A stretch of DNA of 55,152 bases from assembly GCA_021161255.1 (NCBI GenBank), contig JAGHAZ010000009.1, positions 1 through 55,152 on the forward strand, written 5' to 3'. The first letter of the stretch is position 1. Each line of letters starts with the position of its first letter. Positions 1 to 55,152 of the stretch are shown here, one piece after another. The translations under genes were made by a program, and so were the position numbers. Under the pieces are notes generated by a model, which worked only from the letters and a program-made list of their open reading frames with translations, was not told the origin of the DNA and ran no database searches. Source of the DNA: Candidatus Bathyarchaeota archaeon. Its GTDB lineage: Archaea; Thermoproteota; CALKCG01; B24.

Positions 1-585
1 ACTCCGGTCACACTGGTCAAGCCAGGTAAGCTCTACTATTGGCCTCCTGGTAGAGGTTTCTGCGTATTCTACGGCATAAGCCAGCCCTACAGCGAGGTCT
101 ACGAGATAGGTGAGTACGTAGGCGTCTTGTTCGACCTGAGAAGCATAGAAGACGGTGAAGAGGCCCAAGTCTCAAACCACAAACCGGCTGAAGAATTTGC
201 AGACATAGCGGAAAGACTAAGGAAGTTAGGCTACTTATGTGCCACACCGTTTTATGACGAAGAGAAAATGGTCACAGCCTCTAAGACCGTGAATGGGGTT
301 AGGATCGGTTTTAACATCTACGTAGAGGATTACGGCTACCACGTCGAATGCGAACCTTTCTACGAGTTTTCTAATAGCTTTCCCGTCCTCCTCGCAACTC
401 TCAAGCTCAAACAAGCCGTTACCCAGATGAGCGATACCGTTAGGCTGGACCTTAACGAGGACGGTTGGGTTACCTTAACGGCGTTTGTCAAAGATTTAAG
501 CGACCTAGGCGAGACTATAATGAACCTAGAGCGGGTTTACCTCAAAGTTCTGAAGATTCTTTCGGCAGAAGCAGGAAGAACCTAA
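1..585 (+). CDS. Cyclophilin-like fold protein (DUF369-type) with C-terminal extension, 5' partial
   Basis: The reading frame is open from base 1 to a TAA at 583-585, so the gene starts before the window; a GTG or TTG inside would be an artificial start. The first 45 or so visible residues contain KLYYWPPGRGFCVFYG followed by an IGEYVGVLFDLRSIEDG segment, which resembles the second half of the archaeal cyclophilin-like family (PF04126). Its members are small beta-barrels without proven isomerase activity. About 140 further residues follow that I do not recognise. They look like a mixed alpha/beta domain with acidic residues, possibly related to YbjN or secretion-chaperone folds, but that is a guess. 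No signal peptide or membrane segment is visible in the part present. Confidence 0.55.
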   Translation, partial: TPVTLVKPGKLYYWPPGRGFCVFYGISQPYSEVYEIGEYVGVLFDLRSIEDGEEAQVSNHKPAEEFADIAERLRKLGYLCATPFYDEEKMVTASKTVNGVRIGFNIYVEDYGYHVECEPFYEFSNSFPVLLATLKLKQAVTQMSDTVRLDLNEDGWVTLTAFVKDLSDLGETIMNLERVYLKVLKILSAEAGRT

Positions 586-784
586 AATAAAATGGATAAC
601 TCAACCTCTGGCTAAGCTCTTTTCACCTTTACTTTTTCCTCCAGGTAAGACTGTCGTGTCAGTATAGATGTTGGGCTGGTTTTACGCGTTCATAACCCGT
701 CTTAGGCTCTTCGAGATTAGAAGGGCAAGATTAACAAGAGTCTGTTTAAGGTCTCAAAAACTCCCTTTCAACCGTTCAGACAGT

Positions 785-1177
785 TTAGCTCTTAACCCTT
801 ACAAGCTTCGGTCGGCCTAGTATCCTCCAATACTCAACCTCGACCGAAGGCTTCAGTTTATCCTTGAACTCCTCGTCGACCTCCGTGAGTTCAAAGACCT
901 CGAAGGTCTCTAAGTCCATTATCTGAATGACGTCTCCGGCTACGGCTATGACCTGGCCGCTACGTTTGTCGATTATAGGTACATCTATCTTAGCGTCGAC
1001 CGGAGAAACGATGCTCCTCTTAACCCCGTCGAAGAGCCCTATGGCCACTATCCTGGCCTTAGCGCTTCCGTGTTTACCAGGCTTAGACTTCTCGACCGTG
1101 ACGATTCTAGACGGTTCGCCGTCTATGATAACGTACATACCCTCTTTCAAAGACCCCACGTCGACCGGCCTACTCAT
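785..1177 (-). CDS. eif5A: Translation factor aIF5A
   Basis: This factor rescues stalled ribosomes, especially at proline stretches, and is activated by modification of one lysine to (deoxy)hypusine. The protein carries the hypusine loop SKPGKHGSAKAR in its N-terminal SH3-like domain (modified Lys near residue 35) and a C-terminal OB domain with GDVIQIMDLETFEVFEL. At about 130 residues the length is normal. I chose the ATG at 1177 because family members begin near MSRPVDVGSLKEG; a GTG two codons earlier (1183) is also possible. The gene lies 19 bases behind the DUF123 gene on the same strand and is probably cotranscribed with it. Confidence 0.95.
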   Translation of the reverse strand: MSRPVDVGSLKEGMYVIIDGEPSRIVTVEKSKPGKHGSAKARIVAIGLFDGVKRSIVSPVDAKIDVPIIDKRSGQVIAVAGDVIQIMDLETFEVFELTEVDEEFKDKLKPSVEVEYWRILGRPKLVRVKS

Positions 1178-1196
1178 GACCACGCACCACCATAAA

Positions 1197-1700
1197 TTAT
1201 AGGTGAGCTTTTCTTAAATCTTCTGTCCCAAACCCCTCCAAGTCGAATATTCTAGGTTTAAGACCTAGTCGCTTGTATACAGCTAGAATCCTATCCAACG
1301 CATCCTCCACGGTCTGGGTTGAGCCGAAGTATATTAGGTGACTGAAGCATCCAGACCTACAGTCTGAGGAGCCGAAGCCCCTGAGCTCTGGATTGGGCAA
1401 CCCCTCCCTCGTAAGCTCTTCTACGACCTTACACTCGGCTTTTTGAGCGGTCTCAGAGGAGACGACCCTCACCACCTCTACATCACGGTTTAGAAGTAGA
1501 TAGTCTATATGCCATCTAGTTTGTTTGTTATCCGATAGGTGTCGACGTATGCGTCCTTCGAGACTCTGGGCGCCGAAGCCCATAGCAGAGCCTACATAGA
1601 CGTAGAGACCCGGGTTAAACCTTCTAACTCCTAAGGCCCCGATTCTGATGTTCATAGGCTTTTTAACCCTTATCAGGAGGCTGTAGACACCTCTACTCAT
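1197..1700 (-). CDS. DUF123 / GIY-YIG-like (Uri-type) endonuclease-family protein
   Basis: The 167-residue protein belongs to the DUF123 group (COG1833), distant relatives of GIY-YIG nucleases. The N-terminal strand pair reads GVYSLLI, then GLYVYVGSAMG, which is the GIY-YIG-like core. An arginine-rich helix follows (GRIRRHLSDNKQTRWHIDYLL). The middle part has SSDCRSGCFSHLIYF, with the Cys-rich segment and S-H-L typical of this group. Function in archaea is unknown; a DNA-repair or DNA-processing nuclease role is inferred from the fold only. The gene precedes aIF5A in what looks like a two-gene operon and diverges from the phosphatidyltransferase gene at 1769. Confidence 0.8.
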   Translation of the reverse strand: MSRGVYSLLIRVKKPMNIRIGALGVRRFNPGLYVYVGSAMGFGAQSLEGRIRRHLSDNKQTRWHIDYLLLNRDVEVVRVVSSETAQKAECKVVEELTREGLPNPELRGFGSSDCRSGCFSHLIYFGSTQTVEDALDRILAVYKRLGLKPRIFDLEGFGTEDLRKAHL

Positions 1701-1714
1701 TTATCCCGGTAAAA

Positions 1715-1748
1715 TTATATCACTATGATATGATATAATATTTAACGC
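1715..1748. promoter_or_regulatory. AT-rich divergent promoter region
   Basis: This is the gap between the minus-strand DUF123 gene and the plus-strand phosphatidyltransferase gene. It contains repeated GATAT/ATATC-like steps and a TATAATATTTAA stretch. A TATA box here would put the plus-strand transcript start close to the TTG at 1769. The assignment rests on composition and spacing only. Confidence 0.35.
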
Positions 1749-1768
1749 TGGGTATCCGTGGTGGTAAG

Positions 1769-2341
1769 TTGCTTAACAGGATAAGAGCGGAAGTCGAGAA
1801 ACGCATCCTAGTTTTAGCAAAAATCCTAGCTGCCGCAGGTTTCAAACCCGAGGCTTTAAGCCTCATGGGCCTAGCTTCAGCTTTTCTATCGGCTTTGGCT
1901 TACAACCTAGGCGACGGCATCTTAAGCCTATACACAGCCTCTCTACTCGTCATAGCGTCCGGGTTCTTCGACATGGTCGATGGAGCCGTGGCCAGACTGA
2001 CCGGTAGGGTAAGCCTCCGAGGCTCGTTCTTAGATTCCACGATAGATAGGCTGGCAGACGCGTTGATAATAGGCGGCTTAACCTTGAGCGGAAGGGTCTA
2101 TATCCCCGTCGGAGTAGTAGCCCTAGCCGGCTCTCTCTTGACAAGTTACATAAGGGCTAAAGCAGAGTCCGTAGGGGTTGAGATGTCGGGTATAGGCTTG
2201 GCAGAGAGAGGTGAGAGGTTGATAATACTCGCCGTTTCAGGGTTCCTAAATGCCGTGGATATAGGTGTCTGGGTTTTAGCCGTCTTATCTTCCGTCACAG
2301 TTCTCCAGAGGATTCTACACGGTTACAAAAGCCTAAGATAA
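1769..2341 (+). CDS. CDP-alcohol phosphatidyltransferase (probable archaetidylinositol-phosphate synthase type)
   Basis: The enzyme would join a CDP-activated archaeal lipid to a polar alcohol at the membrane. The full family signature is present: D68-x2-D71-G-x2-A-R76-x8-G85-x3-D89-x3-D93, whose aspartates bind the metal and the CDP group. Hydrophobic segments before and after the motif fit the six-helix bundle of the family, and 190 residues is a normal length. In archaea this short form is usually archaetidylinositol phosphate synthase, but the alcohol (inositol phosphate, serine or glycerol) cannot be read from the sequence. The start is a TTG preceded by GGTGG a few bases upstream. The 3' end overlaps the convergent PadR gene by 9 bases. 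Confidence 0.88.
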   Translation: MLNRIRAEVEKRILVLAKILAAAGFKPEALSLMGLASAFLSALAYNLGDGILSLYTASLLVIASGFFDMVDGAVARLTGRVSLRGSFLDSTIDRLADALIIGGLTLSGRVYIPVGVVALAGSLLTSYIRAKAESVGVEMSGIGLAERGERLIILAVSGFLNAVDIGVWVLAVLSSVTVLQRILHGYKSLR

Positions 2342-2647
2342 GCTCAGAGTCCTAAGCGTCTTCTCCAGAAACTTTAACCCCTCTCTCAGGGTGTCTAAAC
2401 CACGTTCCGTACTCTTGTAGTATTGCCTTCGGGAATCTCCCTCTACCGGAACCTTCTCGACTAAACCCTCTCGGGTCATCTTGTATAGAACCATGTATAC
2501 GGTTATGGTGGCTACCGTGAAGCCGAACCTCTCCTTCAAAGCCCTCTTGATCTCGTAGGCATACATAGGCTTCTCAGACAGCATTTTAAGTATATACATC
2601 CATAGATTCTCGACCGTTAGCTTCCTAGTAAGCCTGTTATAAGCCAA
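2333..2647 (-). CDS. PadR-family transcriptional regulator
   Basis: This 104-residue winged-helix protein has the PadR pattern: a first helix (LWMYILKMLSEKPMYAYEIK), a recognition helix region (TVATITVYMVLYKMTREGLV) and a wing with DSRRQYYKSTERG, followed by a C-terminal dimerisation helix. PadR proteins are usually repressors, with ligands that vary and are mostly unknown. The gene starts 12 bases after the stop of eS26, so it is probably cotranscribed with that ribosomal protein gene. Its target is not evident; the overlapping convergent lipid gene is one candidate. Confidence 0.85.
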   Translation of the reverse strand: MAYNRLTRKLTVENLWMYILKMLSEKPMYAYEIKRALKERFGFTVATITVYMVLYKMTREGLVEKVPVEGDSRRQYYKSTERGLDTLREGLKFLEKTLRTLSLS

Positions 2648-2659
2648 GGTTAACCACTA

Positions 2660-2953
2660 TCATCTATACCTAAGGGGCCTGCTTAGTCTTCTCTCCGCTC
2701 TAGACCTGACCTTCACGATACCGTAGTGTACGGCACATGATACGCAGTAGTTTTTGACGACCTTATACGTACCTATGTAGGCCCCTTTAGCCCTAAGCTC
2801 CTTAGCGAGCTGAGGGTCGACAGGTGAAAACCTAACAGTGATCCGTTTAATCTTATCCCTAGGCACTAGGGCACCGCAGTTGTCGCATCTAACAAGCTCA
2901 GTCCTACCCTTCGTCCCCTTGCTACGACCCCGAGATTTCCTCTTCTTAGGCAT
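2660..2953 (-). CDS. rps26e: Small-subunit ribosomal protein eS26
   Basis: eS26 binds the 3' end of small-subunit rRNA near the mRNA exit channel. The 97-residue protein has a basic N-terminus (KKRKSRGRSKG), a C23-x2-C26 and a C70-x2-C73 zinc pair (VRCDNCG and KNYCVSC), and the eS26 core IKRITVRFSPVDPQ. The protein is found in TACK and Asgard archaea and in eukaryotes but not in Euryarchaeota, so it is the best single lineage marker in this window. Length and start (ATG, MPKKRK) match the family. Confidence 0.95.
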   Translation of the reverse strand: MPKKRKSRGRSKGTKGRTELVRCDNCGALVPRDKIKRITVRFSPVDPQLAKELRAKGAYIGTYKVVKNYCVSCAVHYGIVKVRSRAERRLSRPLRYR

Positions 2954-3018
2954 GACAACCAGCTAGAAATAAGAAAAATCATCCACGCTAAAAAGGGTTA
3001 CGCTGAAGAACGGCTCTT

Positions 3019-3453
3019 TCAACACGTCGGATATTCTGCCAGAGACCTAACAACACCGCTGTGATCGCCCTTAAGCTTGCCGAGAAGCCTCTCATCGGCA
3101 GTATATAGGGTTGTATCAAGCACTTTAGCCAACGCTACATAAGACGCGTCGTAGACCGTTATACCATTCTCTAACGCTATCGATGCCGTTAATCTGGCAT
3201 ACTCACCCTCCAGATGATGGAGTTCAAAGCCGTAGAGAGATATGCTCTCAGCGATCTCGACCAGCTTTCCGTGGTCTAACCTATCAGACGAGTATCGTAT
3301 AGCGTTTAAGACCTCGAAGGGCATCAGAGCAGGGGCGGCAAGCTCGACTAAGCCGTCGATGTAGTCTTCACGTATCTTCAAAGCCTGACTCCTATCCTCC
3401 TCGAGGACATACCATTTCACGACCACGCTAGCGTCGACCACTATTTTCTTCAC
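3019..3453 (-). CDS. vapC: PIN-domain toxin, VapC family
   Basis: PIN domains of this size are Mg-dependent ribonucleases and act as the toxin of type II toxin-antitoxin pairs. The acidic residues of the active site are visible: VVDASVVVKWYV at the N-terminus, PFEVLNAI, VYDASYVALA, and a final ADERL. Length (144 aa) is normal. The gene overlaps its antitoxin gene by 26 bases, so translation is probably coupled. No disabling change is seen. Confidence 0.9.
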   Translation of the reverse strand: MKKIVVDASVVVKWYVLEEDRSQALKIREDYIDGLVELAAPALMPFEVLNAIRYSSDRLDHGKLVEIAESISLYGFELHHLEGEYARLTASIALENGITVYDASYVALAKVLDTTLYTADERLLGKLKGDHSGVVRSLAEYPTC

Positions 3454-3670
3454 TCAGCTCCCTCCACCTTCTGATCTCGTCCACGCTTCTCCATCCGGGT
3501 TTAGGTTTAACCAAGTTTCTCTCGTTAAGCAAGACTGCTTTAGCTAAGTTTCTAGACCTTTCAGCATTCAGAACCCGTAGGATCGCTTCGCGAACCACCT
3601 TGCTCCAATTTACATGCCTAAGACTCTCCATTCTCCTTTTGGTCTCTTCATCCACCCGAACCGTTATCAT
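3428..3670 (-). CDS. vapB: Ribbon-helix-helix antitoxin, VapB-like
   Basis: The antitoxin begins with the strand MITVRVDEETKRRM, then a helix with WSKVVREAIL, which is the ribbon-helix-helix DNA-binding unit; the C-terminal tail (PGWRSVDEIRRWRE) would wrap the toxin. I placed the start at the ATG at 3670, nine codons inside the longest frame, because the fold begins there and a TATATAAGG box sits about 25 bases upstream, as expected for a leaderless transcript. The gene precedes and overlaps vapC. A long palindrome covering the TATA box is probably its own binding site. Confidence 0.88.
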   Translation of the reverse strand: MITVRVDEETKRRMESLRHVNWSKVVREAILRVLNAERSRNLAKAVLLNERNLVKPKPGWRSVDEIRRWRELSEENSGRR

Positions 3671-3685
3671 GGGCAAGGCTCTCCA

Positions 3686-3723
3686 CCTTATATACATGTA
3701 TATATGTATATACGTATATAAGG
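3686..3723. promoter_or_regulatory. 38-bp near-palindrome with TATA boxes on both strands (vapBC operator/promoter)
   Basis: The outer arms CCTTATATAC and GTATATAAGG are perfect 10-base inverted repeats; the centre is alternating AT with a few purine mismatches. TATATAAGG can be read on each strand. On the minus strand it lies about 25 bases before the vapB ATG. A symmetric site over the promoter is what an RHH antitoxin would use for autoregulation. On the plus strand it would fire into the 3.72-4.0 kb region, which has only a gene remnant. Confidence 0.6.
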
Positions 3724-3776
3724 GGTTTGTTCAAGGGTTTTTGAATAAGTCAACCGTTAAACCTCCACCATACTAG

Positions 3777-3899
3777 ACGTTTAACCGGGATGGGAGTCTT
3801 AGGCTGGTCTTAGACTACAGGTCTTGGAAAGCTAGAGTTGCGGCTATGGAGCTTACTGGAGAGCTGAGTAAAGCTATAAAGGAGAAGCCTAAGGAGTAG
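3777..3899 (+). pseudogene. Short unassigned coding remnant
   Basis: The gap between vapB and the ABC ATPase holds a 40-codon open stretch without a plausible start, ending in TAG at 3897-3899. Its residues look protein-like (LVLDYRSWKARVAAMELTG, then a lysine/glutamate-rich helix). It reads like the tail of a lost gene. I do not recognise the family, and chance cannot be excluded. Confidence 0.2.
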
Positions 3900-4000
3900 T
3901 GTTCTTAGAGATCCTACATCCAAGTCTGGGTTATTATTCGTAAACTTTTTATCCCTATTCCCTGATTAAACCTTCAGCCATCAGGCTCGGTGCTGCTCAG

Positions 4001-4729
4001 TTGGCTGCCGTAGAAGTTCAGAACCTCGTTAAGGTTTTCGGCTCGTTTAAAGCTTTAGACGGGTTATCCTTCCAAGTCGAGGAAGGTGAGGTTTACGGGC
4101 TTATAGGGCCTAACGGAGCCGGCAAGACCACGACGCTTAGAATTTTAGCTACGCTCCTGCTTCCGACGAGCGGAGTGGTTAAGATATTCGACTACGATGT
4201 GGTCTCTGAGGCCTCTAAGGTTAGACGTATCATAGCCTATCTAGCCGAGGAAGCGGGGGCCTACAGGAACTTAACCGGCCGCGAGTACCTCTCGATAATA
4301 GCCAGGATATACTTCGGCTCTAAGGAGAAGGCCTACAAGGCCGTCGAGTGGGCTGTGAAGGCCTCGGGGCTAGGAGATAAGATACGCGATAAGGTTAAGA
4401 CCTATAGTAGAGGTATGAAGAGAAGACTTCAAGTCGCCAGAGTCTTCATGGTCAGACCTAAGCTTGCGATATTAGATGAGCCTACGGCCGGATTGGATGT
4501 AATCCATGCGAACTATATAAGGAGACTCATAAGAGACTACGCGAGAGAATATGATGCGACCGTTGTCCTATCGAGCCACAACATGCTAGAGGTTGAGTAT
4601 ATATGCGACAGGGTGGCCCTCATAGACAGGGGTAGGATAGTGGCGGAAGGTACTCCCGATGAGCTGAAGAGCATATGGGGGGTCTCGAACCTTGAAGAAG
4701 TATTCGTGAAGGTAGTCGGCAGAGGATAG
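4001..4729 (+). CDS. ABC transporter ATP-binding protein (ABC-2/NatA-like)
   Basis: This 242-residue nucleotide-binding subunit powers an ABC exporter at the membrane. Walker A is GPNGAGKTTT (residues 34-43), the signature is YSRGMKRRLQVAR, Walker B is LAILDEPTAGLD, and the switch histidine is in SSHNMLEVE. The C-terminal SNLEEVFVKVVG is typical of ATPases paired with ABC-2 permeases. The start is a TTG at 4001. The nearest matching permease is at 6355, but a GH4 gene lies between them, so the pair may have been interrupted. Confidence 0.9.
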   Translation: MAAVEVQNLVKVFGSFKALDGLSFQVEEGEVYGLIGPNGAGKTTTLRILATLLLPTSGVVKIFDYDVVSEASKVRRIIAYLAEEAGAYRNLTGREYLSIIARIYFGSKEKAYKAVEWAVKASGLGDKIRDKVKTYSRGMKRRLQVARVFMVRPKLAILDEPTAGLDVIHANYIRRLIRDYAREYDATVVLSSHNMLEVEYICDRVALIDRGRIVAEGTPDELKSIWGVSNLEEVFVKVVGRG

Positions 4730-4894
4730 CTCCGAACCACTTGGTGAAAAATCTTCAATTTCGTAGAATGACGACGATTATTCCGTAAAGTTCATCGCTA
4801 AAGAATGTAATTCATGTATAATTTCAGGAATAAGCGTTTTTGAAAGGCTTAAATAATGGTGGATTTCTGATCTGTCTTCTTAGGAGTTGTGAGC

Positions 4895-6259
4895 ATGAAG
4901 ATCTCGATTATCGGAGCCGGAAGTATGGCGTTTTCTACGGCTCTCATAAGAGACCTCGCCCTTACTAAACAGATTTCCGGTAGTAAGGTTACGTTGATGG
5001 ATATTAGCGAGGAACGCCTAAACGCGGCCTTTAACATAGCGAGACGTTACTCAGATGAGGTAGGAAGCGAACTCGTTATCGAGAAAACTATGGATGTGGT
5101 TGAAGCTATTAGAGACTCTGATTTCGTGATAAACGTTGCGTTTGCCGGAGGATACTACAACCTTGAGCTGATGATAGAAACCGCTGAAAAACATGGGTAT
5201 TACAGGGGTATAGACGCTACGGATTGGAACATGATCAACAACTACAACATCTACACCTGCTATAAACAGTATCAGATAGCGTTAAACATAGCCAGGACTA
5301 TGGAGGAGTACGCACCAGATGGGTGGCTCCTTCAGGTCGCGAACCCTCTTCTAGAAGTAACCACGATGCTACTTAGGAAGACGAAAGTTAAAGTCGTCGG
5401 TTTCTGCCACGGTTTTCACGGGTATGCTGAACTAGCTCGGGTCTGCGGGTTAAACCCCGACGAATTGGAGTTTCAAGTCGTGGGTTTAAATCATGATATA
5501 TGGTTGACCTATCTGACTAAGGACGGTGAGGACGCGTATAGGTACATAGACGAGTGGCTGGAGAAAGATGCCGAGAACTTTTGGAAGACTCATATACTAG
5601 ACCTCTGGGAGGAGCAGCTCAGCAGAGCAGCCGCGGATATGTATAGGAGATATGGGCTTTACCCGATAGGGGATACTTGTAGAAGCGGCACCTGGGTCTA
5701 TCATAAAGACTTGAAGACAAAGCAGAGATGGTACGGTCCTATAGGCGGTGTCGACTCTGAGATCGGATGGATTATACGTCGGCTTAGATACCGTTCTCAA
5801 CTTGAAAGGTTCTATAGGATAGCTAACGACCCGACGATATCGGTGTCTAAAGAGCTTGGCCTAACTCGGAGCGGGGAACAGTTTGTAGACTTCATAGACA
5901 GCGTCACGAATGGTGTGGAGCGGAGGCTTATACTGAACATCAGGAATAACGGGATAATCCCAGGCATTCCCGCAGACGTAGCGGTCGAAGTTCCCGTATA
6001 CGTTTCAAAGGAAAGATTCCGGCCAGAGCCCATAAAGACGCTACCCAGCTCCGTGGTTAAATTCGCATTGATACCGAGGTGGGAGAGGATGGAATGGGCG
6101 CTTGAAGCGTTCGACGCGTTATCGGAGGGAGGTAAACAGGCGTACAGGGAAGCGCTGGTGAACATCCTACTAGCCGATCCACGCACGTCCTCCTTAGAGC
6201 AGGCAATCTCAACGGTAGATGCTCTATTGAAACTACCATATTATAGAGGCGACGAGTGA
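4895..6259 (+). CDS. Glycoside hydrolase family 4 (alpha-galactosidase/alpha-glucosidase/glucuronidase type)
   Basis: GH4 enzymes cleave glycosides by an unusual redox-elimination route that needs NAD and Mn(II). The protein (454 aa from the ATG) starts with the Rossmann motif IIGAGSMAFS; metal ligands are the Cys of GFCHG (near residue 171) and the His of GLNHD (near residue 200). Substrate preference among alpha-glucosides, alpha-galactosides and alpha-glucuronides is not readable with certainty. I chose ATG 4895, since AGGAG at 4882-4886 is 8 bases before it; a GTG at 4889 is too close to the ribosome site. A TATA-like CTTAAATAAT lies upstream (about 4848), so it probably has its own promoter. 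It sits between an ABC ATPase and an ABC permease. Confidence 0.9.
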   Translation: MKISIIGAGSMAFSTALIRDLALTKQISGSKVTLMDISEERLNAAFNIARRYSDEVGSELVIEKTMDVVEAIRDSDFVINVAFAGGYYNLELMIETAEKHGYYRGIDATDWNMINNYNIYTCYKQYQIALNIARTMEEYAPDGWLLQVANPLLEVTTMLLRKTKVKVVGFCHGFHGYAELARVCGLNPDELEFQVVGLNHDIWLTYLTKDGEDAYRYIDEWLEKDAENFWKTHILDLWEEQLSRAAADMYRRYGLYPIGDTCRSGTWVYHKDLKTKQRWYGPIGGVDSEIGWIIRRLRYRSQLERFYRIANDPTISVSKELGLTRSGEQFVDFIDSVTNGVERRLILNIRNNGIIPGIPADVAVEVPVYVSKERFRPEPIKTLPSSVVKFALIPRWERMEWALEAFDALSEGGKQAYREALVNILLADPRTSSLEQAISTVDALLKLPYYRGDE

Positions 6260-6354
6260 GAAAGAGTATGCTAAAAATACACCTCTATAATATCTTTTTA
6301 TTCTGAAGGCTACCGTCTATGAAAACTCAAATAAGTCTGTTAATCCATAATTAG

Positions 6355-7680
6355 GTGAGATTGAGCCGTCTCACACCTCTCGTAGAAAAGGAGGTTAAAG
6401 ACCTTCTGAGAGACCCTAGGATCTACATAGGTTTGATAGTCCCTGTTTTGATAATGCCTGTCATAGGTCTGGCCATGTCTACGGCTATGACGAGTTCCAT
6501 AGAATCCGTGACTAGGGAGGGTGTTAAAGTCGCCGTTTTAGACTTCGACGGGACAGGTGTCAGTAAGGGCTTTATAAGGTTCATAAATAGCTCTGGGTTG
6601 AAGGTTTACCGACCATCCTCGAAGACCGTCGAGGACGCGGTTAAGGAACTCGAAGATGAAAATATCAAGGTTCTCATAGTGGTGCCCGACGGCTTTGGGT
6701 CGAATATAACGTCTTACCGGAGAGCCAGGCTTGACCTGTATTTTCTCGTGAAAACCGTCGGTTTCGGAGAGGCCGGGTTGTTCTCCATAGTCGAGAACGT
6801 CCTGAACCTCTACGCTAAGGTCTTAAGCGAGTCCTTCATCTCATCCATGAACTCTAGCGTAAACCCGGAAGAGGTCAGAGAGCCTCTGAACACTACAAGC
6901 CGAACCGTCATCAAGGGGGAGGTCTTAAACGTTCCCCCTCAAGCGCTCTTCGGCCAGTTCTTTACAGGCTACGGGATTATGGTACCCTTGGTCTTGACCA
7001 TGGTCTCTGTAACGGTCGCTCAGATAGCCGCCACCGCTACGGCCGTCGAGAACGAGGAGAAAACCCTAGAAACGCTCCTGACGCTTCCGGTTAGCCGCTA
7101 TGAAATACTATTAGCTAAGCTCATAGGATCCACGGTCGTGGCGGTTCTCGGGACGCTGTTCTTCATAATCGGCTTCGCCGTATACTTCCAGAGCTTCTTC
7201 ACGGTCGGAGGGTTGACAGAGGGGATCCCCGTAAGCCAGCTTAAGCTTCCCCCGCCTCCCCCAGAGACGTTCTTAGCCCTCTCCCTGAGCCTGCTCATAG
7301 CGGTGTTCTTCACCACGTCCCTCGGGGTCATCATAGGCGCTTTAAGCAGCGACGTCAGGATCTCTAACTCGCTCATAGGCATAGTGATCGTGCCGATAAT
7401 GATACCGGCGTTCCTGATAATGTACGGCGACGTAAGGACGCTACCTCTTGGGCTTCAGATTCTAGTCTATGCTCTTCCACCGAGCTACCCCATGCTCATA
7501 GCAAGGGACATGCTCCTCGCGGAGCTGCCGATCGAGGCTTTATATGGCATACCCTATTCCGCTGGATTGACGGTGTTTCTGCTTCTTCTAACGAGTAGGC
7601 TTCTCGTTCCCGAGAAGCTCCTATCGCTTCAGTATAAGATACTCGCCAGAAGGATGAAAGGTAGAAGAAGCCGTGGTTAG
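6355..7680 (+). CDS. ABC-2 type transporter permease
   Basis: This 441-residue membrane protein has one N-terminal transmembrane segment (IYIGLIVPVLIMPVIGLAMS), a large extracytoplasmic loop of roughly 170 residues with several N-x-S/T sites, then five or six further membrane helices. The cytoplasmic segment with ENEEKTLETLLTLPVSRYEILLAK is characteristic of ABC-2 permeases of the NatB type. It is the likely partner of the ATPase at 4001. The start is GTG 6355; a TTG two codons later is an alternative. The last 4 bases overlap the convergent proS gene. Confidence 0.88.
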   Translation: MRLSRLTPLVEKEVKDLLRDPRIYIGLIVPVLIMPVIGLAMSTAMTSSIESVTREGVKVAVLDFDGTGVSKGFIRFINSSGLKVYRPSSKTVEDAVKELEDENIKVLIVVPDGFGSNITSYRRARLDLYFLVKTVGFGEAGLFSIVENVLNLYAKVLSESFISSMNSSVNPEEVREPLNTTSRTVIKGEVLNVPPQALFGQFFTGYGIMVPLVLTMVSVTVAQIAATATAVENEEKTLETLLTLPVSRYEILLAKLIGSTVVAVLGTLFFIIGFAVYFQSFFTVGGLTEGIPVSQLKLPPPPPETFLALSLSLLIAVFFTTSLGVIIGALSSDVRISNSLIGIVIVPIMIPAFLIMYGDVRTLPLGLQILVYALPPSYPMLIARDMLLAELPIEALYGIPYSAGLTVFLLLLTSRLLVPEKLLSLQYKILARRMKGRRSRG

Positions 7681-9137
7681 TAGGCTTTACCTAAGTAGAC
7701 GTATTCACCAGCCTTTCTACCGCAGACTATGCACCTAGCATCCTCAGGAGGCTTAACCCGATTCTTCAACGGTACCCCTCGAACCTCTAGACCCAGCTCC
7801 TGCTTGAGCCTCAGACCGCACTCTTCCCCGTCATAGTCTATCGAGCAGAAGGGCACTATTATAAAGCCACCTTTCTTGGAGAGGTTTTGAACTTGTTCCA
7901 TACTCTCGGCCCTGAAGACCATCGAGTTCATGAACCTCTCAGCTTTCTTCCTCAGGTTTTCGAGGATATCATCCCCAAGCGTCTTTACGGTTTCAACCAT
8001 CTTCTCCAGAGGGGCTTTAACCCTCTTACGGGTATCCCTTCGAAACAGCGTCACGTATTTTCCTTCGACTTCTCTAGGCCCCACCTCCACTCTAACCGGT
8101 ACACCCATCATTTCCCAGTAGTAGTATTTTGCCCCAGGGGTTTTATCCGAGAAATCGGCTTCAACCCTTAAGCCCGCTGACCTAAGCATATCGACGACCG
8201 TTCGCGAATACTCCTCGACTACGTCCTTAGTCTCCTTAGTGGGTATCGGAACCACTACCACCTGTACGGGCGCTATCTCAAACGGAAGCACGAGTCCATT
8301 GTTATCTCCGTGTATCGATATTACGGCGGCTAGTATACGCCATATTCCCGGTCCGTAGCACGTCTGGTAGACGTGCTTACGCTTACCGTCGCTATCGAGG
8401 TACATGATCTCGAATGCTTTAGAGAAGTTCTGACCGAGATAGTGGGTCGAAGCTATCTGGAGAACCCTACCGTCAGGCATGAGACAGTCCGCCGCGAACG
8501 TTTTAACAGCACCCCTAAATTTATCCCACTGAGGCCTCTCAAAGAATATGAACGGTACCCCCAGCCTCTTATGGATGACCTCCTCCGCGACCTCCATGTC
8601 CTCTTCGACCTGTCTGTAGGCATCCTCCTCTGTGGCGAAGACATCATGCGCCTCTATCCATAGAAACTCCCGCCCCCTTATGAGAGGCTTCGTAGCTTTA
8701 GTCTCATACCTAAATACCGAGCAGCTTTGATACAGCTTCAGAGGAAGGTCGGATATACTCCTTATCCATAGAGCATACATCGGGTAGAACGCCGTCTCAG
8801 AAGTCGGTCTTAAAGCCAACCTCTTATCGAGCCTATCGTCCCCCCCATGCGTTATCCAAAATACCTCAGCCCTGAACCCTTCGACGTGCTCCTCCTCCTT
8901 ATACAGATTATCCTCAGGGATTACGGTCGGGAAGAGCACAGGCTTATGACCCCTCCTCTCCAAGGCATCCTCGTAGATACGGTATATTTGTTTAAGCATA
9001 GTCATGGACCAAGGTCTGTGAACGATGAACCCTTTAACGTTGTACCTATCGTCTATAAGCTGGGCTTCCCTGATAATCCTGTTAAACCACTCGGAGAAGT
9101 TCTTCTCCTTATCGACGTTAAACGTCTCCTTAGACAT
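7677..9137 (-). CDS. proS: Prolyl-tRNA synthetase, archaeal/eukaryotic type
   Basis: ProRS charges tRNA-Pro in the cytoplasm. The 486-residue protein lacks the bacterial editing insertion, has class II features (RPTSETAFYPMYALWI, then FRYETK, and GRE-FLWIEAHDVFATEE), an anticodon-binding domain (PIPTKETKDVVEEYSRTVVDMLR) and the archaeal-type C-terminal zinc domain with paired cysteines, ending in an aromatic GKAY. All domains are complete. The start at MSKETFNVDKEKNFSEWFNR is normal. It overlaps the ABC permease tail by 4 bases and lies downstream of the G1P dehydrogenase gene on the same strand with a 56-base gap. Confidence 0.96.
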   Translation of the reverse strand: MSKETFNVDKEKNFSEWFNRIIREAQLIDDRYNVKGFIVHRPWSMTMLKQIYRIYEDALERRGHKPVLFPTVIPEDNLYKEEEHVEGFRAEVFWITHGGDDRLDKRLALRPTSETAFYPMYALWIRSISDLPLKLYQSCSVFRYETKATKPLIRGREFLWIEAHDVFATEEDAYRQVEEDMEVAEEVIHKRLGVPFIFFERPQWDKFRGAVKTFAADCLMPDGRVLQIASTHYLGQNFSKAFEIMYLDSDGKRKHVYQTCYGPGIWRILAAVISIHGDNNGLVLPFEIAPVQVVVVPIPTKETKDVVEEYSRTVVDMLRSAGLRVEADFSDKTPGAKYYYWEMMGVPVRVEVGPREVEGKYVTLFRRDTRKRVKAPLEKMVETVKTLGDDILENLRKKAERFMNSMVFRAESMEQVQNLSKKGGFIIVPFCSIDYDGEECGLRLKQELGLEVRGVPLKNRVKPPEDARCIVCGRKAGEYVYLGKAY

Positions 9138-9193
9138 ACGCTTCCGGGTTTTCTATTCGTTCCGCATCCTTATATAAGGTCTACCGTATCCGT

Positions 9194-10282
9194 CTATATG
9201 ACCTCTGTCTCCGAAGCGACCTCCTCAGCCTTCTCCCTCGACAGCCCCTTAACTCCAAGTATGGTGAACCTCGGCCTTATCCTATGCGCCTGGGTTAAAG
9301 CCTCCACCACATACTCAGGCTCTATACCCAGCTGTTTGGCGTTAACAGGCGCACCGACCTTCACGAGGAAATCCCTTATCTCCCTCCAGTCAAGCTTATG
9401 CAGGTAAGCCATCATTATAGTCCCCACACCGCACTGCATACCATGCTCGGCATGCTCGAATCCATACTTAAGCGAGAGGAGATCTAGGCTGTGGCTGAAC
9501 AGATGCTCAGCCCCGCTGGCCGGTCTACTGCTTCCGGCTATGCTCATGGAAACCCCGCTACCTATCAGAGCCTTAACCACGGTCCTAACGGCCTTCTCTC
9601 CTCCTGTTCTTATGAGGTCTGCTCCAGCCTTGACTATGTTAGCGGCCATAAGAGCCATAGCCGCCGCGTATTCGCTGTACTCCTCTCCTCTAACCTTCCG
9701 AGCTAAAAGCCAGTCGCTCACGGCAACCACCTTAGCTATCAGGTCTCCGCAACCGGCCGCTAGACTTCTTTTGGGGGCTTTAGATATGATAGAGGTATCC
9801 GCTATTATCGCTATAGGAGCCTTGGCTTTAACGTATTCCCTACCCATGTTCTCAGCCACGCTGAGCCTCAGCAGAAAACTGACGACAGGAGATGCTATAC
9901 CGTCGTGTGAAGCAGACGTGGGGATGCTTATAAAAGGCTTATCGAGCCAAGCCGAAGCTAGCTTAGCTACATCTATAACCCTACCGCCTCCCACGCCTAG
10001 AACCACGGTTGAACCGTTGTTCTTAAGCCGTCTAGCTAGCTTCTTGACGCTCAGATAAGTCACGGGCTTAGACTCTACCGAGAAGAGAGAGGTCTTAAAC
10101 CCCCACTCGGTGAGTTTTGAACATATCTCTTCGGCGATCCTTAGGGTGAACGTGGAGCCTGAGACGACCTGGATTCTACTACCCAAGCCGAGTTTACGAA
10201 TTATCGATGGAAGATGCTTCAAGGCCTCTGCGCCCATTACGACGCATCTGGGAAACTCCATGAGCTCCGTTTTAAACTTCAA
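9194..10282 (-). CDS. egsA: sn-glycerol-1-phosphate dehydrogenase
   Basis: The enzyme reduces dihydroxyacetone phosphate to sn-glycerol-1-phosphate, the backbone of all archaeal membrane lipids. The 362-residue protein has the NAD(P)-binding run LGVGGGRVIDVAK (about 95-107), the substrate-proximal PTSASHDGIASP, and likely zinc ligands D170 (GCGD), H250 (GAEH) and H267 (GFEHAEHG). Length is typical. This gene by itself marks the organism as an archaeon, although a few bacteria carry the AraM relative. Its neighbour proS follows on the same strand. Confidence 0.96.
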   Translation of the reverse strand: MKFKTELMEFPRCVVMGAEALKHLPSIIRKLGLGSRIQVVSGSTFTLRIAEEICSKLTEWGFKTSLFSVESKPVTYLSVKKLARRLKNNGSTVVLGVGGGRVIDVAKLASAWLDKPFISIPTSASHDGIASPVVSFLLRLSVAENMGREYVKAKAPIAIIADTSIISKAPKRSLAAGCGDLIAKVVAVSDWLLARKVRGEEYSEYAAAMALMAANIVKAGADLIRTGGEKAVRTVVKALIGSGVSMSIAGSSRPASGAEHLFSHSLDLLSLKYGFEHAEHGMQCGVGTIMMAYLHKLDWREIRDFLVKVGAPVNAKQLGIEPEYVVEALTQAHRIRPRFTILGVKGLSREKAEEVASETEVI

Positions 10283-10351
10283 ACCGAACCAAAAGTAGTT
10301 TTAAACATCGACCAGTTTAAATTTAACTGAAGCCCAGCTAAGGGCTATTTT

Positions 10352-11194
10352 CTAGAATAGCAGAGCCATGAATACTATAGCGACCGTAAGCAGGATGAGT
10401 ATATGTTTAAAACCTAGCTTAACGGTTCCCTCAAGTTTACCCGCGATCAGGCCTGAGAATACGCTTTCGAACGCGGCGAGGTCTATGGCTATCGTCCTAT
10501 ACGTTTCGACGCTCATGATCGTCTTCGCAGTAGCTCCTAGAGGAATAGGTAAACCGGTGGAGGCTATAAACTGGTTGTATATCAGCCACATCGTGAAGAG
10601 TAGTATGAAGACGGTCGTGTAGATTATCATGATGTACGGTCTAACCCGGGAGCTCCGCTCTCTATTCAAACTCTCTACCTCCCGTATGAAAGACGCTAAC
10701 GAGCGGAACACGGGTTTAATATCTCCACCGACTCTTATGGCGGCGGATAAGATGGCGGACACGATCCTCACGTTTTCAGTCCCAGCCTCTTCTGCAAACT
10801 TTTTCATCGCACTCTCGAACTCTACCCCCCACGAAAGTAGGACTACAGCCTTCTTAAGAGGCTTGGTTAAAGGACCATAGTTTCTAGAGCTGCATACCTC
10901 GAAGGCTTGTATAAAGTTTAAACCTGCGTCTTGAAGGTCGGCTAAATCGTCTAACAATACAGGGAGCATGTCGTCTATGAGCCTGATCCTTCGATATGTC
11001 ATCGTATAGAAAAACGCCATCGGCGCGACGGCTATGTCTAGGGCCGCTAGAAGCAGTAGACGCAGGTCGAACCCCCTTAAACCAGTCGAGACCCCGTACA
11101 CCGTTATCATCAAACCTACGGCTATACTCAAGGCGTAGACTATAGGCTTGAAGCCTCTGGACCTCCGTTTCTCAGACGGCTTAGGGCTTTCCAA
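10352..11194 (-). CDS. Type II/IV secretion F-domain membrane protein (TadC-like)
   Basis: This platform protein would sit in the membrane under a type IV pilus or pilus-like machine and couple to the ATPase encoded two genes upstream. It has two N-terminal membrane helices, a cytoplasmic T2SSF helical domain (LLDDLADLQDAGLNFIQAFE, later SAAIRVGGDIKPVFRSLASF) and two or three C-terminal membrane helices. It carries one F domain rather than the two fused in archaellum FlaJ, so the platform is made of two subunits, as in bacterial Tad systems. The start is TTG, 4 bases after the stop of the preceding gene. Confidence 0.82.
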   Translation of the reverse strand: MESPKPSEKRRSRGFKPIVYALSIAVGLMITVYGVSTGLRGFDLRLLLLAALDIAVAPMAFFYTMTYRRIRLIDDMLPVLLDDLADLQDAGLNFIQAFEVCSSRNYGPLTKPLKKAVVLLSWGVEFESAMKKFAEEAGTENVRIVSAILSAAIRVGGDIKPVFRSLASFIREVESLNRERSSRVRPYIMIIYTTVFILLFTMWLIYNQFIASTGLPIPLGATAKTIMSVETYRTIAIDLAAFESVFSGLIAGKLEGTVKLGFKHILILLTVAIVFMALLF

Positions 11195-11198
11195 CGTC

Positions 11199-12080
11199 CT
11201 ACCACCCTGAGAGAACCATGTCTAAGATTAGGAGCGCAGCCGTTGCCGTTACAGGTATAAGCAGATAGATTATTACGTAAGCAAGCGCTATGGGGTTCAG
11301 AAATCCCAAGACGAGTCCTCCGACAAGCCCCATAAGGGTGAGCATGGTCACCATTATAACCGGAAACACTATAAGCACCGTTATGTAGACCTCAGCTATC
11401 AGGTTCAAGGTATCTACGAGCTTCGTAAGGTATAGCCTTCTGGATTCGATAACCCTTTTGAAAGAGGACTCTAGGAAGTTTCTCATATCTCCTCCGGCTT
11501 TAAAGGTGGTCATGTATCCCTGTATGAACTCTCGGAACCTCTCTGACGGGCATCTCATAGCCTCCTCCTCTATAGCGGTTAAGGCGTCTAAACCCAGTAG
11601 GGAAATATCTCTCAGTACGTTTCTGGCGTAATCTTTGACTCCAAATATCTCCCCCTCCTTAGCGAGGAAGTCGAAGATCTGCTCTATAGAGGCTTCGGCC
11701 GAGGCTAGTATCGACATGCAGCCCACGATATAGGCTAGATATCTTTCTATACGCCTCTTCACAGAGCCAGCTACGTAGTGCGGATAAAAGTATAGAATAG
11801 AGAAAACGGTTATGGGTATGATCGTCACCGTTAAGACTCTGACAAGCATAGGCGGGATGAAGGATACGTATCCTATTATAAGCTCAGCTACGACCATAGC
11901 GGCCGGTATCGACACAAGAGTCCAGAAGAACATACCGGCCGCGTAGACCGGAGGACTGATCCTTATGTACGCCCTCAGAAGATTCTCTCTGATCCTACCT
12001 ACTAGGGGATTGAAGACAGAAGCTGGTCTACCCCTGAAGACAAAGTAGCCTATGTTTAGGAATCCTTCAAGACGCTTCAT
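11199..12080 (-). CDS. Type II/IV secretion F-domain membrane protein (TadB-like)
   Basis: This is the second platform subunit (293 aa). It has two membrane helices near residues 45-100, a T2SSF domain (LAYIVGCMSILASAEASIEQ, FKAGGDMRNFLESSFKRVIE) and two C-terminal helices. Its start overlaps the ATPase stop in an ATGA arrangement, and the TadC-like gene follows after 4 bases, so the three are one operon. No pilin, prepilin peptidase or minor subunit gene lies beside it. Confidence 0.82.
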   Translation of the reverse strand: MKRLEGFLNIGYFVFRGRPASVFNPLVGRIRENLLRAYIRISPPVYAAGMFFWTLVSIPAAMVVAELIIGYVSFIPPMLVRVLTVTIIPITVFSILYFYPHYVAGSVKRRIERYLAYIVGCMSILASAEASIEQIFDFLAKEGEIFGVKDYARNVLRDISLLGLDALTAIEEEAMRCPSERFREFIQGYMTTFKAGGDMRNFLESSFKRVIESRRLYLTKLVDTLNLIAEVYITVLIVFPVIMVTMLTLMGLVGGLVLGFLNPIALAYVIIYLLIPVTATAALLILDMVLSGW

Positions 12081-13606
12081 GACGCAGGTTCCCCTTCATC
12101 TCCGTCTAGCGACTCCTCGACTCTCACACGGCTGAAAACGAGATCGGGCGAATACGCGTAGCTCCTTATTATCTCGGCTACCTGGTCAAACCTGCGTATG
12201 TTCCTTTTAACCATCCACTCGAGTATGCGTTTCCTCCGCTCTATCTCCCTCCAAGCCTCTGAGATAGTCATACCGAGATCTCTGGCAACCCGCTCGAACG
12301 TTATACATCGACCGGTGAAGACGAAGGAATCTGTCTTGGGATCCCACCTGTAGATGTCGTTCATCAATATATCCTTCGTCTTATAGTCTAAACCCACTAT
12401 CTCTGTTACGACCTTAGTCCTCCTAGCCGGTAACCCGTTTTTCTCAACCCGGGTCTGAACAGTCGCTATGTTAAGCTGAGCTATAAGATTACGCGGTATA
12501 TTCATAGGTGGGTTTTCAAGCCTCCTTATCGCAGCTATGACAGAGTCCGCGTGGATAGTAGCCATAGCTAGATGCCCGATAGATATCGCCTGAAAGAGCG
12601 TGTAGGCCTCTTCTCCACGTATCTCGCCTACGATTATATAGTCTGGTCTCTGACGGACCGCTGCCTTAAGGAGATCAAAGAGCGTTATCTCCCTAGCCGA
12701 GCTTATATAGGCAGGTCTAGTCACCGACCTAATCCAGTTCTTATGGTAGAGCTGAAGCTCCGGGGTGTCTTCGATCGTGATTATCTTAAGGTCTGGCTTT
12801 ATGAAGTTGGAGAGACAGTTAAGCAGGGTGGTCTTACCGGAGGCAGCTCCTCCGCAGACTAGAACCGAAATCCTGTTCTCGATTAGGAACCACAGCAGAG
12901 CCGCTATCTCCGCCGACAAGGTATTAAGCCTTATCAAGTCGACTATGGTCAACAAGTCTCTTCTAAACTTCCTTATAGTGAAGGTACTTCCATGCTTGGT
13001 GACCTGCCCCCCGAGTGTAAGCTGGATCCTGCTTCCGTCTGGAAGCGAGGCGTCGAGTATCGGGTTAGCTAGGGTTATCATCCTACCGGCTCTATGGGCG
13101 AGCCGTATCACAAACGAATCCAGCTCCCTCTCGTCGTCAAACTTAATGTTCGTAGGTAGGGATTCATAGTCTCTATGCCACACGTATATAGGTATGCCGA
13201 CGCCGTTGCAGCTGATATCCTCGATAAGCGGGTCCCTCATCAACACGTCTATCTTACCGTAACCGATGAAGTCTCTGACTATATAGTAGGCAAGCTTCTC
13301 GAAGTTCTCCTTAACAGGCAACCTATACCGCTTTATCACATCTCTCATACGTTCTTTAAGATACTCGGTGGCATCCTTCTCGTCCTTGAAAGACGAAAAC
13401 GTCACGTCGAGCGTCTCTATAAGGTGATTTTTTATCTCGTCGAGGACCTTAACCTCTTCTTCAGAGAGAGTAGGCTCCTGGACCTCGTAGACCATCTCGT
13501 TGGTCACAGGATTCATAGTCAAGACGGCATATGCATTAGGCGGGTTGATAGGCCAGACGCGTATCACATGCCTAGGACGACCACCTTCTCTACCGCTTTC
13601 GACCAT
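12077..13606 (-). CDS. Type II/IV secretion (pilus/archaellum-like) assembly ATPase
   Basis: This hexameric ATPase of the GspE/FlaI/VirB11 superfamily would drive pilus assembly or secretion. The 509-residue protein has an N-terminal domain, then Walker A GGAASGKT (252-259), the Asp box IEDTPE (278-283), Walker B IIVGEIRGEE (324-333) and the His box GHLAMATIHAD (344-354). All catalytic boxes are intact. The start is ATG at 13606. Upstream, between 13620 and 13680, is an AT-rich stretch with TTTTTAAATTTT on the minus strand that suits a promoter. It leads the operon with the two platform genes. Confidence 0.93.
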   Translation of the reverse strand: MVESGREGGRPRHVIRVWPINPPNAYAVLTMNPVTNEMVYEVQEPTLSEEEVKVLDEIKNHLIETLDVTFSSFKDEKDATEYLKERMRDVIKRYRLPVKENFEKLAYYIVRDFIGYGKIDVLMRDPLIEDISCNGVGIPIYVWHRDYESLPTNIKFDDERELDSFVIRLAHRAGRMITLANPILDASLPDGSRIQLTLGGQVTKHGSTFTIRKFRRDLLTIVDLIRLNTLSAEIAALLWFLIENRISVLVCGGAASGKTTLLNCLSNFIKPDLKIITIEDTPELQLYHKNWIRSVTRPAYISSAREITLFDLLKAAVRQRPDYIIVGEIRGEEAYTLFQAISIGHLAMATIHADSVIAAIRRLENPPMNIPRNLIAQLNIATVQTRVEKNGLPARRTKVVTEIVGLDYKTKDILMNDIYRWDPKTDSFVFTGRCITFERVARDLGMTISEAWREIERRKRILEWMVKRNIRRFDQVAEIIRSYAYSPDLVFSRVRVEESLDGDEGEPAS

Positions 13607-13739
13607 AGACGTCTTTCAAAAATTGAAAAGCCAGGAAAATTTAAAAACTTAGCTAACCAGCTCGAATACAATACGTCTTAACGACGTAGCATATTACTCT
13701 ACAATTGCTCTAAAACACTCGAAAACTCTAAACCTAAGA

Positions 13740-14321
13740 CTATCTACTATAGGTACCCACAAGCTTCGCATAAGCTATGACATGCCCCACACAGGCGTTT
13801 AGAACCTGTTTAGCCGTCGAACCTGGTGAGAGACCGAGCTCCCTATCCAAGGCTAGAAGCAGAAAAACATACCTATGTTCCTCCCCGGTAGGCGGATAGG
13901 GACCTCCATAACCTATCGTACCATAATCGTTCCTGCCTTGAACACCATACGCCGTCGTTTCCTCATGCGGAACCCCGCTGGGAAGACCGTCGAGGTCAGC
14001 TGGTATATCGTAGAGAAGCCAGTGATAGAATATCCCACCTGGCGCATCTGGGTCGTAAACTATCAAAACGAAACAAGCAGCGTCTTCAGGTGCGCCCGAC
14101 CAAGAAAGCGGAGGAGATAGGTCGCCTGCTTCGTGAGAGTACATACTTGGAATGGGCGCTCCGTCGACGAAACTCGGCGACTCAAGCGTAAACCTCAGCT
14201 CGACGTCAGATATCAGCTCTTCCGGGTTATCGACCTCACCCTGAGAGGTGAGGAAATATACGCCTACCGCAGTCGCGGCTACGATAACGATTACAGCGGT
14301 TAAGACTATGCTCCTTCTCAT
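13740..14321 (-). CDS. PEBP / YbhB-YbcL (Raf kinase inhibitor-like) lipoprotein-like secreted protein
   Basis: The 193-residue protein has an N-terminal hydrophobic helix (IVLTAVIVIVAATAVGVYFL) and a complete PEBP domain: the ligand-pocket motifs YDPDAPGG-x-FYHWLLYDIP and GYGGPYPPTGEEHRYVF are intact. PEBPs bind anionic ligands; in prokaryotes their role is uncertain. The N-terminal helix suggests it is anchored on the outer face of the membrane. It is monocistronic by position, reading away from the broken methyltransferase. Confidence 0.88.
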   Translation of the reverse strand: MRRSIVLTAVIVIVAATAVGVYFLTSQGEVDNPEELISDVELRFTLESPSFVDGAPIPSMYSHEAGDLSPPLSWSGAPEDAACFVLIVYDPDAPGGIFYHWLLYDIPADLDGLPSGVPHEETTAYGVQGRNDYGTIGYGGPYPPTGEEHRYVFLLLALDRELGLSPGSTAKQVLNACVGHVIAYAKLVGTYSR

Positions 14322-14439
14322 CTGAAGATGATGCGGAAGAGGAGGTTTTATAAGCTTAATGTCCTGCGACGGTTAGGCATATCTTTCGACGAACACCTTC
14401 GGAGGATCAATCATTTATGGCATAACACGCCATATTCTG

Positions 14440-15069
14440 GTGGATAACCAGATGCTCAACATTCTAAATAACATATTCATACGTCTACAGAGATGGGTTC
14501 AGGGAATACCTGGTGGGTCGGCGCATCTATACGATAAACTCGCGACTAGATACCTCGAGCCATCCTATGACCATGTCGTAGAGGAGCTTAGAGACAGGGG
14601 ATTCCGGCTGGGATTTGATAGTCGAAGTGGGCTGCGGAACTGGAAAGCTTCTTTTGAAGGTCGCCGAGAAGCTGAAACCCATGCGCATCATAGGAACCGA
14701 CATATCGCGTGCGATGATAAAGATATCCAAACGGAACGCGTCTGAAAGCCGTGACCTCGTCGACCTTATCCTGAGCACAGGCACTCTCCACCATATACGA
14801 CAGCCCCAGAAGTTTTTCAACGAGCGCATAAGAGTGCTCAGGAAGAACGGAGAAGCATGGATATACGAGTTCTCACATGACGTAGAATGCAAAACTTCAA
14901 AGCCATCAAAAGACCACGCATATTTCTTAGGATCTCCGCCGCATTACACGGCATATCCAGAAGAATCTTCGAGAAGGGATACATCAAGGACGCTCTGGAA
15001 AAAGGCAGATACAAGTATAGGCTCAGCTATAACGCGGTGGTAATGAAACTTATACTCAGTAAAACCTAA
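14440..15069 (+). pseudogene. Class I SAM-dependent methyltransferase, frameshifted and internally deleted
   Basis: Pieces of one methyltransferase lie in two frames. The start (AHLYDKLATRYLEPSYDHVVEEL) is in one frame; near 14600 it must shift to reach DLIVEVGCGTGKLLLKVAEKL, the SAM-binding motif I, then GTDISRAMIKISKRNA. The usual 15-20 residues with motif II are missing before DLVDLILSTGTLHHI, an internal deletion. After WIYEFSHDVE, near 14890, a second shift returns to the first frame for the tail (FEKGYIKDALEKGRYKYRLSYNAVVMKL). Two frameshifts plus a deletion make this a dead gene rather than a sequencing error. The substrate is unknown. Confidence 0.82.
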
Positions 15070-15131
15070 GCGAAAAATTTACCTGGAAGATACCTAGTAT
15101 TTTTCGATGTACCCATTTTAGAAAGATATGT

Positions 15132-15205
15132 GGCCGCCGTAACGTAGCCTGGCAGCGTACGGGCCTGTGGAGCCCGGAGGCCGGGTTCAAATCCCGGCGG
15201 CGGCC
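15132..15205 (+). tRNA. tRNA-His (GTG), G-1 encoded
   Basis: The sequence folds into a cloverleaf: acceptor GCCGCCG with CGGCGGC, D-stem ACGT/GCGT, anticodon stem CGGGC/GCCCG with loop CTGTGGA (anticodon GTG), T-arm CCGGG-TTCAAAT-CCCGG, and discriminator C73. The G at 15132 pairs with C73 and is the extra G-1 identity base of tRNA-His, encoded in the gene. No intron and no encoded CCA. Confidence 0.94.
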
Positions 15206-15428
15206 TTTTGATTCTTAAAAAGAGCCCTGAATCGAGCGTATTTTATCTTGATGAAATTGCCCTGAGAACAATCTCGCTGGAATATGTATTGGCGAATATT
15301 CGGCTTCCTCTTAAGATGTGTTCACTCCAGCGAAACGCGGCAAGAGATAGTGCTTGAGCATAGCGTCTAAGGAATCCTGTGATTTGCTACTGCTCATTCG
15401 GTTTCTATATGGTTTTCGACTCGGTGGT

Positions 15429-16124
15429 TTACGCCGTTTTTAGTTCAAGAGCTAGTCCATCGTCGGTTAGGTATAGTCTATGCCAGTCTAAGGTGTGTTT
15501 CGTCAGCGACTTTGCAACCCTTATCTCTACGGTGCTTTCGCGTTCCCTAGTCTCTATCACATAGTCACATATGGATTTCAGGTTTTCCTCGGCGCTCCTA
15601 CTTTGGACGCCAGTATTTAAAAGGTATAGGACTACGCCCTTGTTTTTTCTAGTCTTCGCCTTAAGCCGGTAAACAAGGTTTAGCACAAGCCCCTCATCGC
15701 CTATGATCGTGAATAGTTGGGATATGGAGTGGATGAGTATCCTCGTCACGTCGTCCTCTATCCTGTAGAAGATTTCCCTGACGGCCTCTATACCTGTGAA
15801 CTCTGGAAGTTCGACGAGCTGAGTATATTGGGTGATGACGGGAGCGTAGTAGACGAAACTCAGCTTTCCAGCATCCACGTAGGGCTTCAAGTCCCATCCA
15901 TAGTTAAGCCTCAGCTGAATAGTCAATGTTTCAAGGTCTTGGTTAGTACTCAAGCAGAAGCACTTCTCACCATTCTTCAAACCCTCGTAGAGGAACTGAA
16001 AACCCAGGTGAGACTTAAGCGTACCGACGGGGCCTACGAGAACCACGCTAGAACCCTCGAGGAAGCCTCCCTGAAGAAGAGAATCCAGACCCTTGATCCC
16101 TGTCTTAACTTGGCTAACTTCCAT
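15429..16124 (-). CDS. RecA/KaiC-like ATPase with altered Walker A
   Basis: The protein (231 aa) has the KaiC/RadA-type opening VKTGIKGLDSLLQGGFLEGS and a P-loop that reads GPVGTLKS, in which the usual Gly before Lys is Leu; the Lys-Ser pair is kept. A later TRILIHSISQLF segment occupies the Walker B position but lacks a clear terminal Asp. Archaea have many such KaiC-like or GvpD-like proteins acting as signalling or regulatory ATPases. The substitutions suggest weak or no ATP hydrolysis. I chose ATG 16124 because homology begins at MEVSQVKTG; an upstream frame extends to 16181. It diverges from the amidohydrolase gene. Confidence 0.75.
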   Translation of the reverse strand: MEVSQVKTGIKGLDSLLQGGFLEGSSVVLVGPVGTLKSHLGFQFLYEGLKNGEKCFCLSTNQDLETLTIQLRLNYGWDLKPYVDAGKLSFVYYAPVITQYTQLVELPEFTGIEAVREIFYRIEDDVTRILIHSISQLFTIIGDEGLVLNLVYRLKAKTRKNKGVVLYLLNTGVQSRSAEENLKSICDYVIETRERESTVEIRVAKSLTKHTLDWHRLYLTDDGLALELKTA

Positions 16125-16312
16125 CGACAACCATAAATTTCCAAGAAAAATAAAAACATTACCAAGAATAGAACATGACATTATAAAAGCATCGACGCCC
16201 TCTAGCTCTACTTCACAGAAGATGCCACCATCATTTTCTTCAAATCTCTAGTCGAGGACTAAACGTTTCTCAGTGTTAGATTTATCTACTTACGCTTAAG
16301 TAAATTCTTGGT

Positions 16313-17557
16313 ATGGGTTTTCGAGACGTTTACGAATGGTTGTTGAACGAGTTTGAGGATTTTGTCATAATAGATGCTCATGAGCATCTTCCCCCTGAGA
16401 AGGAAAGGGTTTCGAGGAAGGTCGACGTGTTCACGATGTTCACCCACTACACCAGCACCGACTTGATCACCGCGGGGATGTCTAAGGAGGATTACGAGAA
16501 GATAGTGGACCCAGAGCAGCCCTTAGAGGAACGGTGGAGACTGTTTAAACCCTATTACAAAGTAGCTAAGTATACCTCCTACTTCAGAGCCGCGCGTATC
16601 GCGTTGAAGAAGTTCTACGGTGTGGAAGACTTGACGGATGAGAATTATCTAGAGGCTTCGAACCGTATCCGAGAGGCCAATAAACCCGGTATATACAAGA
16701 GAGTTCTAAGGGATAAATGCCGCATAAAGGTCGTCCTAACCCAGATAGGGCGTATACCCGAGGGGGATAAAGAATTGTTGATTCCTATACTTCCCATGTG
16801 GCTTCTGACAGATATATCTAAGCCCTCAGACCTCGAAGGTAGGAAGCTGAGACCGCGTGTCGACGTTTCAAGCCTTGAAGACTACGTCGCCTACATGAAG
16901 GAACAAGTCGAAAGGTGGAAGCGTGAAGGCGTCGTGGGCCTCAAGTTCTTAGCACGTCGAGTCGAAGAGGTTTGTCGAGAAAGGGCCGAGCGACTGTTTA
17001 AACAACTTCTCGACGGCGAGCTAAAAACGCCTAAGCCGCTGTGGGACTATCTAGTCGATAAAGCGATCGACTTAGCCTCTGAAGTGGGTTGGCCTATATC
17101 GGTCCACACCGGTATATTAGCCGGAAACTGGGGAGACTTCACGGCTACTAGACCGACCCTTTTGATACCGTTACTCAAAAGGCACAGAGAGGCAAAATTC
17201 GACTTATATCACGCAGGCATACCTTGGGTTAGAGAAGCCGGGATCCTGGGTAAAAGCTTTCCGAACGTATGGCTTAACCTATGCTGGTGCCATATCGTAA
17301 GTCAGGATATGACGTGTTCAGCCTTGGACGAGTGGATGGACTTGGTGCCGGTTAACAAGATAATAGGGTTCGGTGGCGACTACAACATTCCGGTTGAGAA
17401 GGTCTATGGCCACTTGGTCATGGCTAGGGAGGACATAGCTAGAACGTTGGCCGGTAGAGTTTCGAGGGGGCTTATGAACAGGACGGAGGCCCTGGATATA
17501 GCACGTATGTGGTTCTACGATAATCCTAGAGAGCTATACAGGTTGGAAAAAGTTTAG
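16313..17557 (+). CDS. Amidohydrolase-family metal-dependent hydrolase (TIM barrel)
   Basis: The 414-residue protein has the metal motif DAHEHL at residues 21-26, a carbamylation-type or metal Lys candidate in VVGLKFLARR, histidines in SVHTG and LYHAG, and a late Asp in GFGGDYN, the layout of amidohydrolase family 2 or uronate-isomerase-like enzymes. The substrate cannot be named; related proteins act on decarboxylations, lactones or uronates. The ATG at 16313 has no Shine-Dalgarno site, and a TATA-like GATTTATC lies about 28 bases before it, so the message is probably leaderless. Confidence 0.8.
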   Translation: MGFRDVYEWLLNEFEDFVIIDAHEHLPPEKERVSRKVDVFTMFTHYTSTDLITAGMSKEDYEKIVDPEQPLEERWRLFKPYYKVAKYTSYFRAARIALKKFYGVEDLTDENYLEASNRIREANKPGIYKRVLRDKCRIKVVLTQIGRIPEGDKELLIPILPMWLLTDISKPSDLEGRKLRPRVDVSSLEDYVAYMKEQVERWKREGVVGLKFLARRVEEVCRERAERLFKQLLDGELKTPKPLWDYLVDKAIDLASEVGWPISVHTGILAGNWGDFTATRPTLLIPLLKRHREAKFDLYHAGIPWVREAGILGKSFPNVWLNLCWCHIVSQDMTCSALDEWMDLVPVNKIIGFGGDYNIPVEKVYGHLVMAREDIARTLAGRVSRGLMNRTEALDIARMWFYDNPRELYRLEKV

Positions 17558-17605
17558 AAAAACGTTTAACCCTCTTCGCCTATGATTCTAGGATGGTGTC
17601 GATGA

Positions 17606-17935
17606 GTGGGGTCTGAGGTATCGATAGGTGATTTCCAGAAGCTCGATATAAGAGTATGTAAGGTGCTTTCGGCAGAGCCGATACCGGGTAGATCCAGGAT
17701 ACTTAAGCTTAAAGTAGACCTCGGAGGAGAAGTCAGAGAGGTAGTGGTCGGTGGTGCAGAATATTACAAGCCAGACTACTTCATAGGTAAATTATTTGTG
17801 ATTCTAGCCAACCTTAAGCCGAAGAAGATAGCCGGGACGCTTTCGAGAGGCATGTTGTTGGCAGCCGACGTAGGTGGAAAACCGATATGGTTGACTGTCG
17901 ACGGATACGCTCCGCCCGGGTCCAAAGTTATATAA
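17606..17935 (+). CDS. tRNA-binding (EMAP-II/Trbp111-like) OB-fold protein
   Basis: The 109-residue protein is a single OB-fold of the type found at the C-terminus of methionyl-tRNA synthetase and in Trbp111: FQKLDIRVCKVLSAEPIPG, then LKLKVDLGG, VVVGGAEYY, and the closing LSRGMLLAADVGG. Such proteins bind tRNA structure and may help charging. It stands alone here, not fused to a synthetase. The start is a GTG at 17606. It follows the amidohydrolase by 48 bases. Confidence 0.88.
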   Translation: MGSEVSIGDFQKLDIRVCKVLSAEPIPGRSRILKLKVDLGGEVREVVVGGAEYYKPDYFIGKLFVILANLKPKKIAGTLSRGMLLAADVGGKPIWLTVDGYAPPGSKVI

Positions 17936-18006
17936 ACCGCTATAACATTTTTAAAAACTGTTTAACATGATAAAATATAAATATATGTTCAAACAAGTTC
18001 AATGTG

Positions 18007-18840
18007 ATGAAAGAGATGGCCAAAGTTGTTAAATATTCTGCCAATTTTAAACGAATTGGAACACTTGAATTCGAGGGTGTTCCAGGGTCTATAGGAGACT
18101 TATTCTCCATAAGTAACCTGCTTAAGACATACCTTGGACTTAGCGAATACGAGTCTAGGATCTACACAGCTATACTTTTGAGAGGTAGCTTAACCGCGGG
18201 TAAGATCGCCATCTACTCAGGTGTTCCAAGAGTTAAGGTGTATTCATGCCTGAAGAGGCTTATGGAAGCCGGTCTCGTCTATGAGGAGCCTGGTCGACCG
18301 GCTAGATATCGTACATTCGACAGTGCACCGACGCTCAGGTTCATAGCCGATAAACTCGAAGGTGAAGCTATGTTGCTAAAGAGGCTTAGCAACATGGTTA
18401 GAAGGGTCGAGGAGGGTAGAAACTATAGTGACGTGTGGGTCTTCGACGACATTAAAGGTTTTGTTTCGAAGATTCAAGAACTCATGTTCGAGGTTAAACG
18501 ATGTTTATCTATCGTGGTAAGCCCTGATGGATTGGCCCTCCTTTACAGGAAGTTAAGTAAAAGCTTAGAATTCGTGGCTAGGAAGGGTATACGGGTTGAG
18601 GTATACGGTAGATCTGGAGGCTGGGCTACTACAGCTTTACGGGAGCTGTCTTACGTCTATAAAGTTCGGGAGGCTATGGTGCCGGAAAACGTGTTCGCCT
18701 TCGCGATAGATTATGAGAGTTGCGTACTCGGGTTTGTAAAGGTTAAGGTCAGGAGTTTTGAAGTGGGGCCACTCATACTTCTTAGGGGCAGAAAGACTGT
18801 AAAGACCCTCTGGAGGGTTTTAACAGGTGTTCTGTTTTAA
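18007..18840 (+). CDS. TrmB-family transcriptional regulator
   Basis: The N-terminal winged helix spans GLSEYESRIYTAILLRGSLT, GVPRVKVYSCLKRLMEAGLV and EEPGRPARYRTFD, the TrmB pattern. A coiled linker and a roughly 130-residue effector domain follow (SIVVSPDGLALLYRKL, then VEVYGRSG). TrmB proteins control sugar uptake or metabolism genes in archaea; the ligand here is unknown. Length is 277-278 residues. The ATG at 18007 is preceded by AAAATATAAATATAT (17973-17987), a strong TATA box placed for a leaderless or near-leaderless message; a GTG one codon earlier is possible. Confidence 0.85.
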   Translation: MKEMAKVVKYSANFKRIGTLEFEGVPGSIGDLFSISNLLKTYLGLSEYESRIYTAILLRGSLTAGKIAIYSGVPRVKVYSCLKRLMEAGLVYEEPGRPARYRTFDSAPTLRFIADKLEGEAMLLKRLSNMVRRVEEGRNYSDVWVFDDIKGFVSKIQELMFEVKRCLSIVVSPDGLALLYRKLSKSLEFVARKGIRVEVYGRSGGWATTALRELSYVYKVREAMVPENVFAFAIDYESCVLGFVKVKVRSFEVGPLILLRGRKTVKTLWRVLTGVLF

Positions 18841-18931
18841 GCGCGTAACCTTGGAGAGCTGAAGAAGGTTACAAAGGGGGTAGATACTCTTTTATAGCGT
18901 TGAGCCGTAAACCCCCTATCAAGGAGTTTGC

Positions 18932-19227
18932 ATGTTCTTTATAACCCTGCTAGATTTAGGGAGAAGCCTACAAGAGAGACTATAGCTAAGACTCAGAAGC
19001 TTTTTGAAGAAGCCGTGAAAGAGGGAGTTAAGGTTTTAGGAGTCTTTTGGACGCTCGGTCGGTGTGACGTGGTTGTCATATCTGAGTGCCCAGAGAAGAC
19101 CCATATGAAGATGGCTGTGAAATTTTCCGAGATGGTTTCGACCGAAAGCCTCCTCGCGATACCGGCAGAGGAGGCCGTAAAGCTAATCGAGTCGGCATCG
19201 TGTGAACGGCTAAAAACTTCGGCGTAG
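18932..19227 (+). pseudogene. GYD-domain protein with a frameshift after residue 7
   Basis: The body matches the GYD family (PF08734): REKPTRETIAKTQKLFEEA, VLGVFWTLGRCDVVVI and a C-terminal TESLLAIPAEEA. The family tyrosine of GRYD is Cys here. The frame that holds the body opens with a TTG at 18928, too close to the AAGGAG at 18921-18926. The ATG at 18932 has ideal spacing and gives MFFITLL, the usual family start, but is one frame off. A single-base indel near 18950 joins MFFITLL to RFREKPTRET. I therefore annotate one gene with a frameshift, real or from the assembly. Confidence 0.75.
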
Positions 19228-19383
19228 TGTATTCACCTTCCTTATCCGTCACCGGTATTTGTACCGCTTCCCGTCTCGAAGCCGTTTTCATCAACACGTA
19301 GGAGGACTAATCGCTACTAGAACCTAGAGCTCGTATGTGTCAACGAAAACCAACCGCTACTGTGCATGCATCCCATTTATACA

Positions 19384-19458
19384 TTTCTATTTCTGACGGC
19401 TATGGAGATGGGTTAAAGATCTGGGGAGTCGGACTGGAAGACCCATCCCACCCCGTTT
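19384..19458 (-). repeat. Copy A of a duplicated MBL-gene 3' end plus flank
   Basis: This stretch matches 25946-26008 in the same orientation. It covers the last codons of an MBL-fold gene (coding NGVGWVFQ), the stop, and about 29 bases of downstream non-coding DNA with only a few mismatches. Copy A has 12 extra bases (four codons) before the stop. Confidence 0.75.
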
Positions 19459-19532
19459 ACGAAGGCTATTAGGATTATCGCGGCCTCGATACCTATCATA
19501 CCTTTCGTAGACCTAGAAACTTTCCTCGTCAA
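19413..19532 (-). pseudogene. Chimeric 39-residue ORF: type IV pilin/archaellin signal segment fused to an MBL C-terminus
   Basis: A TTG at 19532 is preceded by GGAGG seven bases upstream. The ORF encodes a basic leader (MTRKVSRSTK), then GMIGIEAAIILIAFV, a classic class III signal peptide of archaeal pilins with the cleavage site after a basic residue and Gly, Glu near position +5 and a hydrophobic helix. It then passes directly into NGVGWVFQ, the C-terminus of the MBL-fold protein at 25975, and ends after SDSPDL. The pilin body is missing. I infer recombination between a pilin gene and a duplicated MBL gene tail. It may still be translated, but no mature pilin could form. Confidence 0.65.
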
Positions 19533-19595
19533 ACTTAATCCTCCATGAAAGACACTGGTTTTTCTAGGTGGTTTCAGCTAAAAGCCGTGGCTAGT

Positions 19596-21668
19596 TCACT
19601 TCCTTCTAAACTTCAAGAATACTCCTATTACGGCGAGGATAATTATGATGATGGCGATGGCGCCGAAGTATCCCCATCCCGTTGGGACCTCTACCGTGAC
19701 CCTTAAGTCTCTCGATACAGGTTCAGCTTGATCCGAGGTCGCGGTAACAGTTATGTAGTAGTCAGCTGCAAGCGCATCAGGAGGAGGCTTTACCTCAACC
19801 GTGAAATCCGCTGATCTGCCCGGCTCAAGGCGTAGGATATTCTCAGGTTTACTGCTTACCATCCATCCTGAAGGTGCGTCAAACTCTAAATTCACGTTGG
19901 TTATGGTGGACTGTCCCTCATTATAAACAGAAGCTGTCACCTCGCATCCTCTCCCTGCCGTGACCCTGACGTTAAGAGGCGTCAACCGTAGAGTTAACTT
20001 GTAAACACCTTTTACCTTCAGCTTTAATGTAATGCTGTCACTTAGTTGTTTATCTTTCGTCTCAGCTATGACCGGAATCGTGTACTCGCCCGGTGTGATC
20101 CCTCTGCAAGTTGTGACGGTTACTGGAAGACTTAACGAGCCCCCTGCTTCGACCTTTACTTCTGTAGCTTTGAATGTTATATCTAGATCAGGCGATGTGG
20201 TATTTGTTAAAAAGTGGATGAGTTCATCTTCATCTCCCTCATTTGTCACAGTTATCTCATAGGTTACCGCGGTACCTGCCTCGGTGGTTAATGAGGGATA
20301 TGTGCAATCCAATTTTATCCCTCTTTTAACTGGTTCGAGAATGACCTTGAGTTCAATCTCTTCACTAAGGTTTCCTCCACTAACTATAAAGTTAAGTAAA
20401 TAATCCCCTTCCTTCGCATTTTCCGGGATCTCTATATATACCCCTATAACAGCTGAGGCTTCACTTTTAAGCGCTAAACACGTTATTTCCTTCTCTTCAT
20501 AAAAGAAACGTGCTCTCCAATTCGTGGGAAGACCTTCTAATAGTGGATTAAAGACCCTCTCTTCCACACCTGAGTATCTAAGCTCGACATCGAACCACAC
20601 ACTAGACCCTGCTCTCGCTACTTGAACAGGGGTCATAGTCCATAACTCTAGATCATATCGTGGAGGCTTTGGAGGTTTAACAGCGATCGCGTACTCAAGC
20701 GATGAACTAAATCCACTATTGGAGATAGCCGTTAACTTCAAGCTGTAGTTTCCGATAGCATCCTTAGGGATATCTATTTTAAGGTGAAGCAACTTTTTGC
20801 CTCCGCTGGGTAAGCTAATCTTTGTCAATTCACCTGATTCATCCACTATTTTAGTGCCCCAGCCTTCAGGAGAGCTTACATCGAATGTGACAGTCGTCTC
20901 TAGTTCGCTTTCGACGATGAAAGGTATAAGTAACTCTTCCCCTGCGTTTGCAACCCTACCTAAAACCTCTGAATAAAGTCTTAAAACCTTCGGCTCCTCC
21001 ATGGGTTTAACCAATATGGTGAAGTTCAACGTTGAACTCGTTTTCCCGGTGGCCGTTAATAATAAACTTCCGTTTCCCGTGAAGCTTGATGGAATCCTGA
21101 CTTTCAACTGAAGAGCCAAGCTAGAGCTGGGTGGTAAGCCCACTTTCATAACCTCACCGACTTGATCCTCCAGAATTCTCACGGACCAACCCTCAGGTTT
21201 AGATACTGAAAGCTCTACCACCTCGTATTCTTCACCCATATTTTCTATAGTGAATGGAAGCGTTACTTCATCTCCGGAAGTCGCTATGCAACTTAAGACC
21301 GAAGAGTATAGCTTTAACGCTTTAAACAAAACGATCTCACCAAGATCTATATTATGGGTTAGCTCTAACGAAACTCTTTTAGTAAGGTATCCTGTCTTTG
21401 AAAAATAAACGTCATATGTGGAAGAGGGAAGGTGGCGAAAACGGAAATATCCCTTAGAATTCGTATATGTGACATCATACAGAGTATCATTACCTGAGAA
21501 ATATATTTCAACTTTAACGTCATCTAATCCTTCACCGTTTTCATTCAATACTCTACCGCGTATAAAATAGTCTGTTATTGCTGATGCTAAGTTGATAGAG
21601 GATGCTGTGAAATTTAGAAAAATAAGGATTATGAGACAAATGACTTGCTTTCGAAGCTCTCTTCTCAT
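19596..21668 (-). CDS. Large surface protein: signal peptide, carboxypeptidase-like domain, tandem NEW3/Ig-like domains, C-terminal membrane anchor
   Basis: The 690-residue protein has an N-terminal signal (VICLIILIFLNFTASSINLASA), then a carboxypeptidase-regulatory-like beta-sandwich (FIRGRVLNENGEGLDDVKVE to YDVYFSKTGYLTKRV). Five or so repeated beta-sandwich domains follow, each with a PEGW or PSGW strand and a KIDIPKDA-type strand before the next NYSLKLTA, as in NEW3/CARDB-like domains. A single membrane helix (YFGAIAIIIIILAVIGVFL) and FRRK end it. It is therefore anchored with nearly everything outside. N-x-S/T sites are frequent. It is the last gene of the operon with the ABC permease (13-base gap) and ATPase, so it probably acts with that transporter. 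Confidence 0.82.
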   Translation of the reverse strand: MRRELRKQVICLIILIFLNFTASSINLASAITDYFIRGRVLNENGEGLDDVKVEIYFSGNDTLYDVTYTNSKGYFRFRHLPSSTYDVYFSKTGYLTKRVSLELTHNIDLGEIVLFKALKLYSSVLSCIATSGDEVTLPFTIENMGEEYEVVELSVSKPEGWSVRILEDQVGEVMKVGLPPSSSLALQLKVRIPSSFTGNGSLLLTATGKTSSTLNFTILVKPMEEPKVLRLYSEVLGRVANAGEELLIPFIVESELETTVTFDVSSPEGWGTKIVDESGELTKISLPSGGKKLLHLKIDIPKDAIGNYSLKLTAISNSGFSSSLEYAIAVKPPKPPRYDLELWTMTPVQVARAGSSVWFDVELRYSGVEERVFNPLLEGLPTNWRARFFYEEKEITCLALKSEASAVIGVYIEIPENAKEGDYLLNFIVSGGNLSEEIELKVILEPVKRGIKLDCTYPSLTTEAGTAVTYEITVTNEGDEDELIHFLTNTTSPDLDITFKATEVKVEAGGSLSLPVTVTTCRGITPGEYTIPVIAETKDKQLSDSITLKLKVKGVYKLTLRLTPLNVRVTAGRGCEVTASVYNEGQSTITNVNLEFDAPSGWMVSSKPENILRLEPGRSADFTVEVKPPPDALAADYYITVTATSDQAEPVSRDLRVTVEVPTGWGYFGAIAIIIIILAVIGVFLKFRRK

Positions 21669-21681
21669 GTAAAGATCTCTC

Positions 21682-22605
21682 CTAACGGATCTCTTGCCTC
21701 ATGAAGAGTATGTATGAAGCCGCGAACGTGGCGACGAGAACCGCTACGATCACTGTGATTTCTGGCCAGGATAGAGCTAGACACTCAAGCAGGCTTGGCG
21801 GGGTCGGTGGAGGCTTCCCCGGCTCTATTATAAGCACGCTGCCGCGGAATGCGCTTCCGAGTATGGATCGCGCCGCCTCACGGTAGCAACACGTCGGGGA
21901 GAACATTTCTATGGCTCTAATCACCTCGAAGTGCCTCTCCCATTCTTCTTTGTGCGGAATATAGCCGCCATGGATGGGTGTTACGATATTAGCGATCAAG
22001 CTTGCGATGCTGTAGATTAGGTTTGTGCTGACAAGCCACGTTATGATGGAGGCGAGAAGGGATGAAGATGTATCCCGCATCATAACCGAGAAGAGCATAC
22101 TCACTCCAAGCCACATCACCATGTATAGGCTTGTGAACACCATGAAAGTTAATAACCTCGCCGCCTCATCTCCCGTTGGAGCTACACCTGTCAACGTGAT
22201 TACGGTCGCTAAACCCAGTGCTATAGCAGTGAAGGAGGCTAACGTAAGCGTACATGCTCCTGCTACCAGCTTCCCGTTGATCACTGAGTCCCTGAACACG
22301 GGATGGGTGAGAAGCGTTACCAGCGATCCGCTGTCCCTCTCCTGCGAGATCGCGGCGAACCCGATCGCTATTCCAAGGAGGGGGCCTATAACCGCTATCT
22401 TCTCAGTTATTCCCCACGTGAATACGGCTAAGAAGGCTGACTGCCCCGGTATAAACACCTCAGCACCTTCTTGAAAATACTGTTGCACACCTTCGTATGC
22501 CGAGCACAGGATCAACATGGTTAGCACCGCGAAGATTACGATGAACTTGATGCTGGAGAGGTGGTCAATTAACTCCTTTCGCGCTATCGTCCACAACCCA
22601 GCCAT
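21682..22605 (-). CDS. ABC-2 family transporter permease
   Basis: This 307-residue permease has about six membrane helices. The first follows WTIARKELIDHLSSIK; the cytoplasmic signature AISQERDSGSLVTLLTHPVFR is typical of ABC-2 permeases of the gliding/NosY type. A roughly 80-residue extracytoplasmic loop sits before the final helix. The ATPase gene ends one base before this gene begins on the minus strand, so the two are translationally close. With the NEW3 protein it forms an envelope ABC unit. Confidence 0.87.
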   Translation of the reverse strand: MAGLWTIARKELIDHLSSIKFIVIFAVLTMLILCSAYEGVQQYFQEGAEVFIPGQSAFLAVFTWGITEKIAVIGPLLGIAIGFAAISQERDSGSLVTLLTHPVFRDSVINGKLVAGACTLTLASFTAIALGLATVITLTGVAPTGDEAARLLTFMVFTSLYMVMWLGVSMLFSVMMRDTSSSLLASIITWLVSTNLIYSIASLIANIVTPIHGGYIPHKEEWERHFEVIRAIEMFSPTCCYREAARSILGSAFRGSVLIIEPGKPPPTPPSLLECLALSWPEITVIVAVLVATFAASYILFMRQEIR

Positions 22606-23544
22606 CTAAGTCCACCCCCTTCCATAGATCTTCAGGAAAACCTCTTCCAGACTTGGTTGAACGATATGCATCGTCAGTATTAGCGCCCCTGCTTCAGCTA
22701 TCGTGACCGCTAGCTCCTCTCTTAAGTCATGGTTCGCGAAGATCATAAGCTCATTTCCATTTTGATGCACGTTTCGAACCCCAGGCACCTCTGTAATCGA
22801 TTTCAGCAAGTTATTGTCAAGTTTATTCAGCTCAAGCCTTATGCGGACGCCTTCCTCGGGAGACAGCTGCTTCACCAAGTTTTCAAAGGTATCTACGGCG
22901 ATTAATTTTCCATCCTTCATGATGCCGATTCGGCTACATAGCTGCTTAACCTCCGGCAAAACATGGGATGTCACGACAGCCGTTAACCCCTCCTCTCTAC
23001 ATAGCCTTTGAATAAGCATCCTCACCTCTCTTATACCTTGCGGGTCCAAGCCCGCTGTCGGCTCGTCTAGAAACACGATCTTCGGCTCGTTGATCAAGGC
23101 TTGGGCGATTCCGAGGCGCCGCCTCATCCCACGGGAGAATTTTCCCACTTTGACATCCTTCCACTTGCTTAGACCCACGATCTCTAGGAGGCTTTCGATC
23201 CTCTTAGCCCGCTTCGATCTCGGTATGTCGTTGAGTTGGGCGTAGAAGTCTAGGTTCTGCTTGGCTGTGAGGTTGTCGTAGCATGCGAAACGGTCATGCA
23301 GATAACCGGTGACCCTCTTCACCTCACGTGGTTCCTTAACGACATCAAATCCGGCCACTATGGCTTTTCCAGAGGTAGGCTCGATGAGGCCTGTGAGCAT
23401 CATGAGTGTAGTCGTCTTTCCAGCGCCGTTTGGACCTAGGAGACCGAAAATCTCTCCTTCGCGTACCTCAAGGTTGAGGTTATCTACCGCCGTTAGTTCG
23501 CCGTACTTCTTGGTTAGGTTCTTTACATCAATTATGGTCGACAC
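22606..23544 (-). CDS. ABC transporter ATP-binding protein
   Basis: The 312-residue ATPase has Walker A GPNGAGKTTT, signature FSRGMRRRLGIAQAL, Walker B IVFLDEPTAGLDPQG and the switch His in TSHVLPEV. A C-terminal accessory region of about 90 residues (from EEGVRIRLELN) ends in QPSLEEVFLKIYG, as in ABC-2 exporters. The start is a GTG whose first codons overlap the 3' end of the preceding small membrane-protein gene by 13 bases. It pairs with the permease directly downstream. Confidence 0.92.
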   Translation of the reverse strand: MSTIIDVKNLTKKYGELTAVDNLNLEVREGEIFGLLGPNGAGKTTTLMMLTGLIEPTSGKAIVAGFDVVKEPREVKRVTGYLHDRFACYDNLTAKQNLDFYAQLNDIPRSKRAKRIESLLEIVGLSKWKDVKVGKFSRGMRRRLGIAQALINEPKIVFLDEPTAGLDPQGIREVRMLIQRLCREEGLTAVVTSHVLPEVKQLCSRIGIMKDGKLIAVDTFENLVKQLSPEEGVRIRLELNKLDNNLLKSITEVPGVRNVHQNGNELMIFANHDLREELAVTIAEAGALILTMHIVQPSLEEVFLKIYGRGWT

Positions 23545-23834
23545 TGCTTAACCACCTCACTACTTTGCCGATGGCTCCTCAGTTTGTATACGAGAAAAAC
23601 CACCAAACCGACAGCTCCATACATGGTTACGGTTTCTCCTGGCATGTAGAAGTCTTTGTCGAAGTTTATTGAGCATCGGAGTTGAGGAAACTGGGCGAGC
23701 ACGGATGCAATGAAGAGCATCGCTACACATGTAATGGGTAATGCAGCGGTATCCATCCATTTTGTTCCCGTTCTTCTCCGCCTTGGGTCATGCTTTAAAC
23801 TCTTCATCTTGACATTCCTACTAACCTGATACAT
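23532..23834 (-). CDS. Small membrane protein with a macroglobulin-like strand motif
   Basis: This 100-residue protein opens the operon. It has a basic N-terminus, a membrane helix (AALPITCVAMLFIASVLA), a short loop with FDKDFYMPGETVTMYG, and a second helix (AVGLVVFLVYKL). The FDKDFYMPGETV piece is the first strand of macroglobulin/Ig-like domains, which normally continue for 80 residues or more; here the rest is absent. It may be a shortened relic of a bitopic surface protein or a genuine small subunit. Start options are ATG 23834 or an internal ATG at codon 10. The BlaI-type operator lies immediately upstream. Confidence 0.55.
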   Translation of the reverse strand: MYQVSRNVKMKSLKHDPRRRRTGTKWMDTAALPITCVAMLFIASVLAQFPQLRCSINFDKDFYMPGETVTMYGAVGLVVFLVYKLRSHRQSSEVVKQCRP

Positions 23835-23837
23835 ATC

Positions 23838-23854
23838 TACTAACCAGGTTAGTA
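23838..23854. promoter_or_regulatory. Perfect 8-1-8 palindrome, candidate BlaI/MecI-type operator
   Basis: TACTAACC-A-GGTTAGTA lies between the divergent ABC operon and the BlaI-like gene. It starts and ends with TACTA and TAGTA, as BlaI/MecI operators do. A second TACTAACC half-site lies 19 bases to the left (23819-23826) and an AGTAATTACT palindrome lies at 23885-23894. On the plus strand GTATATAA (23863-23870) is a TATA box ahead of the ATG at 23898. The site could control both directions. Confidence 0.55.
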
Positions 23855-23897
23855 TGGGTAATGTATATAAGTCTTACTGTCAATAGTAATTACTGCT

Positions 23898-24350
23898 ATG
23901 TTTAGTAGCAATTCTACCGCCGATTACATGCCCTCTGATTATCGCATTAGCGGCAGGAAATTAGAGACGATCCTCGGTCCTTTGGAAGCTCGTGTCATGG
24001 AAATAGTTTGGGAGATGAAGGCACCTGTTTCTGTCAGGATGGTGTATGAAAAACTCAGGAAGGAGAGGAAAATCGCGTACACAACCGTTATGTCTACTAT
24101 GAACACCCTATTTGAGAAGGGGCTTCTAGACCGAAAGATCGTCAGGGGAAGGGGCGGGTTACTCTACGTCTACTGGCCTAAGCTCAGTAAAGAAGAGGTT
24201 GAGCGCTCGGTGGTCAAGCAAGTAATCGATAGCTTGATGAGGAACTTCGGCAACTCGGTAACCTCATATCTGGTGGAAATAACCGCCTCTGACAAGGAAA
24301 AACTTAAAGTCTTTAAGAAATTGTTCGAAAGTCTCGAAAGAGAAGGATAG
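23898..24350 (+). CDS. BlaI/MecI/CopY-family repressor
   Basis: The 150-residue protein has the Penicillinase_R winged helix: LGPLEARVMEIVWEMKAPVSVRMVYE, then IAYTTVMSTMNTLFEKGLLDRK and a wing with GGLLYVYWPKLS. A C-terminal helical part follows for dimerisation. In bacteria such repressors are cleaved or released when a BlaR1/MecR1 metallopeptidase senses an envelope signal; the next gene encodes a membrane metallopeptidase, which supports the same logic here. The ATG at 23898 is about 28 bases after a TATA box, so the transcript has almost no leader. Confidence 0.9.
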   Translation: MFSSNSTADYMPSDYRISGRKLETILGPLEARVMEIVWEMKAPVSVRMVYEKLRKERKIAYTTVMSTMNTLFEKGLLDRKIVRGRGGLLYVYWPKLSKEEVERSVVKQVIDSLMRNFGNSVTSYLVEITASDKEKLKVFKKLFESLEREG

Positions 24351-24356
24351 ACGGAA

Positions 24357-25817
24357 ATGATAACCTTTTTAGATCCTATATCCGATTTGACGCAACCCTT
24401 CTTCTTCTACTCCGTAGTCTTCTCTATTTTACTCGCATCTTTAACGTATATTACCGTTAAGATACTTAAGATACATAATCCCCGGTTCAAAAGTTTCTTC
24501 TACATGATACCGTTATTTCTCCCTCTAGTGGTCTACGCGATATTCCCTCCATCATATATCTCTTATAGGAGTTTTACAATCGTCGCTAAGATATCCAATC
24601 CGGCGAAGCTTGAAGATGTCTCTATCGACAGTTTTTCGGTTAAGACAGCCGATCTTAAAGTTTTTACGATGCAAGTTTTCTCCATAACAGGTCTACTCTG
24701 CCTAACGGGATTAATAGCAGGCACGGTTATCCTAGCTTTTCTTTACGTGTTTGGCAGCAGAATAGTATGTTGGCTTCAGGGGGTTGTGGAGCTTATGCCC
24801 GAAGAAGAACCAGAACTTTTAGCAATGGTGAGGAGGCTAGCTGGAAGAGCTGGGATATCCATGCCACGTATAGGAATCACCGAGGATCTCAGACCCAACG
24901 CATTCACCATCGGCTATGGAAAGAATGCGATGATAGTGTTTTCATTAGGGCTTCTGAAAATGCTCGACGGGGCTGAACTTGAAGCTGTGGTATCCCACGA
25001 AATAGCTCACATCAAGAACCAGGACTTCCACTTCAACGCATTGACCTCAGCGTTGAAGATCGTCTCATTCTTCAACCCCCTCGTCTACCTCTTATCCTCA
25101 ACCATTAAAAAGGAGAGGGAGTTCCTCGCCGACAACACCGGAATGAAGCTCATAGAAAGACCTTGGGTCCTCGGACTAGCCTTAAAGAAGATATGGGAAA
25201 ACTCCAAAAGATCTTCGAGAGGCCTACTAAGACAGCGAATCTCCAGCTTCTTTATCGCCTCCGAGATCAGGCATGTAAGGAAACTTCTAGCCACGCACCC
25301 CAGCTTAGAGAGCAGATTAAACAACATTGCAGAGAGGACGTATCGGAAAAATGCAAGCCGGGGTGAAGTGTTAAGAGGGATCCTAGCCTGCGCCCTCATC
25401 GTCATGGTGATAGTATGCTTTTACGGTCTATCGACTTGGGTGCATGATCCGTTGACCCAGATGCGTATCCCTGTTAAAGAAGCGAATGTAATATCTTTGA
25501 CGCATAAAGGTGCTTATAGATTAGTAATTTCACTCCTGACTAATTTTAACCCTGAAGAAGCCGCTAAAGATAGGGGTAAAGTGATCTTTCTCTCAGAAAA
25601 GTTTGACCCTGAGCAGTTAACCTCATCTCCCCTTTATCTCTATACTTCTGTTACGTCAGCTAGGTCTCATCCATTTCCTCCCTTCTACCTTAGCCAGGTT
25701 TCAGTGTCCACCTATTCCTGGATCCTAACATCTATCGATATAATAGCGGTGGCGATAATCTTGTCACTTTTCTACCGCAGCGACTTCGGAAAAGCCATAA
25801 AGAAACTGTTGAAATGA
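24357..25817 (+). CDS. Membrane-bound zinc metallopeptidase, M48/M56 (BlaR1-like context)
   Basis: The 486-residue protein has about two N-terminal membrane helices (residues 18-36 and 48-64), an external loop, another helix (108-133), a cytoplasmic peptidase with HEIAH at 214-218 and the third zinc ligand Glu in EREFLAD (about 255), and further helices at 230-250, about 343-357 and at the C-terminus. The core NAFTIGYGKNAMIVFSLGLL is HtpX-like (M48). Six bases separate it from the BlaI-like gene, the BlaI-BlaR1 arrangement. A roughly 80-residue C-terminal loop before the last helix could be the external sensor, but no penicillin-binding domain is present. Confidence 0.88.
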   Translation: MITFLDPISDLTQPFFFYSVVFSILLASLTYITVKILKIHNPRFKSFFYMIPLFLPLVVYAIFPPSYISYRSFTIVAKISNPAKLEDVSIDSFSVKTADLKVFTMQVFSITGLLCLTGLIAGTVILAFLYVFGSRIVCWLQGVVELMPEEEPELLAMVRRLAGRAGISMPRIGITEDLRPNAFTIGYGKNAMIVFSLGLLKMLDGAELEAVVSHEIAHIKNQDFHFNALTSALKIVSFFNPLVYLLSSTIKKEREFLADNTGMKLIERPWVLGLALKKIWENSKRSSRGLLRQRISSFFIASEIRHVRKLLATHPSLESRLNNIAERTYRKNASRGEVLRGILACALIVMVIVCFYGLSTWVHDPLTQMRIPVKEANVISLTHKGAYRLVISLLTNFNPEEAAKDRGKVIFLSEKFDPEQLTSSPLYLYTSVTSARSHPFPPFYLSQVSVSTYSWILTSIDIIAVAIILSLFYRSDFGKAIKKLLK

Positions 25818-25945
25818 GCCAGTAGACTGTCTTTGAGAAATGAATTCGACTCTGCTGGCTAATGTTAAGGTTGTTCAGAATTTAGACATGGTAAAATCTC
25901 CGCTACACGTGTAGGAGAACGGTGGAAACGTCCCTATAAACCAGT

Positions 25946-26008
25946 TTTCTATTTCTGACAGTTGTGGAGATGAGTTAAGGCTCTTGGAAGACCCATCCCA
26001 CCCCGTTT
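25946..26008 (-). repeat. Copy B (source copy) of the duplicated MBL-gene 3' end plus flank
   Basis: This is the 3' end of the intact MBL gene plus 29 bases of downstream DNA, and it matches 19384-19458. Similarity into the non-coding flank shows that DNA was copied, not merely a conserved protein motif. Confidence 0.75.
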
Positions 26009-26712
26009 TCGACGTATCGCTCCCCTAGAACCTTCTTGATCCCACGCTTAGCGTCGCCGCGGGTGCAGTGGCATGGGGAGACGAGCTGGACACCTATTTC
26101 GCTTAGCCGCCTTGCGACCCTGAGCCCCTCGTTTAGGCTGGAGATGTGGAAGCCGCCTACGACGGCGTACACTTTATCTACCCCTGAAACGGACCTAGCC
26201 AGCTCAACCGTGTGGACTATTCCCGGGTGGCTGCATCCGGTTAACACGATAAGCCCTTTGTCTCGAAGGTTTATCAGCAGCGAGTGCTCGCTTATCCCGT
26301 TGGGTATCTCTCCGGTCGACATCACGCCTCTCACGACCCCGGTGGGCTTGGAGCAGACTACGGGAACCCCACGAGCGTTCTCGACCATCTTGATCCCGTA
26401 GATGTCCTCGGATGGCACGTACACGGGGACCGGTTTGCCTATCATGGGTAGGACGTGACTTAGGGAGCCGCAGTGGTCTCCATGCCAGTGGGAGATGAAA
26501 ACCGCATCGATATCTGTGAGGTTTACGCCGAGCATGGAGGCGTTGTATAGGAGCACGTCGAAGGAGCCGCTCGTATCCATCAGGATCACAGACCGCCTCG
26601 CCTTGAGGAACACTTCGACGTACAGCGAGAGCCCCCACGCAGACCTTAAGCTCCCCCTTAGGACATCGTTATCTACGAGGGTTGTTATCCTAACGTCGTC
26701 TACCGACTCCAT
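25975..26712 (-). CDS. Metallo-beta-lactamase-fold hydrolase
   Basis: The protein (245 aa) has the MBL zinc motif ISHWHGDHCGSL, then TGCSHPGI, GGFH and PCHCT. This layout fits the MBL subgroup related to the dihydropteroate-synthase-like 4-(beta-D-ribofuranosyl)aminobenzene 5'-phosphate synthase family of archaea, which works in methanopterin synthesis; this is suggestive only. I place the start at ATG 26712 because AATATAAG lies about 30 bases upstream (leaderless); a GTG at 26721 is the longer option. Its C-terminus NGVGWVFQEP is the part duplicated at 19.4 kb. Confidence 0.8.
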   Translation of the reverse strand: MESVDDVRITTLVDNDVLRGSLRSAWGLSLYVEVFLKARRSVILMDTSGSFDVLLYNASMLGVNLTDIDAVFISHWHGDHCGSLSHVLPMIGKPVPVYVPSEDIYGIKMVENARGVPVVCSKPTGVVRGVMSTGEIPNGISEHSLLINLRDKGLIVLTGCSHPGIVHTVELARSVSGVDKVYAVVGGFHISSLNEGLRVARRLSEIGVQLVSPCHCTRGDAKRGIKKVLGERYVENGVGWVFQEP

Positions 26713-26800
26713 TCTGACCACGTTACCGCATTACCGAGGCTTATATTCTATGCGTGTCCAAAGGCTCATCGGTCGCCTCTCCCCTCTGGTTTTTTCCATG

Positions 26801-26823
26801 ATAAATTACCTCAGGTAATTTAT
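26801..26823. promoter_or_regulatory. Perfect 11-1-11 palindrome
   Basis: ATAAATTACCT, one C, then AGGTAATTTAT: a perfect inverted repeat lying 17 bases past the esterase stop and about 90 bases before the MBL start on the same strand. It could be a terminator hairpin for the esterase or an operator. No T-run follows, so an operator is at least as likely. Confidence 0.5.
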
Positions 26824-26839
26824 TAGGATACTCCATCTC

Positions 26840-27704
26840 TTAACGATTTCTATCCTTGAGATGCTTGTTGAAGAACTCTAAAACCCTTTTGAGCATAGGC
26901 TCTGGGGGTATTCCATGTCCGGCCTCGTACCAGTAGACCTCCTTGGGCTCTCCGGCTTTTTCGGCGAGCTGTCTCTGGGTTTCGACTGGAACTATGTCGT
27001 CGTATCGGCCGCAGTGGAACTGGATCGGCCTTGGAGAGAATAGGTGTATGAAGTTTATCGGGTCTATGGGAGCCAGGATCTCACCGAGCCTCTCGTAGCT
27101 TATTCCAAGCTCCTTCAGCCTAGCCCTTATAGGAGGTGTGGAGTAGTGTCTGCTCTCCCTTATCATGAGGGGGGAGGTTCCCTCCCCCGACGACTATGAC
27201 CGCCGCCTTTATCCTAGGCTCGACGCTCACGAATAGGGCGCCTATGATGCCTCCCATGCTTCCTCCTCCATACCCTACCCTACGGCTATCCACCTCATCT
27301 CTGGCTTCGAGAAAATCCACACCCCTCCTCAGGTCTAGAACAGTCTGTACGACGTTTGCCTTAAGCTCCTCAAGGTCGGGTGAATAGAGGACCTTACCCG
27401 GCTCTGAGCGTTCACCGTGGAAAGGCGCGTCTATAGAGAAGACCGAGTATCCATAGGCCGAGAAGACGTTAGCTAGCTGAAGCCCATCCCCCTTTCGACC
27501 ACCATACCCGTGTAGGAAGACTATACATGGGTAAGGCGGCTCATACCCCTTAGGTACGGTTAAAACGGCCGGAACGGTCTGCCCACCCACGCTACGATAA
27601 TACAGCTTATACGCCACATAGCCTTCGCTTTCCCAAGACTTTGAAACGATAGGGTTTAAAGGCTCAGACCGGTCATACTCATAAAGCCCGAGGTATTCGG
27701 CCAT
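26840..27704 (-). pseudogene. Alpha/beta hydrolase (acetyl-esterase/dienelactone-hydrolase type), one-base frameshift
   Basis: Two overlapping frames together make one esterase of about 290 residues. The first has the oxyanion strand IVFLHGYGGRKGDG and the nucleophile GGGSMGG; the second has the acid GRYDDIVP and the His of GHGIP. Removing one C from a run of six C (about 27174-27179) joins VVGGGNLP to LMIRESRHYSTPP in frame. The whole catalytic triad is otherwise intact. This may be a homopolymer indel in the assembly or a recent mutation. The start at ATG 27704 has GGGGTGA five bases upstream. The likely role is deacetylation of sugars or xenobiotics. Confidence 0.8.
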
Positions 27705-27833
27705 ACACTCACCCCTCGCTAAACTCTTCCCCACTTCACATCCTTAAGATTAACCTACGACCAGACTCAAGTGTAAGCGTCATCCTGAAGAAATTTAAAT
27801 AAGCCTGTTTTGAATCTATTTCTAAGGTAGATT

Positions 27834-27908
27834 GGTCCGGTAGCTCAGCCTGGTTAGAGCACCAGCTTGGTAAGCTGGGGGTCGCGGGTTCAAACCCCGC
27901 CCGGACCT
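27834..27908 (+). tRNA. tRNA-Thr (GGT)
   Basis: Cloverleaf: acceptor GGTCCGG/CCGGACC, D-stem GCTC/GAGC, anticodon stem CCAGC/GCTGG with loop TTGGTAA (anticodon GGT), T-arm GCGGG-TTCAAAC-CCCGC, discriminator T. No intron, no encoded CCA. AAATTTAAATAAG (27790-27802) upstream is a suitable TATA box. Confidence 0.95.
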
Positions 27909-27946
27909 CTAATTTTGTTGCAAGGATTCGGAGGTCTATATTCTTG

Positions 27947-30187
27947 CTAGATTTGTCCTTTTTTGATAGACCTTAATATTAGCGTTCTTTGCTCGGTCAT
28001 CACGGGTATTCCGTTTTCATAGTAGCGGGTTGTGCATTCGTCTTTGACTAGCCCGGCCTCGGAGGATGTCCATGAGTAGCCTTCGTAGGTTATCGTTATG
28101 TTTCTCCCGTCTAGGGTGAACTGGTTGGTTTCGCTATACCTTACCTTCGCGCATAGGTAGACCGTGCCGTCCTCGGCTGTGACGTTCTCGAAACCCACCA
28201 CCTTCTCCGTACCCGTCAGCTTACCACGGCTCTCCCTCCCCTGTATGCTCAAGGTGTAGCCGCTTTCATAGCTCCAAGTTTTACCCTTGATAAGCGGGTA
28301 CGGAGGCTTCGGAATAGGCTCGTCGTATATGACCTCTATGCCGTCTGACGTCCACCAGACGAGGGAGCCGTTCTCGTCGAAATGGTAGAGCGTCGTCATG
28401 TTCGGACGTTCAACCAAGACCTCGAGCTCGCTGACCTTGATCCACCTAACAAGATGCTTCTCGCCATTCACCTGCTCCGTGAAGTTCTTCACGGTCCCGA
28501 CAGGCAGCTCAGGCTCCGTCACCTGATACATCTCAGCCTCGGCGGGTTTCTCAGCCGGAGGTATCACCTTCACCTCGGCTATAGCCGACGCTAGGTTCAG
28601 TATCACCCGGTAGTTATCCTCGACGTAGCAGTATGGTTCCCTGAACAACGTCAGGTCTGCCAACGCTATGACCGTTCCATTCCCCCTACCGGCTAGAGCT
28701 ATGACCGTGTAGTTCCCAGCCCTCTCAGCGGCCGAAGAATAAGTGCCGTTGGACGCCCATGCTACGCCACCCGTAGCGTATATGTGGGTCGCGGTGAACA
28801 TGACGAGCGTCGATATGTTACGCGTCACAGGGCTCTCGGCGAACGTTTTTACGTATATGTTCCGGTAGAGCCCGTAGTAGTCCTCCTCGTTGTACAGGTA
28901 TCCCTTAGCAAACGCCATACCGAACCTTGTCGCGAGAGAGTTTATCGGGCCGAAGAGCTCGGGCACCAGAAGATACTCGTAAGCCGGGTCGAATATCAGT
29001 ATAAGGAGCCTACCTGCCTTAACGAACTCCTCGATCCTATCGCACTCTTCGACCGTGTATGGAATAGTCGGACAGGCCACTATGAGACAAGACGCGTTGT
29101 CTAGACCCTCGCTAAGCTCACTCCATCCAGAGACGAACCTCACGGTGATATTCCTCTTAGCAAGCTCGCCTATCACCACGTCGAGCTCCCAAGCCGAAAC
29201 CTCGTTCCCGTGGGACCTATCTACGAGAACCACACCCCCACCGCCTCCGCCGAAGACCTCGGCCGTCATGTTTTCGACCCGGGCCTCGGTAGACGGTACG
29301 CCCTGAGCCAACGCCTTAGGCGGGAGGTATAGATACCATAGGGCGGGTGGGGGCTGTATCTCGTTTAAAACATCCAAGGTCAGGTTCCTCCAGTCTAGCG
29401 TCTGGTTATGGTAAGACCAGAGGTAGCTGAGCCTGCGTTCCACGGCTTTATTCAGGTCTACCACCTCGTACTCCACAAGCCCAGCCTCCTCGGCGACCCT
29501 CCTGACCGCCTTCTGAAGAGAGCCGACCTCGTCCACCAGCCCCAGCTCCACGGCTTCAGCCCCGAAGTATATGAGCCCCTTCTTAAGCTCGCTAGACGAC
29601 AGTTTCAGACGGTCGCCTCTGCCAGTCTCCACGGCCGAGACGAAGCTTTCCAACGCCCTACTCAGGTTGAACGAGAAAAGGAGCTTGGAGAAACCGGTGA
29701 CCTTATACGGCCCCGACTCTAGGTAGAACTCTGAAGGTATAAGCATGGGAGGAGCCGTTCCTATGACACCTACGCTCCCGACCACAGACGTGGGCGTCGC
29801 GTAGATATAGTCGGCGGCCACCGCTATGTAGTAGCCTCCAGACAACGCCATCGTAACCGACGCGGCCACGGGTTTAACCTTCTTCAACTCCAGAAGGTCC
29901 AAGTATATCTCCTCCACCAGGTCGGCGTATCCTCCCGGGGAGTTTATCCTGACGACGACGGCCTTGACGCTGTCGTTCAAGAGGGCATAGTTTATCATAT
30001 CCACATACCACGAGGCATCCTCTGAACGTAGGATAGGGCCGTCGACCGTTATGACCGCGACCAGAGGCTTTCTAGCCTGAAGAACTATCGTATAGTAGAA
30101 GTATCCTCCGGCTCCGAAAGCTACCGCGATGCATACGATAACCGTTATGGCTAGAATCCTCTTGAATCCGAGCTTTTCAACCGCCAT
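27947..30187 (-). CDS. sppA: SppA-like S49 membrane protease fused to a large extracytoplasmic C-terminal region
   Basis: The N-terminal 250 residues are an S49 signal-peptide-peptidase: membrane helix at 9-36, RINSPGG, nucleophile Ser116 in MALSGGYYIAV, SVVGSVGVIG, and the likely general-base Lys162 in ESGPYKVTGFS. Such proteases cut leftover signal peptides in the membrane. About 490 more residues follow, which SppA proteins do not usually have: a DUF4350-like glutaminase-fold segment (VVLVDRSHGNEVS, then CLIVACPTIPY and LLILIFDP) and a C-terminal beta-rich part with many N-glycosylation-type sites and a KGKTWSYESGYTLSIQG segment. All of this would lie outside the membrane. The fusion suggests substrate binding or regulation. 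Gene complete, start ATG. Confidence 0.85.
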   Translation of the reverse strand: MAVEKLGFKRILAITVIVCIAVAFGAGGYFYYTIVLQARKPLVAVITVDGPILRSEDASWYVDMINYALLNDSVKAVVVRINSPGGYADLVEEIYLDLLELKKVKPVAASVTMALSGGYYIAVAADYIYATPTSVVGSVGVIGTAPPMLIPSEFYLESGPYKVTGFSKLLFSFNLSRALESFVSAVETGRGDRLKLSSSELKKGLIYFGAEAVELGLVDEVGSLQKAVRRVAEEAGLVEYEVVDLNKAVERRLSYLWSYHNQTLDWRNLTLDVLNEIQPPPALWYLYLPPKALAQGVPSTEARVENMTAEVFGGGGGGVVLVDRSHGNEVSAWELDVVIGELAKRNITVRFVSGWSELSEGLDNASCLIVACPTIPYTVEECDRIEEFVKAGRLLILIFDPAYEYLLVPELFGPINSLATRFGMAFAKGYLYNEEDYYGLYRNIYVKTFAESPVTRNISTLVMFTATHIYATGGVAWASNGTYSSAAERAGNYTVIALAGRGNGTVIALADLTLFREPYCYVEDNYRVILNLASAIAEVKVIPPAEKPAEAEMYQVTEPELPVGTVKNFTEQVNGEKHLVRWIKVSELEVLVERPNMTTLYHFDENGSLVWWTSDGIEVIYDEPIPKPPYPLIKGKTWSYESGYTLSIQGRESRGKLTGTEKVVGFENVTAEDGTVYLCAKVRYSETNQFTLDGRNITITYEGYSWTSSEAGLVKDECTTRYYENGIPVMTEQRTLILRSIKKGQI

Positions 30188-30341
30188 ACAGCAACCTCTA
30201 GGTTATTCACAACCATGATATTTTAAAGTATCCCAGCCGAGCTGGGATTCGACAAAGGGATAACAGACCTTCTGTAGAAGGATTCATTAGACAGATACCG
30301 TCTATCCGGGGTTTAGGAGGGTTTATCATACGAGAGTTAAA

Positions 30342-30601
30342 AAGCGGAAACCGGAGCTTGTTAGATCCGGCGAAGTGCCGTATCTTACGATAACGGGGCG
30401 TGGACCGCCGGAAGGCAGGAAGTTCAAGGCTAAGGTCGGAGCCCTATACTCCCTAGCCTACAGGGTTAAGGCGTTGATGAAAAGAGAGAGTAGGGATTTT
30501 TCTATCCCGAAGCTTGAGGAGCTGCGTGGGAGACCGCTCGGGAAGAATGGCGTTGGAAGCTTCTCATACGTATGCCGGAGTTCTTAACACTGGCGGTGTG
30601 A
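30342..30601 (+). pseudogene. GyrI-like small-molecule-binding protein, degraded remnant
   Basis: The fragment reads KRKPELVRSGEVPYLTITG, GPPEGRKFKAKVGALYSLAY, then RDFSIPKLE, which is the N-terminal half of the GyrI-like family. After a frame change near 30530 another frame continues with EEWRWKLLIRMPEFLT, the expected next part. It then hits a stop, and the second half with the HEIYLSDP-type end is not found. So the gene is broken and truncated. Family members bind small molecules and some have hydrolase activity. Confidence 0.65.
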
Positions 30602-30869
30602 TAATGGGTGTACAGAGCAGTTCAGCGACTCCTAGTGGGGATAGGGTAGTTGAGATATTCATCTCCAGATACGAGGATCTAGTGGACTTGATTGACCGTG
30701 AGAGCTATGAGAGGGGGGTTAGAGAGATGTGGAGTCCACCCCTACCATGAGGAGGAGATAGTCAGGCAGCATTCTCCCACCTCTACGAGAGGAAGTGCTC
30801 TCCACGATCCTCCCACATCCCAAGCTCATATACTACGTGGTAAACATACTGTTGACTAGTATGTTTTGA
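30602..30869 (+). other. Unassigned coding debris
   Basis: This stretch holds protein-like pieces in more than one frame (VVEIFISRYEDLVDLIDRES in one, STILPHPKLIYYVVNILL in another) with no intact gene. It may be remains of a second gene fused onto the GyrI remnant. I cannot name the family. Confidence 0.25.
30842..30866. terminator. 9-bp inverted repeat at the wHTH gene end
   Basis: AAACATACT and AGTATGTTT are perfect arms around a 7-base loop. The repeat overlaps the last codons of the minus-strand winged-helix gene that stops at 30856. It could be a terminator or simply a hairpin; no clear T-run follows. Confidence 0.3.
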
Positions 30870-31290
30870 ATACCTTCCTCTTCACTAGGGACAAGTAGCT
30901 GTAGTATGTGAACCATGCAATCACTAAGACTAGAATTACTAGGAATATTGGCTTAGAACCTTCCAGTACTATCTTCGATGTAATCCATGTTAGTACGGCA
31001 AGGAACGCTACTATATTTATGATGTAGGCTCTCCTCTGCCACCCATACCTCTCAACTACTGTTATAGCTTGTAACCCGGCATACCCCTCCCTCGTCAACG
31101 TGTACTTACCCTCACTATTCGTCGCTATGAGATTCTCCAGCTTCTTTAAGTGAAAGTCTAGCTTACCGCTACTCCTAATCCCAAGCTCTCTCTTCAGCTC
31201 GGAGAAGCTCATAGGCTTCTCGGCTAACATTTTTAATATCTTAATCCTTACGGGGTGCGATACTGCTTCAAACACTTTACCAGACTCCAT
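30856..31290 (-). CDS. Membrane-anchored ArsR-like winged-helix regulator
   Basis: The N-terminus is a winged helix of ArsR type (VFEAVSHPVRIKILKMLAEK, MSFSELKRELG, SGKLDFHLKKLENLIA). After residue 80 come two membrane helices (AYIINIVAFLAVLTWITSKI and IFLVILVLVIAWFTYYSYL). The regulator is therefore tethered to the membrane, a design known in archaea but with few worked-out targets. I chose ATG 31290 because the fold begins at MESGKVFEAV and GGTGG lies just before it; an ATG at 31305 is possible. Confidence 0.78.
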   Translation of the reverse strand: MESGKVFEAVSHPVRIKILKMLAEKPMSFSELKRELGIRSSGKLDFHLKKLENLIATNSEGKYTLTREGYAGLQAITVVERYGWQRRAYIINIVAFLAVLTWITSKIVLEGSKPIFLVILVLVIAWFTYYSYLSLVKRKVFKTY

Positions 31291-31394
31291 GCCACCGACC
31301 ACCATTTATATCCAGTCACTCTGTCAGCATATATTTCTAGGCATGTAGACTTATAAGTCGAGAACTCTGGACTGCCACAGTATTAAGTATAGAA

Positions 31395-31574
31395 TTATTG
31401 GAGGTAGGATTGTCTCTGTGGGCTTCGCTGGATTGTTGCATGTGCCGGATAGACGACACACAACAGAAACTTTATGGCTTCGCTTAAGGAGACACTTCTC
31501 CCAAGTTTAGACCGAAGCTCCGCAGCGACCGTAAACAGCTCCTTCTTAATGTCTTCATCGACCTGAATATCCAC
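31395..31574 (-). CDS. Orphan VapB-like antitoxin, short
   Basis: A GTG at 31574 opens a 59-codon frame coding VDIQVDEDIKKELFTVAAEL, then SKLGRSVSLSEAIKFLL, the pattern of RHH-type antitoxins. The tail (VVYPAHATIQRSPQRQSYLQ) does not look like a toxin-binding tail and may be out of frame. A TATA-like CTATAATTT lies just upstream. No toxin gene follows; the next gene is the winged-helix regulator. It is either an orphan antitoxin or a remnant. Confidence 0.45.
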   Translation of the reverse strand: MDIQVDEDIKKELFTVAAELRSKLGRSVSLSEAIKFLLCVVYPAHATIQRSPQRQSYLQ

Positions 31575-31674
31575 AGATGCTACAGAAATTATAGTTGTAT
31601 AAAAATAGAATCTCTTGTCTTAAATCTCAGCAAAAATATTCTTGAGAAGAGATACAAACTCACGTCCAGCGTGG

Positions 31675-31748
31675 TGGGCCCGGCGGGAGTCGAACCCGCG
31701 ACCACCGGGTTAAAAGCCCGGCACTCTACCATTCTGAGCTACGGGCCC
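31675..31748 (-). tRNA. tRNA-Lys (TTT)
   Basis: On the minus strand: acceptor GGGCCCG/CGGGCCC, D-arm GCTC-AGAATGGTA-GAGT, anticodon stem CCGGG/CCCGG with loop CTTTTAA (anticodon TTT), T-arm GCGGG-TTCGACT-CCCGC, discriminator A. No intron and no encoded CCA. Confidence 0.95.
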
Positions 31749-31798
31749 CAGTTAATGTTTCGACCTCGCTCTTTTATAGGTTTCTTTCGACGATTTGT

Positions 31799-33568
31799 CT
31801 ATCTTGCCCCGGCTCCTCCTCCGCCGAAGCCTCCGCCTGCACCGAATCCGCCTCCGGCTCGGCCACCCTTCCCCGAGGGAACCGAGACGGCTATTATCGG
31901 CTTGAAGACCCTAGGCATCGCTACCACTATGTTCGCCTCAGGTATGGTTATGTTCAGCTCTCTCATGGCGTCGACGACCTTGTCTCCCACCCCTAGGGCT
32001 GTTCCGTAGACAAGCCACTCACCCCACATAGATAGGTCTTGAGGAGCATAACGTCTTATCAGGGCTAGGTCTGATAGAAGCCTCTTGAACGCATCCCACT
32101 CCAGCTTCTCCTTGTACGCGGAGCCCTTCCACCTCCCGAAGAGGGTCGAGGGAGCGAAGACCGCGGCTATCGACTGCACCAAGAGCGTAGCGGACCCCAC
32201 GACAGCCTCCACAGCTATAGAAGTCATATACGGTAGAATAGACGCGAGAGTTATGGAGACCACCAATAGGATCACAGCGACCACCGTAAGCCTAGCGACC
32301 CTAGCCCTACCGCTTACCATGAACCTAGACGCTACTCTACGGCTTGGGTTCCTAGTCAAGTATCTCAAGTCTCTGACGACCCTGAGGAGCTCTCTCCTAT
32401 TCTTTTTAAGCACCTTCACGTAATCCTCTAGGAGATCCGTGTCCACAACTCCTCCGAGGCTTACTTTCGACAGGAACCTTATGACTCGTCGCTCATACGG
32501 GTCGTCTACGACCGGGTCTACGACACGTATGACTAAGCCACCGTTCTTAGGGGTTATCTTTATCTTGCCCCTTCTATGCAGGTCTAGAAGCGTAGCGTAG
32601 AACCCGTTCTCGTCGAAATCCAACGCATCGCTCTTGAAGACGAGGTTCACGACCCAGGGTTTCCTCTCAGGGTTAGGGACGAAGCTCAGATACTCGGGGA
32701 CGGTGAAGCTCTTCTCTCTACCGTGCCTAAGGTAGATGAATAGGAGCAGCAGCGGGGTTAAAACTATCAGAAGCTTCACGGCTACGTTCAAGCCATCGAG
32801 TAGGAAAAACTGAACCGTGTATATGGTGTTGGCCTGAGCCGTCGCAGACTTTACGTCTTCGACCGATTCGACAAACCCGTCTAGGAGGTTTAACACCTCC
32901 GGCTTAAGTAGCAATTCGACCTCTAGAAGCTCGTCTCTCCCGCTTTCCCCATAGATCTCCACCGCAGAGCCCTTGACGACTTTAAGCGACGGAGGGTGAG
33001 GATAGACCTCCTCGACAAGCTCTCCTTCCTCTACGCGTATCAGAACCTTACGGTATGGTATGTGCTTATCTGCGAGCTTGATGTTCAGGTGACAAAGCGC
33101 CCCGTCATACTCCACCGGAGGATGAAGCCTGAATACGTACTTGACCACGTATCTACCCGCGTCAAACGGTTTCGGGCTGTAGCATCCCACCTCGTTAAAC
33201 TCAGCTAGGCCGGATATCTCCCTGGCATACTCAGACGTCCAGACACGTCCAGAGTAGTCTTTAACATAGCCCACAGAGCCATACGGTGCTTCGACGCTCA
33301 GAACCTCGATGTACGGTGTGTTCAATCCATTCATCGACACGGGCGCGTTCCATATCCGGTAAAGCATCCTAAACTTACCCGGCTCCTTGACCTCGTAGAC
33401 ATACTCCTCTACAAGCGTTCCGTTAAGATAAAAAGTCGCCCGATACTCCTCGACTACCACATCCTCCTCCGCGAGCAAACCGGGTAGATAGTGCGAAACG
33501 GCTAACCCTATGCCGCCTATTAGGGTTGTTAAAACCAGCACTATCGCAAGCTGTTTAAGCTCACCCAT
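31799..33568 (-). CDS. DUF2207-family membrane protein
   Basis: This 589-residue protein has an N-terminal membrane helix, a roughly 230-residue external beta-rich domain (YRIWNAPVSMNGL, then KPFDAGRYVVKYVFRLHPP), a helix (LNVAVKLLIVLTPLLLLFIYL), a cytoplasmic part, two more helices near residues 430-475 and a glycine-rich end (GGGFGAGGGFGGGGAGAR). This is the DUF2207 layout, always hydrophobic and of unknown function. It sits 9 bases after the LemA gene, a pairing common in prokaryotes, so the two probably work together in the membrane. Confidence 0.88.
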   Translation of the reverse strand: MGELKQLAIVLVLTTLIGGIGLAVSHYLPGLLAEEDVVVEEYRATFYLNGTLVEEYVYEVKEPGKFRMLYRIWNAPVSMNGLNTPYIEVLSVEAPYGSVGYVKDYSGRVWTSEYAREISGLAEFNEVGCYSPKPFDAGRYVVKYVFRLHPPVEYDGALCHLNIKLADKHIPYRKVLIRVEEGELVEEVYPHPPSLKVVKGSAVEIYGESGRDELLEVELLLKPEVLNLLDGFVESVEDVKSATAQANTIYTVQFFLLDGLNVAVKLLIVLTPLLLLFIYLRHGREKSFTVPEYLSFVPNPERKPWVVNLVFKSDALDFDENGFYATLLDLHRRGKIKITPKNGGLVIRVVDPVVDDPYERRVIRFLSKVSLGGVVDTDLLEDYVKVLKKNRRELLRVVRDLRYLTRNPSRRVASRFMVSGRARVARLTVVAVILLVVSITLASILPYMTSIAVEAVVGSATLLVQSIAAVFAPSTLFGRWKGSAYKEKLEWDAFKRLLSDLALIRRYAPQDLSMWGEWLVYGTALGVGDKVVDAMRELNITIPEANIVVAMPRVFKPIIAVSVPSGKGGRAGGGFGAGGGFGGGGAGAR

Positions 33569-33577
33569 AGAGCCACC

Positions 33578-34174
33578 TTAGAAGCTTATCTCAGGTCGCT
33601 TCTCGACCTCTTCTGGGAACTTCAGATACTCCATTTTGGAAAGCCCGAGCGAAGACGCGATGAACTTCGACGGGATCGTGTCGAGCATTATGTTAAACGT
33701 CTGAGCTATGTTGTTGTACGTGTACCTATGTCTAGCTATCTCACCCTCTATGCTTCTGACAGACTCCATAAGCCTCGAAACGGTTTCAGAAGTCTTAAGC
33801 TCGGGATAGCTTTCGGCGACCGCCACTATACTACCGAACAGCCTCCTAGATTCACGGTCTATATCGCTTAAACCACCGGCGCCGGCTCTAAAGACCTCAG
33901 TCCTCAGACGGGTGATGCTCTCGAACGTCTCCTTCTCAAACTTAGCATAGCTCTTAACAGCGCCTAGGAGCTGCTCTATCATGTCGAGCCTCTTCTTTAA
34001 GGCAACCCTAACCTGGCCTAAGGTGGCCTCTGCAGAGTTTTTGAGGCTGTAAAGCCTATTATAGATAGATATGAAGTATAGAATCAAACCGACCGCTATA
34101 ATAAGCGGAATAGCTATAACTAAGATCATGACGAAACCGTCCAATAAACCACCGATCATATAAAAACTGTTCAT
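33578..34174 (-). CDS. lemA: LemA-family protein
   Basis: The 198-residue protein has one N-terminal membrane helix (MILVIAIPLIIAVGLILYFI) and a helical LemA domain: YNRLYSLKNSAEATLGQVRV, the central ESYPELKTSETV, and YNNIAQTFNIMLDTIPSKFIA near the end. LemA proteins are membrane-anchored with a helical bundle outside or inside; function is unknown. It is the first gene of a two-gene operon with the DUF2207 protein. Confidence 0.92.
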   Translation of the reverse strand: MNSFYMIGGLLDGFVMILVIAIPLIIAVGLILYFISIYNRLYSLKNSAEATLGQVRVALKKRLDMIEQLLGAVKSYAKFEKETFESITRLRTEVFRAGAGGLSDIDRESRRLFGSIVAVAESYPELKTSETVSRLMESVRSIEGEIARHRYTYNNIAQTFNIMLDTIPSKFIASSLGLSKMEYLKFPEEVEKRPEISF

Positions 34175-34493
34175 CGACCATATAGACTTTCCTATCCCAT
34201 AGCCGTATCGAGAACTTAATCAGCCCCTCATAACAAAGTTATAACCGTATGAGGGGACACAGCAAGCACCACGGCCATTCTAGGCACGAAGCGATGCTCG
34301 AAAGCTTTAGGAGAAGGCGCATAGTTCTCCCTAGTCTTAACCGTACCGATACTGTTACTCTCAAGAGGATTTCAAGCCGATATAATAGTAGCGGTGAACG
34401 CCTTGACGCTACGTAGGTTCAAAGGATTATGAATCACCTAAAATCAAGGGGAAAATTTAAAAACCGGAAACACAACTGTCTAAATACGCTGAA
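34175..34493. other. Intergenic region, no supported gene
   Basis: Between lemA and tRNA-Asp. One frame on the plus strand reads FQADIIVAVNALTLRRFKGL before a stop near 34430, which faintly recalls the tail of a P-type ATPase, but the upstream frame is broken by a stop and I do not call it. AAAATTTAAAAA near 34452 is a suitable TATA box for the tRNA. Confidence 0.4.
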
Positions 34494-34568
34494 GCCCTGG
34501 TGGTGTAGCCCGGCCCAGCATAGGAGGCTGTCGCCCTCCCGACGCGGGTTCGAATCCCGCCCAGGGCG
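34494..34568 (+). tRNA. tRNA-Asp (GTC)
   Basis: Acceptor GCCCTGG/CCAGGGC, D-stem GTGT/GCAT with wobble pairs, anticodon stem GGAGG/CCTCC with loop CTGTCGC (anticodon GTC), T-arm GCGGG-TTCGAAT-CCCGC, discriminator G73 as expected for Asp. No intron and no CCA. Confidence 0.94.
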
Positions 34569-34583
34569 TTATCGGATGAACCC

Positions 34584-34721
34584 GTGCCCCTTGAGGTTGG
34601 TATTAAGCTGCTGACCAGGGGTTACAGCCATGCCACCGCTGAGGCCACGGTTAGGGTTTTGAGGCAGCTTGCTAAGTATGTGAGTCTTTTCCATTATGAA
34701 AATTTAATTTCGTCGAGTTAA
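34584..34721 (+). CDS. Short ORF after tRNA-Asp, unknown
   Basis: A GTG opens a 45-codon frame (VPLEVGIKLLTRGYSHATAE, then a helix-like VRVLRQLAKYVSLF). It looks protein-like but has no recognised family, no clear ribosome site and may be a gene fragment left next to the tRNA. Treat as doubtful. Confidence 0.2.
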   Translation: MPLEVGIKLLTRGYSHATAEATVRVLRQLAKYVSLFHYENLISSS

Positions 34722-34759
34722 ACATATTGTATTGGGTAAGTCATCTGCGCGGTGTCGAG

Positions 34760-35191
34760 ATGAGTGGTGAGTATTCAGCCTTGTTAAGGAGGAGAGCTTT
34801 AAACGCGTTGAAGTGGGCTAGAAGGGCCTTCGAGGATGGGGATTACGACACGGCTGTCCGTGAGGCGGAGTACGCCGTTCAGCTATACGTTAAGTCCGTC
34901 ATACACCGTGTGTTAGGTGAGGAGGTTAGAGGCCATAGCCTCCGGGAACTCTTAGGGATACTAGTATCGGCTCTGATAGAAGGGGGTCTCGAAGAAGAGG
35001 CAAGGGAGGTTGCAGACTATATTAGAAGACACAGACGGGAGCTGGCTGAGTTAACCGAAGCCCATACGCGCGCCGTATATGGGCTTATAGAGTATGGCAG
35101 ACGGGAGGCGGAAATATTGCTTAAATCAGCCGAAAGCGTCATCGCGGCTGTTAAGGATTTGGAGGCGAAAGTGTTTGGAGAGAAAGTATAA
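34760..35191 (+). CDS. HEPN-domain protein (HEPN/MNT toxin-antitoxin pair)
   Basis: The 143-residue helical protein starts RRRALNALKWARRAFEDGDY and DTAVREAEYAVQLYVKSVIHRV, a HEPN fold of the type paired with minimal nucleotidyltransferases. These are thought to be RNA-cutting toxins. The strict R-x4-6-H motif is not obvious here; the late segment LTEAHTRAVYGLIEYG is the family position. I chose ATG 34760 with GGTG just upstream; the longest frame begins 11 codons earlier. It overlaps the nucleotidyltransferase gene by 17 bases. Confidence 0.8.
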   Translation: MSGEYSALLRRRALNALKWARRAFEDGDYDTAVREAEYAVQLYVKSVIHRVLGEEVRGHSLRELLGILVSALIEGGLEEEAREVADYIRRHRRELAELTEAHTRAVYGLIEYGRREAEILLKSAESVIAAVKDLEAKVFGEKV

Positions 35192-35525
35192 AAGCAGGCT
35201 TCTACTCCTGCGCGAGTGGAGAAGCGTAGTACGTAGCATCTTACAGGCTGTAGAAGGGCTTTATCCTGAAGCCGATGTCTATCTCGTAGGTGGTGTGGCA
35301 GAAAACAGAACTACCGTGAACAGCGACGTCGACATAGCTATAGTGTTTAAATCGAGTCTGAGTAAAAACAGCCGGATCAGCATCTTAACACGTATATGGG
35401 AATCTATAGAGGACGCAGTACCCATGTACTATCCGCTAGAAATACATATACTCGACGTTAACGAGTTCGCAAAGTTAAAGGGAAGAAAGGTAAAAATCTC
35501 GAAGACCGCTTCGAGGCTTCTATAA
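35175..35525 (+). CDS. Minimal nucleotidyltransferase (MNT), antitoxin partner of HEPN
   Basis: The 116-residue protein has the nucleotidyltransferase motif VGGVAENRTTVNSDVDIAIV, in which the two aspartates bind metal, and a later EIHILD. The usual GS is GG here. In such pairs MNT neutralises HEPN, in some systems by adding AMP to it. The start is TTG 35175 with GGAGG ten bases upstream, inside the HEPN gene; a longer frame from 35094 only overlaps more. Confidence 0.78.
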   Translation: MERKYKSRLLLLREWRSVVRSILQAVEGLYPEADVYLVGGVAENRTTVNSDVDIAIVFKSSLSKNSRISILTRIWESIEDAVPMYYPLEIHILDVNEFAKLKGRKVKISKTASRLL

Positions 35526-35618
35526 AATGGTTCTTCTCGAAGAGAAGGGTGCTATCCATGACGTTACTTCTCCATAAAATCTCGAAAAACCTCGTGAATC
35601 GATTTAAGAGTTTCATCC

Positions 35619-35955
35619 TCACCGCTTAGCTGTTCGGCTTTTCAACCCATCAAGTTTTGGTAGACTTTCAAACCTTGAGATTTTAACCAAGTATAGGTTT
35701 CCATACCCAGATACGTCGCTCGTATATAGGATCTGGTTTCCGTCTGGGCTGAACCTTGGATGCGGGTGTACCTGCTGGATGTGTAAGCTACTACGGTGTT
35801 CGCAGAGTATGGTCCCTCAGACTCTTCCCCACACCTCCTCCAGAGTCTTATGATACCCCTCCAACATTCTACACGATCCTACATGAACACCATCTTTAAG
35901 CCAGTACTCATGCCCGACGATTTCACCTCTTTCACGCGGTTGAATCATCCATACC
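35619..35955 (-). pseudogene. Oligogalacturonate-lyase / TolB-like beta-propeller remnant
   Basis: The minus strand carries two pieces of one protein: WMIQPRERGEIVGHEYWLKDG at the right and, after a frame change and a stop, VHPHPRFSPDGNQILYTSDV with SGYGNLYLVKIS at the left. GHE-x-W-x2-DG and HPHP-x-FSPDG are hallmarks of oligogalacturonate lyases (pectate lyase 22). Only the C-terminal third remains; the rest is gone. It shows that pectin-type sugar use was once encoded here. Confidence 0.65.
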
Positions 35956-35971
35956 TCTCGGGAACCTGACG

Positions 35972-36547
35972 TCACACCTTCCCTACGCGACAGCGGCCGC
36001 TACGGCGGTTCCATAGTTGGAGTAGAGCACTAACAGCCAGGGAAACTAGTATAAGAGACATCAGCCCCACCTTGTAGGCCGAGAACACTCTGCCGGGAAT
36101 TATAAGCATGCAACATCTCACAGTTGTTCCCGCTATGGTTGAGACGGTATAGCTGATGAACGGGGTTCTTAGCAGGCCTGAGACCAGGCTGAAGGTTTTA
36201 TAGGGCACGTAGGGGATCGCCCTAGCCGCTACGCAGGCTAAGGGACCCTGCTCAGCAATCCATGCTTCAGCCTTCTTAAACCAGAAGGTTGAACAGTAGT
36301 TTAGTATAAGCCTAACCCCTCTGAGCCTAAGCCCAAGCAGGTAATCTAGCATCGCTCCTAGGGATGATGCTAAGCTACATACCAGGCAGGAGAGAAGCGG
36401 GTTAAGCTTAGAAGCCCCCGCTGCTAAGAGAACCGGCTCCCAAGGCACCGGAGCCCAGCTTCCTATGGAAAACATTACTATGAAAAGGCCGAGATAGCCG
36501 AGGCTAGAGATAGCCTCTATAAAAAGTGATATCAGGTCGCTGAACAA
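35972..36547 (-). CDS. DedA/VTT-domain membrane protein
   Basis: The 191-residue protein has a hydrophobic N-terminus (SSLGYLGLFIVMFSIGSWAP), the VTT core with GAMLDYLLGLRLRG and a re-entrant loop region with ARAIPYVPYKTFSLVSGLLR, and two C-terminal helices. DedA proteins move or flip lipids in the membrane; the archaeal lipid carrier is an obvious but unproven substrate. It diverges from the PadR gene at 36659. Confidence 0.8.
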   Translation of the reverse strand: MFSDLISLFIEAISSLGYLGLFIVMFSIGSWAPVPWEPVLLAAGASKLNPLLSCLVCSLASSLGAMLDYLLGLRLRGVRLILNYCSTFWFKKAEAWIAEQGPLACVAARAIPYVPYKTFSLVSGLLRTPFISYTVSTIAGTTVRCCMLIIPGRVFSAYKVGLMSLILVSLAVSALLQLWNRRSGRCRVGKV

Positions 36548-36658
36548 GCTCTAACAATTTTATAGGCAGTTTAAAGCTTTAAGATTTCATAAAGCATGCC
36601 TCATCCCTCCTATACGTTAATCTTTTTAGTGCCCGTTTCCTTAACTCTTAAGGAGAAT

Positions 36659-36979
36659 ATGGCTGAAGAGCAGCTTTTAAGGTCCATAAAGCTGGGCTTC
36701 AGCAAGCCTCTGATACTGTGGCTTCTAAGGTCTAAGCCTAGGTCTGGATATGAGCTTATTAAAGAGGTTATGCGGTTAACAGGGGTGAAGCTTAAGCCAT
36801 CGTTCATCTACCCGTTTCTCCACAGCCTTGAGAGAGGTGGGTATCTCGCTGGGAGGTGGGCTGAACACGGGAGAAGAAGGATAAAATACTACCATGTCAC
36901 CGAGAAGGGGGAGCGTCTTATTCAACGTATACGCGAGATTTTTAAAAGCGGATTTGGTGAAGTTCTCCTGTCACTATAG
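36659..36979 (+). CDS. PadR-family transcriptional regulator
   Basis: A 106-residue winged-helix protein: GFSKPLILWLLRSKPRSGYE, then LKPSFIYPFLHSLERGGYL and a wing HGRRRIKYYHVTEKG, the PadR pattern. I chose ATG 36659 because AAGGAGA lies directly upstream; the longest frame adds 21 codons with no such site. It lies between the divergent DedA gene and the UbiA gene, and a repeated TGATATAT (36989 and 37005) precedes UbiA, a possible binding site. Confidence 0.85.
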   Translation: MAEEQLLRSIKLGFSKPLILWLLRSKPRSGYELIKEVMRLTGVKLKPSFIYPFLHSLERGGYLAGRWAEHGRRRIKYYHVTEKGERLIQRIREIFKSGFGEVLLSL

Positions 36980-37037
36980 ACCGGTTTCTGATATATTTAA
37001 AATTTGATATATAGGAACTAAGAATATTAGGAGAGGC

Positions 37038-37934
37038 ATGTTACTCCCAAGCCTCAGCCTAGATAGGTGGCTTAAGTCAGCACCCCATCTCATACGGAAT
37101 TTCAGAGTTTTAGACTGGAAAGCCTATTTCGGCATAGGGTTGCTTGGCTACATACACAGGGTTGACCAAAGCCTACTTAACTACACCGGCTACCTTGCTC
37201 TCACCAAGTTCTCCTTAAACATAGCACTCTTCCTATCTTTCACATTCTCCATAAACAACTGTTTCGACCTTGACACAGACAGGCATAGCAGGCATAAGCT
37301 TGCCAAGAACCCCGTGGCCGAAGGCCATATAAGCTTCGTGCAAGGGTTAGCTACCTCCCTTTCCATCGCCGTCCTAGGCCTAGCCCTCTCCTACATTTGG
37401 TTCGGCGGCTTGTCGTTCATTATCTACTCCATGCTAACCCTTCTAGCCCTTATATACTCGACGCCACCTTTCAGGTTAAAGGCTAAACCTCTTCTCGACC
37501 TTATCTCCCATGGACTGATGCTAGGCGGTTTGCTCTTCATATACGGCGCTATACTAGGCGGAGACATCACTCCTCTTTCGATAATCTTAGCGTTTTCCAC
37601 TTTCGTTTACTCTACAATCCTCGAGCTTAGAAACCACATAGAGGACTACTATTCTGACGCTTCAGCAGGTTTAAAAACCACAGCCTGTTTTCTAGGACTG
37701 GAGGGATCTCGTAAGCTTCTGAAGGCGATGCTTCTACTTCACTTACTTCTGATCACATTAGCCATGATAAGTACAACTCAGCTCATCTATCCAACCCCCG
37801 TCACCATCCCGTTAGCGTTAGTCGACAGAAGAGACAGACTGATGAGGACCGCTAGGTTTTTCGACCTAATAACGGCTTTAGCCTATTCTACAGTCGTTTT
37901 AAACCGCGTAATGCAACTACTTGGGGCTGTCTAG
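37038..37934 (+). CDS. UbiA-family prenyltransferase
   Basis: The 298-residue membrane protein has the two metal-binding acidic motifs of UbiA enzymes, SINNCFDLDTDRHS (NN-x2-D-x3-D) and LRNHIEDYYSDASAG, with about eight membrane helices around them. It would transfer a prenyl chain to a small acceptor. In archaea this family makes lipid precursors such as digeranylgeranylglyceryl phosphate, or quinones; the exact acceptor is not readable. AGGAGAGG precedes the ATG. A GT4 glycosyltransferase gene follows after 78 bases. Confidence 0.85.
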   Translation: MLLPSLSLDRWLKSAPHLIRNFRVLDWKAYFGIGLLGYIHRVDQSLLNYTGYLALTKFSLNIALFLSFTFSINNCFDLDTDRHSRHKLAKNPVAEGHISFVQGLATSLSIAVLGLALSYIWFGGLSFIIYSMLTLLALIYSTPPFRLKAKPLLDLISHGLMLGGLLFIYGAILGGDITPLSIILAFSTFVYSTILELRNHIEDYYSDASAGLKTTACFLGLEGSRKLLKAMLLLHLLLITLAMISTTQLIYPTPVTIPLALVDRRDRLMRTARFFDLITALAYSTVVLNRVMQLLGAV

Positions 37935-38012
37935 ACAGCGTCGCGATGCACATGAGAGGGGGGAGTCGTCTGAACTAAAGACGCTTCATCCGAGAGGGGA
38001 GGTGGGTTTCGG

Positions 38013-39140
38013 ATGAGAGTGGCCTTATGTAGCGACTGGTTCTATCCCAGAATCGGAGGAGTAGCCTCCCACATGAAAGGTCTTGCTGAGGAGCTTGTTA
38101 AACGGGGCCACTATGTCCAAATCGTTACGAGAACATGCCCTAAACCTAAACAATATTTAGACATTAGTTTAGATGAGCGAGTAGGTCTATGCAGGATTAA
38201 ACCCATACTCCCCATCGATATCGTCGCCATTCCCCCAACCCCCGGAGCCGTTAAAGCTGCCTTAAGCAAGGGCAGCTTCGACGTTGTACACTGCCACCAC
38301 GCCTTCACACCTATATCGCTCATGTCGATCTCCACCGCTAAAAACTTAGGCATGACTGCGGTTCTAACGAACCACACGATATCCATCCTTTACAGGTCCG
38401 ACCTTCTGTGGACTCCCATGAGCTACCTAGTTTTTCTCCTACGACGATGTATAGAAAAAGCCGACACTGTTGTAGCGGTCAGCAAAGCAGCGGCCGAGTT
38501 CATAAGCCACTTCACCAGATGGAGGAAAATAACAGTGATACCTAACGCTGTAAACACTGAGAGGTTCGGCCGGTTAAACGCATGTAAAAGCCACGAACCT
38601 TCCATACTCTACCTGGGGCGTCTTGTGCACAGAAAAGGTGTCCATATTCTGGTTAAGTCGATGCCTCATGTTTTAAAGGAGGTACCTGATGCGAAGCTTA
38701 CCATAGCCGGCGACGGCTACATGAAAACCTATCTAAGGTTTCAAGCACGTAAGCTAGGGGTTGAAAGAAGCGTCAGATTCCTAAGCTCTATAGCTGATGA
38801 AGATGTCCCAAGGCTGTATGGCGAATCTGACGTTTTCGCTCTACCGTCCCTCTACGGCGAGTCTTTCGGGATAAGCCTCCTAGAGGCGATGGCATCAAGC
38901 AAGCCTATAGTAGCCTCTAAAGTAGGTGGAATACCTGAGGTTGTTCAAAACCGGGTGACAGGACTCCTAGTTAAAAGTGGGTCGGTCGGGGAGCTGGCTG
39001 AAGCCATCGTTCAGCTTCTCAGCGATCGCAACCTCTCCCGGCGCCTCGGAACTGAGGCACGTAGGATTGTGGAGAGAAAATACAGCTGGAAGGTTGTTGC
39101 TACACGGATAGAGAGTTTATACAAAGAGCTTACCAGATAA
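38013..39140 (+). CDS. GT4-family glycosyltransferase
   Basis: The 375-residue protein has an N-terminal Rossmann domain (CSDWFYPRIGGVASHMKGLA, HCHHAFTPIS) and a C-terminal GT-B domain with ILYLGRLVHRKGVHIL, ALPSLYGESFGISLLEAMA, the donor-site E-x7-E pattern of GT4 enzymes. The donor and acceptor are unknown; a glycolipid is plausible given the UbiA and DedA neighbours. The start at ATG 38013 follows a GGAGG-rich run. Confidence 0.9.
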   Translation: MRVALCSDWFYPRIGGVASHMKGLAEELVKRGHYVQIVTRTCPKPKQYLDISLDERVGLCRIKPILPIDIVAIPPTPGAVKAALSKGSFDVVHCHHAFTPISLMSISTAKNLGMTAVLTNHTISILYRSDLLWTPMSYLVFLLRRCIEKADTVVAVSKAAAEFISHFTRWRKITVIPNAVNTERFGRLNACKSHEPSILYLGRLVHRKGVHILVKSMPHVLKEVPDAKLTIAGDGYMKTYLRFQARKLGVERSVRFLSSIADEDVPRLYGESDVFALPSLYGESFGISLLEAMASSKPIVASKVGGIPEVVQNRVTGLLVKSGSVGELAEAIVQLLSDRNLSRRLGTEARRIVERKYSWKVVATRIESLYKELTR

Positions 39141-39295
39141 AACCTGTGGATGACCCTAAACCCGTTTTGACACAGCTATGATAGACTGGATACCGAAAGA
39201 GAGCGGAGGCTGATCTCATAGGTATCGTATAAGCTTAGCCCCGTCGGTTTTTCAGGTAATATTTAAATTTAAGTTTAAACGTAAACAGTACCGGT

Positions 39296-39508
39296 ATGGT
39301 TAAAACCATAACTATTAGAGACGACGTTTACAAGAAGCTCTCGGCTGTTAAGAGGCCTGGTGAGAGCTTCAGCGACCTACTGGAGAGACTAGTCGACTCC
39401 ATCAACCCGGTGGAGATTCTGATCAGGCTTAGGGGATGTGTGGAGTTTAGTGATAAGGATAAGCTTTTCAGAGAGGTCGAGGCTTTAAGGGCTGAGAAGC
39501 GGCTATGA
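39296..39508 (+). CDS. vapB: VapB-type antitoxin (DUF217-like)
   Basis: A 70-residue protein with the opening MVKTITIRDDVYKKLSAVKR, GESFSDLLERLV, and a short acidic tail, typical of archaeal VapB antitoxins. TTTAAATTTAAG lies about 30 bases upstream, a TATA box for a leaderless message. The stop overlaps the toxin start by 4 bases. Confidence 0.88.
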   Translation: MVKTITIRDDVYKKLSAVKRPGESFSDLLERLVDSINPVEILIRLRGCVEFSDKDKLFREVEALRAEKRL

Positions 39509-39885
39509 TAATCGTCGATACCGATGTTCTGATAGAGATCCTCGACAGAGGATCTAAGAGAGGCGAAGAAGCCTTAGAGAAGATACTCGCAACCCAAGAA
39601 CCTATCTGTATCACAGCTATAAACCTGCATGAAATCCTCTACGGGCTCTATAAGTTCGCCAAACCTGTAGACGAGATTCTAAAAATACCGGTGCTCAGCT
39701 ATACGGGGAAGGATGCGCAGCTAGCAGCTAGGATCGAGCTTGAAATGGAGAAGAGAGGAAAAGCCATACGTAGAACAGACGCCATGATAGCCGCCATCGC
39801 CATAAACAACGGTGCGAAACTCTACACCTTTAACCTAAAACACTTCAAGCCTATAGAAGATCTAGGACTCAAAATATTAAGCTAA
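39505..39885 (+). CDS. vapC: PIN-domain toxin, VapC family
   Basis: The 126-residue protein has IIVDTDVLIEIL, INLHEILYG, RRTDAMIAAIAI and LYTFNLKHF, the four PIN-domain segments with the acidic residues of the active site. Length and overlap with vapB (ATGA-type) are normal. No lesion seen; a likely functional ribonuclease toxin. Confidence 0.92.
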   Translation: MIIVDTDVLIEILDRGSKRGEEALEKILATQEPICITAINLHEILYGLYKFAKPVDEILKIPVLSYTGKDAQLAARIELEMEKRGKAIRRTDAMIAAIAINNGAKLYTFNLKHFKPIEDLGLKILS

Positions 39886-40081
39886 ATAAACCCGCATATC
39901 CCACCCCTCCGCTCTGTCTTTCGACAGCCTAAACGTACAATTCTGCTCATCCATTTATAAACAAAAAAAATTCTTACGGAGGATCACGGATTCAGGTTTC
40001 GCCTGGGGTGCTTAGGGCAGATCCATGTTCCTGGCCCATCATCCTCTATGCGAAGTCTTTACCTAGTCCTGTAGCGGCTAA

Positions 40082-40106
40082 TAGAGTTTGAACGATTAAA
40101 ACTCTA
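40082..40106. terminator. 8-bp hairpin after a URO-D gene
   Basis: TAGAGTTT and AAACTCTA pair around a 9-base loop immediately after the stop (40108) of the minus-strand URO-D gene. Position fits a terminator, though no long T-run follows. Confidence 0.4.
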
Positions 40107-40107
40107 G

Positions 40108-41190
40108 TTATCTCCCATATTTCTCAGCTATCTTTAGAACTTTATGCGCCTCTTCTTCGCTGCGGCACCAGGTTTGTAGGAACAGGCCTCCGTGCCTGAG
40201 CTTCTCTAATAGTATCCTAACCTCCCATGGCTCGCAAAATATGTGAAGGCATTTACCCACGTCCAGTATTCTCCGGCATACGTGTATCCATTCAGACATA
40301 GGCGGCGACCCGGCTCCTGGAACCCATTGAATCCCGTCTATCGACTCCACCTCGAGTAGGATATCTAGGTTGCCTAGAGCCATCGGGCCGTCTAGGTGGA
40401 AGATCGAGTTGTCGAGGTGCCTTGACAACACGACCTGCTCCTCTAGGAAGAACTCCCTGAACATTCTGGGCGATACCAGCCCTGAGAAGTCGTCCTGAAG
40501 CGGGAAAAACCTTCCCCTGGAGTAGGCAGGTATCCAGCTTATAGAACCCTCCTGGACACGCGATGCCTTCCGGTAGAAGACCTCAAACACTTCGATGCAT
40601 ATATCGGTGAGCCTCCTGATAAGCCTCTTAACCTCATCCGGCCGGGTATACAGCGCTCTGACGAGCTTTCGTGTGCCCATCATAGCGGCTAGAGCGTCTC
40701 CGCCGTAGTGCAGGTCTGGAATACCTACCAGAAAGCGGTCTCTAGCGGCCTCGCAAACAGCGTCCATTATCTCGTTCATCGTTCTCCACCATCTATTAGA
40801 CTCGTCTAGAACAGGGCTGCAACCCTCTAGGTCGTCTACGAAGGGTTTAACCCATGACGTATGCTCGTCGAGGAACACCAGCTCACCACCTAGGAAGGCG
40901 GCGAGCTGATTAGGCCCCAGGTTCGGCCAATACTCCGGGATGGCGTCTCCTAGGAAAGCCGTGCTCTCGAAGTATAATTCAACCTTTTTCAGAACATAGT
41001 CTATGTTCATCCACTTCTCCTCGATCGTTTTAACGGCCGGTAACGTTACAACCCGACGCGGCTTCCTAGGAGCCGTTATGTGGATCAGAGGCCTGTCTAA
41101 AACCTCCCTATCCCAGAAGGCGTCGAAACGCTGCTTAATCGTCTCGAAGTCAACCTCCTCGATGTAAGACCTCAAACCGTCATCTTCCAT
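40108..41190 (-). CDS. URO-D/methyltransferase-family protein (UroD-like TIM barrel)
   Basis: The 360-residue protein belongs to the uroporphyrinogen-decarboxylase superfamily, which in these archaea mostly contains corrinoid/CoM methyltransferases (MtaA-like). It has IFHLDGPMALGNLDILLEVE, GIQWVPGAGSPPMSEWI and CRRILDVGKCLHIFCEPWEV near the C-terminus. A zinc-type HxC or CxC is not obvious. Substrate unknown. It follows another URO-D protein on the same strand after 69 bases. Confidence 0.75.
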   Translation of the reverse strand: MEDDGLRSYIEEVDFETIKQRFDAFWDREVLDRPLIHITAPRKPRRVVTLPAVKTIEEKWMNIDYVLKKVELYFESTAFLGDAIPEYWPNLGPNQLAAFLGGELVFLDEHTSWVKPFVDDLEGCSPVLDESNRWWRTMNEIMDAVCEAARDRFLVGIPDLHYGGDALAAMMGTRKLVRALYTRPDEVKRLIRRLTDICIEVFEVFYRKASRVQEGSISWIPAYSRGRFFPLQDDFSGLVSPRMFREFFLEEQVVLSRHLDNSIFHLDGPMALGNLDILLEVESIDGIQWVPGAGSPPMSEWIHVCRRILDVGKCLHIFCEPWEVRILLEKLRHGGLFLQTWCRSEEEAHKVLKIAEKYGR

Positions 41191-41259
41191 GATAACGCCC
41201 TTCGATAAGACGCAGGTGGCGTCTGGAGGGACTATGGGTGAAGAGGAGCTGAGGGATTT

Positions 41260-42657
41260 TTAAAAGGATAGTAGAATTTGCCAGATGAATATGTATCCGT
41301 AGGATTCGATCTCTTCCCATATCTCCTCTAGGATCCTTTCATCTCCGGTTATCTGAGGTATTTCTTTACGTTTCACACTCCAAGGGATGCAGACGCCAGG
41401 TTTGACCTTTGGTTTTTGTGTATGCGTCGGTGGATTACTTTCGGCTGAGGCCCGCGGAGGATCGTCCTCATACTTTCCGTATCTTCGTGTGAAATCCGTC
41501 ATCGCTTTGATATTTTCGACCTTAGCGTCGCTTTGGATTATGGCTGATGCATCCATTATGTATCCTCCATCCGAGGCTACGGTGTCGATTATCTTCTTAC
41601 AGTAGCGGTGCACATCGTCAGGTGTCCCAAAGGAAAGCAGATAGTTGGGCAATCCTCCACTTAGACAGAACCTCTGCCCCAGCTTTTTATGTGCCTCTAA
41701 AATATCGGTCCTGTCTACGTGGAAGATTATACTGCCTTCGGGTAATTCGGCGAAAGTCTCGAGGTGCGGGGTCCAGTCGCCTTCCGCATAGAAGAGTACT
41801 TGATGCCCATGGGACCAGAGCTCCTCGATGATCGGTCTAAGCGTCGGCCAGAAAATCTTCTCAAAATGCTTCATGCTGATGAAGGGTACATAGCTTCGAT
41901 GCATCCAAAAACCTATGGGTACGGTCTTCGCCGGGTCAGCGGTCATAAGCGCGACTTTCGTGAGGTGTGGCGCTAGGGCTTCGCAGGCTTCAAGCACCTT
42001 CTCAGGTTGCCTATGCAAGTCTTTAACCAAGCCGATGTACCCGCGCAACTTATCCGCGATTATATCGAGCGGGGCTTTGAGGATCCCCGCTATGGCCGAT
42101 ACGACCCCGGCCTCCCTCCTCATCCTCTCCACCTGGGTATTAAAGGCGTTAAAGTATTCGTTCATAGCTATGGCGCCTTTTACGAGGGCAAGCTTACCGC
42201 GGTATGAAGACGCGTCTCCACCCGCGATTTCGGTTGAAACACGCGGTAACCATACGTTATACAAGAAAGCAGTCGGGTCGTCGATCAACATATCATACTC
42301 GTCTGGTTTCATGAACGCCTTTTCCTCAGGAGGCTCGAGATACTGGAACGGGGTATCAGGTGGGATATCGACTCCCGGTATCGCATAGTACTTTAAGCCG
42401 AGAGCCTGCGTCAAACCCGTCCAGACGTAAACCATGTTAGACACCATCGCGTCCCAGTCGAAATCCACGGCGCATTTAAGCACAGCCTGAAAAGCCCTCC
42501 TATAGTCATGCGTCACCTCTTGGCAGGTGTAACCCGCATACTTCGCGGTGAACTCTGCCACGAACGGGCGAATCGGGATACGGTCAGGTGTTTCGTTACG
42601 CATGGCGGTCACATACCGGTTTAACCGTTCCTGATAAAGGGTCTCCATCTCATCCAT
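41260..42657 (-). CDS. URO-D/methyltransferase-family protein, long form
   Basis: The 465-residue protein starts like a URO-D member (RYVTAMRNETPDRIPIRPFV), has VLFYAEGDWTPHLETFAEL, IIFHVDRTDILEAHKKLG and GGLPNYLLSFGTPDDV, and carries about 80 extra C-terminal residues beginning at KYEDDPPRASAESN. The family includes uroporphyrinogen decarboxylase and methylcobamide:CoM methyltransferases; no heme pathway genes are nearby, so a methyltransferase role is more likely. Together with the next gene it forms a probable operon. Confidence 0.75.
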   Translation of the reverse strand: MDEMETLYQERLNRYVTAMRNETPDRIPIRPFVAEFTAKYAGYTCQEVTHDYRRAFQAVLKCAVDFDWDAMVSNMVYVWTGLTQALGLKYYAIPGVDIPPDTPFQYLEPPEEKAFMKPDEYDMLIDDPTAFLYNVWLPRVSTEIAGGDASSYRGKLALVKGAIAMNEYFNAFNTQVERMRREAGVVSAIAGILKAPLDIIADKLRGYIGLVKDLHRQPEKVLEACEALAPHLTKVALMTADPAKTVPIGFWMHRSYVPFISMKHFEKIFWPTLRPIIEELWSHGHQVLFYAEGDWTPHLETFAELPEGSIIFHVDRTDILEAHKKLGQRFCLSGGLPNYLLSFGTPDDVHRYCKKIIDTVASDGGYIMDASAIIQSDAKVENIKAMTDFTRRYGKYEDDPPRASAESNPPTHTQKPKVKPGVCIPWSVKRKEIPQITGDERILEEIWEEIESYGYIFIWQILLSF

Positions 42658-42813
42658 TTCTTAACCCAACATCTGCATACACCTAAGCCATAGATTAAAG
42701 TTACCTAATCCCCCTTGGCGATCGACGCAGCACCGCTAGCACCATCTCCATGATATCAACTATGCCCACTCCTGCTTAGTAGAGTAGCTTATTGGTCTAG
42801 AAATTCTTATATC

Positions 42814-42830
42814 GTATACGCAGTGTATAC
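42814..42830. promoter_or_regulatory. GTATAC-N5-GTATAC operator candidate
   Basis: Two GTATAC boxes, each palindromic, are spaced 11 bases centre to centre, just upstream of the ATG at 42843. TTCTTATATC lies before them as TATA box. An RHH dimer of the fused RHH-nucleotidyltransferase downstream is the likely binder, giving autoregulation. Confidence 0.5.
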
Positions 42831-42842
42831 AATAGGTGTGTT

Positions 42843-43355
42843 ATGAGCCTGGTTATACCTTTTAGGGTTCCGAAAAAGGTTGCTGAGAGAATTAAAAGGC
42901 TTGTCGACTTAGGCGTTTTCCCTAGTAGAAGCGACCTTATTCGTGAGGCTTTAAGGAGGTTTCTTACGTCTCAAGATTCGATTTTAAGGAGAAGTTTTTC
43001 TATCAGAGACGTCGCAAGCTTGGTCGCATACATGCTTGCATGGAATGAGAAGAAGGTTTCTGACGTAGTGCTCTTCGGCTCTGTGGCACGTGGAGATGCT
43101 ACGGTCGAAAGCGATATCGACCTACTCGTTTTGGTTAAGGATGTCGAAGTTGAAGTCGTTAGAGAGAGACTTTACGACCTGATATACCCCATCATCCCAG
43201 TCTTCGGAATAGACATCTCTTTGATCGTCGTCGAAAAGAGGTGTTTTTTAGATATGATCGACGCTGGAGACCCGTTCGCCACTTCTATTTTAAAGGAGGG
43301 TGTTCAGCTTTATGGAGGACTGCTCGACGAATATCGTCGAGAGACATCTAAGTAA
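42843..43355 (+). CDS. RHH domain fused to a minimal nucleotidyltransferase (antitoxin)
   Basis: The first 50 residues are an RHH DNA-binding domain (VIPFRVPKKVAERIKRLV, SRSDLIREALRRFL). From residue 60 a nucleotidyltransferase follows with LFGSVARGDATVESDIDLLV, the full G-S-x-D-x-D motif. Normally MNT antitoxins lack a DNA-binding domain, so this protein joins operator binding and toxin modification in one chain. Its HEPN partner follows and overlaps by 44 bases. Confidence 0.85.
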   Translation: MSLVIPFRVPKKVAERIKRLVDLGVFPSRSDLIREALRRFLTSQDSILRRSFSIRDVASLVAYMLAWNEKKVSDVVLFGSVARGDATVESDIDLLVLVKDVEVEVVRERLYDLIYPIIPVFGIDISLIVVEKRCFLDMIDAGDPFATSILKEGVQLYGGLLDEYRRETSK

Positions 43356-43749
43356 GGCTGTCGAACGTTTGAGAGCTGCGGAGAAGCTTCTTATCGACGG
43401 CTATTATGAAGACGCCGTCTCACGGGCCTATTATGCTATGTACCACGCCGCCATGGCCGCCCTTGCGACTCTAAACGTTTTCCCCAGAACACACGAAGGA
43501 GTGGTTTCAGAGTTTGGTAGAAGATTCGTCTTGACGGGCATATTCCAAAAGGATCTTGGTAGAAGCCTGGCTGAAGTGAAGGCTGCGAGGGAGACGTATG
43601 AATATACGGTCGTCGCGGAGGCTAGTAGGTCCGAGGCTGAAAACACCTTGTCAAAGGCCAGGTTTTTCGTAGAGGCCGTAAAAGGCTATGTAAAGGCATA
43701 CGTAAAAGGAAAGAAATCTAAACCTGCTTCTAGTCAGGTCGAAACATAA
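43312..43749 (+). CDS. HEPN-domain toxin
   Basis: The 145-residue helical protein has the canonical catalytic motif R-x6-H in SRAYYAMYHAAMAAL, after LRAAEKLLIDGYYEDAV. HEPN proteins of this group are RNases. I chose ATG 43312; AAGGAGG lies 13 bases upstream, and a GTG at 43300 is too close to it. It pairs with the RHH-MNT protein. Confidence 0.88.
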   Translation: MEDCSTNIVERHLSKAVERLRAAEKLLIDGYYEDAVSRAYYAMYHAAMAALATLNVFPRTHEGVVSEFGRRFVLTGIFQKDLGRSLAEVKAARETYEYTVVAEASRSEAENTLSKARFFVEAVKGYVKAYVKGKKSKPASSQVET

Positions 43750-43831
43750 ACTCCTCCGACCTCTCCCTAACATTTTAAGCCTGAAAAACCCATGGCGCTT
43801 CAGCATCGTTGAGCATCCGTCTAGTCTGCGG

Positions 43832-44254
43832 CTAAAACAGTCTCTTTAAGGGAGTTCTATCGAAGTCTTCATCGTTCGATATTATTTCCTTGGCTCCGGC
43901 TTTCAGGGCAACCGCTAGGTGAAGCGCATCCTCGTAGTCGATCCCGTATCTATCCATGAGAGCGGGGGCTTCAGTAAGCGTCTCCTCGCCTAAGGATGTT
44001 AGCGTCAATCCCCTTAGGCCTCTTATGGCTTCGACAACCCCTTCAACGAAGCCCCGGTCGCCTAGGCTTCTACCGGTCAGCCCGGCGATCACCACAAGGA
44101 CTTCATAAACGGTTAAAGTGGATGTCGTATACTCTCCGCGTCTAGCTTTTTCGACCTTTCTGATCCATTCATAGGCCCTATCGCCGAACACCGGATGACC
44201 TCCAAGCCAGTAGACGAAGACGTTGACATCTACGTACCTCGGGATGCCCACCAC
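43832..44254 (-). CDS. PIN-domain toxin
   Basis: The 140-residue PIN protein has YVDVNVFVYWLG, LTVYEVLVVI, DYEDALHLAVA and ISNDEDFD, with all the acidic residues. It overlaps the AbrB-type antitoxin gene by 25 bases. Initiation is at one of two adjacent GTG codons at 44254 and 44251. Confidence 0.88.
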   Translation of the reverse strand: MVGIPRYVDVNVFVYWLGGHPVFGDRAYEWIRKVEKARRGEYTTSTLTVYEVLVVIAGLTGRSLGDRGFVEGVVEAIRGLRGLTLTSLGEETLTEAPALMDRYGIDYEDALHLAVALKAGAKEIISNDEDFDRTPLKRLF

Positions 44255-44478
44255 CTCCTGACGGTTTCGACCATGAAAGAGTCGAGGTCTTCAGGCCACT
44301 TCCCCACCTTATAGGCTCCGAAATACTCCTCGGCGATCGACCCTATAGGCTCGATTATCACCCTTTCACCTTCAACCTTGACCCTCACATACCCACCTTG
44401 GTCTAGACCCACCATCTCTCTAACTTTTTTCGGAAGAAGTATTCTCCCCTTCTTGTCGATAATGACCACAAAACTCAT
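44230..44478 (-). CDS. AbrB/SpoVT-family antitoxin
   Basis: A swapped-hairpin DNA-binding domain is seen in FVVIIDKKGRILLPKKVREM and GYVRVKVEGERVIIEPI, followed by a tail with GKWPEDLDSFMVETVRRWW that would bind the toxin. I chose ATG 44478; a GTG at 44487 is possible. With the PIN gene it forms a complete TA module. Confidence 0.88.
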   Translation of the reverse strand: MSFVVIIDKKGRILLPKKVREMVGLDQGGYVRVKVEGERVIIEPIGSIAEEYFGAYKVGKWPEDLDSFMVETVRRWWASRGT

Positions 44479-44596
44479 AATTCCCACTAATATAGATCTT
44501 TCTCACATAAACATAGATTTAACGCCTTCCCACGGCACCTAATAGCGGTGTCGTTAAATTTAATTACCGATTTCGGTATAATCTGTACTGGAGGTA

Positions 44597-44869
44597 TTGG
44601 GGTTGGTTAAGGTAAAGACGAGCATCTACGTGGATAAAGAATTGTGGAGTAGGTTTAAGAAGTATGCACGTATGAGGGGTCTTGAGGTGAGTAGGCTGCT
44701 TGAAGAGATGATAGGCGATGAAATGGCTGAGGGGGTGCTTGATAGGGGTCTTTTAGAGATGGTGGATTCCAGTGTCTACGAGCTGGATTTCGACCCCGTC
44801 AGTTGTAAGGGTTCGGTAAGCGAGCTGGTTAGGGTTATGCGAGATGAACGGGCCGCTGATGTATCTTGA
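44597..44869 (+). CDS. vapB: RHH-type antitoxin (VapB-like)
   Basis: The 90-residue protein has VKTSIYVDKELWSRFKKYAR and LEVSRLLEEMIGDEM, an RHH domain, and an acidic tail. The start is a TTG with GGAGG just upstream; a second TTG two codons later has better spacing. It overlaps the PIN gene by 26 bases. Confidence 0.82.
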   Translation: MGLVKVKTSIYVDKELWSRFKKYARMRGLEVSRLLEEMIGDEMAEGVLDRGLLEMVDSSVYELDFDPVSCKGSVSELVRVMRDERAADVS

Positions 44870-45299
44870 TAGTAGCGCCGTCATTAAGAGATATGTGAAA
44901 GAGCCTGGTAGCGGTTTGGTGCGAGAGCTTTTTCTGAGAATGTACTCTGGTGAATGTAGGCTCTCGTACAGTATATGGAACGTCGGCGAGGTGCTGGGAG
45001 TATTGGATAGGGCTAGGAGGATAGGTAGGCTAGATGAAGAGGGCTACAAGGTTGCGAGAAGAAGGTTTATACTCGAAACTAGGAGGTTAACGAGGCTGGG
45101 GCTGGTCTATTTAGTCCCAGTGAGGGTTAGGATTCTCGTGGAGTCGTGGAAACTACTGGAGAAGCATCACCTATACATAGCGGATGCTCTTCAAATAGCT
45201 ACGGCCAGATACGTCAACGCGACAGAGTTCCTAACGGGAGACGAAAGACTTCACGAAACAGCTTCAAACGAGGGATTAAACAGTACGTGCGTGTCATAA
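44844..45299 (+). CDS. vapC: PIN-domain toxin, VapC family
   Basis: The 151-residue protein has MYLDSSAVIKRYVKEPGSGL, IWNVGEVLGVL, YIADALQIATA and LTGDERLHETA, a full PIN active site. The overlap with the antitoxin gene is typical of vapBC. Third TA module in a row. Confidence 0.9.
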   Translation: MNGPLMYLDSSAVIKRYVKEPGSGLVRELFLRMYSGECRLSYSIWNVGEVLGVLDRARRIGRLDEEGYKVARRRFILETRRLTRLGLVYLVPVRVRILVESWKLLEKHHLYIADALQIATARYVNATEFLTGDERLHETASNEGLNSTCVS

Positions 45300-45352
45300 A
45301 GCGGGAAACAAGCCGGCTTCTTAAACAATTCTAGACTCGGTTTTTCATATGC

Positions 45353-46396
45353 TCATGAGGAATTATCACTCGTGTTGGATCCCCGTTGCTTTAGATACCA
45401 TTCTTTTAGGGAGAGCTTCTCGACGTTTTTTCCTCTGTACTCCTTCTCCACGGCTAGGTCTAGCATGTCTGCAAGCTCGAGGGCCTCCTTGATCAAGTCA
45501 GGGTCTATCCCTGCTTCTTTAGCAAACCTGCAGGAGTCTCTGAGCATCAGGGTCGCCGCCCATACGTACTCCTTCCTGAACCTCCACTCGATTTTCTCGT
45601 CCTTTAAAAGGACGATGTCTGTTCTCACCTGCTTATCTCTCGACCACTCGACTAACCCATCGTATCCCATATTCTCAAGCATCTCTACGAACATCTTGAA
45701 ACCTGCTAGAACCGTTTTAAGCTTCTCTTCTACGTATCTCCTAGAGTATTCTAGAGCCTTATCGATAGGGGTATCCGGTGGAACGTAAAGAAGCCCCGCA
45801 CCAGGGATTTTTAAGAGCGAGGCTTCATACAGGTTTTTAAAGGAGACACTTTCAGGAAGAAGCCTGTCCAAACCCATTTCTTTTCCGCCCAGTTTCTTGT
45901 AGAATTTTTCATAGATGTCTGCGTAGACGTAGTCGAAGAACCTTCTTGTTAGAACGTTTAAGACCTGAGAGTCGCTTCTGCCTCTGTACCTATAGGCGCC
46001 TTCGATAGAGACACCTACTTCAAAGGAAACATTCCGAAGCACCTCCTTTTTAATCTCCTTAACAGCTAAAAGCTCTTGGATCTCCCTCTTCGTGAAGCTC
46101 ACGTATCCCCTATCTAAGGCAGAGCCTATGCTGAGGATGGAGTAGGGTTTGCTCCTCCCGATCTCGACGTAATATAGGATATGAGCGTCTACCAGCTCCT
46201 TAAGGACGCGTCTCACGACGCTACGTTTGAGACCTAGGTTCTCGGAAATCCCTAGTTCAGTACACTTATCTCTGAAAGCCGAGTTGGCTATAAGGTACTT
46301 TATTATCACGTCGTAGAGCCTACGCTTAAGCTCTCTAAGCCTCGACTCCAAGCGAGCGTACTCCTCACCTATATCTCTAAGCCGCTCCACACTCAA
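45353..46396 (-). CDS. Winged-helix protein with coiled coil, unknown
   Basis: This 347-residue protein starts with a charged coiled coil (RLRDIGEEYARLESRLRELK), then a helix-turn-helix (SENLGLKRSVVRRVLKELVD) and a wing (YYVEIGRSKPYSIL). The remaining 250 residues are helix-rich and not recognised. I infer a DNA-binding regulator. The start is TTG at 46396 or GTG at 46390. Two direct repeats over its promoter suggest autoregulation. Confidence 0.55.
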   Translation of the reverse strand: MSVERLRDIGEEYARLESRLRELKRRLYDVIIKYLIANSAFRDKCTELGISENLGLKRSVVRRVLKELVDAHILYYVEIGRSKPYSILSIGSALDRGYVSFTKREIQELLAVKEIKKEVLRNVSFEVGVSIEGAYRYRGRSDSQVLNVLTRRFFDYVYADIYEKFYKKLGGKEMGLDRLLPESVSFKNLYEASLLKIPGAGLLYVPPDTPIDKALEYSRRYVEEKLKTVLAGFKMFVEMLENMGYDGLVEWSRDKQVRTDIVLLKDEKIEWRFRKEYVWAATLMLRDSCRFAKEAGIDPDLIKEALELADMLDLAVEKEYRGKNVEKLSLKEWYLKQRGSNTSDNSS

Positions 46397-46455
46397 CTAA
46401 ATCGTTAGATTAACATAAAAATTTTGCTATATTTAACTAAATCGTCAAATCAACA
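46395..46455. promoter_or_regulatory. Pair of direct repeats at the promoter of the winged-helix gene
   Basis: AACTAAATCGT-x-A-x-AT-x-AACA occurs at 46395-46415 and again at 46435-46455, 40 bases apart (about four helical turns), flanking an AT-rich stretch with TTAACATAAAAATTTTGC. The first copy touches the start codon. The spacing suits two regulator dimers on one face of the DNA. Confidence 0.5.
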
Positions 46456-46473
46456 AATGTGAAACAGCAAAAT

Positions 46474-46650
46474 TCAGCTCCATATGGTTGCAGTTAGCTT
46501 GAAGCTGAGCTTCCCATAGTAGTATTTTGGTGCATTTTCTGCTTTCGGAGCGTACATGAACCATGCGTTTACGTCAATTATCTACGTGTTTTCGCTTACC
46601 CTTGTGAGCCTTACATGTCCGTAGTTGTAAAAGGGTGAAGGTAGCTAGGA
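46474..46650 (-). pseudogene. Dead inverted paralogue of the 46719 gene (C-terminal remnant with amber codon)
   Basis: The minus strand codes PSPFYNYGHVRLTRVSENT, then TAG, then IIDVNAWFMYAPKA and YYYGKLSFKLTATIW with a stop at 46474. This matches the C-terminus of the plus-strand gene at 46719 (PPPKLYEDGYTYFTRTDEK, TWILDIDAWF, YVKLSLKMTI). The TAG sits exactly at the Trp of the living copy (TGG to TAG). The N-terminal part is missing. So a truncated, nonsense-mutated paralogue lies head-to-head with the live copy. Confidence 0.7.
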
Positions 46651-46656
46651 GCTACC
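46640..46656. repeat. 7-3-7 palindrome at the junction of the paralogues
   Basis: GGTAGCT-AGG-AGCTACC is a perfect inverted repeat exactly where the dead minus-strand paralogue ends and the sequence before the plus-strand gene begins. It may mark an inversion junction or form a hairpin. Confidence 0.5.
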
Positions 46657-46718
46657 TAGGTTGAAATGTTCGATGTCTCGATGGGGTCTACACAGCTATC
46701 AAGTCATCCGGGTTCGCT

Positions 46719-47237
46719 GTGGATTTAACAGGCTCTCGTATGGGTTTGTCTAGCCCTATTAGGGACATCTATATATGGTTTAGTAAGGCCTCCTGGATGG
46801 ATAAGAACCTAAACCTGATAGAGCCGACCCTACCATCAGATAGGTACAGCGCATTCATTTTCGTAACAGTATTCGTGGAGAACAGGTCTGTCACGCCGAC
46901 CCAGATGGATGTAGGGGTTCGCTACGAGCCGTTGATCATCATAAGAGTGTACGACGCGACGTTAAGGGTGGAAAAATCCATATGCGAGATGTACAGGACA
47001 CCCGTAGAAATGTCTGTAGGTTTCGGCAACCAGATACTAGACCTAGCTGCACATACACCTCCGCCGAAGCTTTACGAGGATGGATATACGTACTTCACCA
47101 GAACCGATGAGAAAACTTGGATCCTCGATATAGATGCATGGTTCCTAGTCCTACAAGCTGAACAGATAGACTCCTCATATGAAATAATGGAGAACTATGT
47201 CAAGCTAAGCCTGAAAATGACCATAAGCCAAGTTTAG
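46719..47237 (+). CDS. Unknown beta-rich protein, live member of a paralogue pair
   Basis: A 172-residue protein of unknown family. It is rich in beta strands (SAFIFVTVFVENRSV, PLIIIRVYDATLRV, YVKLSLKMTISQV) with no signal or membrane segment. The frame is open some 55 bases before the GTG at 46719, so the start is uncertain; ATG 46740 is another option. The inverted dead copy to its left supports a real coding gene. Function cannot be inferred. Confidence 0.5.
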   Translation: MDLTGSRMGLSSPIRDIYIWFSKASWMDKNLNLIEPTLPSDRYSAFIFVTVFVENRSVTPTQMDVGVRYEPLIIIRVYDATLRVEKSICEMYRTPVEMSVGFGNQILDLAAHTPPPKLYEDGYTYFTRTDEKTWILDIDAWFLVLQAEQIDSSYEIMENYVKLSLKMTISQV

Positions 47238-47380
47238 CATCGAAAATTTATGTCTTTACTCTTTATCCATCCTAATTTCTCTCTCGGTTCCGGTGCCGTA
47301 CAGCTTACTAACTCGCGTCTGAAGCGAAACCGTAAAATACTACGTAAAATGGAACTTCAAAAATAACTATAACGAGAGAC

Positions 47381-48191
47381 TTATCTCATGTGTAAAGCCT
47401 CTTTAAGCTCTCTTATGAAAGCCTCCCTGTCGGTTATAAACGACTTTATGGGTTTACCGTTCACGACAAGCCCCTCGAGCCCAAGCCTCCTGACTTCCTC
47501 AGCCATCTTCCACCGGTCTATAAGCACGGTTTCGACGTCGGGCTTGAGACTTCTGATCAAACGACTCATCTGAACGGCGAACGGATAGCCGAATTGGCAT
47601 TCACCACCGTAGACTATGTACGCTCTCCCCAAGGTCCTCTGGTTTAAACCTGTACTCGTAGCTTGGGGGAGGCTCAAACCTCCCGGATATCTCGAGGTAG
47701 AGGTCGTTCGGACTGCATCCCGGAGCATGTCTGAAACCCATCCTCCTGAAGAAGGCTGACTGCGGATAGTATTCACCCGTATCGAACGCGTGGACAACCA
47801 GAAACCTACACGGCTTGCCCCCTAGACAAGGTAGACCCTTCTTAGCATCCTCGACTAGGCTTTCGACTAGGAGATGGGCAGCTCCCATTCTCTGAGCCCA
47901 AGGAAAGGGGTTGTAGACACAGTTCACACGCACGACTCCGCTCCTCCGTGGACTTGAAGAGTCGGCCTCCTCAGGGTAGAATAGAAGCTGAGCCACGGGC
48001 TTACCGTCTAGGTAGGCGACCTTAGCGCATGGACCATACTCCTTAAGCATCCGGAGAAGCCATTCTCTTTTAAGCTTCACACCCCTCATGTGAAGTGGGT
48101 TTTCCAAAAGCCTATGGGAGCACACATAGACCAGGTCGTCGACTAAACCCTCCTCTACGTCGAAAATCTCGACCTTTTCCAAATAAAACAC
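47381..48191 (-). pseudogene. GNAT acetyltransferase fused to YoaP-like thioredoxin-fold domain, one-base frameshift
   Basis: The first frame (from 48191) encodes a GNAT domain: VAYLDGKPVAQLLFYPEEAD, VNCVYNPFPWAQRMGAAHLL, FFRRMGFRHAPG. The second frame (ending 47381) encodes RAYIVYGGECQFGYPFAVQM and LEGLVVNGKPIKSFI, a YoaP-like thioredoxin-fold C-terminus. Removing one G from a run of four near 47630 joins EDLG to RAYIVYGG in frame, giving about 270 residues, the usual size of GNAT-YoaP proteins. It is either a homopolymer error or a recent mutation. The GNAT part alone could still be made. Confidence 0.75.
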
Positions 48192-48299
48192 CCGATAGCT
48201 AATGACGTCGAACGTGATTATAAGGTTAAAAACGTTCTGAAGCCGGCTTCAGAGAGGAGTTGGGCTTTAAGAATTCATAGTTTCCAGTGAGGTTTTACA

Positions 48300-48516
48300 T
48301 CGCCTCTTATAGTGATGTATTTCGGTAAGGGCGCTCTCACAGCTGAGCAGAAGGCTGAGCTGTCCAGAAAAGTCACAGACCTTATAGTTTCAGAGACTAA
48401 GCAACCCCCAGCACTATACATGGGTGATCACCCAGGAAAAACCTCCGGAAAACTGGATGGTAGACTGCCTGACCCTACCCGAGCTTAAAGCTAAGTTAAA
48501 AGCGGAGAAAAAGTAG
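48300..48516 (+). pseudogene. 4-oxalocrotonate tautomerase-like, start lost and frameshifted
   Basis: The frame SPLIVMYFGKGALTAEQKA, ELSRKVTDLI matches the start of tautomerases, which need Pro right after the initiator Met; here the initiator codon is TCG (Ser), so the normal start is lost. An ATG at 48315 would remove the Pro. Near 48420 the frame must shift to reach TWVITQEKPPENWMVD, the expected continuation. So the gene is dead by two lesions. Confidence 0.65.
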
Positions 48517-48625
48517 GTCAGAACACGAGAGCTAGGTAAGCCTCTCTCCTTATTTTCCCTATGAAACCGTCAACTCTCTCATCACGTGGTCGTCTAAAGC
48601 GGCAGGGATTTTCCTTAGAAAAAGG

Positions 48626-49318
48626 TTATTGGATGGTTATGGTTTTGGAGTAGTTTTTGCCGAAAACTGTATGAAGAGTTACCGTGATGTTTTGCCCGGT
48701 CGCGAAGTATCCGCTAGGTATGTGAACGGTGAGGTAGACGACGCTCGCCTGGTCTACGGTTATACTTACAGGGGTGGTCCAGTTCTCACACTCATCGGTG
48801 AACGGCTTCTCGTACGTGTAACCCCAGCCGGACCCTAGGTAGGACGATAGGGGGCTTCCGTCTAGGAGGATATCCGTTATCACCGTATAAACGGTTCCCG
48901 TATTCGCTACTTCGAGGTAGAGCCTCCAGCCCTCAGACTCAGAGCCCATGACGTAAACAGCGTCTATCGTAAGTTTTTCGAGAAAACCCACTCTAAGGGC
49001 TATGAGCCTCGTCCTCTCCTCCACGAGGTCTAATCTATCTTGCATAGAGTAGACCTGGTTTAGACAAGACTCAACGTCGCTTTCAAGCGCCTCGACCTTA
49101 GAGGCGAGTGCAGCGGTGTCGTTGCTAAGTCGCCTCTCCAACCCGTCGACTTTCTCAGAACACAAGCTCATCTGCTGCGTTAAGGTCTTCAAATCATCCT
49201 CCAGCGCCCTTATCCTAGCCTCCAGAGGGGAATAAGCGGTGTAAGCCAAACCGTACCCTATCAAGATGCCAAGAACCAATCCTACGACCGCGTATGAAAC
49301 ACTTCCACCATCAGACAT
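48626..49318 (-). CDS. Membrane-anchored coiled-coil protein with C-terminal beta domain
   Basis: The 230-residue protein has an N-terminal membrane helix (AVVGLVLGILIGYGLAYTAY), a long coiled coil (residues 32-105) and a C-terminal beta-sandwich (IDAVYVMGSESEGWRLYLEV, VYLTVHIPSGYFATGQNITV). I infer the tail lies outside the cell. Several N-x-S/T sites fit. Family not recognised; such proteins often serve as cell-surface stalks. Confidence 0.65.
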   Translation of the reverse strand: MSDGGSVSYAVVGLVLGILIGYGLAYTAYSPLEARIRALEDDLKTLTQQMSLCSEKVDGLERRLSNDTAALASKVEALESDVESCLNQVYSMQDRLDLVEERTRLIALRVGFLEKLTIDAVYVMGSESEGWRLYLEVANTGTVYTVITDILLDGSPLSSYLGSGWGYTYEKPFTDECENWTTPVSITVDQASVVYLTVHIPSGYFATGQNITVTLHTVFGKNYSKTITIQ

Positions 49319-49499
49319 GGGTATCTAAATCACTTGATCTCAAACATCTGGATATAACGTTAACCAAGAACATTCAGCTGCCATTTGAAAACCCTTATCA
49401 ACACGCTTAATCTTTAATGACCACGATACTGTTTTAGGTTGAGCGATATGATGGCTGTCGGAAGAAAATGCCTTTCGACCCTCCTTAAGGGTGATGGCT

Positions 49500-50582
49500 A
49501 TGCGTAAACCCGATTTTGACCGTCTACTCTCGGTATTATTTAGAGAGGAGCCGGATGTTATCCCGTTCTACGAGCACGCCGTCGATCCGGAGGTTATAGA
49601 GACCCTGACGGGTAAACCGGTAACGAGAATGTCTTTTGGAAGCGATGAGTTTCTTAAGACCCTGGTAGAGTTTTACTATAAGCTTGGATACGACTATGTG
49701 CCGTTGGAGGTCCCGCTCAACCTCCCGATAACCAATGTTCGCACAGCCCGCGATACGGCTATCTTATCCAGAGGACAGAGGACGTGGCAGGATGAGAGTA
49801 GAGGAACCATAGAGAACCGGGAGGACTTCGAGAACTATCCTTGGCCCAGCTTCGAGGAGGCTGCAGACCTCTCAAGTCTAGAGAAACTTGCTAGGCTTCT
49901 ACCCGACGGCATGGAGATCGTCGGCGGCGTAGCCGGAGGGGTGTTCGAGTATGTGAGCTGGATCATGGGTCTCGCCCCGCTCTCTAGGGCGATATACATG
50001 GATAGAAGACTCGTCGAGGATATGTTCGAGCGGATAGGCCGCCTGATATCTAAGGTAGACGAGGAGATAGCTAAGATGGACCGGATAGGCGCGTTGAGGA
50101 TGGGCGACGACCTAGGATATAAGAAGGGCACCTTCATACGACCTCAGCTGATACGGCGGTATGTTCTTCCATGGCATAAGAGATGCGTGGAGACTGCTCA
50201 CAAGAGAGGATTACCGTTCATCCTCCATAGCTGTGGAAACCTGTATAGGGTCGATGAAACCGGGAGGTCTCTGATGGACGACCTAGTGGACTACGTGGGT
50301 ATAGATGCTAAACACTCGTTCGAGGACGAGATTAAACCGGCCTGGGAGGTGAAAGCGAAATACGGAGAACGGGTCGCCATACTGGGCGGGGTGGACATGG
50401 ATAAACTAGCCCGCTCGCCTACCGATAGACTGCGTAGATACGTGGATGAAGTCGTCAGAAGATGTGCTCCTGGAGGAGGATACGCACTTGGGTCAGGAAA
50501 CACGATAGCGAACTACGTTAAACTTGAAAACTATCTAGCGATGCTTGAAGAGGGGGAGAAGTATGGAAGATATCCTAGGTGA
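49500..50582 (+). CDS. URO-D/methyltransferase-family protein with HxCG motif
   Basis: This URO-D superfamily protein (360 aa) has the metal-type motif FILHSCGN (His and Cys) plus VGIDAKHSFEDEIKPAWEV and AILGGVDMDKLARSPTDRL, close to corrinoid-dependent methyltransferases. I chose ATG 49500, as AAGGGTG lies just upstream; GTG 49491 is the longest start. It is followed after 71 bases by the heparinase-like gene, so the two may be cotranscribed and act on the same substrate, for example by demethylating a sugar ether. Confidence 0.8.
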   Translation: MRKPDFDRLLSVLFREEPDVIPFYEHAVDPEVIETLTGKPVTRMSFGSDEFLKTLVEFYYKLGYDYVPLEVPLNLPITNVRTARDTAILSRGQRTWQDESRGTIENREDFENYPWPSFEEAADLSSLEKLARLLPDGMEIVGGVAGGVFEYVSWIMGLAPLSRAIYMDRRLVEDMFERIGRLISKVDEEIAKMDRIGALRMGDDLGYKKGTFIRPQLIRRYVLPWHKRCVETAHKRGLPFILHSCGNLYRVDETGRSLMDDLVDYVGIDAKHSFEDEIKPAWEVKAKYGERVAILGGVDMDKLARSPTDRLRRYVDEVVRRCAPGGGYALGSGNTIANYVKLENYLAMLEEGEKYGRYPR

Positions 50583-50653
50583 CTACCTTATTTCAGAGTC
50601 TATCTCAAAGTTTATCACGAGACGAGGCTCATGTTTCTCTCGACGGAGGGGCT

Positions 50654-52816
50654 ATGCGTAGGCTGAGCATTAGGAAGCTTTTAGCCGTAGCGTTGTTTCT
50701 TGCCGTAGTGTTATGTTTATCCACGTATCTGATCCTTAGGAGGAGACATATGTCGATAACATATGAGGGATGGGCTAGTAGGCTGGATTCGCATCCCAGG
50801 ATATACTTCGCAAAGGACGGGCTTGAGGACATCAGACGCAAGTGTTCGGAGGGGGTGTTTAAAGACCTTCTGGACGAGCTTAGGGCTTACGCAGACGCGG
50901 CGGCCGGTTATTTGTCGACAAATGGGTGGGCGAACTCTAGGAAGCTTCAGATGTACGCCTTCCTCTACGCGGTAACAGGAGATGAGAAGTATGCCCAGTA
51001 CGCCGAAGTCTATATAAAATGGTTCACCTCTAGGGTGGATTCGCTGGATAGCTTTGAACTCGGCATGGGCATCGAAGCCGTCGCGGAGGGATTGGACTGG
51101 TGTTACGGCTACTTGAAGCCCGAGAAACTATCCGAATACGGCAAGGGGTTAACGGCGATGTGCGACCGGATGATCTACAAAGAGTGGAGACACTCAGACT
51201 TCAACAACCACGTCTACATCAAGAACCTCAGGGTGCTTTACGCCGCTATAGCTCTGAAGGACGAAGACGAGTTCTCAGCCAAGGCGGAGGAGTATCTAAA
51301 CTACTCGCTGACCCTATTGAAGGAGCATCTCATACCGGCTACGAACCTCGTCGCGGCCGGTTGTGGAGGGTGGCACGAGGGGGTAAGCTATGAGAAGATG
51401 ACCATGCCCTACCTAGCTATGGCGATAGAGGCGTGGCGTGTATTCTCCGGCGAAGACCTGTTCCCGGAAGCCGAAGGCCTCAAGCTTATACCTATATGGA
51501 ACATCTACTGTCTCAGACCAGACCTACGGTACGTTCGGATACACGACTCGAGCATGAGCCGGCCAGACGCCTTGGTCAGGGCCTACATGCTACTCCTCGC
51601 CGCTAGGTATAGAGACGGGTACGCTCAGTGGCTCGCCTACCAGTACAACTACAGCCGAGACTATCTAAGGGACCCCAATAGCGTCTTCAAGATATTCGAT
51701 ATACTCTGGTGGGATCCATCGATTAAACCGCAGCCTCCGAATAGTTTACCGACCGATAGGTTTTTCAGGGGTTTAGGCTGGCTGGTCGCGAGGTCGAGCT
51801 GGAGCAGCGACGCCGTCTACACGGTGTTTGAATGCGGACCGTACTACGGTGGCCACCAACACATGGACCAGGGAAACTTCATAATCTTCGGAGACGGCGG
51901 ATATCTAGCCGTCGATAGCGGCTACTACGATGGATGGGGGTCTAGCCATCACATGAATTACTTCAGGAGGACGATAGCGCATAACACTTTGATCATCTAT
52001 GACCCTGAGGAAGAGTTCACGGTCGGTGACCTGCGTCTTCCGAACGACGGTGGGCAACTAATCTATGCAGGAGACCCGATACGTTACGTATCCGAGAAGC
52101 CGCCTGAGCCTGGGCGGATAGCCGATTACCGACTCGAAGGCTGGTACGTGTATGCGTTAGGAAATCTTACAAACGCCTACAATCGGAGCAAGGTCTCCGA
52201 TGTCGAGAGGTTCTTCGTATACGTCAAGCCGAACCTGTTTATAGTCTACGACATAGTCGAAGTCAACCCTGAGAGGAGTTCTTTGATCACGGTTAAGTGG
52301 CTACTGCATACGATAAACGAGCCTCAGCTAATGCCTCATGGGTTTAGAACTGGTCATAACAGTAGCGTCCTAACCGTATATACCCTTAAACCGGCAGACC
52401 CGAGAATTGTTAAGGTCGGCGGTCCAGGCCACGAGTTTGAGGTTCAAGGGGTTAACTACCCACCTTCTAGGATGGATTGGGAGGCGGGGGCTTGGAGGGT
52501 CGAGATAGAGAACCCATCTAAAGAGACGAGACGGGAGTTTCTAAACGTTCTAACGGTCACTAGAATGGGAGAGAACCCTCCTAGACCTGAGCTTCTAGAC
52601 ACAGGCGACTACCTATGCGTAACGGTCACGCTTGACGACAGGGTTATAATGGTGTTTCTAAACCCCAGGCCAGGTAAACCCGTGAGCGTAGACCTCTCTC
52701 TTGAGAGGGGGCTCAAGGTCTCGAAAGGGGAGGCATCGGTCGAGGAGGAGAACGGCGTCTACAGGCTTAAAGCGACGTTTGAAAACTGTCTAGTCCTAGA
52801 GCTCGAGAGAGGCTAG
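50654..52816 (+). CDS. Heparinase II/III-family polysaccharide lyase, membrane-anchored
   Basis: From the ATG at 50654 (GGAGGGG five bases upstream) the protein has 720 residues, with an N-terminal membrane helix (LLAVALFLAVVLCLSTYLIL). An alpha-toroid domain follows (FNNHVYIKNLRVLYAAIALK, GWHEGVSYEKM) and then the heparinase II/III beta-sandwich with YGGHQHMDQGNFIIFG, DSGYYDGWGS and AHNTLIIYDPEEEF. These enzymes cleave uronic-acid polysaccharides by beta-elimination; catalysis uses the His and Tyr residues in these motifs. It is likely exposed on the cell surface. The tail overlaps the convergent nagA by 4 bases. Confidence 0.88.
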   Translation: MRRLSIRKLLAVALFLAVVLCLSTYLILRRRHMSITYEGWASRLDSHPRIYFAKDGLEDIRRKCSEGVFKDLLDELRAYADAAAGYLSTNGWANSRKLQMYAFLYAVTGDEKYAQYAEVYIKWFTSRVDSLDSFELGMGIEAVAEGLDWCYGYLKPEKLSEYGKGLTAMCDRMIYKEWRHSDFNNHVYIKNLRVLYAAIALKDEDEFSAKAEEYLNYSLTLLKEHLIPATNLVAAGCGGWHEGVSYEKMTMPYLAMAIEAWRVFSGEDLFPEAEGLKLIPIWNIYCLRPDLRYVRIHDSSMSRPDALVRAYMLLLAARYRDGYAQWLAYQYNYSRDYLRDPNSVFKIFDILWWDPSIKPQPPNSLPTDRFFRGLGWLVARSSWSSDAVYTVFECGPYYGGHQHMDQGNFIIFGDGGYLAVDSGYYDGWGSSHHMNYFRRTIAHNTLIIYDPEEEFTVGDLRLPNDGGQLIYAGDPIRYVSEKPPEPGRIADYRLEGWYVYALGNLTNAYNRSKVSDVERFFVYVKPNLFIVYDIVEVNPERSSLITVKWLLHTINEPQLMPHGFRTGHNSSVLTVYTLKPADPRIVKVGGPGHEFEVQGVNYPPSRMDWEAGAWRVEIENPSKETRREFLNVLTVTRMGENPPRPELLDTGDYLCVTVTLDDRVIMVFLNPRPGKPVSVDLSLERGLKVSKGEASVEEENGVYRLKATFENCLVLELERG

Positions 52817-53997
52817 GAGCCGGGTTTCCTATATACTACTTGACCCTTCACGACGGTTAGCAGTACGTCGAGCCCCTCGTCGAGAACCACAAGGTCTCCG
52901 TCGAACCCAGGTCTCAGATACCCCTTCCTACACGAAACACCTATTAGCCTAGCCGGTACGCTGCTGGCCATAGATAGAACCCTTCTCAACGGGTAGCCCA
53001 GCCTCGTCATGAACCTTACCGCATCTATCATCCTGATCGTCGTGCTCGCTAAGGCTTTCATATCCCGCGTATAAGATATGCCGTTCTTAACCACGGCGTC
53101 CAGGGCATATAGGGGTGAGCCTAGCTTGTAGACGCCGTCGGGCATACCGGCGGCTCTCATCGCGTCGGTTACTAGGCAGAGTTTTTCATAGCCCTTTACC
53201 TTGACCGCGACCTCTATGAGAGCGGGGTGTACGTGTACGCCGTCCGCTATCAGCTCGGCGGTTATCCCGTCTAAAGCCAAGACCGACTCTAAGGCCCCAG
53301 GTATCCTGTAGACACCTCGTTTGAAGGCCGTTCCCAAAGCGTTGTACAAGTGCGTAGCATGGCTGAGACCTGCGTTGTAGGCCTCCTCTACGACGCTGTA
53401 GGGTGCGGTGGAGTGCCCTATACTGACCATAACCCCGCTACTAGAGAAAGCCCTGACGGCCTCGACCCCTCCCTCAAGCTCCGGCGCGATCGTGATCCTC
53501 TTCACCACGTCGACGTACTCTAGAAAAGCCTCCACAAGCTCCCTACTGGGCGTCTTCAAATAGTCGGCCGAGTGGGCACCGTGTTTCTCAGGGCTTAGGA
53601 AAGGCCCCTCCAAGTGCACCCCCAGTAGCTCGGCTCCTCTACTCGCCTCACCTACGCATCTCCTCGAGACTTCCAAGACTTTAAACGTGTGCTCTATAGG
53701 CGACGTCCATATAGTCGCAAGGAGCGATGTGGTTCCACCTGTCGCATGGTATCTACATATCGTTCTGAAAGCCCTAGGTTCTCCATCGGCGAAGTCGTAG
53801 CCACCTCCTCCGTGAACATGTAGGTCTATGAAGCCAGGTGTGCATATGCAATCTGGAAAATCCAACAGTTTAACTCCGTCGGCCTTTTCCATCTTACGGC
53901 CAACGTAGCTTATCCTACCGTCTCTCAGGACAACTACTCCATTCTCTATCACAGCATCAGGGGTGTATACCTTTCCCACTCTTATGGCCAAAGACAT
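52813..53997 (-). CDS. nagA: N-acetylglucosamine-6-phosphate deacetylase
   Basis: The enzyme deacetylates GlcNAc-6-P and feeds amino sugars into glycolysis. The 394-residue protein has the metal motif DLHVHGGGG, HLEGPFLSPEKHGAH, SIGHST, LSHATHLYNA and the catalytic Asp in LVTDAM. All are intact. Together with the heparinase-like gene it points to use of amino-sugar or uronic-acid polymers. The start is ATG 53997. Confidence 0.93.
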   Translation of the reverse strand: MSLAIRVGKVYTPDAVIENGVVVLRDGRISYVGRKMEKADGVKLLDFPDCICTPGFIDLHVHGGGGYDFADGEPRAFRTICRYHATGGTTSLLATIWTSPIEHTFKVLEVSRRCVGEASRGAELLGVHLEGPFLSPEKHGAHSADYLKTPSRELVEAFLEYVDVVKRITIAPELEGGVEAVRAFSSSGVMVSIGHSTAPYSVVEEAYNAGLSHATHLYNALGTAFKRGVYRIPGALESVLALDGITAELIADGVHVHPALIEVAVKVKGYEKLCLVTDAMRAAGMPDGVYKLGSPLYALDAVVKNGISYTRDMKALASTTIRMIDAVRFMTRLGYPLRRVLSMASSVPARLIGVSCRKGYLRPGFDGDLVVLDEGLDVLLTVVKGQVVYRKPGS

Positions 53998-54170
53998 ATG
54001 GTTTAGTGTAGACGCTTAAACATCTAAAAGAGTTTAAGCCTCTAAAAGAGTTTAATAGTCGATGACGCTACTACTTTCTATCACAAGCCTGTAGCTCAAG
54101 TTAAAAACGGTTTAAATGTTTTCTTTGATCATCCTCCGTCACTTCTTAGATGTCGCTATTGTCTTATACT

Positions 54171-54385
54171 ATGGGTACAGTTACTATTAAGGTCGATGAA
54201 GACTTGAAGAGAATGATGAGTAAGATTAAGATAAACTGGTCCGAGTATATTAGAGAGGCGATTTCGAACTGGAGCAGAGGAGAGAGGCGGCTAGGAGGCT
54301 TCTTGAGGGATTGAAGTCTGGTAAGCATGTCGTCCCAAAGGGTTTTATAAACGAAGTTTTAAGGAAGGGTAGGGAGAACCGGTGA
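54171..54385 (+). pseudogene. Decayed VapB antitoxin, one-base frameshift
   Basis: The start MGTVTIKVDEDLKRMMSKIK, WSEYIREAIS is a VapB RHH domain. Near 54270 the frame must shift by one base to continue as EQRREAARRLLEGLKSGKHV to the stop at 54383. Without the shift the protein ends after a few more residues. The toxin gene beside it is also broken. Confidence 0.7.
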
Positions 54386-54811
54386 ACTATGTGATAGATG
54401 CTTCTTGTCGCCTGTAGGTTCTTATTAGTCGAGGATTTATCTGATAAAGCCGAGCTGGTTTTAGAGAGCTTTCTGAAGGGAAACTGCGACTTGAAAGCAC
54501 CAAAGCTACTGGTTTACGAGGTAGGAAACGCCCTTTGGAAAGCCGTCCAACGGGGATTGATAGGTCTCGACGAGGCCGTGGAAAAACTTAACCTTCTGAT
54601 AAGGCTTAAAATAGACTCTATCGAATTGGATGAGAGAATGCATGAAAAAGTTCTAGCTTGAAGCGTAAGCAACGATTCGACATACTACGACAGCGCCTAT
54701 GTGGTCTCTTCAAAAGCGACTGGGTCGACTCTTCTGACGGTAGACGACATTTTATACGAGAAAGCCTCCAAGGAGGCCCCGACTTTACATTTAAAAGACT
54801 ACAAAGGATAA
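54382..54811 (+). pseudogene. Decayed VapC PIN toxin, frameshift and nonsense codon
   Basis: The start VNYVIDAS is followed by a one-base shift (extra T near 54400) to VACRFLLVEDLSDKAEL, YEVGNALWKAVQRGLIGLDE. A TGA at 54659 then interrupts it before DSTYYDSAYVVSSKATG and the final TVDDILYEK. All four PIN segments can be recognised, so this was a normal VapC. Two lesions make it non-functional. Confidence 0.75.
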
Positions 54812-54897
54812 TATGAAGATATTTCCATAAAATCTACGCACTTATCAACCTGTTTTAGGTGACTGCTGAGAGCCTATGCATGGATATTTAGTTAAAT

Positions 54898-55152
54898 ATG
54901 TCTTCGGTTGTTAATGTTATTTCGGTGTCTACTTTGAGAGTTGTGGATGCGCATGTACATCCCCCTGCAGATGGAGACCTTAAAGGGTTCGCCGAGGCAT
55001 GTGAGAGGGCTGGGATAGTCAAGTGCTTCATGTGTGGGCTTCCAGAAGGGTTCAAGGGGACGGGTAACGAGGTGGTTAAGAGGGCTTTTAAGGAGTATCC
55101 GGACCTTGTCAAGGGTTTCGGGTACGTAGACCTCGGTAGAGACCCGGTGGAC
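54898..55152 (+). CDS. Amidohydrolase-family protein, 3' partial
   Basis: The gene runs off the window. The first 85 residues have the metal motif DAHVHPPADGDL followed by VKCFMCGLPEGFKGTGNEVV and KGFGYVDLG, the start of an amidohydrolase-2 TIM barrel. The ATG at 54898 is the first possible start; GTG codons downstream are less likely. Substrate unknown. Confidence 0.6.
   Translation, partial: MSSVVNVISVSTLRVVDAHVHPPADGDLKGFAEACERAGIVKCFMCGLPEGFKGTGNEVVKRAFKEYPDLVKGFGYVDLGRDPVD

Follow-up and report, generated by a model that had tools for sequence, protein, structure and literature searches.

Crenarchaeal integrated elements are bounded by att repeats of 29-69 bp, and archaeal integrated elements are known to insert into the 3'-distal regions of protein genes (PMC6563490). 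The window analyzed here, a stretch of 55,152 nucleotides of a Candidatus Bathyarchaeota archaeon (contig JAGHAZ010000009.1), contains a comparable arrangement. Direct repeats of att-like length are located at the edges of a block of foreign genes, and the presumed target gene, which encodes an MBL-fold hydrolase, is intact at one edge, while its 3' end is repeated at the far edge. Direct repeats at the edges, a whole target gene with a 3' fragment opposite to it and foreign DNA between them are among the features by which elements of the tyrosine-recombinase type are recognized. This island differs from the integrated elements described (PMC6563490), however, in that it lacks a recombinase gene (none of its six ORFs encodes an integrase, relaxase or transposase), its repeats are not identical, no empty site is found and its cargo consists of transporter and peptidase genes. 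Because the integrase gene is absent, the island is not classified as a site-specifically integrated element, but only as one that would work like such an element.

The genes of the island and their order are those of the ABC-NEW3-BlaI-M56 cassette of Bathyarchaeota archaeon B71_G16 (genome G061, contigs C32 and C149), with protein identities of 46-84%, but the B71_G16 cassette has other flanks, with neither the MBL repeat nor an archaellin start, and B71_G16 contains an extra ABC-NEW3 copy. A 39-codon frame at the left edge of the island, referred to as the junction ORF, resembles archaellin genes (PF01917, Arch_flagellin) in its 25 N-terminal codons with a class III signal peptide and in its ribosome-binding site, but differs from them in that it is cut at codon 25 and is devoid of the remaining hydrophobic helix and the outer domain. 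Judging from the sequences, we consider this frame, with a probability of roughly two-thirds, to be a non-functional junction, which marks one edge of an island that was acquired horizontally and would have entered at the MBL 3' end. The features of the locus are listed in Table 1.

Table 1. Positions of the repeats, the junction ORF and the genes of the locus in the window
Feature	Positions	Strand	Basis
GYD-domain gene, last gene on the left flank	18928-19227	+	
Left direct repeat, copy of MBL 3' end and 3' flank	19384-19462	+	Alignment, whole-genome search
Junction ORF, 39 codons, TTG start	19413-19532	-	Archaellin N-terminus and MBL tail in one frame
Truncated archaellin 5' end, 25 codons, class III signal peptide KGMIGIEAAIILIAFV	19458-19532	-	Archaellin N-terminus profile and DNA matches
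Foreign island, extent of homology with B71_G16 contigs C32 and C149	19593-25854		DNA homology
NEW3/NPCBM_assoc-domain surface protein	19596-21668	-	82% DNA identity to L033 (B71_G16, C149)
ABC-2 permease	21682-22605	-	80% protein identity to B71_G16 counterpart
ABC ATPase	22606-23544	-	84% protein identity to B71_G16 counterpart
Small cassette protein	23532-23834	-	46% identity over ~75 aa to B71_G16 counterpart
BlaI/penicillinase-repressor-type regulator	23898-24350	+	
M48/M56-type membrane metallopeptidase	24357-25817	+	
Right direct repeat, 3' end of intact MBL gene and 3' flank	25946-26012	+	Alignment, whole-genome search
MBL-fold hydrolase, presumed target gene	25975-26721	-	YVxNGxG tail native to its family

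Direct repeats and the island between them

Alignment of 19384-19532 with 25946-26008, which the earlier note had proposed, reveals the two direct repeats listed in Table 1. They are located on the same strand and are identical at 60 of 67 positions, with an additional 12-nt insertion in the left copy. The seven mismatches are distributed over the 3' flank (33 of 39 positions identical) and the coding tail (27 of 28 identical), and the longest exact stretch is 24 bp. The 12-nt insertion preserves the reading frame, and the TAA stop is therefore shared by the two copies. The sequence further leftward (19359-19383) is only approximately 64% identical and is not counted as a part of the repeat. 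When the 79-base repeat is used as a query against the whole 1.67 Mb assembly, only two copies are detected (E values of 1.2e-35 and 5.4e-12), and the next match has an E value of 0.21. A dispersed repeat or a mobile element family is rejected, because only these two copies are present in the genome. A viral origin is also rejected, since 23 bases of the repeat core have no exact match in the viral contigs scanned, and a plasmid search with 19240-19600 gives no match.

The DNA between the repeats is foreign to the surrounding sequence. A 15.3-kb query (15000-30300) matches the B71_G16 genome at 19591-23589 and 23865-25854 with 68-82% DNA identity (72-82% for the island genes), and the matches of this query outside the island are limited to tRNA genes and one 338-bp stretch at 66%. 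The order NEW3, permease, ATPase, small protein, BlaI and M56 is identical in contig C32 of B71_G16, and the second ABC-NEW3 copy of this genome is located on contig C149. Of 398 genomes of the phylum, two contain the permease at E<=1e-60, namely that of the window (G000) and G364; G364 and G061 are taken as one genome, because the coordinates of the permease contig in the former coincide with those in the latter. The tetranucleotide correlation with the window is approximately 0.54 for B71_G16 and 0.96 for the same-genus genome G001. Within the window, this value decreases to 0.77 in slices of the island, as compared to approximately 0.9 elsewhere, and the host-versus-donor score changes over near 19.6 kb and again near 26.0 kb. 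The left repeat ends approximately 130 nt outside the left limit of homology, and the right repeat starts 91 nt outside the right limit. These results indicate with high confidence that the block is a horizontally shared island. The two copies of the MBL end are thus direct repeats that bracket a foreign island, a relation that the earlier note had missed. Because the repeats flank a horizontally acquired island, the presence of an MBL tail 6.5 kb away from the MBL gene is explained.

No viral relatives are detected with the ABC ATPase or M56 as a query, and a phage search with the permease gives no match. The small cassette protein consists of 100 aa in the window and 221 aa in contig C32 of B71_G16, and an internal deletion may have truncated the window copy. 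The NEW3 protein encoded on C32 (L108, 1836-4628; 930 aa) gives two overlapping matches to the window protein, which appears to reflect an internal duplication.

Composition of the junction ORF

The junction ORF, described in the earlier note as a 39-codon frame with GGAGG and a TTG start, is present on the minus strand, with GGAGG located 7 nt upstream of TTG, and its translation is MTRKVSRSTKGMIGIEAAIILIAFVNGVGWVFQSDSPDL. A profile was built from ten archaellin N-termini of relatives and searched against the 1535 frames obtained by six-frame translation of the window. The stop-to-stop frame 19416-19577 on the minus strand matches this profile with an E value of 1.3e-11, while the next frame gives an E value of 1.5. 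The class III signal peptide reported previously is intact and belongs to an archaellin-like segment, instead of a generic pilin. The profile alignment stops at a valine codon (19458-19460), where the MBL-derived part starts. In a search with the DNA of 19459-19509 alone, three genomes of the phylum give matches to archaellin genes, and DNA matches to archaellin genes come from approximately 11 genomes, including further ones from the order of B71_G16. In these further genomes, every archaellin match starts at 19459, which is the base where the MBL-derived part ends. Following IAFV, archaellins continue with I/V-V/I-A, whereas the junction ORF continues with NGVGWVFQ.

The 3' part of the junction ORF consists of 14 codons from the MBL-derived repeat DNA. 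Its tail is native to MBL and foreign to archaellin, because YVxNGxGxI or a similar sequence is the usual ending of MBL orthologues at 40-60% identity. The earlier proposals that this tail is the end of the MBL gene and that it arose by recombination, rather than by convergence, are borne out, since the duplicated DNA extends into the non-coding flank. The position of the junction, previously placed at approximately 19455, is corrected to approximately 19458-19462. The archaellin and MBL parts have TCG in common at the join, and this overlap of approximately three bases may be interpreted as in illegitimate joining. Neither half of the junction ORF gives a match in shuffled windows. It is nearly certain that the join is real within the assembly.

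The archaellin start is located between the left repeat and the stop codon of the NEW3 gene. Its DNA identity to archaellin genes (32-37 of 48 positions) is alike for the order of B71_G16, G001 and others and does not separate donor from host. The left margin of approximately 130 nt that contains this start (19463-19595) is host-like rather than donor-like in composition, but is short for this score.

Proposed insertion at the MBL gene end and alternative histories

The arrangement may be accounted for as follows. The ABC transporter/NEW3 cassette and the BlaI-M56 pair would have entered from, or be common to, a distantly related archaeal lineage. Insertion of the block at the 3' end of the MBL gene would have generated two direct copies of this end, of which the right copy completes the MBL gene and the left copy is located at the far edge of the block. 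The left copy would then abut 25 codons from the start of an archaellin gene that was cut just inside the edge, and the two parts would be in one frame by chance. It is likely that the repeats and the insertion result from one event. Whether att-like site-specific recombination, mediated by an integrase that is now absent, was the mechanism is an evenly balanced matter when judged by analogy with the elements described above. Because neither an integrase nor an empty site is found, we infer site-specific integration, rather than observe it. Among the relatives compared, contig C16 of G001 ends at the base that matches position 17049 of the window, and the nearest MBL orthologues show 60% identity or less. 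The seven mismatches and the 12-nt difference between the repeats count against this model, as does the host-like composition of the left margin, although this margin is too short to decide. If the model is correct, the insertion of an island can produce, as a by-product, a small chimeric gene that looks convincing, and the transfer of a transporter/BlaI-peptidase cassette between lineages of uncultured archaea is delimited by near-exact edges. A broader proposal, in which the ABC-NEW3-BlaI-M56 block, as a mobile cassette, moves between distant archaeal lineages without its own integrase, uses the 3' end of a protein gene as an attachment site and collects gene starts, such as that of archaellin, at its edge, is speculative and improbable.

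The host-like left margin is compatible with an alternative history, in which deletion joined a resident archaellin gene to a duplicate of the MBL 3' segment, or to the remains of a second MBL copy, and the island arrived later and independently between the copies. Also in favor of this alternative, the repeats are read as old, because they have diverged by approximately 10%, and a full archaellum operon, including two archaellins, is present in the same-genus G001. It requires several events, however, and leaves the position of the repeats at both ends of the island unexplained. We therefore regard it as unlikely. A misjoining of contigs at short repeats during assembly is still less probable. 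The assembly is a draft of 85 contigs, the exact repeat is only 24 bp long and the composition between the repeats is foreign, but two misjoins would be required, one at each edge, only approximately 3 bp are common at the archaellin join, the repeats are not identical and the order of the block is that of B71_G16 contig C32.

On the right side of the island, window positions 26840-27734 contain two overlapping frames, which seem to represent a single alpha/beta hydrolase (acetyl xylan esterase-like) that a frameshift has disrupted. The tRNA-Thr gene beside the MBL region (27834-27909) looks like an integration site in G001, because DNA with an SSV-type integrase-like gene (PF16795, below the cut-off) replaces the sequence left of the 3' half of this gene on contig C19 (L109, 1668-2512).

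Coding capacity of the junction ORF and archaellum-like genes

The intact class III signal peptide, the Shine-Dalgarno sequence GGAGG with a TTG start and the location on the same strand as the NEW3 gene, 63 nt downstream of it, would be consistent with a real, expressed short pilin-like protein, in which an archaellin signal segment has acquired a new tail. Past the predicted cleavage site, however, the archaellin helix accounts for only about 14 residues, followed by 14 unrelated ones, and the predicted mature product therefore lacks most of the N-terminal helix and the outer domain. A search of Pfam-A with the 39-mer gives no match, to PF01917 or any other family. The frame is absent beside the NEW3 genes of B71_G16, and no counterpart of the 39-aa protein is found. 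An expressed protein of this kind is very unlikely, and the junction ORF is best regarded as a scar that is probably inert as a gene. A structured RNA is rejected, because the Rfam matches are tRNAs only.

The proposal of the earlier note that the motor operon at 10.3-13.6 kb may have lost its pilin partner, with the fragment as the remnant, is scarcely tenable even though this operon encodes an archaeal type IV pilus/archaellum-like motor in the same window, since the fragment is of the archaellin type and is located at the edge of a foreign island, the orthologous motor on contig C16 of G001 also has no recognized archaellin beside it, and G000 has an archaellum-like operon (contig C28) and a pilin-like gene (contig C44) elsewhere.

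A genome-wide PF01917 search of G000 detects no archaellin above the cut-off, and the archaellum type of G001 and G061 is not found in this genome. A search for Arch_fla_DE (PF04659) is uninformative, because genomes with clear archaellum operons are also missed. A literature search on the archaellum in Brockarchaeota and on archaellin pseudogenes yielded nothing useful. Complete loss of archaellum-like genes in G000 is rejected on the basis of the operon on C28 (L077, 1037-7352), which contains FlaH-, FlaI- and FlaJ-like genes and an archaellin-like C-terminus that is cut by the contig end. This operon is of a type distinct from those of G001 and G061 and encloses a gene for a ParA/MinD-like ATPase. 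The FlaJ-like frame of the operon contains an in-frame TAG that interrupts it, although TAG is an ordinary stop codon in G000 (16 of 37 long frames of the window).
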